Shown in pieces: positions 1 through 35,161 of a stretch of 35,161 nucleotides of DNA. The stretch lies in NCBI GenBank assembly GCA_001805245.1, contig MHEU01000076.1, forward strand, positions 6,549 through 41,709, read 5' to 3'. Source of the DNA: Nitrospirae bacterium RIFCSPLOWO2_02_FULL_62_14 (GTDB lineage: Bacteria > Nitrospirota > Nitrospiria > Nitrospirales > Nitrospiraceae). The position numbers were made by a program, and so were the translations under genes. Below the pieces are notes generated by a model. The model was not told where the DNA came from, did not search any database, and worked only from the letters and a program-made list of their open reading frames with translations. Within the stretch, counting starts at the first letter, position 1. Every line of letters starts with the position of its first letter.

Positions 1-27
1 AGTTGGAGACCGTTTTCAGCATCCTGT
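1..27. repeat. Partial end of the 126-bp palindromic repeat, cut by the window edge
   Basis: Read on the minus strand, bases 27 to about 8 contain CAGGATGCTGAAAA, which resembles the terminal arm of the full fold-back element at 18339-18464 (CAGGATG, then TGAAAAAG or TCAAAAAG). The sequence lies a few bases 3' of the SRP RNA on the minus strand, so it may form or replace that gene's terminator. Only one arm is in the window, so the assignment is tentative. Confidence 0.4.
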
Positions 28-32
28 TATGC

Positions 33-133
33 GGGGCCAGGTGATCCTGCGGCACACCGAACTACCCGCTTACCGTTGCTTCCTTCCGGACCTGGCGGGG
101 TTCACAGGGTTCGGTTGCACAGGGCCCGGCCCC
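33..133 (-). ncRNA. ffs: Signal recognition particle RNA, small bacterial type (4.5S-like)
   Basis: The minus strand carries the SRP RNA apical hallmark CAGGUCCGGAAGGAAGCA, the GNRA-type tetraloop region with the symmetric and asymmetric loops bound by Ffh. The 5' end GGGGCC pairs with the 3' GGCCCC to close a helix of about 100 nt, the usual length of the small SRP RNA without an Alu domain. With Ffh and FtsY this RNA directs nascent inner-membrane proteins to the translocon. Ends are placed by the closing helix and may be off by a few bases. An AAGTC-word repeat lies directly upstream. Confidence 0.93.
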
Positions 134-142
134 TTATCGTTG

Positions 143-224
143 AGTCGAAAAGTCCGAAAGTCCAAAAGTCTATAAAGTCTTGATTCAGACTTTCTGACTT
201 TACGACATTACGACTTTATGACTG
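143..224. repeat. AAAGTC-word opposed repeat, copy 1
   Basis: The left half is a run of degenerate 8-9-bp words ending in AAGTC (GAAAAGTCC, GAAAGTCC, AAAAGTC, TAAAGTC). The right half is the same word inverted (GACTTT, GACTTTAC, GACTTTATGAC). The two halves can fold back on each other. Related copies lie at 695-771, 19428-19513 and 24306-24388. This copy is immediately upstream of ffs on the minus strand, so it could also hold the ffs promoter. I know no established name for the family. Confidence 0.75.
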
Positions 225-229
225 TCTCT

Positions 230-360
230 GGTATGGCGGAGAGGGTGGGCATTCGAAGTCGCGCTCGCGACTCGCGCTCCCACTGAGGGGGCCAGCCCCC
301 TCGTGTCTCCCCACGCGGGGGAGCTTCTCCCCCGCGATCCCCCTCGTTCGAATCCCACCC
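230..360 (-). repeat. tRNA-Ser 3'-end duplicate and multi-hairpin structured segment
   Basis: Bases 230-249 are an exact 20-bp copy of 534-553, the 3' acceptor end, CCA and flank of tRNA-Ser; the match continues into the T-loop with one inserted base. A second, inverted tRNA-like T-arm piece lies at 344-360. On the minus strand these two pieces pair (GGGTGGGATTCGAA with TTCGAATGCCCACCC) and enclose three strong hairpins: CGCGGGGGAG/CTCCCCCGCG, GAGGGGG/CCCCCTC and GTCGCG/CGCGAC. The arrangement resembles an att-site duplicate beside a cruciform, but there is no integrase gene nearby. Confidence 0.7.
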
Positions 361-367
361 AAAATGC

Positions 368-476
368 TTGTCGCGGAGCGACACCTTTTCCCGGCCATGG
401 AGCTTTGTGATTCGGTGGTACAACTGGCGCGTCACTGCCCGATTGCATGCCGTCAGAATGTTCCAGTCGCGCCAAA
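368..476 (-). repeat. tRNA-downstream two-hairpin element, copy A (after tRNA-Ser)
   Basis: On the minus strand this starts TTTGGCGCGACTGGAACATT, has an inverted TGGCGCG...CGCGCCA stem, a middle TACCA motif and ends with GTCGC-TCC-GCGAC. The same order and wording recur at 3698-3807 and 25780-25887, each 3' of a tRNA. Here it starts about 60 nt after the tRNA CCA. No open reading frame is conserved across the three copies. It may be a processed RNA, a terminator or a tRNA-targeted mobile remnant. Confidence 0.85.
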
Positions 477-537
477 TACCGAGCGTAGCGGCCACAGGTC
501 AAACACCACTTGAAGGGGTGTCGCCCGCAGCGAGGTA

Positions 538-627
<90 letters not shown>

Positions 628-653
628 GTGTCCAGACCATTCGCGAGGCACGC

Positions 654-659
654 ATCTTA
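654..659 (-). promoter_or_regulatory. Candidate extended -10 box for tRNA-Ser
   Basis: On the minus strand TGCTAAGAT (extended -10 form, TG-n-TAAGAT) lies 27 bases upstream of the mature tRNA 5' end. No convincing -35 hexamer is visible 17 bases further upstream, which is tolerated for extended -10 promoters. Confidence 0.35.
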
Positions 660-694
660 GCATGGCGGGGGAGGGGGAGGCTACCGGAGCGGGT

Positions 695-771
695 AGTCGA
701 AAGTTTGAAAGTCCAAAGTCTGAAAGTCCTCATCGACTTGACGACTTTATGACGCGGCGACTTTTCAACCG
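695..771. repeat. AAAGTC-word opposed repeat, copy 2
   Basis: Words GAAAGTTTGAAAGTCC, AAAGTC and GAAAGTCC are followed by inverted words GACTTGACGACTTTATGAC and GACTTTT. The copy ends just before the stop codon of the barrel protein gene at 777, as the other copies also crowd gene ends. It could act as a fold-back terminator for that minus-strand gene. Confidence 0.7.
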
Positions 772-776
772 CCTCA

Positions 777-1757
777 TTAGAACGTGTATCGCAGGCCAAA
801 CGTGATCCCCTGCCGGATGCTGCGGAATTCGTTCAACGGCAGTGGCTGCGAGTCTCCGGTTGTTCCGCGGAAGACGACGTCGCCGCTGCCGACTCGCTGC
901 CACCAGTAGCGATAGCCGACATCAAAGAAGAGCTGTTGGTATACCAGCAGGCTGGCGTTCGCCTCGCCGTTGAATCCGATCCCGTTCCCGGTCATGGTGA
1001 TGCTGGGGTCCTGCTTGAGGTCGGTCCGCAGGTGATGAATGTCCTTGTTGTTCAGGTGCGAGACGAGGAATGTGGCCCGTCCGTCGAGGCTGACCCGGGG
1101 GTGAAGGCGCGTTTCACCTTCAAGCCCGATCCGAAACGAATCCCACCTCGAGGTATTGGTCAAAACCAGTTGATTGACATATGACACGGTACCCGCCGGA
1201 TTGCACCGCACGCCCGGCGCCGTGCACTCAATCTGGCCGACTCCGTACGCCTGCAGTTTCTCCTCCCGATGCTGGTAGCCGAGGAAGGCGCCCAGCGAGG
1301 CCTGCTTCTGCCAGATATCAATCTGGGCCCCAAGGTCGGCGTTCAGATACCAGATGTGGCTGCCATCCAGGTCGCTGAAGGTGCGTGAGTAGCGTTGCTG
1401 TCCGGCCAGGTAATCGTCATCCACAAGGCGTCCACCGCCCACCGTGCCATAGCCGGCCTGCCCGCGTAGAAAATACTGAAAGGTGCGCTTGTCGAACGAC
1501 ACTTTGCCTCCCAGTTCGGTCACGTTCGTGCCCACGTCTTTAAAGTCCAGTTCGGAGGTGGGGTTCCCGAACAGCGCCGATTGGTTGTAAAAACTCCAGC
1601 GGGTCTTGCCCTCGGTCAGCCAGGAGGTGAGGGAGACGTCCACACGGAGGTCTGAAGATTTATAGAGTGGTTCGGCGGCAACGCCTGTCGAAAAAGCTGC
1701 CGTACAGACCAACACTCCGGCCATGACGACGGGGGCCTGCCATGGTGCGAAAGTCAT
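777..1757 (-). CDS. Outer-membrane beta-barrel protein, possibly omptin-like
   Basis: The 326-residue product starts with a short basic-free n-region, a hydrophobic core (residues 9-25) and a likely signal peptidase site after GVAAE. The rest alternates polar and hydrophobic residues with many aromatic belts (YRYWW, FFDVGYRYW) and ends in Tyr-Thr-Phe, the C-terminal aromatic signal recognised by the BAM complex. The spacing of DLGAQIDIW, FRIGLEGE and GFNGEA segments suggests a barrel of about 10-12 strands; the overall look recalls omptin-fold proteins but I cannot place the catalytic acids. Two cysteines in one predicted external loop (around ECTAPGVRC) may form a disulfide. It is transcribed alone, with opposed AAAGTC words at its 3' end. 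Confidence 0.75.
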   Translation of the reverse strand: MTFAPWQAPVVMAGVLVCTAAFSTGVAAEPLYKSSDLRVDVSLTSWLTEGKTRWSFYNQSALFGNPTSELDFKDVGTNVTELGGKVSFDKRTFQYFLRGQAGYGTVGGGRLVDDDYLAGQQRYSRTFSDLDGSHIWYLNADLGAQIDIWQKQASLGAFLGYQHREEKLQAYGVGQIECTAPGVRCNPAGTVSYVNQLVLTNTSRWDSFRIGLEGETRLHPRVSLDGRATFLVSHLNNKDIHHLRTDLKQDPSITMTGNGIGFNGEANASLLVYQQLFFDVGYRYWWQRVGSGDVVFRGTTGDSQPLPLNEFRSIRQGITFGLRYTF

Positions 1758-1849
1758 GGCTCAGCTGTACAGCGAGCCATGACTTTGCGTCAACTAGGGA
1801 GAGAAACCGTGATCGCTACCGGTAGATGCTATCAAAAGGGCGATTGCCC

Positions 1850-1855
1850 TATAAT
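1850..1855 (+). promoter_or_regulatory. -10 box TATAAT upstream of a tiny ORF
   Basis: A perfect TATAAT lies 75 bases before the start of the small reading frame at 1930. The -35 position (TGCTAT) is poor. The intervening leader contains a short hairpin (CGCAC-GGT-GTGCG) before the strong Shine-Dalgarno sequence. Confidence 0.45.
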
Positions 1856-1929
1856 TCCGCTCGATATTCGGGACGCCCCCAAGGTTTAGGGGCCTGCGCA
1901 CGGTGTGCGGAGCTTGGCAGGAGGTCTGT

Positions 1930-2007
1930 ATGAGAAGGATGCCGGCGTTCGTCGCGATCGTGGTGCTCATCGTGACCGTGGGATCGGCAGGCGCTCATCA
2001 TCAATGA
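1930..2007 (+). CDS. Tiny signal-peptide-like ORF (25 aa) with in-frame TGA
   Basis: The frame begins at ATG 1930 preceded by a perfect AGGAGG at 1919-1924, and a TATAAT box lies upstream. It encodes a basic start (MRRM), a hydrophobic core and GSAGA, which is a classic export signal with a cleavage site, and then stops at TGA 2005-2007 after HHQ. The same frame stays open for 15 further codons beyond the TGA (to TGA 2053-2055) and encodes a basic tail ending RRKKTDPKH. This may be a small exported protein broken by a nonsense change, a regulatory leader peptide, or a recoded stop. No SECIS-like element could be judged. Function unknown. Confidence 0.45.
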   Translation: MRRMPAFVAIVVLIVTVGSAGAHHQ

Positions 2008-2122
2008 TGGGTGGTGGCGCATTATCGGAGAAAAAAGACCGATCCGAAGCACTGAACTGACACACGCCACAGGCTGGACGACCCAGTTGCAGACTTCGGA
2101 TCACGTCTTGCCGGCGGCAGGC

Positions 2123-3199
2123 CTAGCTGAGGTGTTCGTCCATATCCAGCTGTTTGGTCGACCAGTTCAAAGCTTCTTTTAAATTCTGCAGATCCTTATT
2201 CTCAGGGTCCCGTATGTGCAAAACTTTCTTGTACAACGCTCTCAGCGGTGCGAGTGCCCGTTTGTCCGGAATTTTCCCAAGGGCCCACACGATCTCGGTT
2301 TGCACTCGAATATCGATACCGGGAGCATCGAGCATGGAGAGCAATGGGTCGACGACTCGTACATCCCCGTTAATGCCGCCGATCTTTCCGAGCCCTTTGG
2401 CGGCTGCGGCCTGGAGATCCGGTTGTTTCGCGGTCTTCAGAATATCGACAAGAATAGGAATGCCATCGGGCCCAAGATCCCCGAGTGCTACCGCAGCCTC
2501 TTTGTTGAGTTCCCGATCCTTCAGCGCTTCCTTCAGGCGAGGGAGCGCCGCGTCGGCCTGCATCTCGCCGAGCAGCGAGATGATTTTCAAGCGGCGCACC
2601 TGATCGCCCTTGGAGTTGTCCAGCACTTTCAGTAGCCGGTCCGCCTGTCCCCAGTCGGCCGCGACAATGACCGGGAAGTCGTACGTGCCGAGCAAGTCCT
2701 TGAGTTTCGCCATGGCATACTCGCCGGGATCTCCGGCGTTGGCCTTCAGCGCGGCGTCCGCGGCGTCCTCGAAGTCCGTGCGAACCTCCTTCTGCCATTT
2801 GATTTTCATGTTTCCCAGCGTGTAATTGAGCTGGCAGGCGGGTCCCTTCCACACGCGCGATGGCGAATCGGGGAGGTCGGCGTCGCCGCCGGACGCGGTC
2901 GTCCCTTCCCACGTTTTTCGCTGTTCGCACTTGACCTTGAAGACCACGTCATGCGGTTTAGAGGCGTCGGTCACCACGGTGTAGCCGATATCGGCAAGGC
3001 GACCGGCGACCATGTCCCGGATCGGTCCCGCAGGTACTGAGCCCTTGTCGGTGAGTGCGACCACGTCGACGAGAACGGTTTGGATTTTCAACAGCTGGAT
3101 CTTCTGCTCGGGCGTGAAATAATCCCGGTAGGCCCAGCTGGTCGTCTGCGGGAGGATGAAGAACGACAGGACAACGGCGGTCATGATGACGCGTTTCAT
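2123..3199 (-). CDS. Exported HEAT-repeat protein
   Basis: The product is 358 residues when started at ATG 3199 (MKRVIM), where a typical signal peptide begins; a frame extension to 3247 adds only 16 non-signal residues. After the signal, residues 25-190 form an unrecognised domain with two Cys (VKCEQ, PACQL). Residues 190-330 contain about four HEAT-like units with the LGDLGPDG and LGKIGG signatures (PBS-lyase HEAT type). Such repeats make an alpha-solenoid for protein binding. The product probably acts in the periplasm. It is a solitary gene. A second HEAT protein lies at 8288-9118 but shares only the repeat motif. Confidence 0.8.
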   Translation of the reverse strand: MKRVIMTAVVLSFFILPQTTSWAYRDYFTPEQKIQLLKIQTVLVDVVALTDKGSVPAGPIRDMVAGRLADIGYTVVTDASKPHDVVFKVKCEQRKTWEGTTASGGDADLPDSPSRVWKGPACQLNYTLGNMKIKWQKEVRTDFEDAADAALKANAGDPGEYAMAKLKDLLGTYDFPVIVAADWGQADRLLKVLDNSKGDQVRRLKIISLLGEMQADAALPRLKEALKDRELNKEAAVALGDLGPDGIPILVDILKTAKQPDLQAAAAKGLGKIGGINGDVRVVDPLLSMLDAPGIDIRVQTEIVWALGKIPDKRALAPLRALYKKVLHIRDPENKDLQNLKEALNWSTKQLDMDEHLS

Positions 3200-3511
3200 A
3201 CGGCACCCCCATATCCAGCGTGCGTGAGCCGCCCGCTTCGATCGCATGCAGGCGGAGAAGATATTTGCCGCAAGTACGTCATCGGTTTCTCTGCGCGCTC
3301 AAGTCGGCCGGATGGCGGGAGGGACATGCATTACGCATGTGGCAGAAGGGACGATGCCGGACAACAGACAACCGGTCCGCCTCATCGACCACCCGGTCAT
3401 GCGCCCGTGCGAAATACTATACCAGTATACTGCGATTGACAGGTCTGTGCCACCCCTTCCGATTCGTCGCGCCCTGCACGGTGCGCCATGCTCCGCGAGC
3501 CGTGTGATTGC
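3200..3511. other. Intergenic region without a supported gene
   Basis: The overlapping open frames here have no start context or protein-like character. A perfect 10-bp palindrome CAGTATACTG lies at 3423-3432, a possible operator or simply chance. The region should hold the promoter of the minus-strand HEAT gene. Confidence 0.5.
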
Positions 3512-3541
3512 TTGACAGTGGCGCGCAGGGGCCTGTACAAC
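3512..3541 (+). promoter_or_regulatory. Sigma-70 promoter of tRNA-Leu(UAG)
   Basis: A perfect TTGACA at 3512-3517 is followed after 18 bases by TACAAC at 3536-3541, preceded by TG. The mature tRNA begins 70 bases downstream, which leaves a 5' leader for RNase P to remove. Confidence 0.6.
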
Positions 3542-3611
3542 AGGCTCACGTGTCGGCGTAGAACTGGGCGGTTACGTGGTTCCGAACCGGCTCGATCATC
3601 GTGCCCCGGGC

Positions 3612-3694
3612 GCGAGAGTGGCGGAACTGGCAGACGCGCGAGACTTAGGATCTCGTGGGAAACCGTGGGGGTTCAAGTCCCTCCTCTCGCACCA
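3612..3694 (+). tRNA. tRNA-Leu (anticodon UAG)
   Basis: Acceptor GCGAGAG pairs with CTCTCGC, the anticodon stem CGAGA/TCTCG encloses loop CTTAGGA with anticodon TAG, a long variable arm is present, and the T-arm reads GGTTCAAGTCC. The discriminator is A and CCA is encoded. It reads CUA/CUG leucine codons. The two-hairpin element starts three bases after the CCA. Confidence 0.97.
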
Positions 3695-3697
3695 CGT

Positions 3698-3807
3698 TTT
3701 GGCGCGACTGGAACATCCCGGCGGCATGCGTCAGGCAGTGACGCGCCAAGCCTACCAACAGGCAATGGCCACGTACACCATAAATTGGTGTCGCGCTGCG
3801 CGACGCC
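3698..3807 (+). repeat. tRNA-downstream two-hairpin element, copy B (after tRNA-Leu UAG)
   Basis: This copy starts TTTGGCGCGACTGGAACATC, closes its first stem with CGCGCCAA (8 bp), carries the TACCAACAGG middle motif and ends in a near-perfect palindrome GTCGCGC-T-GCGCGAC. It begins only 3 nt after the tRNA CCA, so it must be in the primary tRNA transcript unless termination is immediate. The tig start codon is about 90 bases further on. Confidence 0.88.
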
Positions 3808-3898
3808 ATTTCCAGTGCCAAGTGGCACTCCTCATGGGATGGGTCAGTGAGCGAGGCACGAACGATAAGCCATCCCTTACCATCGAACTGAGAGGACC

Positions 3899-5230
3899 AT
3901 GAAAGTCGAAGTCACAGAACTGGGCCCGATCAAGCGGTCGTTGAAAATCGAGGTCCCGCAGGAAGACGTCAACAAGCAGTTTGCCGAAGTCTATGCCGAC
4001 CTGAACCGGCAGGTCCGCGTGCCGGGCTTCCGGCCCGGCAAAGCACCGCAGGCTCTTCTGGAACAACGGTACGGCAAGGATGTCGGCGAAGACGTCGTCC
4101 GCCGTATCATCCCGACGTATTATGAAAAGGCCATCCGTCAGGCCGGCATCGTGCCGATCGTGGTGGAAGTCCCGCCGATCGAACGGGTCAAGATCAAGAA
4201 GGACGCGCCGTTTTCCTTTACGGCCACCGTCGAGATCAAGCCCAAGATCGAATTGCGCGATTATAAGGCGCCTAATCCCATCTCGCTGAAAATCGACACG
4301 CGCACGGTGGCCGACGATCAGATCGACAAGGCGCTGACGGTGCTGCGGGAGCGGCAGGCCCAACTGGAGGCGGCGCCGGCCGGCACCGCGCTGGCCGACG
4401 GCTCCTACGCCGTGCTGGATGTGGAGGGGTTCGTCGATCTGGCGCCGCTGGAGGGCGCGAAGAAGGAAGGCCACCTGCACAAGCTCGGCGCAAAATTATC
4501 GGTGATGGGGCTGGAAGTGGACGAGCAGTTGATGGGGAAGAAAGAGGGCCAGGTGGTCGAAATCTCCCAACCCTATCCGGCCACCCATCCGGACCAGAAA
4601 CTGGCGGGGAAGACGGTGGTGTTCCGGATCAAGGTCGCCGCCGTGAAGCAGAAGAAACTGGTTCCGCTGGATGACGAATTCGCCAAGGATTGCGGCCCCT
4701 ACCAATCGGTGGCGGAATTGAAAGAGAAGCTGCGCGAGGAAATGGAGAAGGCGCTCAAGAAGGACATCGAAGAGACCTACAAGGACACCATCCTGAAACG
4801 GCTGGTGGAGACGCATCATTTCGATATTCCGGAAACGCTGGTCGACCGTGAATTGCAAGCGATGATCCGGCACCGGGTGGAACAGGAAATACGGATGAAG
4901 GGCAAGAGCCGGGCGGACGAACTGGAAGATCCGGCGGTGCGGCAGGAGGCCTTCAAAAAGTGGCGGGAGGATTTTCTCCCCGAGGCCCAGCGCCGCGTGA
5001 AAGTCGGCATGATCCTGGAAGCGATCGCGGAGAAAGAAGGGCTCACGGTCGAGCAGGAGGACCTCGATGCCGAAGTTCAGCGCATGGCGTCGGAGCTGCG
5101 GATTTCCGTCGAGGAGATCGCCAGGATCGTCAAGAGCGGCGGCGAAGAGGCGATGGATGAACTCCGCGGCCGGATCTTGGCGGACAAGTCGCTGGATTTC
5201 GTGTATCGCCACGCCATGATCCAGAAGTGA
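3899..5230 (+). CDS. tig: Trigger factor, ribosome-bound chaperone
   Basis: The 443-residue product has the three trigger-factor parts. The N-terminal ribosome-binding domain spans residues 1-115 and contains the signature GFRPGKAPQ at about 42-50. The FKBP-type prolyl isomerase domain spans about 155-245. The helical C-terminal chaperone arms span 260-443, with the family-typical FDIPETLVDRE segment. It binds L23 at the ribosome exit and shields nascent chains. The start follows GAGAGG with good spacing. It is the first gene of the tig-clpP-clpX block, a widespread order linking folding of new proteins to ATP-dependent degradation. Confidence 0.97.
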   Translation: MKVEVTELGPIKRSLKIEVPQEDVNKQFAEVYADLNRQVRVPGFRPGKAPQALLEQRYGKDVGEDVVRRIIPTYYEKAIRQAGIVPIVVEVPPIERVKIKKDAPFSFTATVEIKPKIELRDYKAPNPISLKIDTRTVADDQIDKALTVLRERQAQLEAAPAGTALADGSYAVLDVEGFVDLAPLEGAKKEGHLHKLGAKLSVMGLEVDEQLMGKKEGQVVEISQPYPATHPDQKLAGKTVVFRIKVAAVKQKKLVPLDDEFAKDCGPYQSVAELKEKLREEMEKALKKDIEETYKDTILKRLVETHHFDIPETLVDRELQAMIRHRVEQEIRMKGKSRADELEDPAVRQEAFKKWREDFLPEAQRRVKVGMILEAIAEKEGLTVEQEDLDAEVQRMASELRISVEEIARIVKSGGEEAMDELRGRILADKSLDFVYRHAMIQK

Positions 5231-5316
5231 GCCGGAAAGATGCCGAAATGCTGCCGTCCGGCCTGCATTGTGGTAAGATGCCCCATCAGTGATGAGAGCA
5301 GAAAGGAACCGTCCGT

Positions 5317-5952
5317 ATGCTGGTGCCGATCGTTGTAGAGCAGACCAATCGCGGCGAGCGCGCCTATGACATCTACTCGCGCCTTCTCAAGGACCGCATC
5401 ATTTTTCTGGGCGCGCCGATTGACGACATCTTCGCCAATCTGGTGATCGCCCAGCTCCTGTTCCTGGAGGCGGAAGACCCGGAGAAGGACATCAATCTCT
5501 ATGTCAATACCCCGGGGGGAAGCGTGACGGCCGGCCTGGGCATTTATGACACGATGCAATACGTCAAGCCGCCGATCAATACGATCTGTCTGGGGCAGGC
5601 GGCGAGCATGGGCGCCCTGCTGCTGGCGGCGGGTACGAAGGGCAAACGGTTTGCACTGCCGAACGCGCGGGTCATGATTCACCAGCCGATGGGCGGGTAC
5701 CAGGGACAGGCGACGGAGATCGACATCCACGCCCGGGAAATTCTCAAGATCCGGGAACGGCTCAACGAAATTCTCGCCAAGCACACGGGCCAGCCGCTCG
5801 AAAAAATCGCCAACGACACGGAACGGGACTACTTCATGTCGGGCGAGGAAGCGAAGCGGTACGGGCTGATCGACGAAGTGATTACGCGACCTCCGAAAGC
5901 GCTCAAGAGCGTCGCCAAGGATTCCGGGGGCGACGGGACGAAGGACAAGTAG
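5317..5952 (+). CDS. clpP: ATP-dependent Clp protease proteolytic subunit
   Basis: The 211-residue product carries the serine-protease triad Ser97 (QAASMGA), His122 (MIHQPMGG) and Asp171 (ERDYF), and the oxyanion segment VNTPGGSV at 63-70. ClpP forms a double heptameric chamber that degrades proteins unfolded by ClpX or ClpA. The start [19 protein letters not shown] is the family's usual processed N-terminus, and the frame is preceded by AGAAAGGA. It follows tig by 86 bases and precedes clpX. The C-terminal tail ([11 protein letters not shown]) is short, charged and probably disordered. Confidence 0.98.
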
Positions 5953-5965
5953 CCAGCAGCGGTTT

Positions 5966-6210
5966 GCAGGATGTTCAAAAAGGCATCCGGCAAGGGCAGC
6001 GAGGGGGGAATCTCAACCTACTGTAGGCAAAGTAACTCTCCCCCCGCGATGTGACCCGTCTAGAGCCTCTGGGTCGAACGATCGAACGCGGCGGTTCAAG
6101 CGAAGCTTGGTAGTTGACGGACTGCAAAACGCTGGCGGGTTTTCTCCGGCGGCGTCAATTGAGAGGGGCTTCGCCCGGTGAGCCGCCGGCTCAAGCGAAG
6201 CTTGGTATGG
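5966..6210. repeat. Mosaic of repeat fragments between clpP and clpX
   Basis: Three pieces are visible. Bases 5966-5984 match one arm of the 126-bp palindrome (GCAGGATGTTCAAAAAGGC). Bases 6012-6112 are related to 11357-11456: both start near CCTACTG-AGGCAA, continue through CTCTCC and CGCGAT, and end TCAAGCGAAGC-TGGGTA or CTTGGTA. Bases 6182-6210 repeat that end a third time (TCAAGCGAAGCTTGGTATGG). The final piece runs into the Shine-Dalgarno sequence of clpX, so the repeat supplies its ribosome-binding context. Confidence 0.7.
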
Positions 6211-6217
6211 AGGCGGC

Positions 6218-7462
6218 ATGCCCAAACAAGAGAAGTCGGATCGTCATCTCAGGTGCTCGTTCTGCGGGAAAAGCCGGGATGAAGTCCGCAAGCTGATCGC
6301 CGGCCCCACCGTCTATATCTGCGACGAGTGCGTCAATCTCTGCAACGACATCATCGCGGAGGACTGGGAAGAAGCGAAAGAGGAGATTTCCTCCAAGCTC
6401 CGCAAGCCGCACGAAATCAAGCACCACCTCGATCAATATGTGATCGGGCAGGACCGCGCGAAGAAAATCCTGTCCGTCGCCGTCCACAACCACTACAAGC
6501 GCATCTCCGCCAACGAGGTGGATGATGTCGAACTGCAAAAAGGCAACATTCTGATCGTCGGGCCGACCGGCACCGGCAAGACCCTCCTGGCACAGACGCT
6601 GGCCAAGTATCTGGACGTGCCGTTTACGCTCGCAGACGCCACCACGCTGACCGAAGCGGGCTATGTCGGCGAAGACGTCGAGAACATCATTCTCAAGCTG
6701 CTCCAGGCGGCGGACTACGACGTCGAGCGTGCCGAGCGCGGCATCGTCTATATCGACGAGATCGATAAGATCAGCCGCAAGAGCGACAGCCCGTCGATCA
6801 CGCGCGACGTGTCCGGCGAGGGTGTCCAGCAGGCGCTGCTGAAGCTCATCGAAGGCACGGTGGCGAATGTGCCTCCGCAGGGCGGCCGCAAGCATCCGCA
6901 CCAGGAATTCATCCAGGTGGACACCAGCAACATTCTGTTCATCTGCGGCGGGGCGTTTGTTGGATTGGACGCGCTCATCGAGCAGCGGCTCAACAAGAAG
7001 CAGATGGGGTTCGGCGCGGACATCAAGACCAAGGGCGAGAAGCGGCTCGGCGAGATCCTGGCGCACGTGCAGCCGGAGGACCTGTTGAAGTACGGGCTGA
7101 TCCCCGAATTCATCGGCCGGCTGCCGGTGGTGGCGACGCTGGAAGAACTGGACGAAGCGGCGCTGGTCCGCGTGCTGACCGAGCCCCGCAATGCGCTGGT
7201 CAAGCAGTACGAGAAATTAATGTCGTTCGAAAAGGTGAAGCTGAAATTCACCGACGGCGCGATTACCGCCGTGGCGCGCAAGGCGTTTTCTCAGAAAACC
7301 GGCGCGCGGGGCTTGCGGTCGATTCTCGAAGAGGTCATGCTGGATCTGATGTACGAGATTCCGTCCCAGAAACAGATCAAGGAAGTGCTGATCAACGAAG
7401 ATGTGATTGTCGGCAAGAGCCAGCCCATCCGGATCTACGAGCAGGACATGAAATCGGCATAA
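6218..7462 (+). CDS. clpX: ClpX, AAA+ unfoldase of the ClpXP protease
   Basis: The 414-residue product has the N-terminal C4 zinc-binding domain (Cys13, Cys16, Cys35, Cys38), Walker A GPTGTGKT at 115-122, pore loop GYVG at 147-150, Walker B IDEID around 178-182, an MGF docking loop for ClpP near 268, and the sensor-2 GARGLR motif near 357. It unfolds tagged substrates and threads them into ClpP. The start follows GGAGG at 6208-6212. The gene closes the tig-clpP-clpX block and is followed by a strong terminator. Confidence 0.98.
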
Positions 7463-7488
7463 GAGCCGGTCTGAGGTCGAATCTCATG

Positions 7489-7527
7489 ACGGGGTGTTCC
7501 TCGAATGAGGAACACCCCGTTGTTTTT
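7489..7527 (+). terminator. Rho-independent terminator after clpX
   Basis: ACGGGGTGTTCCTC and GAGGAACACCCCGT form a perfect 14-bp stem with a GAAT loop, followed by TGTTTTT. Confidence 0.95.
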
Positions 7528-7598
7528 CAGTCAGTTACGCACCCTCCGGCATACGCTATACTTGCGGATTGAAACTGCACCGTGGAGAACTCGCATCA

Positions 7599-8108
7599 AT
7601 GAAACTACCCATCATCACCACCAAGGCCCATCAAGGCAAGTCGTTGGAATTCGATGCCAAGCGCGAAACGATCACGCTGCTGGGGTCCGATGGTCAGACC
7701 TTGGGCACTGTCACCTGGGGGGCGGTCATCGACTACATCACCTTTTCTCAGCAACACGAGCGCTCCAACGAAGCGAGGTTGCAGCCACGCGTGACGCTGA
7801 CGGCGAAGGTGCGCTACGTGGCGCCGGACGGTTCGCAGGTTGAGAGCCGCGCGACGGGTGTGGGGGGCGGCGGGCTCTTCATCGAAAGCACCATGCCGCT
7901 GGCGATCGGGACGGAATTGACGGTATCCTTTTCGTTGCCGGACCGGCAGGGCGAGTGGCTGGATGCGAAGGGCCTCGTCGCGTGGGTCTGTCCGAAGTCC
8001 GATCAGTACACGTTCTTTCCGGGGATGGGCGTCCGCTTCACGGCGGTCACTCCGGACACGCAGTCACGCATGCTCGAGTTTGTGAACTCGCTCAAGAAGT
8101 CCGATTAG
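7599..8108 (+). CDS. PilZ-domain protein, probable c-di-GMP effector
   Basis: Started at ATG 7599 the product has 169 residues; a TTG at 7569 would add ten. The N-terminal 60 residues are a small beta-rich segment. A PilZ domain follows with the c-di-GMP-binding RxxxR motif (RLQPR near 65) and a strand KVRYVAPDG. The usual second motif (D/N-x-S-x-x-G) is here TGVGGGG, so part of the binding signature is degenerate. The C-terminal VRF and LEFVNSL segments fit the family. PilZ proteins couple c-di-GMP to motility or exopolysaccharide output. The gene stands alone and is followed by a long fold-back repeat. Confidence 0.85.
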   Translation: MKLPIITTKAHQGKSLEFDAKRETITLLGSDGQTLGTVTWGAVIDYITFSQQHERSNEARLQPRVTLTAKVRYVAPDGSQVESRATGVGGGGLFIESTMPLAIGTELTVSFSLPDRQGEWLDAKGLVAWVCPKSDQYTFFPGMGVRFTAVTPDTQSRMLEFVNSLKKSD

Positions 8109-8113
8109 GAATA

Positions 8114-8294
8114 GTCCGGATTACCCCTGAACGCTTCTACTGCAACCGCGGATACGCCGCTGCACCGGGCGGGCTCGCCGCTCAGTCGGTCAACGTCCTG
8201 CAGTGAGGACGCCTCCCTCCTTCGCGTCTCCACGCGCCCGTTTCGCATGGCGTCTGCGCGGTTTCGCGACGAACCGCCAGGGGATAATCAGGAC
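8114..8294. repeat. Long inverted-repeat element, copy R1
   Basis: The outer arms are GTCCGGATTACCCCTG (8114-8129) and CAGGGGATAATCAGGAC (8278-8294), complementary with one bulge and one mismatch. Inside them lie conserved sections starting GAACGCTTCT at 8130 and ending TTTCGCGACGAACCG near 8275, shared with copy R2 at 11284-11652. It fills the space between the convergent PilZ and HEAT genes, and its right arm includes the stop codon of the HEAT gene. It is probably a bidirectional fold-back terminator. Confidence 0.8.
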
Positions 8295-9118
8295 CTCTCC
8301 GACTCGATCTGTTCGAGCGCCCACGACGTCCATCTGCGGACCGCAGGGTCCGGATCCCGGGCCGACGCCGACCGAAGGGCCGGAACGACGGTCCGATCGC
8401 CGAATTTCCCCAACCGATAGGCCGCCTCTCCACGGACACCGGCATCCGTGTCTTTCAGCAATCGGTCGCGGATAGCCGGCAGCGAACGAGGGTCCACCAT
8501 CTCGCCAAGGGCCGCTACGGCCCCCTGCCTGACCTGCGCATCGGAATCGCCGAGCGCCTTGATGAGCACATGGTACGCGGAGCCGGCTTCGAGCCATGTC
8601 AGGGCCTGGACCGCCGCGCGACGGGTTTCGACATCGGAATGCGCCAGCCGTTCGGTCAGCAGTTCGACGATGGTCTGCGTGCTGCCCACGGCGCCGAGAG
8701 CCTGAGCGGCGGCCTCCTTGACCGCCGGAGACGGATCGTCCATCCGCTTGGCGAGTTCCAGCCCGGCCTGATCCAGCACATCCTCGCCAAGATTGCCCAG
8801 AGCCCAGGCGCTCATGACACGCACGGCCGGGTCGGCATCATTCAAACTGCGCAGCAAGGCCGCCGCCGTATCCGGTGCGGCGATCTTTCCCAGCGCCTGC
8901 GCAGCGGTGGCGCGCATCTGTGGATCTTGATCTTCAAGAAGCGCGACCAGGTGTGATGTTGCAGCGCCTGGATCGGTGGAGGCCGTGTTCCCGTAGCAGC
9001 CGCTCAGGAGCAACAGGAAGCACAGAACATAGGGTAGACGACCAATGGCGGGAAAGTCGAATCGAAGTGCCGGCCTCCGGCCATGCGGCATATGCCATCG
9101 GCTCGTTGATGCGATCAC
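8288..9118 (-). CDS. HEAT-repeat lipoprotein, coupled to tatA
   Basis: The 276-residue product has an unusually long n-region and a lipobox LLSGC (Cys near 41). Six or so HEAT/PBS-lyase repeats follow, each with an AAQALGKIA-, SAWALGNLG- or AAYRLGKFG-type helix pair, making a compact alpha-solenoid. The GTG start at 9118 overlaps the tatA stop as GTGA, so translation is probably coupled; ATG 9091 is a possible inner start that shortens the n-region. The pairing suggests a lipid-anchored partner for an exported or Tat-related process, but that is inference. The PilZ gene converges on it across the R1 repeat. Confidence 0.85.
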   Translation of the reverse strand: MIASTSRWHMPHGRRPALRFDFPAIGRLPYVLCFLLLLSGCYGNTASTDPGAATSHLVALLEDQDPQMRATAAQALGKIAAPDTAAALLRSLNDADPAVRVMSAWALGNLGEDVLDQAGLELAKRMDDPSPAVKEAAAQALGAVGSTQTIVELLTERLAHSDVETRRAAVQALTWLEAGSAYHVLIKALGDSDAQVRQGAVAALGEMVDPRSLPAIRDRLLKDTDAGVRGEAAYRLGKFGDRTVVPALRSASARDPDPAVRRWTSWALEQIESERS

Positions 9119-9993
9119 GATTGTTTCGGCGGTTCTTCCTGGACGGAGGGCATCTGCTTGGCGTTCTCGACGGTTTGTTCGATCTCTTTCTGGGCTGCGT
9201 CGATTTCGGCCTGGATGGTCCGCATCTGCGGATCCACCGTCGAGCGGACATCGTTGACGGCATTGCGGAACGTCCGGAGCGCGTCGCCGAGTCCTTCGCC
9301 GAGGCCCTGCATGTCGGACGACGTCGGCGATTGCCCCTGCTGCGCGGCCTTGGCCTTGAGCGCCGCCTGCTGCGCCTGGACCCTGGCAACGGCGTCTTTG
9401 TTCACGATGGCTGACGGCCGCTTGGCATTGGGTTTGGCCTGGGCCGAGGGCGGCAGGGGCGGGTACTGTGCGCGCATCGTCGGGGACGGAGTCGCCGCGC
9501 GCTGCTCCATCGTCGGCGGCTGATAATTGGGATAGCTCTGGGTTTGTGCCGGCGGTGCCGTCTGAGCAGTCGCAGGTGCCGGAGGTGGAGTCTGCTTCGG
9601 TTGATAGGCCTGCGGTGCGGCTGAGGCCATGAGTGCCGCCGTCGTCCCTGGCGTGGCTTCCGAGCCGGGCTGATACGCTGCCAGAACCATGCGGCCACCC
9701 GGTGCAACGGCAGCCGGTGCCGGTGTTGCGGTGGCGGGCGCCGAAGCCTGTGGCGGAGACGCCTGCGCTCCCTGTGCCTGCTGAACCACGTGCGCGTCTT
9801 CAATGGGCGGCGTGGCGCCCGCCGTTGGGACGTTCGGATCGAGCGGCGGCGGCTCCTCGTGGACCGCCTTCTTGAACCCCTTCAGCGCCTTGCCGACACC
9901 TTCACCCAACGCGGGCAGGCGGCTGGATCCGAACAAAATCAGTATGATCACCAGGATGATGACCAACTCTGAGAAGCCCATTGTTCCGAACAT
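9115..9993 (-). CDS. tatA: TatA/TatB-type twin-arginine translocase subunit with long tail
   Basis: Residues 1-22 form the short membrane helix (MGFSELVIILVIILILF), followed by the FG hinge and an amphipathic helix (LPALGEGVGKALKGFKKAV, 26-44), the TatA hallmark. Usual TatA proteins are 60-100 residues; this one has 292. Residues 50-215 are Pro/Ala/Gln/Thr-rich and low in complexity. Near 228-246 a second amphipathic segment, GLGEGLGDALRTFRNAV, mirrors the first, and it is followed by a helix rich in Glu/Gln to the end. No tatC lies in the window. The stop overlaps the GTG of the downstream lipoprotein gene. Confidence 0.85.
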   Translation of the reverse strand: MFGTMGFSELVIILVIILILFGSSRLPALGEGVGKALKGFKKAVHEEPPPLDPNVPTAGATPPIEDAHVVQQAQGAQASPPQASAPATATPAPAAVAPGGRMVLAAYQPGSEATPGTTAALMASAAPQAYQPKQTPPPAPATAQTAPPAQTQSYPNYQPPTMEQRAATPSPTMRAQYPPLPPSAQAKPNAKRPSAIVNKDAVARVQAQQAALKAKAAQQGQSPTSSDMQGLGEGLGDALRTFRNAVNDVRSTVDPQMRTIQAEIDAAQKEIEQTVENAKQMPSVQEEPPKQS

Positions 9994-10028
9994 GTAATGA
10001 TGCTATCGGTGGCAGGCGAAAGAAGTCA

Positions 10029-10049
10029 AGGAAAAGGCCGGTGTGGCCT
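10029..10049 (-). terminator. Terminator of the M24 peptidase gene
   Basis: On the minus strand AGGCC-ACACC-GGCCT is followed by TTTCCTT. The stem starts within the stop codon of the peptidase gene. The stem is short but the position and T-rich tail are right. Confidence 0.6.
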
Positions 10050-11244
10050 ATGACAGGATCGGCACGAGTTCCGTCTGCACCGGCTGGCCGAAGACGTGGG
10101 CCTCGCGGTCGGATAGGTAGACGTCGAGCTCGCTCCGGATGCCGAATTCGCGGGGCAGGTAGATGCCGGGCTCGATGGAGAAGCAGGTGCGGGGCATGAG
10201 GCGGCGGTTGTCTTTGGTTTCGAAGCTGTCGATATTTGCTCCGTTGCCATGGACCTCTTCGCCGATCGAATGGCCGGTGCGGTGCACGAAACGTTCGCTA
10301 TAGCCGGCCTTCCGGATCACGGAGCGGCAAACTTCGTCCACTTCCCATCCGCAGGGAAAACGGCCCGATGAAACCTGCGCGCGGACGAAATTGAGTGCCG
10401 CGTCCCGCGCGTCACGAACAATGGTGAAGATTTCGCGCTGACGTGCCGGAATCTCGTTCCCGACAAATCCGGTCCAGGTGATGTCGGCATAGACGCTGCC
10501 CGCCTTGGGCTGCTTGGCCCACAGATCAATCAGGACCAGATCGCCATTTTTGATCCTCGCCGACCCCTTGGGAGCCGGCCCGTAATGGGGATCGGCGCTG
10601 TGGGCGTTCACGGCGGCGATGGGGGGCGTGGCCGTGATGAGTTTGTGCGCATGGATGCGCGAGAGGATGAACTGCTGCAGGTCGTACTCGGTCAGCTTCT
10701 TGCGGGCGGCGATCCGCCGGCGCACGTGCGCAAAGGCTTCATCCACGATACGGCGGAGCTTTTTCGCCGCGTATTTGTGCGAGGCCAGTTGGCGGTCGTC
10801 CCAGACCGCTTCGAAGCGTTGGACCAGATCGGCCGAGCTGACGACCTCGATGCCGAAGCCGCGGATCAGCTCAACGGTGCCGGCGTCCACACGCGAGATA
10901 TAGGGCACGGCGTTCATCGGCGAGTATTGCATGGCGACGTGGGTCACGTTCCGCAAGAGACGCCGGAGTTGCGCCTGCTGCTCCTCACAGCCTGCATAGA
11001 GCCGGGTCTCGCCGGGCAATCCATCCAGCACGTGCGGTTCGATGGCATGCATCAACTTGACGGCCGAGCCTCGCGAGGGAATCCAATAGTACCAGCGGCG
11101 CGTGACGTGACGGGTCGGATCGAGCTGCAGCACGCGGTAGGCGAGCGGATCGCTCACACGAAAATCGTAAAACAGCCAGCCGTCGAGGCCTGCGGTTTCG
11201 CTGACCGCCCGCTGGATTTCTGCAATGCGCTCAGACTGACTCAT
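10048..11244 (-). CDS. M24-family metallopeptidase (Xaa-Pro aminopeptidase-like)
   Basis: The 398-residue product has an N-terminal creatinase-type domain (1-165) and a pita-bread catalytic domain (170-398). The five metal ligands can be placed: Asp in LIDLWAK, Asp in YADITW, His in HRTGHSIG, Glu in FSIEPGIY and Glu in IRSELDVY. Such enzymes use two metal ions to release an N-terminal residue preceding proline, or act on related substrates. The first Asp context (IDLWAK rather than the common D-x-G) is slightly unusual. No signal peptide is seen, so it is cytoplasmic. It is a single gene, divergent from 11705. Confidence 0.88.
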   Translation of the reverse strand: MSQSERIAEIQRAVSETAGLDGWLFYDFRVSDPLAYRVLQLDPTRHVTRRWYYWIPSRGSAVKLMHAIEPHVLDGLPGETRLYAGCEEQQAQLRRLLRNVTHVAMQYSPMNAVPYISRVDAGTVELIRGFGIEVVSSADLVQRFEAVWDDRQLASHKYAAKKLRRIVDEAFAHVRRRIAARKKLTEYDLQQFILSRIHAHKLITATPPIAAVNAHSADPHYGPAPKGSARIKNGDLVLIDLWAKQPKAGSVYADITWTGFVGNEIPARQREIFTIVRDARDAALNFVRAQVSSGRFPCGWEVDEVCRSVIRKAGYSERFVHRTGHSIGEEVHGNGANIDSFETKDNRRLMPRTCFSIEPGIYLPREFGIRSELDVYLSDREAHVFGQPVQTELVPILS

Positions 11245-11283
11245 GACCGCATCTTAATCATGCCCGAAGGAGCCGTCAATTGA

Positions 11284-11652
11284 GCCCGCATGATTCATGA
11301 ACGCTTCTGCTGCAATCGCGGATTCGCCGCTGCGACCAGCCGCATGGGTCCTTCGGCATCTAAGCCTACTGGAGGCAAGGTGCCTCTCCGACGCGATCTG
11401 ACCGAACGCGCCGCCAGGCGTCGACGCAGGCGCGGCGGCTCAAGCGAAGCTGGGTATGGCGGGCTCGCTCTCGCGGCCTCAACGTACTGTTTGGGGACTG
11501 GCTCCGTCGTCCTCGACGGTGCCTGTCCCGGTTCGGACGGGGACAGACACCACGCGCAGACGTGGGGAAGGGTGTCAGTCCCCAGGCTCCACGCGCCCGT
11601 CTCGCCACGCGACTGCGCGATTTCGCGACGAACCGTCATGAATCATGCGGGC
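11284..11652. repeat. Long inverted-repeat element, copy R2, with nested repeat
   Basis: The outer arms GCCCGCATGATTCATGA (11284-11300) and TCATGAATCATGCGGGC (11636-11652) are perfectly complementary over 17 bp. Inner sections (GAACGCTTCT from 11301; TTTCGCGACGAACCG to 11635) match R1. The middle is longer than in R1 and holds a copy of the 100-bp clpP-clpX repeat (11357-11456, ending TCAAGCGAAGCTGGGTA) and a GGGGACAG hairpin. The element lies between divergent genes, so it may also carry promoters. Confidence 0.82.
11518..11551. repeat. REP-like GGGGACAG hairpin inside R2
   Basis: GGTGCCTGTCCC and GGGGACAGACACC form a stem of about 11 bp with one mismatch. The GGGGACAG/CTGTCCCC core also appears at 25515-25547. 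From memory such hairpins accompany REP-associated Y1 transposases in other bacteria; no such transposase is in this window. Confidence 0.55.
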
Positions 11653-11704
11653 TGGCGACGCCACAGACAAACTTTCCGCGCCATGCTACAATCCGGTCAC
11701 CGGT

Positions 11705-12166
11705 ATGGCCTCATCTCCCCAGACCGCTCCTGAAGTTCCCCAATACCGCATCACGTTCTTTTACGGCCCTGAGCCGGTGGAGCATCGCCCTGGTCTCCTT
11801 TGTTGCACCTTCAATGTCAAAAAGCGAAGCTGGAAAGGCGGCGTGCAGATTGCCGTCGAGGTGGAGGAGCGCCAGGTCGCACGCGCACGGGACACCGTCG
11901 GGTTCGAGGCATGGCTGACGCGATTGCTGTCGACGCTGCCCGATGCCGAACGATCGGATTATGAGAGCCGAGCGTGCGATCTCTTCGTGCAGCACCTCTG
12001 CGCGCTCAAGTTGGATCTGGCGATCGAAGCAGGGGTGCAGCAGGAAAACAGCCGCGTGTCTGCCGAGGCGTTCATGAAGGAACTTGATGCGGCGGTGCCG
12101 AAACACAAAGGCCGGTTGTTCGCGAGCATTCTGGCCGAGTTGGACCTGGCTGGATATGCGGGCTAG
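11705..12166 (+). CDS. Conserved-looking hypothetical protein, 153 aa
   Basis: I do not recognise this family. Started at ATG 11705 the product is soluble, without signal or membrane segment. Residues 15-55 are predicted beta-strands (YRITFFYGPEP, GLLCCTFNVKKRSW, GGVQIAVEVEE); the remainder is helical and acidic, with Cys at 36-37, 98 and 104 or nearby. The composition is typical of a real gene. It lies downstream of the R2 repeat and divergent from the M24 peptidase. A frame extension to 11645 exists but has a repeat-derived sequence. Confidence 0.7.
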   Translation: MASSPQTAPEVPQYRITFFYGPEPVEHRPGLLCCTFNVKKRSWKGGVQIAVEVEERQVARARDTVGFEAWLTRLLSTLPDAERSDYESRACDLFVQHLCALKLDLAIEAGVQQENSRVSAEAFMKELDAAVPKHKGRLFASILAELDLAGYAG

Positions 12167-12247
12167 GCAGTAGCTCGTGAATTTGCTATAAACACAGAGC
12201 GGCGAGCATGTGAATCGGTTCATGCTGCCAACCAAGGAGGAAAACCA

Positions 12248-12685
12248 GTGCGAAATCTGTTTACCAAAACTTTGGCGGTCGTGGTGATCGTGGCATTCTG
12301 CAGCCTGACCATCGTTCCGACAGGATGGGCGGAAGAACGATCCGACGAGGAGACTGAGAGCACGCCGACGCAGTACGGTCTGGGCGTCGCCAGCGTCTTT
12401 ACCTCGCTTCCATATAGCATCGGGAAGTTTGTCTTTGCGACCATGGGCGGCATCTTCGGCGGGTTCACCTACGTGTTCAGCGCCGGCAACCAGAAAGCGG
12501 CCAACGCCGTCTGGGACACCAGCATGCGCGGGACCTACGTGATATCACCCCGGCATTTGAAGGGCGAGGAGCCCATCCGTTTCTTCGGGGTCCCGCCGCG
12601 TCGCGATGAAGCGCCGGCGGAATCTAGCATGCCGGAACCTGCGCCTGCCCCAGCGCCCCCGATTCCTGCCCCAGCTACACCGTAA
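12248..12685 (+). CDS. Small exported or membrane-attached hypothetical protein, 145 aa
   Basis: A GTG start at 12248 follows a strong AAGGAGG. Residues 1-28 are a signal peptide ending near GWAEE. A conserved-looking core follows (YGLGVASVFTSLPYSIGKF, FATMGGIFGGFTYVF), hydrophobic and glycine-rich with GxxxG spacing, which could be a membrane hairpin. It then has NAVWDTSMRGTYVISP and a Pro/Ala/Glu-rich tail. I recognise no function. The stop overlaps the next start by one base (TAATG), so it is translationally linked to the PuuD-like gene. Confidence 0.75.
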   Translation: MRNLFTKTLAVVVIVAFCSLTIVPTGWAEERSDEETESTPTQYGLGVASVFTSLPYSIGKFVFATMGGIFGGFTYVFSAGNQKAANAVWDTSMRGTYVISPRHLKGEEPIRFFGVPPRRDEAPAESSMPEPAPAPAPPIPAPATP

Positions 12686-13422
12686 TGAAGCCTCTCATCG
12701 GCGTGACGCCGGATTTCAACGCGGGCGACCGCAAGGAATGGGGTGGCCGGGAGGCCACCTTCTTCCTGCGGGCCAGGTATGTGCGCGCGATTGAAGATCT
12801 GGGCGGCGTGCCGGTGATTCTGCCGTTGGCGGAAGACCGTGCCGACCGGCGGCGCCTGCTGGAGAAGATAGACGGCCTGCTGCTGACCGGCAGCGGACCG
12901 GATCTCGCTCCGTCGCTCTACGGCGAGCGCCAGCGGTACAAGTTTCGTGTCATGAGCCGCCGCCGGGCGGATTTCGAGCTGGACGTGGCGCGGATGGCTG
13001 CGGCGTCCAAACTGCCGGTGCTCGGCATTTGCGGCGGCATGCAGGCGATGAACGTGGCGTTCGGCGGAAATTTGATCCAGGATATTGCATCACAAGTCGA
13101 CGAGCCGCTGCCGCACCAGCAAAAGGCATCGGCCACGAAATTGTCGCACGCGGTGGATGTCGCGCCGACAAGTCTGTTGCGGCGCATTCTGGGGCAGGCT
13201 CGCATTCGCGTGAACAGTTCGCATCACCAGTCGGTCAAGCGGGTGGCGCCGTCGCTGGTGGCGAGCGCGGTCGCCTCCGACGGCATCATTGAAGCGATCG
13301 AATCTCCGAAGCACCGGTTCCTGCTCGGCGTGCAATGGCACCCCGAGTTTCTCTACGACCGCCATGCCATCCACAGAAAATTATTTCAGGCTCTTCTGAA
13401 AGCGGCACGCGGGCGTGCGTAA
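12685..13422 (+). CDS. PuuD-like class I glutamine-amidotransferase-type hydrolase
   Basis: The 245-residue product matches the peptidase C26 / gamma-glutamyl-GABA hydrolase group. It begins PLIGVTPDF, has the nucleophile Cys116 in GICGGMQAMNV, the segment TGSGPDLAPSLYG near 69-80, and the catalytic His219 and Glu221 in VQWHPEF. These enzymes hydrolyse gamma-glutamyl bonds, as in putrescine breakdown, but other substrates are possible. It starts one base inside the previous stop codon. It is followed by an opposed ATGAGT-word repeat and then an amino-acid permease, which fits amino-compound uptake or use. Confidence 0.88.
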   Translation: MKPLIGVTPDFNAGDRKEWGGREATFFLRARYVRAIEDLGGVPVILPLAEDRADRRRLLEKIDGLLLTGSGPDLAPSLYGERQRYKFRVMSRRRADFELDVARMAAASKLPVLGICGGMQAMNVAFGGNLIQDIASQVDEPLPHQQKASATKLSHAVDVAPTSLLRRILGQARIRVNSSHHQSVKRVAPSLVASAVASDGIIEAIESPKHRFLLGVQWHPEFLYDRHAIHRKLFQALLKAARGRA

Positions 13423-13425
13423 CCA

Positions 13426-13500
13426 GTGATGAGTCATGAGTAATGGGTAGAGGACTCAGCGCCCGCGCCACTCATCACTCGTCACCCATCACTCATCACG
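13426..13500. repeat. ATGAGT-word opposed repeat
   Basis: The left half is AGTGATGAGTCATGAGTAAT followed by GGGT. The right half is CACTCATCACTCGTCACCC then ATCACTCATCAC. Words of 7-8 bp are iterated within each half, and the halves are complementary. It begins within a few bases of the PuuD-like stop and ends at the permease start, so it fills the whole gap. Confidence 0.75.
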
Positions 13501-13504
13501 GGTT

Positions 13505-14920
13505 GTGTCCGTGCTGAAATCCCTGTTTCGCACCAAGTCTGTCGAGCAGATTCTCGAGGACAGCAATCATCCTGACCATCGTCTGAAGAAAACGCTCACC
13601 GCCTGGGACCTCACGATGCTGGGTATCGGCGCGATCATCGGCACCGGCATCTTCGTGCTGATCGGCACGGCGATCGTCGGGGACGCGCACCGGCCCGGCG
13701 CCGGGCCCGGCATCATCCTGTCGTTCGTGTTGTCGGGGATCACCTGCGCGCTGGCGGCACTCTGCTACGCCGAATTCTCGACCATGATTCCCGCCGCCGG
13801 CAGCGCGTATACCTATTCGTATGCGACGCTCGGCGAGTTTCTCGCCTGGCTCACGGGCTGGAATCTGATTCTGGAGTACGGCGTCGCCTGCGTCGTCGTG
13901 TCGATCGGCTGGTCCGGGTATTTCAACAACATTCTGAAAACGATCGGGATCGAGCTGCCGATATGGGCCACGCAGGCGCCCTATGCGGGCGGGGTGGCGA
14001 ATTTTCCTGCGGCGATCATCGTGCTGCTGGTGACGATCATTTTGGTGATCGGCGTCAAGGAAAGCGCGCAGGCGACCGGCCTGATCGTGGCGGTGAAGCT
14101 GGCCGCGATTCTCCTGTTCCTTGCCGTCGGTTTTTCGTCGGTGGACCCGGCCAACTGGACGCCGTTCATGCCCTACGGCTTCCAGGGCGTCGGCGCGGCC
14201 GCCGCCATCGTCTTTTTCGCCTACATCGGATTCGACGCCGTCTCGACGACAGCGGAGGAAGCGCGCAATCCGCAGCGGGATCTGCCGATCGGCATCATCG
14301 CCTCGCTTGCAGTCTGCACGGTGCTCTATGTGGCGGTGGCTGCCGTCCTCACCGGCATGGTGCCCTATACCAAAATCGACGTTCATGCGCCGGTTGCGGA
14401 AGCCATGCGCATGGCCGGCTTCAAGTGGGGCGCGGCGATCGTGGCCGCCGGCGCCCTGGCCGGGATCACGAGCGTGCTGGTCGTCATGATGATCGGACAG
14501 ATCCGCGTGTTCTTCGCCATGTCCCGCGACGGCCTGGTGGGGCCGTGGCTGGCCAAGGTGCATCCGCGCTTCGGCACGCCGCACCGGGCCACGATACTCA
14601 CCGGGATCTGCATCGCGATCATGGCGGCGCTGGTCCCCATCGGCGAAGCGGCGGACATGACCAACATCGGGACGCTCTTCGCCTTCGTGCTGGTCTGCGG
14701 CGGCGTCATCATCCTCCGGCGGACCAGGCCCGAGTTGCACCGCGCCTTTCGCGTCCCCCTCATGCCGGCCATACCTATACTGGCCATGGCGGCCTGCCTC
14801 GGCCTGATGGCGTTCCTGCCGTTCGTGACGTGGATCAGGTTTGTGGTCTGGACTGCGGTGGGGATCGCCGTCTACTTCGGCTACGGCGTCAAGCACAGCC
14901 GTCTGGCGCAGCAACGATGA
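13505..14920 (+). CDS. APC-superfamily amino-acid permease
   Basis: The 471-residue product has about 12 hydrophobic helices and the APC signature GIGAIIGTGIFVLIG in helix 1 (near 38-52), the unwound substrate site. Helix 3 has the E-F-S-T-M-I-P-A-A-G-S-A-Y-T-Y segment typical of the cationic amino acid transporter (CAT/YfnA) group. The conserved EEARNPQRDLPIGI loop precedes helix 7. It probably imports an amino acid with a proton. The start is uncertain: GTG 13505 or GTG 13511, both directly after the opposed repeat and with no clear Shine-Dalgarno sequence. The cyclase gene converges on it. Confidence 0.9.
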   Translation: MSVLKSLFRTKSVEQILEDSNHPDHRLKKTLTAWDLTMLGIGAIIGTGIFVLIGTAIVGDAHRPGAGPGIILSFVLSGITCALAALCYAEFSTMIPAAGSAYTYSYATLGEFLAWLTGWNLILEYGVACVVVSIGWSGYFNNILKTIGIELPIWATQAPYAGGVANFPAAIIVLLVTIILVIGVKESAQATGLIVAVKLAAILLFLAVGFSSVDPANWTPFMPYGFQGVGAAAAIVFFAYIGFDAVSTTAEEARNPQRDLPIGIIASLAVCTVLYVAVAAVLTGMVPYTKIDVHAPVAEAMRMAGFKWGAAIVAAGALAGITSVLVVMMIGQIRVFFAMSRDGLVGPWLAKVHPRFGTPHRATILTGICIAIMAALVPIGEAADMTNIGTLFAFVLVCGGVIILRRTRPELHRAFRVPLMPAIPILAMAACLGLMAFLPFVTWIRFVVWTAVGIAVYFGYGVKHSRLAQQR

Positions 14921-14986
14921 GAGCGGGACCGGCGGGAAAGGTTCGAAAAGCGGAAAGGTGGGATGCGCCTGAAACGTTGAAGCGTG

Positions 14987-16342
14987 TCAGCTCTCTCGAT
15001 TCGTGATCGGGATCAAGTCGAGATACACCTGCCACGTCTGGACCGGTTGCTGGAAACCCTTGACCTCGAGTGGTTCCATCTCCTTGCAGGGGAATTCCTC
15101 CTTCACCAACGCCCACGTGGTGTGGCCGAGGAGGATTTGCCCCGGAGCGCATGCGGCCTCCAGACGGGCGGCCAGGTTGGTTTGCATGCCGATGGCCGTG
15201 TACTCGCGTCTCCCTGCCGAGCCGAAGCCTCCGACCGTGGCCATCCCCGTGTTGATTCCGCACCGGATCTGGAAGGGATGCTCGATGCCGGATTTGTACC
15301 ACCGGCGCTGCAGTTCCTCCATGCGCCGCTGCATCTCGACGGCCATCCGCACGGCCCGGAGCGCGTGCTCCCTGTCGTCCGTAAACTCGGGTGCGCCGAA
15401 GAAAATGAACAGGCCGTCGCCGGAGATCTGCGCGACGGTCCCGCTGTGTCGGGCGGCGATCCGGACCATCTCGTCGATGTATTCGTTGAGAAGCCGCGCG
15501 AGGTCTTCCGGTTCCATCAAATCCGTGGTTGCGGAGAAGTCCCTGATGTCGGAGAAAAACAGGGTGAGCTTGCGGCGGTGGTGGTTCCACACTTCGTTGA
15601 CGGCGCCCTCCCGGATCTTCTGGGCGAGTTGGGGGGCGACATAGCGTGAAAGAGTCGCCTGCGCATCCTCAAGCTGCTCGTTGGCGGTCTTCAGCGCGGC
15701 TTCCGTGAGCTGCATCTGCTGGGAGATGAGGCCGACGAGGACGGCAATGAGATACAGCACGATCGTCGTCGCCGGCATGAACGAGAAGCCGTCCATCTCC
15801 ACCGCGACGCCTTGGGATTGAGCCAGCAGCAATATCCCGACGTACTCGCACGCGAGCAAGGTCACCACCAGCATCGACCGGGTGAAGTTGAGCAGAATGC
15901 CGGTGAACGTTGCGAGGAAGAAAAAGCACGGGATGAGCAACGGAAGGAAGACGCTCATGTAAGCAGGGAAGATCGCCAGGACCATTCCTGTCAGCACAGC
16001 TGAGTTACCGATGAGCAGCAGAGTTCCCCAGTTTTGACGGTAGCCTCTTCCACGAAAATACCGCCAGCAACCGATGTTAAAGACAGCGCCAACGAGAGGG
16101 ACTGCGAGGTATCCCATGTAAAACCCGATGGAGGTGTCCCATGGGTCAAGAATGAAGAAGAAGATGAGTTGCTTGATGGCATTGAAAATCGACGCGATGG
16201 TCGCCAGGCCCAGCAACCACTGAAAGAACGAGTCCAATGTGGGTTGGCCGGGCTTCGATTGGAAAAGGTTCGTGGAAGGGCTTAACAGCCACCGGACCCG
16301 GCGGCCGATGTGTTGCTGCGAGGATTCCTCTACGGTCGGCAT
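14987..16342 (-). CDS. Membrane class III adenylate/guanylate cyclase with altered substrate residue
   Basis: The 451-residue product has about six membrane helices (residues 38-210), a coiled linker (210-235) and a CHD cyclase domain (255-440). Metal-binding aspartates are Asp265 (FFSDIRDF) and Asp309 (ISGDG), and transition-state Asn389 and Arg393 are present (TNLAARLE). The residue four before Asp309, normally the purine-reading Lys, is Gln305. The partner position is Thr382, as in class IIIb cyclases. The usual Asp of the IGDxVN loop is Met386. It probably makes cAMP or has shifted specificity. The gene converges on the permease. Confidence 0.88.
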   Translation of the reverse strand: MPTVEESSQQHIGRRVRWLLSPSTNLFQSKPGQPTLDSFFQWLLGLATIASIFNAIKQLIFFFILDPWDTSIGFYMGYLAVPLVGAVFNIGCWRYFRGRGYRQNWGTLLLIGNSAVLTGMVLAIFPAYMSVFLPLLIPCFFFLATFTGILLNFTRSMLVVTLLACEYVGILLLAQSQGVAVEMDGFSFMPATTIVLYLIAVLVGLISQQMQLTEAALKTANEQLEDAQATLSRYVAPQLAQKIREGAVNEVWNHHRRKLTLFFSDIRDFSATTDLMEPEDLARLLNEYIDEMVRIAARHSGTVAQISGDGLFIFFGAPEFTDDREHALRAVRMAVEMQRRMEELQRRWYKSGIEHPFQIRCGINTGMATVGGFGSAGRREYTAIGMQTNLAARLEAACAPGQILLGHTTWALVKEEFPCKEMEPLEVKGFQQPVQTWQVYLDLIPITNRES

Positions 16343-16433
16343 CGGGAGACGATCAGATGGAATGCTGGGAACATATGTTGGAAATTTTTCTCCAATGGCT
16401 GAGATGGGCGAACGGAGTCAAACCGGCGTCAAA

Positions 16434-16820
16434 CTAGCCGGCGTTTTCGCCGGATGGAGAAGAGTCGGCGGCGGCAGCCGGAGTTGTCGGTTTTGGAGCG
16501 GTCGGTGCGGCGCCGGGAGCGGCTGCCGCAGGCGGAGCCGCCGGTTTGGGCGGCGCGGGCCGTTCCGGTTTGATCCCGCCTTCCCACGAGGGGCCGGAGA
16601 ACATCTCGGGCGCAAGGCCCTTCGTCTTCCACTTCTCTTCGAAATCCGCCGCCGCCTTGTTGGGCGTTTCTCCGGTTCCGACGACGTCATTCCACGGGTA
16701 GGCCTTCGGCCCGATCTGGCAATTCGCACCTCCGCGCTTCAAATACAACGCGATCGGATTGCCGCGATAAGGCCCGAGATAAATATGGATGCTGCCGACG
16801 TATTCCAAGAGTTGCGCCAT
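16434..16820 (-). CDS. Small protein with Ala/Pro-rich tail
   Basis: Started at ATG 16820 the product has 128 residues. Residues 1-70 form a compact region (LLEYVGSIHIYLGPYRGNP, YLKRGGANCQIGPKAYPWND) with one Cys, then a helix KAAADFEEKWKTKGL; residues 75-128 are almost only Pro, Ala, Thr and Ser, like a disordered or anchoring tail. No signal peptide is visible. I do not recognise a family. A start at 16850 adds ten residues made from a near-tandem CCACACCAGCCCACACCAG stretch and seems less likely. Confidence 0.6.
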   Translation of the reverse strand: MAQLLEYVGSIHIYLGPYRGNPIALYLKRGGANCQIGPKAYPWNDVVGTGETPNKAAADFEEKWKTKGLAPEMFSGPSWEGGIKPERPAPPKPAAPPAAAAPGAAPTAPKPTTPAAAADSSPSGENAG

Positions 16821-16913
16821 CCCACACCAGCCCACACCAGAGAGCGGCATGATGCCATATCAATGTAGAGCAGGCAAGAGGCCAGAGGCACGAGGCGAGG
16901 GAGAAGCCCAACA

Positions 16914-16942
16914 TTGACACCCAGGAGCCAGCCCCGTAGGGT
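16914..16942 (+). promoter_or_regulatory. Sigma-70 promoter very close to the MFS start codon
   Basis: TTGACA at 16914-16919 is followed after 17 bases by TAGGGT at 16937-16942. The expected start of transcription lies about 5 bases before the ATG at 16954, so the message would be almost leaderless. Confidence 0.5.
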
Positions 16943-16953
16943 AGCCCGCCAGC

Positions 16954-18255
16954 ATGACTTCCATGACGGGACGGCCTTCATCTTCCTGGCGCGAGGGCGT
17001 CACGCCCTACCAATGGCTGGTGTTATTTGTCGCCTGGCTGGGGTGGGTCTTCGATTCGATGGATGCGACGATCTACGCGATCGTCCTGCATCCGGCCCTC
17101 GACGAGCTGCTGCGAACATCATCAGGCGGTGCGACGCCTGAAACCATCGGCTGGCATGGCGGGCTGATCTTTTCCATTTTTCTCATCGGCTGGGCGATCG
17201 GCGGCGTGCTGTTCGGCATTGTGGCCGACCGATACGGCCGGACCAAAACGCTGATCGCCACCATTCTCATCTATGCCGTCTTCACCGGGCTCGCCGCCTT
17301 GTCGCAGACATGGTGGCACCTGGCCGTGTACCGTTTTCTGACCGCGTTGGGGATCGGCGGGGAATGGGCGGCGGGCGCGGCGCTCGTGGCGGAAGTCTGG
17401 CCGGAAGATAAACGGGCCAAGGCCGCCGGCCTGCTGCAATCGGCCTGGGCGGCGGGATTCTTTCTGGCCGCGCTGTTCAATCTTTTGCTGCGGGGCTACG
17501 GCTGGCGTGCCCTGTTCGTGGTCGGCATCATGCCTGCCGTCGCCGCGCTGCTTGTCCGTCTATGGGTCAAGGAGCCGGAGCGGTGGGTGCAGGCGCATCG
17601 ACAGGAGTCGGAGGCCGGGACCGGCTCCTTCGCGAAACTAGCGGAATTGTTTCGTGGAGACCTGCTCCGTCCGACGCTCGCCGGCTCGACGCTGGCCTTC
17701 GTCGCGGTGTTCGGTCTGTGGGGATCCACCAACTGGACGCCCACTCTGATTACCACGCTGCCGGATCTACAAGGACTCAGCCGGGAAGAATTATCCGCGC
17801 GTGTTAGCTACGCCATCATGGCGCTCAACGTCGGAGCCCTGTTCGGCTACCTGAGCTTCGGCCCGCTGGCCGACCGCTTCGGGCGGCGGCCCGTCTTCGC
17901 GCTCATGTGTGCCGGCAGCCTGGTGATGCTTCCGATCACGTTTTTAACGCCGCGCGAGTATCTGCACGTGCTGCTGCTGCTGCCGGTGCTGGGGTTCTTC
18001 AACAACGGCATCTTCAGTGGATTTCCGATCTACCTGCCTGAATTGTATCCGACGCGCTTGCGTGCGACCGGCGCCGGCTTTTGCTTCAACGCCGGGAGGG
18101 TGTTTGCCTCGGTCGGGCCGTTCCTGACCGGTTGGCTGACTGCAACGATGGGCAGCGTCGGCCAAGCCGTGAGTGTCGTCGGGCTGATCTACGTGGTAGG
18201 ACTGCTCGTGCTGCCGTTTGCGCCGGAGACCAGGGGGAAAACGCTCCCCGATTGA
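16954..18255 (+). CDS. MFS transporter (sugar/aromatic-acid symporter type)
   Basis: The 433-residue product has 12 predicted helices. The MFS loop motif appears twice, GIVADRYGRTK after helix 2 and GPLADRFGRRPV after helix 8, which marks the duplicated six-helix halves. Helix 1 carries WVFDSMDATI, where the acidic pair is typical of aromatic-acid:proton or sialate/sugar-type symporters. YLPELYPTRLRATG in the loop before helix 10 fits the same group. Substrate unknown. The start is at ATG 16954 (or 16963) with no clear ribosome-binding site but a promoter directly upstream. Confidence 0.9.
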   Translation: MTSMTGRPSSSWREGVTPYQWLVLFVAWLGWVFDSMDATIYAIVLHPALDELLRTSSGGATPETIGWHGGLIFSIFLIGWAIGGVLFGIVADRYGRTKTLIATILIYAVFTGLAALSQTWWHLAVYRFLTALGIGGEWAAGAALVAEVWPEDKRAKAAGLLQSAWAAGFFLAALFNLLLRGYGWRALFVVGIMPAVAALLVRLWVKEPERWVQAHRQESEAGTGSFAKLAELFRGDLLRPTLAGSTLAFVAVFGLWGSTNWTPTLITTLPDLQGLSREELSARVSYAIMALNVGALFGYLSFGPLADRFGRRPVFALMCAGSLVMLPITFLTPREYLHVLLLLPVLGFFNNGIFSGFPIYLPELYPTRLRATGAGFCFNAGRVFASVGPFLTGWLTATMGSVGQAVSVVGLIYVVGLLVLPFAPETRGKTLPD

Positions 18256-18338
18256 TTCGTTAGCAGGGTGTTGATAAACCGTTTCGCACTCGCGGGCGAT
18301 TGATTTATCAGTGGGTCGCAGATGAAATCAGCATCCCC

Positions 18339-18464
18339 GCAGGATGGTCAAAAAGTCCGTCCAGCGCGGCCGCAGCGAGCGAGGAGGCGAAGCGTACTCT
18401 TTGCCGTACGTTGAGCCTCCGAGCGACGCGAGAACAAAGCTGGCGGACTTTTTCAACATCCTGC
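18339..18464. mobile_element. 126-bp palindromic MITE-like element
   Basis: The ends GCAGGATGGTCAAAAAGTCC and the reverse complement of the right end (GCAGGATGTTGAAAAAGTCC) are near-identical, and interior segments GGAGGC/GCCTCC and CGTAC/GTACG also pair, so the whole element folds into one long hairpin. It lies between the convergent MFS and PsiE-like genes; its last base is part of the PsiE-like stop codon. Partial arms occur at 1-27 and 5966-5984. I associate this sequence type with intergenic repeats of Nitrospira genomes, from memory. No target duplication is obvious. Confidence 0.8.
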
Positions 18465-18976
18465 TAGTGCGTGTGTCCGGCGGTCGGCAACGGCGAGCCA
18501 GCCTGGGACGGCAGCGGCTTGTTGCGGACCATGAACACGCCGATGACCAGGACCATGATCACCGCCACGTTTAAGCCCACGTCCATCATATAGCGTGTGA
18601 ACAGGTCCGGCGTGATCTCAGGCAGGTGCGACAGTTCGGCGCCGGCGGTCAGGATGCGCCGCGTGCAGGCGATGATGCCGACGGCGAGATAAGGCTCCAA
18701 GGCAAGAATGCCGGTCTGCAGGAACCGGATGACGGTCCGGTACAACTCCAGCAGGATGATGACCAGCAGCAAATCGTTGAGCAGCCGCAAACCGGCCGGC
18801 AGAAGCCCCCCATGGCTTGCCGCATTGATGAAGGTGTACCAGCTCTGGACGAAGATCAGCATGCCCAGGATGAGCAGGCTCAAGCCCGCCGTGACGTAGC
18901 CCCACACGTCGAGCCATTCCATCCATGACACGATCTGGCAGGGCCAGTGCTTCATTTTTTCCATCCGCTCGCTCAT
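18464..18976 (-). CDS. PsiE-like small membrane protein
   Basis: The 170-residue product has four hydrophobic helices (about 26-48, 62-82, 92-110, 128-148). The segment NDLLLVIILLELYRTVIRFL is typical of the phosphate-starvation-inducible PsiE family, whose function is unknown. The N-terminus has a Cys and several Trp (MKHWPCQIVSWMEWLDVW). The C-terminal tail after VFMVRNKPLP is short and polar, and its TAG stop is completed by the last base of the neighbouring MITE, so the original tail may have been altered by insertion. Confidence 0.75.
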   Translation of the reverse strand: MSERMEKMKHWPCQIVSWMEWLDVWGYVTAGLSLLILGMLIFVQSWYTFINAASHGGLLPAGLRLLNDLLLVIILLELYRTVIRFLQTGILALEPYLAVGIIACTRRILTAGAELSHLPEITPDLFTRYMMDVGLNVAVIMVLVIGVFMVRNKPLPSQAGSPLPTAGHTH

Positions 18977-19009
18977 GGGTCTCCTTCCACCGCGCTCGGC
19001 GGTGCGTGC

Positions 19010-19408
19010 TTACGCCGTTCCCTGTTGTCCGGTTTCGGCCCCCGACGCATCCGATTCCGGCCCGCGCATCTGCCCGAATTTCAATTCGCGCATCGAGTTC
19101 ATCTTCAGCGAGTGCCCGCAACAGCGGATCTCCTTGAAGCCCGCTCCGCCGTCGATGATCATCACGCGCAACCCGCAGGAGTCGGGATAGAGTTTCTTTT
19201 CGTCGAGAATCACGGAGATGGGCAGGTGTCCTTTTTTCCGTCCCAGCGACGAGCCGACGTTCGATACGACATCGTCCTCCGTCAGCTCGTGATCGCAGCA
19301 GAGCACTTTCTCAAAGCCTGCGCCGCCACCCATCACCTTGATGATGAGGCCGCAACTGCCGGGGTGCCGCTTGTGCTCGTCGATCAGGTCGCCTTTCTTA
19401 ATACCCAT
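19010..19408 (-). CDS. Tandem desulforedoxin-like metal-binding protein
   Basis: The product is 132 residues from ATG 19408. Two repeats of about 60 residues share SCGL, GGAGF and CC-x-H in the same spacing: Cys, 17 residues, Cys-Cys, one residue, His. The layout resembles the desulforedoxin knuckle (C-x2-C, about 15 residues, C-C-G) of desulfoferrodoxin, but the first Cys of the pair is replaced by Pro in both repeats and a His follows the double Cys. This gives a candidate Cys3-His metal site in each repeat. No signal peptide is present. A start at 19423 is possible. Function unknown. Confidence 0.7.
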   Translation of the reverse strand: MGIKKGDLIDEHKRHPGSCGLIIKVMGGGAGFEKVLCCDHELTEDDVVSNVGSSLGRKKGHLPISVILDEKKLYPDSCGLRVMIIDGGAGFKEIRCCGHSLKMNSMRELKFGQMRGPESDASGAETGQQGTA

Positions 19409-19427
19409 AGTAGACGTTCTCAATTAG

Positions 19428-19513
19428 TCAGAAAGTCTATCAAGTCGAAAAGTCATAAAGTCGATTCTTAGAAAGACTTTCGACGTTACGACTTTCAGAC
19501 TTTACGACTTTTC
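19428..19513. repeat. AAAGTC-word opposed repeat, copy 3
   Basis: Left words: GAAAGTC, CAAGTC, GAAAAGTC, TAAAGTC. Right words: GACTTTC, GACTTTCA, GACTTTAC, GACTTTTC. The right half extends into the MFS gene, so the final Lys-Ser and the TAA stop of that protein are encoded by repeat words. Confidence 0.8.
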
Positions 19514-20794
19514 GGCCGCCGCTTCCAGGCCCCGCTCTTCGTCCACTCGCTGGAACACCACCAGCCCGATGATGAAGAACAAGGCCATCGAGAGCACCGC
19601 CCAGCGCTGGTTGCCGGTCCAGGCCGTCACTTCACCGTAGACCACCGGGCCGATGACGGCGGCGAACTTGCCGGTGACGGTGAAGAAACCGAACAGCTCG
19701 CCCTGCTTGCCCGGCGGCACGAAGCGTCCGATCAGCGCCCGGCTGGTCGCCTGGTTGGCGCCGAGCACGGCGCCCGCCACGAGCCCGATCGCATAAAACT
19801 GCGCATGGGTCTGCACGGCCGCCGCCGCCGCCACAACGCCGATCCAGATCAGCAGCGTGACGCTGATCGTGCGCGTGGAGCCGATGCGATCGGCCAGCAG
19901 GCCGAAGCCCACCGCGCCCAGGCCCGCCGTCACTTGCGTGATGAGGAAATAGATAATCAGATCGCCCGGAGAAAAGTCCAGGACTTTGTTGGCAAATATG
20001 GCGGAAGCGACAATGACGGTGTTGATCGCGTCCGTGTAGATCAGATAGGCGATGAGGAATCGAAAAAGATCCCGGTAGCGCGCGATCGCCCTGGCCGTGT
20101 CCGCCAGCCGCGCGAAGGTGTCCCTCCATGCCGACGAACCGGTTGCGGACGGCTGGGGGACGGCGCGTTCTCGGAGCCAGAGGAGGGTGGGAAGCGACGC
20201 CACCAGGAAAAACACGGCCGTGACGACAAAACTCAGCCGGTAGCTCGATAGATTCTCTTCGCCGAAGCCGCCCGTGATGAATGGATAGGCCAGGGCCAGC
20301 GACAGGAGCCCGCCGGCATAACCGAGCCCCCAGCCATAGCCTGAAATTTTTCCCATCGTGGCCGGCGTGGTGATCTCGACCAGAAATGCGCTGCAATACA
20401 GAAAGCCCAGCTCGAAGGCGATGTTGGCCAGGCCGAAGAGCACCAAGCCCAGCCAGACGTCGCCGCGCTCGACGAAAAAGAGCAGCGCGGTGCAGACGAC
20501 GCAGAGCAGCGTGGAACCGGCCAGCAGCGGACGCTTGATGGCCCGCGCGTCGGCCAGCGCGCCCAGCGGGGGCGAGAGCAGCGCGACCAGCAGCATGGAG
20601 ATCGCATAGCCCCAGAACCAGACCCGTTCCGCGGTCCCGCTGCCGAGATCGCGGGCGACGACCTGGACGAAATAGACGCTGTAGGCGACCGTGATGATGA
20701 GGGTGGTAAATGACGAGTTGGCGAAGTCGTACAGGCACCAGGCCCAGAGTTCCTTCCGGCCGGCGGGCGGGAGCGCGTTGTGGTGGTTCGTCAC
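19502..20794 (-). CDS. UMF1-type MFS transporter coupled to nagZ
   Basis: The correct start is GTG 20794, which overlaps the nagZ stop as GTGA; longer readings upstream only run through nagZ in another frame. The 430-residue product begins near KELWAWCLYDFANSSFTTL, the signature of the UMF1 (Atg22-like) MFS family, and has about 12 helices. The loop LGALADARAIKRP corresponds to the MFS A-motif, and LADRIGSTRTI repeats it in the second half. The substrate is unknown for the family. Coupling to a peptidoglycan-recycling glycosidase suggests uptake or efflux of wall fragments or sugars. The last residues are encoded by an AAAGTC-word repeat. Confidence 0.88.
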   Translation of the reverse strand: MTNHHNALPPAGRKELWAWCLYDFANSSFTTLIITVAYSVYFVQVVARDLGSGTAERVWFWGYAISMLLVALLSPPLGALADARAIKRPLLAGSTLLCVVCTALLFFVERGDVWLGLVLFGLANIAFELGFLYCSAFLVEITTPATMGKISGYGWGLGYAGGLLSLALAYPFITGGFGEENLSSYRLSFVVTAVFFLVASLPTLLWLRERAVPQPSATGSSAWRDTFARLADTARAIARYRDLFRFLIAYLIYTDAINTVIVASAIFANKVLDFSPGDLIIYFLITQVTAGLGAVGFGLLADRIGSTRTISVTLLIWIGVVAAAAAVQTHAQFYAIGLVAGAVLGANQATSRALIGRFVPPGKQGELFGFFTVTGKFAAVIGPVVYGEVTAWTGNQRWAVLSMALFFIIGLVVFQRVDEERGLEAAAEKS

Positions 20795-21885
20795 GCTTTC
20801 GCGATCCGATCGTGCGTGCGCCGGATCGTGTCCAGCAGCAACTGGTGCGTGCGGCAGCCGACGACCAGTTGCGCGAGGCTCGGGTCGGCCGGCAGATGGG
20901 AGTGCAGGAACGTTTGCTTGAGGTGCATGATCCGTCGCACGGAGGCTTCCAGCCTGTCCGGTGGAATCGTCCCGTCCTCGACAGCCTTCCGGACAGCCTC
21001 CATCGCGGTGACGGCCCGGTCGCGGTCCTTGCAGATCAGGAGGATATCGGCGCCGGACAGGAAGGCCTGCACCGCGGCGTCCCCGATGCCGTGATGGTCC
21101 ACGATCGCATGCATTTCCAGATCGTCGGTCACGATCACGCCGTCGAACCCCCATTGTTCCCGGAGCAGGCCGGTGAGAATCGCCGGGGAAAGGGTCGCGG
21201 GCCGTTGCGCGTCCAGCGCCGGATACACCACGTGGGCGGTCATGAGCGAGGCGAGGCCGTTGGCGATGGCGTAGTGAAAGGGCGGCAGTTCCCGCTCGAG
21301 CAGCATCTCCAGGGAAGCCTTCACGACGGGCAGTTCCTTGTGCGAGTCCGTGCTGGTGTCGCCGTGCCCGGGAAAATGTTTGCCGCAGGCGACGACGCCC
21401 TTGCCCTGCAGCCCGCGGATGGCCGCCAGTCCCAACTCGGCCACAATGGCAGGCTCGGTCCCGTAGGCCCGGTCGCCGATGACCGGATTATCCGGATTGC
21501 TGTGCACGTCCAGCACCGGCGCCATGTTCATGTTGACGCCGACCGCGCGCAGCTCGGCGGCGGTGATGGACGCCGCGGCATAGGCGAGTTCCTCGGAGCG
21601 GCAGGCGCCGATGACACCGCAGGGTGGAAAAATCGTGAACCCCTCCGGCAGGCGCGAGACGCGTCCGCCCTCCTGGTCGATGGCAATGAGCAACGGGAAG
21701 TGCGGCGAGCGTGTCTGAAGGCTGTTGGTCAGTTCGATGATCTGCGCGGGCTGTTCGAGGTTCCGTGCGAAGAGAATCATGCCGCCGGGTTTGTACCGGG
21801 CCTGCAGGCCGGCCCATTCCGATGAGACGGTCGTCCCGTCGAAGCCCAGCATGAAGAGCTGGCCGATCTGTTCGACGAGGTTCAT
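20791..21885 (-). CDS. nagZ: Beta-N-acetylhexosaminidase, GH3 (cell-wall recycling)
   Basis: The product is 364 residues from ATG 21885 (MNLVEQIGQLF); the longer frame to 21945 reads through opposed-repeat words and lacks a site. The NagZ signature KHFPGHGDTSTDSH (about 173-186) holds the mobile loop Asp-His pair that acts as general acid/base, and the nucleophile is Asp in VIVTDDLEM. AIDQEGGRVSRL near 70-81 binds the sugar. It removes GlcNAc from anhydro-muropeptides in the cytoplasm. It is first of a coupled pair with the UMF1 transporter. Confidence 0.94.
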   Translation of the reverse strand: MNLVEQIGQLFMLGFDGTTVSSEWAGLQARYKPGGMILFARNLEQPAQIIELTNSLQTRSPHFPLLIAIDQEGGRVSRLPEGFTIFPPCGVIGACRSEELAYAAASITAAELRAVGVNMNMAPVLDVHSNPDNPVIGDRAYGTEPAIVAELGLAAIRGLQGKGVVACGKHFPGHGDTSTDSHKELPVVKASLEMLLERELPPFHYAIANGLASLMTAHVVYPALDAQRPATLSPAILTGLLREQWGFDGVIVTDDLEMHAIVDHHGIGDAAVQAFLSGADILLICKDRDRAVTAMEAVRKAVEDGTIPPDRLEASVRRIMHLKQTFLHSHLPADPSLAQLVVGCRTHQLLLDTIRRTHDRIAKA

Positions 21886-21889
21886 GCGG

Positions 21890-22015
21890 GGCGAACGATG
21901 AAGTTGGAATGACGAACGATGAACGAACAATCGTGGAGACGCCACGCGGAACGGAGCAGCCCTCTCCGTTCCTTGCCTACTTCGGCATTCATACTTTCTC
22001 GTTCATCGTTCAGGA
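21890..22015. repeat. AACGATGAA-word opposed repeat
   Basis: Left words: GAACGATGAA, GGAATGAC, GAACGATGAAC, GAAC. Right words: CATTCATAC, CTCGTTCATCGTTC. The right half reaches over the TGA stop codon of pepA (22010-22012). The halves are separated by about 50 bases of ordinary sequence. It sits between pepA and the start of nagZ. Confidence 0.7.
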
Positions 22016-23515
22016 GAGGCTCTGATCAATCAGATATTGAATGAGCAGCCTTGTGCCGATGCCCGTCGGACCCTTGGGGATATAGGCCCGCTCGCGCTCG
22101 CTCCAGTCCGTGCTGGCGATGTCGAGGTGCACCCACGGATGATCGCCGACGAACTTACTCAGGAAGAGCGCGGCCGTGATCATGCCGCCGCCGCGTCCGC
22201 CGATGTTGCGCATGTCGGCCACGTCGCTCTTGAGCTGTTCGAAGTATTCCTCCCACAGCGGCATTTCCCAGACCCGCTCGCCGGCCTTCATGCCGGAGTC
22301 CCGCACCGCGCGCTTCAAATCCTCGTTGTTGCCGAACATGCCGATGGCAAACTGCCCCAGCGCCACCACGCAGGCGCCGGTGAGCGTGGCGATGTCGATG
22401 ACGGCGGCCGGTTTCAGGCGCGCGGCATAGGCCAGCCCGTCGGCCAGGATCAACCGTCCTTCCGCGTCGGTGTTCTGGACTTCGATCGACTTGCCGGAGA
22501 GACTTTTCAAAACATCGCCGGGCTTGATGGCGCGGCCGCCCGGCATGTTTTCCGTGGCGGGCAGGATGCCGATGAGACGGATCGGCAGGCGCAGCCGCGA
22601 GGCGGCCCGCACGGTGGCGAGCACTTCGGCGCCGCCGGTCATGTCGGCCTTCATCTGCTCCATGTTTTCGGACGGCTTGAGCGAAATGCCGCCCGTGTCG
22701 AACGTGATGGTCTTACCGACGATGACGATCGGTTTCCCGTTCCGGCGCGAACCGTTGTATTCGAGGATAATGAATTTGGGAGGTTCGTGGCTGCCGCGCG
22801 CGACGCCAAGGAAGGCCCCCATGCCCAGCCGTTCCACGTGAGCGCGCTCGAGAATCTTCACGCGCACGCTGCGCTCGTGGCCGATCTTCTTCGCTTCTGA
22901 GGCGACCCGCGTCGGGGTCATCACGTTTGAGGGATGGTTGCAGAGATCGCGGACGAGCATCGCCGCCTCGGCGGTCGCCGTCCCGCGCCGCGCGCCCTCC
23001 TTGAGGTCGGCCAGCTGCCGGGCATCGGTGGCGAGGACGGTGAGGCGCGAGACCTGCTTGTTGTCGGCTTTCTTGTCGCTGAGATATTCGGTGAACTGGT
23101 AGGTGCCCAGGATGGCGCCTTCGACGAGGGCCTGGGCCAATTCGACCGCGGAGGTTTTCGACAAATCCTCGCCATGCAGGCAGGTCACGAACGAAGAAGC
23201 GCCGGCTTGCCGCACGCGCTTGACGGCGGTGCCCATGGCCTGCCGGATGTAGTCCACCCGCGCGTCTTTCTTTTTCCCCAGCCCGACCAGCAGCACGCGC
23301 TTGGCCGGAGTTTTCCCCGGCGCATGCAGGAGCACCGACTGGTTCAGCTTGCCTTCGAACTCGCCGCTCTTGAGTAAACCGCGAAGCGGGCCTCCCAGGA
23401 TGCGGTCCAGGGCCGCGGCCTGGTCGTTCAGCCGCTCGTCGCCCTCGAAATGGGTCAGGACGAGGACCTCCGCCGGCTCCCGCTCAATCTTTCCTTGCTG
23501 CACCGTGACGTTCAT
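22010..23515 (-). CDS. pepA: Leucyl/cytosol aminopeptidase, M17 family
   Basis: The 501-residue product has an N-terminal alpha/beta domain (1-165) and the catalytic M17 domain. The signature NTDAEGRL (about 343-350) contributes metal ligands; VGKTITFDTGGISLKP carries the Lys and Asp of the active site, and MKADMTGGAEV another Asp. The usual Gly after VGK is Thr here. The bicarbonate-binding Arg is in EGRL. It cleaves N-terminal residues from peptides in a hexamer with two metal ions. It is one of three minus-strand genes (queE, pepA, nagZ) separated by word-type repeats. Confidence 0.94.
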   Translation of the reverse strand: MNVTVQQGKIEREPAEVLVLTHFEGDERLNDQAAALDRILGGPLRGLLKSGEFEGKLNQSVLLHAPGKTPAKRVLLVGLGKKKDARVDYIRQAMGTAVKRVRQAGASSFVTCLHGEDLSKTSAVELAQALVEGAILGTYQFTEYLSDKKADNKQVSRLTVLATDARQLADLKEGARRGTATAEAAMLVRDLCNHPSNVMTPTRVASEAKKIGHERSVRVKILERAHVERLGMGAFLGVARGSHEPPKFIILEYNGSRRNGKPIVIVGKTITFDTGGISLKPSENMEQMKADMTGGAEVLATVRAASRLRLPIRLIGILPATENMPGGRAIKPGDVLKSLSGKSIEVQNTDAEGRLILADGLAYAARLKPAAVIDIATLTGACVVALGQFAIGMFGNNEDLKRAVRDSGMKAGERVWEMPLWEEYFEQLKSDVADMRNIGGRGGGMITAALFLSKFVGDHPWVHLDIASTDWSERERAYIPKGPTGIGTRLLIQYLIDQSLS

Positions 23516-23547
23516 TCAGTGTCCTCACAAATTTGTTGGCTGGTTGA

Positions 23548-23657
23548 GCCCGTTAAGCCTGTTAGGTTCGTTTAGCCCGTTAATCCGGTTTTGCCTGTTT
23601 CGCCGGTTCACGACAACAGACTCAACAGGCGAACTGGCTCAACGGGCCAAACGGCTT
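23548..23657. repeat. 9-bp GCCYGTTNA iteron array with inverted half
   Basis: Bases 23548-23610 are seven consecutive 9-mers: GCCCGTTAA, GCCTGTTAG, GTTCGTTTA, GCCCGTTAA, TCCGGTTTT, GCCTGTTTC, GCCGGTTCA. After a short spacer, inverted 9-mers follow (TCAACAGGC, GAACTGGCT, CAACGGGCC, AAACGGCTT). The array fills the gap between pepA and queE. It has the clearest periodicity of all the word-type repeats. Confidence 0.85.
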
Positions 23658-23660
23658 GTT

Positions 23661-24296
23661 TCACACGCCTTTCATATGCGGGTCCCAGATGAATTTGTGC
23701 AACTGGAGCTGGATACGGACCGGCAGCTTGTCGTCGAGCACCCACTCCGAGAGCTGGCGCGGGTCCAGTTCGCCGAACGAGGGGCTGAAGAGGACCGGAC
23801 AGCGTTCGGCCAGCCTGTGCCGTGTGATCGTCGTGCGGGCGAACTCGTAATCCGTCCGGTCTTTCAAGACAAACTTGATCTCGTCCTTGCCGGCAAGACG
23901 GTCCAGGTTCTTCCAGTCCATGCGGTCCATCATGCCGCTGCCGGGACACTTCACGTCCATTATAATGTGGGCACGAGAGTCCACCGGGGTGATGTCGATG
24001 GCGCCGCTGGTCTCGACCAGCACCTCGTAGCCGTCCGCGCAGAGCCGCTCGATCAAGGTGAAGACTTCCGGCTGGTGCAACGGTTCGCCGCCGGTGACTT
24101 CCACCAGGTGACAGTCGAAGGATCGGACTTTTGCGAGCACGTCGTCGAGCGTCATCTCCGAGCCGCCGTGGAACGTGTACTCGCTGTCGCACCAGGTGCA
24201 GCGAAGCGGACAGCCGGTGAGCCGCACGAAGGTGCAGGGCCGGCCGGCATGGCTCGACTCTCCCTGGATGCTGTGAAAAATTTCAGTTATTCGCAT
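23661..24296 (-). CDS. queE: 7-carboxy-7-deazaguanine synthase (radical SAM)
   Basis: The 211-residue product begins ITEIFHSIQGES, which is typical of QueE, and has a radical-SAM cluster motif C-x3-C-x2-C at Cys29, Cys33 and Cys36 (CPLRCTWC). EVTGGEPL binds SAM, and VETSGA and MDVKCPGSGM continue the partial barrel. It converts carboxytetrahydropterin to 7-carboxy-7-deazaguanine on the way to queuosine or other deazapurines. No other queuosine gene is in the window. The gene lies between two word-type repeats. Confidence 0.94.
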   Translation of the reverse strand: MRITEIFHSIQGESSHAGRPCTFVRLTGCPLRCTWCDSEYTFHGGSEMTLDDVLAKVRSFDCHLVEVTGGEPLHQPEVFTLIERLCADGYEVLVETSGAIDITPVDSRAHIIMDVKCPGSGMMDRMDWKNLDRLAGKDEIKFVLKDRTDYEFARTTITRHRLAERCPVLFSPSFGELDPRQLSEWVLDDKLPVRIQLQLHKFIWDPHMKGV

Positions 24297-24305
24297 GGCG
24301 AATCA

Positions 24306-24388
24306 GTCATCAAGTCTGAAAGTCATAAAGTCGAAAGTCTTGAGAAAATAGACTTTACGACTCGAAGACATTACGACTTTATGACGGT
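24306..24388. repeat. AAAGTC-word opposed repeat, copy 4
   Basis: Left words: CAAGTC, GAAAGTC, TAAAGTC, GAAAGTC. Right words: GACTTTACGAC, GACATTAC, GACTTTATGAC. It fills the space between the HAD gene stop (24392) and the queE start (24296) and so sits in the presumed queE upstream region. Confidence 0.8.
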
Positions 24389-24391
24389 TAG

Positions 24392-25087
24392 TTATTCCCA
24401 TCTCACCACCGGCCAGCGGTATTTTGTGGCCACGCGCTCCATCCCGCGGATCGGGTTGACGACGAGGGGATGCCCGACTGCCAATAAGATTTCCACGTCG
24501 CCGGGGCTGTCCCCGTACGCATGGCAGTCTTTGAGGTTCAGTCCGCGTTCGTGCGCGAACTCTTCGATCAGCAGACGCTTGCCTTCGCCGTAGGGGACGG
24601 GCAGGACGAGGTGGCCCGTGTAGGCGCCGGCGTCGTCCAGGTCCGGTTTGGCGCAGAAGATCGTCTCCACGCCGAGGAATTTGGCCAGCGGGGCGATGAG
24701 AAATTCCGGGCAGCCGGTGATGAACACGACATGATGGCCGCTGCGCTGATGCTCCTCCAGCCTCGCCACTGCGGCGCGGGACACGAGTGGGTGTATGTCG
24801 CGTTGAATGAATGCGTCGGCCAGCGGTTCGATCGTCTCCGGCCGCTTCCCTTCCAGGTACAGTTTGCGCTCGCGCAGGGGATGGAGGGAGACCGGGGGCA
24901 TATGTTGCAGGAGGTACCACAGGCTCCGGGCCGCGTCCGCCAGCCCCACGATACCCAGTTGCCGCAAATGATGGAAGAAGCGGATCTCGATCGCCGTGCC
25001 GGGAACGAGCGTGTTGTCGACATCGAAAAATGCGGCGGTATTGGAAGGAACAGGATGCTGCGGCGTATCGGTTTGACTCACAGTCAT
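24392..25087 (-). CDS. HAD-superfamily IB phosphatase (SerB-like)
   Basis: The 231-residue product carries motif I FFDVDNTLVPGT, with nucleophile Asp22 and general acid/base Asp24, motif II in VVFITGCP, and motif IV GDSPGDVEIL with the metal-binding aspartates. The helical cap between (residues 30-105) with LRERKLYLEGK fits the IB group, which contains phosphoserine and phosphoethanolamine phosphatases. HAD-IB membrane-linked acyltransferase partners are absent. Motif II has Thr-Gly where Ser/Thr is expected, which is normal. Substrate cannot be told. It is probably cotranscribed with queE only if the intervening repeat does not terminate. Confidence 0.86.
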   Translation of the reverse strand: MTVSQTDTPQHPVPSNTAAFFDVDNTLVPGTAIEIRFFHHLRQLGIVGLADAARSLWYLLQHMPPVSLHPLRERKLYLEGKRPETIEPLADAFIQRDIHPLVSRAAVARLEEHQRSGHHVVFITGCPEFLIAPLAKFLGVETIFCAKPDLDDAGAYTGHLVLPVPYGEGKRLLIEEFAHERGLNLKDCHAYGDSPGDVEILLAVGHPLVVNPIRGMERVATKYRWPVVRWE

Positions 25088-25195
25088 GCTCGCCTGGGAC
25101 GTCTGAATAATGATGATAACGACGGATGCGTATTCATAGCGATTCTATCGGAGATATCGCTGAATTGACAAGGAAGAAAGGGGGGGGGAGGACGG

Positions 25196-25412
25196 GGGCG
25201 AGCGTGGCGTGCGTTCTGCTTTCCGTGCTCGCTGAACGCACACGTAGGAAAGGGCTCCCTGGCTGACTCGCTGTGCTCGCGCAACGCGGACGATAAGGAC
25301 GAGCGTAGCGGGCCAGTCTGCATTCCGTGCTCGCAGAGGGCGCACGATGAGGGAAAGTGAGCGTGGCGGTCGGTCTGCCTTCCGTGCTCGCGCAACGCGC
25401 GGCCTTCCCTCG
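25196..25412. repeat. Four degenerate ~60-bp tandem units
   Basis: Units begin near 25196, 25256, 25298 and 25358. Three have the plan GAGCGTRGCG, then TCTGC-n-TTCCGTGCTCGC, then a CGC-rich end; the second is a shortened 42-bp form. Lengths of 60, 42 and 60 bp keep reading frames open, so a minus-strand frame with repeated EHG-x-Q peptide words exists (about 25084-25395), but nothing else supports it as a gene. The region lies between the HAD gene and tRNA-Leu(GAG). Confidence 0.75.
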
Positions 25413-25423
25413 ACTCAGCTCGG

Positions 25424-25455
25424 GACCCTGAGCCTGTCGAAGGGCAGAAGGCCCT
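25424..25455. repeat. Short repeat CCCTGAGCCTGTCGAAGGGC
   Basis: Bases 25426-25445 carry a sequence I remember as scattered through many unrelated environmental genomes (CTTCGACAGGCTCAGG in the other sense). A small hairpin AGGGC-agaag-GCCCT follows at 25441-25455. Its origin and role are unknown to me. Confidence 0.45.
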
Positions 25456-25514
25456 CGTTGGACGCGCGCAGTCGAAGGCAGACCGGCCCGCCGCTCGAAA
25501 GAGAAAAAGTGTGG

Positions 25515-25547
25515 GCGGGGACAGACCGCTGATAGGCCTGTCCCCGC
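25515..25547. repeat. REP-like GGGGACAG hairpin, second copy
   Basis: GCGGGGACAG and CTGTCCCCGC form a perfect 10-bp stem with a 13-nt loop. The core is shared with 11518-11551. It lies about 100 bases upstream of tRNA-Leu(GAG). Confidence 0.6.
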
Positions 25548-25628
25548 TCGGAATGAAGCCGTCCGCTCAGGTGGGCGCAGAGTAAAAACAGAGTCGGATG
25601 AGAGGTAGAGATTTGGAGGAGGTCAAGG

Positions 25629-25634
25629 TATAAT
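25629..25634 (+). promoter_or_regulatory. -10 box TATAAT of tRNA-Leu(GAG)
   Basis: A perfect TATAAT ends 10 bases before the mature 5' end of the tRNA, so the primary transcript would have a leader of only a few bases. The -35 region is weak. Confidence 0.65.
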
Positions 25635-25644
25635 CCCGCCCAGT

Positions 25645-25728
25645 GCCGAAGTGGTGGAATGGCAGACACGCACGTTTGAGGGGCGTGTGGCGAAAGCCGT
25701 GCGGGTTCAAGTCCCGCCTTCGGCACCA
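25645..25728 (+). tRNA. tRNA-Leu (anticodon GAG)
   Basis: Acceptor GCCGAAG pairs with CTTCGGC. The anticodon stem CACGT/GCGTG encloses loop TTGAGGG with anticodon GAG. The long variable arm and the T-arm GGTTCAAGTCC are normal. Discriminator A and CCA are encoded. It reads CUC/CUU. A two-hairpin element follows 51 bases after the CCA. Confidence 0.96.
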
Positions 25729-25779
25729 TACAAGCGCGGGGCATCACCCCGTGGCTTGTTCTCCCGCTTGCCCCACGCT

Positions 25780-25887
25780 TTTGGCGCGACTGAAACAATC
25801 AGGCGGCACGCTATCAGGCAGTGCCGCGCCAGAACGTACCAACAGGTCATGGCGTTTGGTCACCGAACAAGGTGTCGCTGCGCGACA
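25780..25887 (+). repeat. tRNA-downstream two-hairpin element, copy C (after tRNA-Leu GAG)
   Basis: This copy starts TTTGGCGCGACTGAAACAAT, closes the first stem with CGCGCCA, carries GTACCAACAGG in the middle and ends GTCGC-TGC-GCGAC. It shares the full order of parts with copies A and B although spacers differ. The segment between the CCA and the element has its own hairpin (GGGGCATCACCCC). Confidence 0.86.
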
Positions 25888-25952
25888 TCAGGATTACGCC
25901 GCCTCCTTTCTTTCTTGACTCCCCCTCCGTTCTCAGGCTTTCATACCCTTCC

Positions 25953-26606
25953 ATGAGGCAGTCACAGTTCATGCAACTCTGCGCCATCTTTATCGCGCTT
26001 GTGCTTCTCTCCGCCTGCGGCGTCTCGCGCGATGCGTCGAAGTCGCCCCGGGCCGCCACCGAGCAGTTGCTGCTGGCCCAGGCGGTGGAGCGCAGCTTCG
26101 AAGATGTCTCGGTGCCGATACTCAAGGATGTCGCCGTGGTCATGGAGGTGGCCGGCCTGACGCCGGACCAGTACTACGTCCGTGACGCCGTGGCGGGGCA
26201 TCTGGCCAGGACGCTAGGCACCCGGATCGTGGACCGTCACGATCAGGCGAAGTATGTGGTGCACGTGATGGTCCAGGCGCTGGGCACCGAGTTGGACCAG
26301 AGCTTTTTCGGCATGCCCCAGGTGCAGGGCGGACTGATTCCCATCGCCTTGCCGGAACTGCCGCTCTATAAATTCATCCGGGAAGTCGGGTATGTCCGGT
26401 ACGCGATGAATATCTATGAATCGGCGACCGGCCGGCTGGCCATGACCACGCCCTGGTACACCAAGACGGCCGCGTGGAGACAATATACGATCTTCATCTT
26501 CCTGACCTTCCGTACCAGCACGCTGACCGATCCGCCTGAACTCAGCCGCCCTCCGGCTGTTCCGATTCTGACCCCGCCGCCGGCGGAACCGGACGGGCCG
26601 AACTGA
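25953..26606 (+). CDS. Lipoprotein of unknown function (possibly DUF6655-like)
   Basis: The product is 217 residues from ATG 25953, with a signal peptide and lipobox LLSAC (Cys near 23). The body has AVERSFEDVSV, a segment RDAVAGHLARTLGTRIVDR and YVVHVMVQALGTELDQSFFG, followed by PELPLYKFIREVGYVRYAMNIYE. This layout recalls uncharacterised lipoproteins I know as DUF6655, from memory and not certain. It ends in a Pro-rich tail. It probably sits in an operon with the next lipoprotein, 52 bases downstream. An earlier in-frame start would run through the tRNA-downstream element and is rejected. Confidence 0.75.
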   Translation: MRQSQFMQLCAIFIALVLLSACGVSRDASKSPRAATEQLLLAQAVERSFEDVSVPILKDVAVVMEVAGLTPDQYYVRDAVAGHLARTLGTRIVDRHDQAKYVVHVMVQALGTELDQSFFGMPQVQGGLIPIALPELPLYKFIREVGYVRYAMNIYESATGRLAMTTPWYTKTAAWRQYTIFIFLTFRTSTLTDPPELSRPPAVPILTPPPAEPDGPN

Positions 26607-26658
26607 TTGAGTCGGAGTCCATCAGGCGCGTGACGAGAAACTGTTGCGCATACCCACA

Positions 26659-27360
26659 ATGACAGCGTCGCGATCGGTTCTTTTCTGCATGCTGGGCCTG
26701 CTGTTGGTGTCGTGTGCGACGCCGCCTCCCAAAGCCGGCGACTACCGCCGCCAGGTCCCGTCGGACTATCTCGGTCTGGTCGTGGACTCCGACCTGCTGA
26801 GCACTTCGAGGCTCGATTCGGAAGACAAGGCCGTCGCGCAGGAGCTGTTGAAAACCTACTACAACACCGAGTACAGCCTGCGGGTCTACATCGAGGCGCT
26901 GGAGGCCAATCTCGCCGAGAACGAGCGTCTCGGCAATGAATACACGACGGCAGAAGCGATCGTGGGAGGCATTGCCGGCCTGTCGTCCATCGGCGTGATT
27001 TACGCGACTGCCGCGATCGCGGTGCCCATCGCGGGCGTTCTGTGGATCGGCGCGTCCCAGTACATTCAACACTACGAGATTGACCCGCAAATCAAGAAGA
27101 CCGACCGCCAGTTGGTCGAGGCGCAGAGACTGCTCACGTTGTTCCCTGACGTCGAAAAGCTCTTCAACGCCCTGGCTTTTGCGGAGACCTACTCCGAAGT
27201 CCACCGGCGCTTTATCAAATGGTCGGCCTATGTGAAGAACCTCGAGGAGCGAACGTCGCGTTTCTTTGCCAAGGCGGGCGGCCAGCCGCCCGCCCCCGAA
27301 AGCCACGACCCCGGTACATCTCCGGTTACGCCACCTTCGGAAAGTCCTTCACCGAACTGA
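26659..27360 (+). CDS. Lipoprotein with glycine-rich membrane segment
   Basis: The 233-residue product has a lipobox LLVSC (Cys near 19) followed by a Pro/Thr segment. Residues 50-95 are helical and charged, residues 100-135 are a hydrophobic Gly/Ala-rich hairpin (IVGGIAGLSSIGVIYATAAI and AVPIAGVLWIGAS), and residues 145-205 are helical again. The C-terminal 25 residues are Pro/Ser-rich. The family is not recognised. It follows another lipoprotein gene in the same direction, and a KefB-like antiporter gene converges on it. Confidence 0.7.
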   Translation: MTASRSVLFCMLGLLLVSCATPPPKAGDYRRQVPSDYLGLVVDSDLLSTSRLDSEDKAVAQELLKTYYNTEYSLRVYIEALEANLAENERLGNEYTTAEAIVGGIAGLSSIGVIYATAAIAVPIAGVLWIGASQYIQHYEIDPQIKKTDRQLVEAQRLLTLFPDVEKLFNALAFAETYSEVHRRFIKWSAYVKNLEERTSRFFAKAGGQPPAPESHDPGTSPVTPPSESPSPN

Positions 27361-27432
27361 TGGCGGGGGCTTCCGTGCCCCGTCTCACCCGCCTGCGCAG
27401 AACGCCACGGCTGTCAAGCCGTGGGGCTCCGC

Positions 27433-28587
27433 TCAAGCGGTTTTGAAGCACCGTTTCAGCAGCAGAGGCGAGAGCGCGGTTGTCAGCGCAACGACCAGCA
27501 GGATCGCGCCGTATTCGGCTGTGGAGATGACGGCGGAGGCGAGCCCGACGCCGGCAAAGATCAAGCCGACTTCGCCGCGGGGGAGCATGCCGATGCCCAC
27601 GGCCCAGCGATTGATCTTTCCGCCGGCGCCCAGCCCCGCGGCCAGCTTGCCGAGGACGGCGGCGACCATGAGCCCGCCGGCCATGAACAGGACGGGCCAG
27701 TTGTGCGCATTAAACGGATTGAAGTGGCTCAGATCAACGGCCACCCCGATGAGTGCGAAGAAGATCGGCACGAAGATATCGGCGACCGGCTTGATGGTGT
27801 CTTCAATGTGGGCCTGGTGCTCTGTTTTCGCAAGGATGAGCCCGGCCGCAAAGGCTCCGATCAATGCGGCGACATGCAGGAGCTCGGCGACATAACCGAA
27901 CAGCAGGACCGGAACCATCGCTGCCACGATGAGCCGGCCACGACTGCGCATCCGATTCACGACACGGGTGAACCAATGCGCATACCGGATGCCGGCCACG
28001 ATGGCTACACTAAGAAACAAGAGTGCCAGGGCGGCGGTGCGGATCACGTCGAACCAGGACACGGTGCCGGACTCGGCAAGTCCCATGATCACGGACAGGA
28101 TGACGAGACCCAAAATGTCATCGAGCACGGCGGCGCCCAGAATAATGTTGCCTTCCGCCGTATTCAGTTTACCCAGGTCATGCAGCACACGGGCCGAGAA
28201 TCCCACGCTCGTGGCGGTGAGGGTGGCTCCGATAAAGATGGCCTGGAGCTGACTCATGTGCAGAAGAAGCGCGAGACCATAGCCCAGTGCAAAGGGGGTG
28301 ACGACCCCGATGGTGGCCACCGCGGCCGCCCTCCAGCCTACCGTCAGAAACGATTGGAGGTCCGATTTGAGACCCACCTCAAAGAGCAGCAGCATGACTC
28401 CGATTTCGCCCATCAGCTTGAGGGTCTGAGTCGGCTCCACCCAGCCCAGCACGCTGCCGCCGATCAGGACCCCGGCGAACAATTCGCCCAGCACCGCTGA
28501 CTGTCCGATGCGGACGGCCAGCTCCACCATGACGCGAGTGCAGACGAGAATCGCGATCAGGCTCAGAATGAATTGCTGTAGTTCCAT
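27433..28587 (-). CDS. CPA2-family cation:proton antiporter
   Basis: Started at ATG 28587 (MELQQFILSLIAIL) the product has 384 residues and about 12 helices. The CPA2 double aspartate is in VLDDILGLVIL, the exchange site, and LLLFEVGLKSDL in the cytoplasmic loop before helix 4 is typical of Kef/NhaS-type antiporters. GMLPRGEVGLIFAGVGL near the C-terminus is the conserved helix with an Arg-Gly-Glu motif. There is no KTN (RCK) domain, so it resembles the NhaS3/GerN group that exchanges sodium or potassium for protons. It is divergent from the sensor kinase. Confidence 0.92.
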   Translation of the reverse strand: MELQQFILSLIAILVCTRVMVELAVRIGQSAVLGELFAGVLIGGSVLGWVEPTQTLKLMGEIGVMLLLFEVGLKSDLQSFLTVGWRAAAVATIGVVTPFALGYGLALLLHMSQLQAIFIGATLTATSVGFSARVLHDLGKLNTAEGNIILGAAVLDDILGLVILSVIMGLAESGTVSWFDVIRTAALALLFLSVAIVAGIRYAHWFTRVVNRMRSRGRLIVAAMVPVLLFGYVAELLHVAALIGAFAAGLILAKTEHQAHIEDTIKPVADIFVPIFFALIGVAVDLSHFNPFNAHNWPVLFMAGGLMVAAVLGKLAAGLGAGGKINRWAVGIGMLPRGEVGLIFAGVGLASAVISTAEYGAILLVVALTTALSPLLLKRCFKTA

Positions 28588-28698
28588 CGTGGCGTCAGGC
28601 ACAGGATTGTTGTGATGAAGACAGGGGGCACGATACTGCATGGCGCGCGCGAACGCAATCGCAGAACGCAGCGGGTTCCCCGGCGTTCATAAATCCAC

Positions 28699-28704
28699 TA
28701 TAAT
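28699..28704 (+). promoter_or_regulatory. -10 box TATAAT, 6 bases before the kinase start
   Basis: TATAAT lies at 28699-28704 and the kinase ATG is at 28711, so transcription would begin at or near the A of ATG. The -35 position (TTCCCC) is poor. The gene may be leaderless. Confidence 0.55.
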
Positions 28705-28710
28705 GATGCA

Positions 28711-29733
28711 ATGAATTCGCGGACGCCGAGCACCCGGGACAGCCTGCCGGCCCTGAGCATTGCGCTGGGGTTGGCTGTCGGCGTGTTCATCCTGGACGCG
28801 ATGACGCCCCTCGGGATGGCTCCGCAAATGTTGTACGCCGTCGTGCTCCTGGTTTCCGTCTGGACCTATAACCGGCGAATCGTCAAGCTGCTGGCGTGGC
28901 TCTGCACGGCATTGACGGCGGCAGGCTTAATCTTCGCATCGGGGACCCAATACGAAACGGCCATCTTCAACCGGGTGGTCAGCCTCAGTCTCATCTGGTT
29001 GACGGCGGTCCTGGCGCTGCTGTACATGCGCTCGGAGGAACGGCTGCGGCAGGTCAATCTGAATCTCGAGCAGCTTGTCTCGGAGCGCACTGCGGCGCTG
29101 ATCCAGGCCGTCGAACAACGTGAGCGGCTCGGCCGGGATCTCCATGATGATATTTTGCAGTTGCTCTATGCGGCGGGGTTGAACCTGAAGGCGGCGGTCC
29201 CGCCGGTGACACGCTGTCCGCCGGATGTGGCCGGCCAGATCCGGCACACGATGGGCGAACTTGAATTGGCCATGCAACGACTCCGTGAGTATATCGCCGG
29301 ACCTCGGATACCGGCCGGTGGCGAGCCGCCGGTCGGCGTGGCGCTCGCCAACCTGGTCCAGAACATGGCGGTGTCCGATCGCCCCCGGTTCAACCTGAAC
29401 CTGCAACCAGGGTTGTCGGCGGTGTCTCTGCCGCGCGCGCAGACCGAGCACGTGATGCATATCGTCCGGGAGGCCCTCAGCAACTGTGCGCGGCACTCCC
29501 GCGCCACGCAGGGCCTGGTGACCGTGCAGCGCGACAACGGAGTGCTGCAGATCGAGATCAACGACGACGGGATCGGATTCGATCCGGACGATGCCCGGCG
29601 CGACGGGCACGGTCTGGCCAACATGTCGGCACGGGTTGAAGAGATGGGCGGAATCCTGAGCATCGCTTCTTCGCCCGGACAAGGAACGCGGATCATGGTC
29701 CGGGTGCCCTGTGCGGAGGAGGTTCGTCCATGA
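28711..29733 (+). CDS. NarL-group sensor histidine kinase (HisKA_3)
   Basis: The 340-residue product has three to four N-terminal membrane helices (about 14-30, 38-52, 58-76, 90-106), a coiled coil (110-138) and the HisKA_3 motif LGRDLHDDILQLL with phospho-acceptor His145. The HATPase domain has REALSNCARHS (N-box) and NDDGIGFD with GHGLANMSARVEEMGG. There is no separate periplasmic domain, so the signal is probably sensed in or near the membrane. Its stop overlaps the response-regulator ATG (ATGA), so the two are made together. Confidence 0.93.
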   Translation: MNSRTPSTRDSLPALSIALGLAVGVFILDAMTPLGMAPQMLYAVVLLVSVWTYNRRIVKLLAWLCTALTAAGLIFASGTQYETAIFNRVVSLSLIWLTAVLALLYMRSEERLRQVNLNLEQLVSERTAALIQAVEQRERLGRDLHDDILQLLYAAGLNLKAAVPPVTRCPPDVAGQIRHTMGELELAMQRLREYIAGPRIPAGGEPPVGVALANLVQNMAVSDRPRFNLNLQPGLSAVSLPRAQTEHVMHIVREALSNCARHSRATQGLVTVQRDNGVLQIEINDDGIGFDPDDARRDGHGLANMSARVEEMGGILSIASSPGQGTRIMVRVPCAEEVRP

Positions 29734-30377
29734 GCGCGACGCGTCCCATCCGCATTCTTCTGGTGGACGATCATGAGGTCGTCCGTGTGGGGTTGAAAAA
29801 AGTTCTGGAGGCGGATCCGCAGGTGGTCGTGGCGGGAGAGGCGGCGACAGCCGGTGAAGCCGTCACGCGCGCGCAAATCGATCGTCCCGACGTCGTGCTG
29901 ATGGATATCCGGCTGCCGGATGGAGACGGCATCCAGGCGTGCCGCGACATCCTCGCAACCTGCCCGGACGTCCGCGTGCTTTTCCTGACGTCGTTTGCGG
30001 ACGACGAGACCATGCTGGCCGCCGTGCTGGCCGGCGCGCACGGGTTCTGCGTGAAGCGGATGGATGTCGAGAGCCTGGTTCAGTCCATCAAACGGGTGGC
30101 CGCCGGGGAATCCGTCCTGGATACGGTCGCCACCCAACGCATGCTGGAGTGGGTCAGGGGCAGTGGAGTCTCCCTGGCCGGGCCGCAGTCCCTGTCGCCT
30201 CAGGAACAACGCATTATCGCGCTGGTCGCCGAGGGCAAGACCAACAAGGAAATCGCCCAGGAACTGCAATTGAGCCCCAATACGGTCAAAAATTACCTGT
30301 CCAACGCCTTCCAGAAGCTTCAAATCACGCGCCGCGCCCAAGCTGTCGCCTTATTTCATAAGCCCCCGCACAGATAG
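29730..30377 (+). CDS. NarL/FixJ-type response regulator
   Basis: The 215-residue product has a receiver domain (6-125) with acidic pair Asp13-Asp14, phospho-acceptor Asp59 (VVLMDIRLP), Thr near 87 (LFLTSF) and Lys near 109 (CVKRMD). A LuxR-type HTH follows (150-210) with LSPQEQRIIALVAEGKTNKE and the recognition helix SPNTVKNYLSNAFQKLQI. It binds DNA as a dimer after phosphorylation by the upstream kinase. It lies just before a cluster of small secreted proteins, which are plausible targets. Confidence 0.94.
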   Translation: MSATRPIRILLVDDHEVVRVGLKKVLEADPQVVVAGEAATAGEAVTRAQIDRPDVVLMDIRLPDGDGIQACRDILATCPDVRVLFLTSFADDETMLAAVLAGAHGFCVKRMDVESLVQSIKRVAAGESVLDTVATQRMLEWVRGSGVSLAGPQSLSPQEQRIIALVAEGKTNKEIAQELQLSPNTVKNYLSNAFQKLQITRRAQAVALFHKPPHR

Positions 30378-30385
30378 GTTCATCC

Positions 30386-30404
30386 GGGCCTAGCGAGTAG
30401 GCCC
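30386..30404 (+). terminator. Hairpin after the response regulator
   Basis: GGGCCTA and TAGGCCC form a perfect 7-bp stem with a GCGAG loop, 9 bases after the stop codon. It is followed by ATAAAAAT and not by a T-run, so it may be a pausing or RNA-end structure only. Confidence 0.45.
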
Positions 30405-30522
30405 ATAAAAATCCCCAAAGAAGTCGGATCGGGGCTACTGAAATCTTTCAGCAGGCGATACGCTGGAAGTGGTTCGGTGTTTCTGCTGGGTGAGAAGCAC
30501 GGAACACAACCGGGTACATCGC

Positions 30523-30807
30523 ATGAAGGACTCAGATCACGATCACGTTCAGAGCCAGCGAAACCCAAAAGGGCCGGGGAAGGCTCGGGGAAATCCTGCG
30601 CGCGCGCTTGTTGAAATCGCGGTGTTCAACGTATTGCAGGAACAGGAGCCGATGCTGATCGAGCAACTGGTCCGCATCCTGCCGGACTATACCTGGCAGC
30701 AGGTGTTCAACGCGGTGGATGTTCTGAGGAGAGACGCGCTGCTAACGGTGACACAATCGGATCAGTTGAGTTATCGGGTCGGGCTCAATCATGCCGGCCA
30801 TTGCTAA
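30523..30807 (+). CDS. Small winged-helix-like protein, 94 aa
   Basis: Started at ATG 30523, the first 30 residues are charged and His/Asp/Pro-rich (KDSDHDHVQSQ). Residues 37-90 (LVEIAVFNVLQEQEPMLIEQ, then VRILPDYTWQQVFNAVDVLRRDALLTVTQ and SYRV) have the helix-turn-helix-wing pattern of a small winged-helix domain such as those of the MarR/ArsR classes, but no family match is certain. It may be a DNA-binding regulator for the following small genes. It is the first gene of the small-gene run. Confidence 0.6.
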   Translation: MKDSDHDHVQSQRNPKGPGKARGNPARALVEIAVFNVLQEQEPMLIEQLVRILPDYTWQQVFNAVDVLRRDALLTVTQSDQLSYRVGLNHAGHC

Positions 30808-30824
30808 CAGCAGGGAGGGTGGCA

Positions 30825-31028
30825 ATGGAGTGCGAACGATGCCACGCCATGATGCTCGAGGAAGCGTTTGAAGATATCGGGGCCGACAGCTGGAGTATGA
30901 AATTCCACGGCTGGCGATGTCCGGTCTGCGGCAACGTCCTTGATCCGGTCATCCTCGAAAATCGCTCGTTATTCTCTCGAGCGATGGGGGCCGGAGCGAG
31001 GAGAAGGCATAACGCGCGGGCATTATAA
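30825..31028 (+). CDS. Small zinc-ribbon protein, 67 aa
   Basis: The start at ATG 30825 follows AGGGAGG. The protein has two Cys pairs, MECERC (Cys3, Cys6) and RCPVCG (near 33-36), a treble or ribbon zinc site, followed by DPVILENRS. A paralogue at 32150-32362 shares GWRC-x2-CG-x3-DPVI and NRS. The tail is basic. Such ribbons bind nucleic acid or protein; the role here is unknown. Confidence 0.75.
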   Translation: MECERCHAMMLEEAFEDIGADSWSMKFHGWRCPVCGNVLDPVILENRSLFSRAMGAGARRRHNARAL

Positions 31029-31047
31029 GTCTGAACAAAGGTTATCC

Positions 31048-31632
31048 ATGACCGCCCAGAAATGGCCCCATGCCGATGCGCGGAAATTCCTGCAAGCGGC
31101 CACCTTCGCCGGCCTCGTGTTCGGGCTGGATCTCTTGGGCAAGTTCGGCAACGCCGTGGGGGCGCTGTATGTCGCTCCCATTCTCCTGGTGGGACTCGGG
31201 GCCGCCAGACAGAAATCACGGATCGTTGCGATCGCGGGCATCGGTTCCGCCTTGACGGTCGCCGGGTTTGCAGTGTCGCCGGAGACGTCCGTCGCCGGCG
31301 TGGCGGTTGTCAATCGCGTGCTGGCCCTGCTGGCCATCTGGCTGGCGGCGAGCCTGTGCGTCCTCAGCCTTCGGGTCGAGGACTATCTTGAAGCAGAGAG
31401 GGAGTTTCTTCCGATCTGTGCCTCCTGCAAGAAAATCCGTGACGAAGAAGGGCAGTGGAATCATCCGGAGTCGTATTTTTCCGAGCAGTTCGCGGTCACG
31501 TTCACGCATGGGATATGTCCCGAGTGCGTACGCAACCTATATCCTGCAGTAGTAAAAAAATATCTCCACTATTCGAAGCCGGCACCCCAGCCGTCCGCTC
31601 CGAACCCGGCATCCGGTCCCCTTGCCGGCTGA
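31048..31632 (+). CDS. Membrane protein with C-terminal zinc-knuckle tail
   Basis: The product is 194 residues from ATG 31048. Residues 12-110 contain about four hydrophobic helices with an LLGKFGNAVGALYVAPILLV stretch like that in the sensor part of some histidine kinases. Residues 122-165 hold the motif C-x2-C-K-K-I-R, then THG-x-CPEC, which in many deltaproteobacterial signalling proteins follows a PAS or response-regulator part. Here no kinase or receiver is present, so it looks like a sensor module without output. The tail is Pro-rich. Confidence 0.75.
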   Translation: MTAQKWPHADARKFLQAATFAGLVFGLDLLGKFGNAVGALYVAPILLVGLGAARQKSRIVAIAGIGSALTVAGFAVSPETSVAGVAVVNRVLALLAIWLAASLCVLSLRVEDYLEAEREFLPICASCKKIRDEEGQWNHPESYFSEQFAVTFTHGICPECVRNLYPAVVKKYLHYSKPAPQPSAPNPASGPLAG

Positions 31633-31886
31633 GGTCACGTGATGGAATTCCCGTACTCCCATGGTTTTTCCGATTTCAGAATGCCGCGGAGCGCACGATA
31701 GGCTGCCACACGACACGTCGCTTCACTGATTTCGTGCTCATCGCCACCGCCGCGCTTGCCATGTTCAGCCAGGGTCAGCTCGAGAGGTAAAGACGAGGAA
31801 GTTATTATCGGCGAGGAGGATGTCTGTTATCACGCACCAGGAGAGATGGTCATGATGCGAAATACCTTCGTTATGGAGGATTGGCC
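31633..31886. other. Intergenic gap of about 250 bp
   Basis: No gene is supported. The frame starting at ATG 31854 overlaps the next gene in another frame. If one A were added in the GCGAAAT run near 31859-31862, that ATG would join the next gene and give it a basic signal n-region (MMRKYLRYGG). The gap should carry a promoter, but no clear pair of boxes was seen. Confidence 0.5.
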
Positions 31887-32150
31887 ATGCTCATCATTTT
31901 CCTTGCAGGAGCGGGAGGAGGAAAACAGGCGCATGCCGCAACCGATCCGAACCCGGCTTCCGTCTCTCCGCAATTGCTGAAAGGGGAAATCATCATGCTG
32001 TCCGAAGAGGTGTGCGTGGTCAAGGATGCAACGGGAAAGACCATGATGTTCAAAATCAACAAGGAAACGAAGATCGGCAAATCGGTGAAGGAGGGGCAAA
32101 TAGTCGAAGTGTCCGCTTCGGCCGACGGGGTTGCCCTTTCCATTAAGTGA
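31887..32150 (+). CDS. Small secreted beta-domain protein 1, 87 aa
   Basis: The start at ATG 31887 follows GGAGG. The product has a short export signal (MLIIFLAGAGGG, cut near HAATD), though it lacks the usual basic residue. The 55-residue domain has the pattern KGEIIMLSEEVCVVKD, T-G-K, K-x-T-K-I, VKEGQIVEV, ADGVALSIK. Three other proteins nearby (32543, 33991, 34844) share this layout. It looks like a small OB- or CusF-like beta-barrel, and the family is not known to me. The stop overlaps the next ATG by one base. Confidence 0.75.
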   Translation: MLIIFLAGAGGGKQAHAATDPNPASVSPQLLKGEIIMLSEEVCVVKDATGKTMMFKINKETKIGKSVKEGQIVEVSASADGVALSIK

Positions 32151-32362
32151 TGGATTATCCGCGCTGCCAGGGCTTGATGGTCGGAGAAGTCTTCAACGGA
32201 ATGAGCGGCGACCCGCGGGTGAGGGGGGCTGCAGGCTGGCGGTGTCTGATCTGTGGCGAGATTGTCGATCCGGTTATTGCGGCGAACCGGTCCGCTCCGA
32301 ATGTTTCGAACGAATCTGCTGCAAGCTTACGGCATTGGCTCCGGCGCTGGCGTCGCTACTAA
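32150..32362 (+). CDS. Zinc-ribbon paralogue with a lost first cysteine, 70 aa
   Basis: The start at ATG 32150 overlaps the previous stop (TGATG). The sequence MDYPRCQGLMVGEVFN, then GWRCLICGEIVDPVIAANRS, parallels the 67-aa protein at 30825. In this copy the first Cys of the N-terminal CxxC pair is Tyr (YPRC), so the site has three Cys only. It may have lost zinc binding. The C-terminus is basic (RHWLRRWRRY). Confidence 0.7.
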   Translation: MDYPRCQGLMVGEVFNGMSGDPRVRGAAGWRCLICGEIVDPVIAANRSAPNVSNESAASLRHWLRRWRRY

Positions 32363-32406
32363 GGCGTCACCGCAATGGCACGGGGCGAGACAAAAGGGGA
32401 TGAGCC

Positions 32407-32535
32407 ATGATTCCAACGCTGTTCGGCAAATGGAAGGTCTGGCACCTGCTCGTAGTGGTAACAGTGTTGGTCGTCACAGCCGTGTCGCTGGCTCTCGCCG
32501 GACCGGCGGCCGGCATCGAGTCCGCAGTGAAGTGA
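32407..32535 (+). CDS. Single-helix membrane peptide, 42 aa
   Basis: A frame of 42 codons starts at ATG 32407 after GGGGATGAG. It encodes a short basic start (GKWKVWH), a hydrophobic stretch (LLVVVTVLVVTAVSLALAG) and a small polar end (IESAVK). It is either a single-pass membrane peptide or a cleaved signal peptide of a degraded gene. It fits exactly between two genes in the same direction. Confidence 0.5.
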   Translation: MIPTLFGKWKVWHLLVVVTVLVVTAVSLALAGPAAGIESAVK

Positions 32536-32542
32536 GGCGCGA

Positions 32543-32917
32543 GTGGAACCGCCGAGATTGCTCATTCAGGACATGGGCGTGACGGTCGCCCCCGGTCGGA
32601 TTGTGCATCATATGGCGCCTTGGTCCTGGGGATGGCTGCTCGTCGTCCTTGCGCTGCTCCTGCTGGGTGCGGGAGAAACAGGCCGATCTCAAGCCGGATC
32701 TGCCTCAAGGTCGGAGGCGGCGTCGTTTCTTCTGGTCAAGGGTCAGTTGATGTCGCTGTCGCCGGAGTCCTGTGTCATCAAAGACGCGAAGGGGGAAATC
32801 ATTGCATTCAAAGTGGATGAGCAAACCAGCATGGTGGATTTTGTGCACGAGGGCGATTTGGTCGAGGTCTATGCCTCACCTGAAGGCCTGGCCCGGTACG
32901 TCTTCAAAGCGTTATGA
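32543..32917 (+). CDS. Small secreted beta-domain protein 2, 124 aa
   Basis: The GTG start at 32543 gives 124 residues; ATG 32573 or 32612 (MAPWSWGWLLVV) is also possible. A membrane helix or signal (WGWLLVVLALLLLGAG) precedes the same domain as in the 31887, 33991 and 34844 proteins: VKGQLMSLSPESCVIKDAKG, then FKVDEQT, HEGDLVEVYASPEG. One Cys sits at the same place as in protein 1. Exported or anchored. Function unknown. Confidence 0.7.
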   Translation: MEPPRLLIQDMGVTVAPGRIVHHMAPWSWGWLLVVLALLLLGAGETGRSQAGSASRSEAASFLLVKGQLMSLSPESCVIKDAKGEIIAFKVDEQTSMVDFVHEGDLVEVYASPEGLARYVFKAL

Positions 32918-32930
32918 CTATCAGGTGCCG

Positions 32931-33398
32931 GTGAAGACTTTCTCAGAACGGCATATCCGAAAACATACAGGTCCCAGTCCGGTGACCGTCGGCCTTTCAC
33001 GCCTTGCAGCTCTGCTGGTGCTGGCGGTTGTGCATGGGTGCAGCACCATGCCGGAAACGACGGGCACCGGAACGGTGCTGCACGTTGCGATTCACGATCA
33101 TGTGTCGCCCGACATGCTCATCGCCCATCTCGGCGACGAGATTCGCTGGCAGAACGTCAGCGAGAAGACAATCCGCATCGGCCTGCTGGGAAGCCGCGCT
33201 TATGACCATGTGTCCTGCCAGCACGGATTTTCGTGGCTTGGTCATCTGCGTGATTTCGCCACGATCGATCCGGGCGACTACGTCAGCTTGTGTTTTTCAC
33301 ACACCGGCATCGTTCGGTACAACGTCTGGCTGGATGCCGACGATCTTCGCGGGTCCATGAGTCCGACGGCCTCCATCAAGATTGAGCGGGCGTCCTAG
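32931..33398 (+). CDS. Cupredoxin-like lipoprotein 1
   Basis: The product is 155 residues from GTG 32931; GTG 32925 and GTG 32982 are alternatives. A hydrophobic segment leads to a lipobox-like VVHGC (Cys near 33). The domain reads HVAIHDHVSPDMLIAHLGDE, IRWQNVS, VSCQHGF and VSLCFSHTG with RYNVW, which fits a greek-key cupredoxin: N-terminal strand, GDE-x-RWxN strand, and a C-terminal C-F-S-H-x-G loop that could bind copper. A paralogue lies next (33463). Confidence 0.7.
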   Translation: MKTFSERHIRKHTGPSPVTVGLSRLAALLVLAVVHGCSTMPETTGTGTVLHVAIHDHVSPDMLIAHLGDEIRWQNVSEKTIRIGLLGSRAYDHVSCQHGFSWLGHLRDFATIDPGDYVSLCFSHTGIVRYNVWLDADDLRGSMSPTASIKIERAS

Positions 33399-33462
33399 AT
33401 GCTTGGATTAGGATCCACGAGAGAGGGAATGTCGCATAACTACGGCACGGAGGAATGATTCC

Positions 33463-33885
33463 ATGACATGGCAATTGGAGGCGTATCGAGGCGTGATTGT
33501 TGCCACGGCACTGCTGACTCTGGTGGCCGGATGCCAGTGGCTGCCCACTGCCGTTTCTCCTGTCCCGATCCATTATGTGGCGATCGAAGACGGGGTCTCG
33601 GACGCAGATCTTCGAGCAAAGGCGGGCGAGGAAGTCCGCTGGGTCAATGTGCGAAAGTCCCCCGTGTCCGTCGTCTTCAACGGGTTGCAGCCCGGCCAGT
33701 TGTCGTGCAAACGAGGATTCTCCGCTTCCGCGGATGCGCACCTCACCGCCGTCATGCATCCGGATGACAACGCGAGTCTCTGCTTTTCGGCGGCCGGCCG
33801 CCAAACCTACCGCGTCCTTGACGCGCAGCGACCGGGCCTCGAGCTCAACCATGAGGTCACCGTGGAGATCGTGCCGGCGCCGTGA
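33463..33885 (+). CDS. Cupredoxin-like lipoprotein 2
   Basis: The 140-residue product starts after GGAGG and has a lipobox LVAGC (Cys24). It shares the fold plan of the preceding protein: HYVAIEDGVSDADLRAKAGE, VRWVNV, LSCKRGF and ASLCFSAAGRQTYRV. The His after the second Cys in the sister protein is Ala here, so a copper site, if any, is lost or changed. The two cysteines kept in both may form a disulfide. Tandem gene duplication is likely. Confidence 0.72.
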   Translation: MTWQLEAYRGVIVATALLTLVAGCQWLPTAVSPVPIHYVAIEDGVSDADLRAKAGEEVRWVNVRKSPVSVVFNGLQPGQLSCKRGFSASADAHLTAVMHPDDNASLCFSAAGRQTYRVLDAQRPGLELNHEVTVEIVPAP

Positions 33886-33990
33886 GATGGCAGGAACGAA
33901 CGATCGAGGTCAGGTCCTTGTGAGAACGGTACCGGCGGTGAATTTCATGGGCATCCCTCCCTGGCACTCATGGTATTCCGTGGGTGTCGA

Positions 33991-34338
33991 CTACTGCAGT
34001 GCTTTGAGCAGGGTGGCCGCATGACCATCGGCGGCCATCTGAACGTCAACCTTGTCTCCCGCCTTGATCCGTTTGTCGAGCACGGTATCCTTGTTCACGC
34101 GCAGGTGGACTTCTTTTCCGCCGGCATCTTTGACGATATAGAGGTCGCCGTCGATCTTCAGCAATTGACCCTGCAGGATGCCGGTGCCGTTCATCGAGGG
34201 GGCCGGCTTGGCCGAGTCGGATTGAGGCGCGGGGTTGGTGGCGGCGGGAAGCTCGATCAGATTGGGAAACACCCAGATGTTGGCGATCACCAGAACGATG
34301 GCAGCGATGAAGAGAGTCCAGGCATTCGCATTTCGCAT
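33991..34338 (-). CDS. Small secreted beta-domain protein 3, 115 aa
   Basis: The 115-residue product has an N-terminal anchor or signal (LFIAAIVLVIANIWVF), a Pro/Ala/Ser linker (30-50) and the shared domain: LQGQLLKIDGDLYIVKDAGG, VNKDT, IKAGDKVDVQMAADGHA. The cysteine seen in copies 1 and 2 is Tyr here. It is on the opposite strand to copies 1 and 2 and converges on the cupredoxin pair. A strong hairpin separates it from the upstream gene at 34401. Confidence 0.75.
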   Translation of the reverse strand: MRNANAWTLFIAAIVLVIANIWVFPNLIELPAATNPAPQSDSAKPAPSMNGTGILQGQLLKIDGDLYIVKDAGGKEVHLRVNKDTVLDKRIKAGDKVDVQMAADGHAATLLKALQ

Positions 34339-34361
34339 AACGGTGCCCTCCTTCAGACAAA

Positions 34362-34386
34362 GGGGCGCGGGGTTCGCCCGCGCCCC
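34362..34386 (-). terminator. Strong hairpin between two small minus-strand genes
   Basis: GGGGCGCGGG and CCCGCGCCCC form a perfect 10-bp stem with a GTTCG/CGAAC loop. On the minus strand TTTGTCTG follows. It lies after the stop of the 64-aa gene and before the start of the 115-aa gene. Confidence 0.75.
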
Positions 34387-34400
34387 GTGGCGTCAAGGAT

Positions 34401-34595
34401 TTACTTGCCGCCCTTGTCGTCCTTCTTCTCGTCCTTTGGCTCGTCCGCGAAGACCTTCGGCCCATCGGGCTTTTTGGGCTCATCCGTCGGAGACGGCGTG
34501 GTTGGAGAAGGTGGATCACCGGCGAATGTCGCAGCCGTTAGCGGTCCGAAACTGAGCAGCAGGGGAAAAGCCAAGAGTCCTACGAACTTTTTCAT
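34401..34595 (-). CDS. Small secreted Asp/Lys/Pro-rich protein, 64 aa
   Basis: The start at ATG 34595 follows AGGAG. Residues 1-26 are a signal peptide (MKKFVGLLAFPLLL, cut near TFAGD). The remaining 38 residues are nearly all Pro, Asp, Lys, Glu, Ser and Thr (DEPKKPDGPK, DEPKDEKKDDKGGK), a disordered, highly charged peptide that might bind ions or protein partners. No family is recognised. Confidence 0.7.
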   Translation of the reverse strand: MKKFVGLLAFPLLLSFGPLTAATFAGDPPSPTTPSPTDEPKKPDGPKVFADEPKDEKKDDKGGK

Positions 34596-34773
34596 GGCAC
34601 GACTCCTTTTGTTGATGGTGAAGACGGAAACTGCCATGACGATTCACAAGTACCAGGGCAGACCTGCCGGCTACAATGGATAAATTGGGGGGAACCGCGG
34701 CAGGAATTGTCCAGACGCTAGGCGCCGGGTCGTTCACCATGAGGGAGTTCCGCTTGTGCGACCGATGGAACGG

Positions 34774-34803
34774 AAAACGGGCCGACCGTTGAGGGCCGGC
34801 CCG
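34774..34803 (-). terminator. Rho-independent terminator after the last gene
   Basis: On the minus strand CGGGCCG and CGGCCCG form a 7-bp stem with a 12-base loop and are followed by TTTTCC. It lies 41 bases after the stop codon of the 86-aa gene. Confidence 0.7.
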
Positions 34804-34843
34804 CCTCCGTCGGAGAGGAACATGACGGGAAGGTTCGAGTTTA

Positions 34844-35104
34844 CTACTTGGCCTTCTCAATCACCAAACTTCCGTCCTCCTGGACCGTGAGGTTGATCTT
34901 GTCCCCGACCTTGATATCCTTGAGCTTCTCCGGCTTTCGGGCGACGAAATCCCGCGGACCCGCTGCCGATTTCAGGGTGACGGTGCCCTTCATGGCGTCC
35001 ACTTTTTCCACGGTCCCGGAGACGATCTCCCGGGCCGCCTCGCTGCTCAGCGCGAGGCCCATCACGAGCAGGAACATGACGGCTGCCAATCCGATCTTCT
35101 TCAT
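34844..35104 (-). CDS. Small secreted beta-domain protein 4, 86 aa
   Basis: The start at ATG 35104 follows GGGAGG. A clear signal peptide (MKKIGLAAVMFLLVMGLALS, cut after SEA) precedes the shared domain in its most divergent form: VSGTVEKVDAMKGTVTLKSA, then KLKDIKVGDKINLTVQEDG, ending VIEKAK. The G-x-V-x-x-V-D start and the VGDKI turn recall CusF/DUF5666-type small periplasmic barrels. The product has no Cys or His, so it is unlikely to bind copper in the CusF way. Confidence 0.78.
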   Translation of the reverse strand: MKKIGLAAVMFLLVMGLALSSEAAREIVSGTVEKVDAMKGTVTLKSAAGPRDFVARKPEKLKDIKVGDKINLTVQEDGSLVIEKAK

Positions 35105-35161
35105 CGCATCCTCCCTCTGGTTAGAATATGGGAATAAAATGATCCGCGTGAACAGCGTTCC

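What the first reader, a model, noticed from the sequence alone, without database searches (positions are those of the whole stretch)
31887..35104. Four paralogues of an unnamed small secreted beta domain in 3.2 kb
Proteins at 31887, 32543, 33991 and 34844 share a 55-residue domain: G-x-hydrophobic start, VVKD or TLKS turn, a charged strand, GD/GQ-x-V-E/D-V and an ADG or EDG turn. Two read plus and two minus, so duplication and inversion occurred in place. Two have a Cys in the second strand, one Tyr, one neither. They follow a NarL-type two-component system. This is the best candidate for an undescribed envelope system in the window.
Basis: partly seen in the sequence, partly recalled or inferred. 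Interest (0 to 1): 0.75.

Follow-up and report, generated by a model that had tools for sequence, protein, structure and literature searches.

The report
Small exported OB-fold proteins, stress-linked
Three of the four small exported proteins belong to one unnamed OB-fold family that is common and often multiplied in Nitrospira relatives, and the fourth is a copper-chaperone-like protein without copper ligands; their neighbours suggest, without proving it, that they help the cell envelope tolerate stress.

Summary
The four ORFs exist at the given places, but the family claim is only partly right. P1, P2 and P3 are clear homologues (0 of 1000 shuffles reach any pairwise score). P4 is not a demonstrable paralogue: it scores above Pfam's cut-off for CusF_Ec (PF11604) and lacks every CusF copper ligand. 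P1 and P2 are a local duplicate. P3 groups with a gene in another genome that shares its neighbour, so "duplication and inversion in place" is not supported for P3. Structure models give five-stranded OB folds for P3 and P4. No Pfam or NCBIfam model claims P1-P3. Profile comparison links them to ExtJ (95.6%) and weakly to the BOF/YgiW stress proteins (59%). Relatives occur in 125 of 147 sampled genomes of the same family (inferred Nitrospiraceae), with up to 22 domain matches per genome. Relatives sit beside two-component systems, a secreted Lys/Asp-rich peptide, cupredoxin-like lipoproteins and carbohydrate genes. Most likely reading: periplasmic OB-fold stress-tolerance proteins that work like YgiW/SipA under two-component control. 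Family and fold are supported by computation; export, regulation and function are inferred. New are the unnamed, lineage-expanded family and its recurrent pairing with the charged peptide.

The parts
31887..32150 (+). P1: 87-aa OB-domain protein; short signal-like N-terminus without a charged n-region
   Evidence: Shine-Dalgarno; homologous to P2 and P3
32543..32917 (+). P2: OB-domain protein with signal-anchor-like N-terminus; local duplicate of P1
   Evidence: sister to P1 with support 100/98
33991..34338 (-). P3: OB-domain protein with N-terminal hydrophobic segment; closest of the three to the family consensus
   Evidence: model pLDDT 83, above 90 across the barrel core; OB folds in PDB
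34401..34595 (-). Secreted Lys/Asp-rich peptide gene (start ATG about 34595), directly upstream of P3
   Evidence: relatives upstream of OB genes in 7 other genomes, same strand
34362..34386 (-). 10-bp all-GC hairpin between the peptide gene and P3
   Evidence: z -3.9
34844..35104 (-). P4: exported CusF_Ec-type OB protein without copper ligands; at the contig end
   Evidence: PF11604 32.3 bits against cut-off 27; model; residues
34779..34811 (-). Intrinsic-terminator-like hairpin with T run after P4
   Evidence: z -5.8, 0 of 200 shuffles
28711..29733 (+). Sensor histidine kinase (HisKA_3), candidate regulator
29730..30377 (+). NarL-type response regulator (receiver + GerE), candidate regulator
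32994..33398 (+). CUP1: cupredoxin-like lipoprotein
   Evidence: 44% identical to a gene in a related cluster of another genome (L107); no Pfam hit
33463..33885 (+). CUP2: cupredoxin-like lipoprotein, paralogue of CUP1
   Evidence: 35% to CUP1; weak plastocyanin profile, below cut-off
30801..31028 (+). ZnR1: zinc-ribbon-like protein
   Evidence: 42% to ZnR2
32147..32362 (+). ZnR2: zinc-ribbon-like protein, overlaps the P1 stop

Best explanation
P1, P2 and P3 are small exported proteins with a single five-stranded OB domain, from a family multiplied in Nitrospirota. P4 is a second, distantly related kind of small exported OB protein (CusF_Ec/ExtJ type) that has lost, or never had, the copper site. 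The most likely role is envelope stress tolerance, working like YgiW/VisP and SipA: a two-component system raises their expression under osmotic, envelope or toxic-ion stress, they go to the periplasm, and the barrel binds charged peptides or glycan pieces there. The family sequence similarity and the recurrent gene neighbourhoods are shown by computation; the OB fold is predicted at good confidence. Export, regulation by the neighbouring two-component system, ligand and stress role are inferred.
For: OB fold: P3 domain pLDDT 83 and P4 pLDDT 86; best Foldseek PDB matches for both include IF-1 and CusF. P3 against YgiW/YdeI profiles: 1nnx in PDB at 0.19, NF033674 2e-4 and PF04076 0.0033, both below their cut-offs, hhalign 59% over the whole domain against 0.7% for an unrelated control. 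Regulation pattern: OB genes lie by a two-component system in the window, in L104 and L116 (NtrC type) and in L107 (HisKA_3 + GerE). E. coli ygiW is divergent from qseBC and Salmonella ygiW is PreA/QseB-activated (PMC2653508). SipA is periplasmic, binds antimicrobial peptides and acts with OmpA (PMC6370654). Stress-type neighbours: Na/H exchanger (68% identical homologue in L104), OtsA (GT20), TreT, glycogen debranching enzyme, GT4, OmpA-domain protein, glucan-type GT2 in all three gammaproteobacterial loci, charged secreted peptide.
Against: No member reaches the BOF or stress_OB_fold cut-off, and no true BOF is found in 61 genomes of the phylum. hhalign 59% is not proof of homology. No expression, localisation or phenotype data. 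The closest profile is ExtJ, of unknown function. GT4 adjacency is a minority pattern (3 of 40 unselected GT4 loci), and most other neighbourhoods were fetched because they held OB genes. P1's export signal is weak.
Confidence: 0.5

Rival explanations
1. Metal chaperones of CusF type: the four bind Cu(I)/Ag(I) in the periplasm and pass it to a pump or to the cupredoxin-like neighbours.
For: P4 passes the CusF_Ec cut-off; CusF is among the top folds for P3 and P4; cupredoxin-like genes lie next door.
Against: CusF binds through His36, Met47, Met49 with Trp44 (PMC9302797). P4 has no His, Cys or Trp and one Met; P1/P2 Cys is Tyr in 82% of relatives; the family's two common His (63%, 73%) are R/K/K and H/V/L in P3/P1/P2. 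No CusCBA genes were noted nearby.
Confidence: 0.1
2. Carbohydrate-pathway accessory: the OB barrel binds oligosaccharide and assists a glycosyltransferase/exporter unit that makes a compatible solute or periplasmic glucan.
For: OB genes 16-90 bp from a conserved GT4, usually followed by an MFS transporter, in L109, L111, L112, L116, L121, L128, L138; overlap in L147; OB gene directly after a GT2 glucan-type synthase in three gammaproteobacterial loci; OtsA, TreT and debranching enzyme nearby.
Against: 37 of 40 unselected GT4 loci have no OB gene beside them; the window genome has no close GT4 relative; OB members have many other contexts.
Confidence: 0.2
3. ExtJ-like small protein of an electron-transfer or oxyanion-reduction system, acting with the cupredoxin-like lipoproteins.
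For: Best profile link is ExtJ (95.6% for the P1-P3 family, 85% for P4); cupredoxin-like genes adjacent in L108, L109, L110 and the window.
Against: ExtJ itself is of unknown function (PMC5877670); ext cytochrome genes were not seen near these loci; heme motifs are rare in the neighbourhoods; the cupredoxin-like proteins were not shown to hold copper ligands.
Confidence: 0.1

Closest known systems
ExtJ (NF040942), small exported protein of the Geobacter extHIJKLMNOPQS cluster
   Same: Signal peptide plus one small domain with KGxVxKIxGxxxxxKDxxGKExxxxV...KxGDKVE; hhalign 95.6% with the P1-P3 family, 85% with P4
   Different: Window members score below the 52.5-bit cut-off and relatives match only weakly; the Nitrospirota ExtJ proteins end in KKKAxEGC, absent here; no ext genes seen alongside
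BOF / NirD-YgiW-YdeI stress-tolerance proteins (PF04076, NF033674)
   Same: Exported OB-fold size and strand order, next to two-component genes; weak profile matches
   Different: Below both cut-offs; the BOF core (GxIxVxI with a downstream aromatic-Gly) is not shared; BOF not found in 61 Nitrospirota genomes
CusF_Ec (PF11604)
   Same: P4 exceeds the cut-off and models as OB with CusF among its matches
   Different: No copper ligand set in P4 or its orthologues; P1-P3 do not hit the model

Membership tests
BOF (PF04076) / stress_OB_fold (NF033674) | Score over the curated cut-off (25.8 / 35 bits) | tested here: not met
   P3 17.9 and 21.5 bits
BOF (PF04076) / stress_OB_fold (NF033674) | OB fold | tested here: met
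   Model and Foldseek, prediction only
BOF (PF04076) / stress_OB_fold (NF033674) | Profile-level homology | tested here: inconclusive
   hhalign 59%; control 0.7%
BOF (PF04076) / stress_OB_fold (NF033674) | Periplasmic location and stress phenotype | not testable with these tools
   needs experiments
CusF_Ec (PF11604) | Score over the cut-off (27 bits) | tested here: met
   P4 only: 32.3 bits, 27.6 in the genome search; one orthologue 30.5, another 19.9
CusF_Ec (PF11604) | Copper ligands His36, Met47, Met49 and Trp44 | tested here: not met
   P4 mature part has no His, Cys or Trp and one Met; ligands from PMC9302797
CusF_Ec (PF11604) | P1-P3 match the model | tested here: not met
   no hit up to E 10
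ExtJ (NF040942) | Score over the cut-off (52.5 bits) | tested here: not met
   P3 14.6, P4 27.1 bits; 12 of 18 relatives match weakly, best 2e-6
ExtJ (NF040942) | Profile-level homology | tested here: met
   hhalign 95.6%, from an ExtJ profile of only 5 sequences
ExtJ (NF040942) | Place in an ext cytochrome/porin cluster | tested here: not met
   window ORFs and neighbourhoods show no multiheme cluster

The most novel reading that the evidence does not exclude
Nitrospirota carry an undescribed envelope stress module: an exported OB-fold protein paired with a secreted, disordered Lys/Asp-rich (KKDEKKDxGG) peptide, with optional ligand-poor cupredoxin-like lipoproteins, under two-component control; the OB barrel binds the charged peptide, or both shield the periplasm in osmotic or drying stress.
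Probability: 0.2. Interest if true: 0.7.

Novelty: new variant of a known kind. Interest (0 to 1): 0.42.

Why it matters
Nitrospira and kin drive nitrite oxidation, and much of their envelope is hypothetical proteins. This gives one abundant, lineage-expanded set a fold, a superfamily (ExtJ/CusF_Ec-like OB proteins), recurrent partners and a testable role. It also shows a CusF-model hit without a copper site, a likely source of wrong "copper-binding" annotation.

Tried and rejected
Four-way paralogy: rejected for P4. In-place inversion of P3: not supported by the tree. Cys as a metal or redox ligand: rejected on conservation. Universal GT4-MFS-OB operon: looked strong in seven loci chosen for OB genes, but only 3 of 40 unselected GT4 loci had it. 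Sigma-54 promoters near the NtrC-linked islands: no match at the threshold used. PDB sequence searches gave nothing convincing. First genome-contig search with P3 alone found nothing, and the broad alignment was too diverse to scan. PHROGs matches are single and weak. Literature on this family in Nitrospira: none found in the held library.

Full report
What is there. The four ORFs are at the stated coordinates. P1 starts at ATG 31887 behind GGAGGA. The window is the end of contig C76 (C76:6549-41709, contig length 41709), so the region upstream of P4 is lost apart from 57 bp.

Are they one family? P1, P2 and P3 are: no shuffle of 1000 reached any of their pairwise scores. P4 is not, pairwise: Z 1.1 and 1.3 with P1 and P2 and 4.6 with P3. 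P4 scores 32.3 bits against PF11604 CusF_Ec, cut-off 27. Through ExtJ the two sets may still be remote relatives: hhalign A4-ExtJ 95.6%, P4 set-ExtJ 85%, A4-P4 set 45%, with an unrelated control at 0.7%. The P4 and ExtJ profiles rest on 3 and 5 sequences, so those numbers are rough.

History. In a 75-row tree P1 and P2 are sisters (100/98) and lie by a gene of genome G011. P3 groups with a gene of G031 (98/84). That G031 gene also has the Lys/Asp-rich peptide gene directly upstream, and a 68% identical Na/H exchanger homologue within about 2 kb; the window's exchanger is at 27433-28641. Only 58 columns support the tree, and P2 is a long branch. P1/P2 are thus a local duplicate and P3 most likely a separately inherited copy; the two strands need no in-place inversion. 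ZnR1/ZnR2 (42%) and CUP1/CUP2 (35%) are further local pairs.

Spread. A single-sequence search finds relatives in 125 of 147 genomes of the same family, with up to 22 domain matches in one genome; several proteins hold two domains. The family is inferred to be Nitrospiraceae because the protein of G073 is the same as that of a named Nitrospira record (L013 and L071). Across the phylum 111 of 246 genomes match the profile. Three gammaproteobacterial contigs also carry it. In this genome only P1-P3 match.

Fold. AlphaFold2 with 26 sequences models the P3 domain as five strands, mean pLDDT 83 and 92-94 across the barrel core. P4, with 3 sequences, models as five strands and a short helix, pLDDT 86. 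Foldseek matches are OB folds for both, with modest E-values (best 1.5e-3 and 1.4e-2), including IF-1 and CusF for both and YgiW for P4. This supports the fold, not a function.

Ligand sites. The CusF copper site is absent from P4 and its orthologues (PMC9302797). The P1/P2 Cys position is Tyr in 82% of 69 relatives, and two His common in the family (63%, 73%) are mostly absent from the window copies. A conserved metal site is therefore not supported.

Neighbourhoods. L107 (G002) holds a P3-like OB gene, a HisKA_3 kinase, a GerE regulator (35% to the window's), one zinc-ribbon gene and a cupredoxin-like gene (44% to CUP1). L104 and L116 have OB genes beside NtrC-type two-component genes. In L109 the order is NtrC, kinase, receiver-like gene, CUP, CUP, unknown, OB, GT4, OB, MFS, two unknowns, OtsA. 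Seven other genomes have the Lys/Asp-rich peptide gene upstream of, and on the same strand as, an OB gene, most within about 165 bp. All these loci except the GT4 sample were fetched through OB or CUP genes, so the rates are not unbiased. In the unselected GT4 sample 3 of 40 have an OB gene adjacent, above the well under 1% expected from gene density (my estimate), but a minority.

Transcription. A strong hairpin with a T run follows P4 (z -5.8), and a 10-bp GC hairpin lies between the peptide gene and P3 (z -3.9), so P4, the peptide gene and P3 may be separate units. No sigma-54 site was found at the threshold used.

How it most likely works. By analogy with YgiW/VisP (beside qseBC in E. coli; PreA-activated in Salmonella, PMC2653508) and SipA (periplasmic, binds antimicrobial peptides, acts with OmpA, PMC6370654 and PMC5636140), I infer exported OB barrels that protect the envelope under stress sensed by a two-component system. 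The osmotic and carbohydrate neighbours (Na/H exchanger, OtsA, TreT, debranching enzyme, glucan-type synthase) point to osmotic or drying stress rather than a metal. This is a "works like" claim; membership in BOF fails its cut-offs.

Verdict.

Noticed in passing
34401-34595 (-); L007, L017, L063, L097, L098, L101, L102: Secreted Lys/Asp-rich peptide with a DEKKDDKGGK tail, some relatives with two or three KKDEKKDxGG repeats, upstream of OB genes on the same strand in 7 other genomes.
   Followed up: partly
32994-33398 and 33463-33885 (+): Two cupredoxin-like lipoproteins of a family with no Pfam hit in 8 members; two invariant Cys beyond the lipobox Cys; present in 66 of 98 genomes.
   Followed up: partly
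30801-31028 and 32147-32362 (+): Two zinc-ribbon-like paralogues interleaved with the OB genes; one copy in L107 beside the regulator and cupredoxin-like gene.
   Followed up: partly
L109 8442-11317 and 40 further loci: A GT4 glycosyltransferase, usually followed by an MFS transporter, is strongly conserved (mostly 60-80% identity) in 86 of 144 genomes of the family but has no close relative in this genome.
   Followed up: partly
L006:3-902 (-), L037:1370-2287 (+): A ~300-aa gene of no Pfam family lies divergent to the OB/P4 cluster in G013 and to the P4 gene in G027.
   Followed up: no
32408-32536 (+): A 42-aa ORF with a hydrophobic stretch (MIPTLFGKWKVWHLLVVVTVLVVTAVSLALAG...) between ZnR2 and P2, seen in the DNA.
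   Followed up: no
31842-31890 (+): P1's signal-like start is unusually short; a second frame just upstream reads MMRNTF, so a different start or a sequence error is possible.
   Followed up: no
L077:1142-2089, L065:7695-8327, L074:1145-1873: OB relatives in frame behind a BON-like segment (L077) and behind CsbD-like segments (L065, L074), recognised by eye; both kinds are stress-associated.
   Followed up: no
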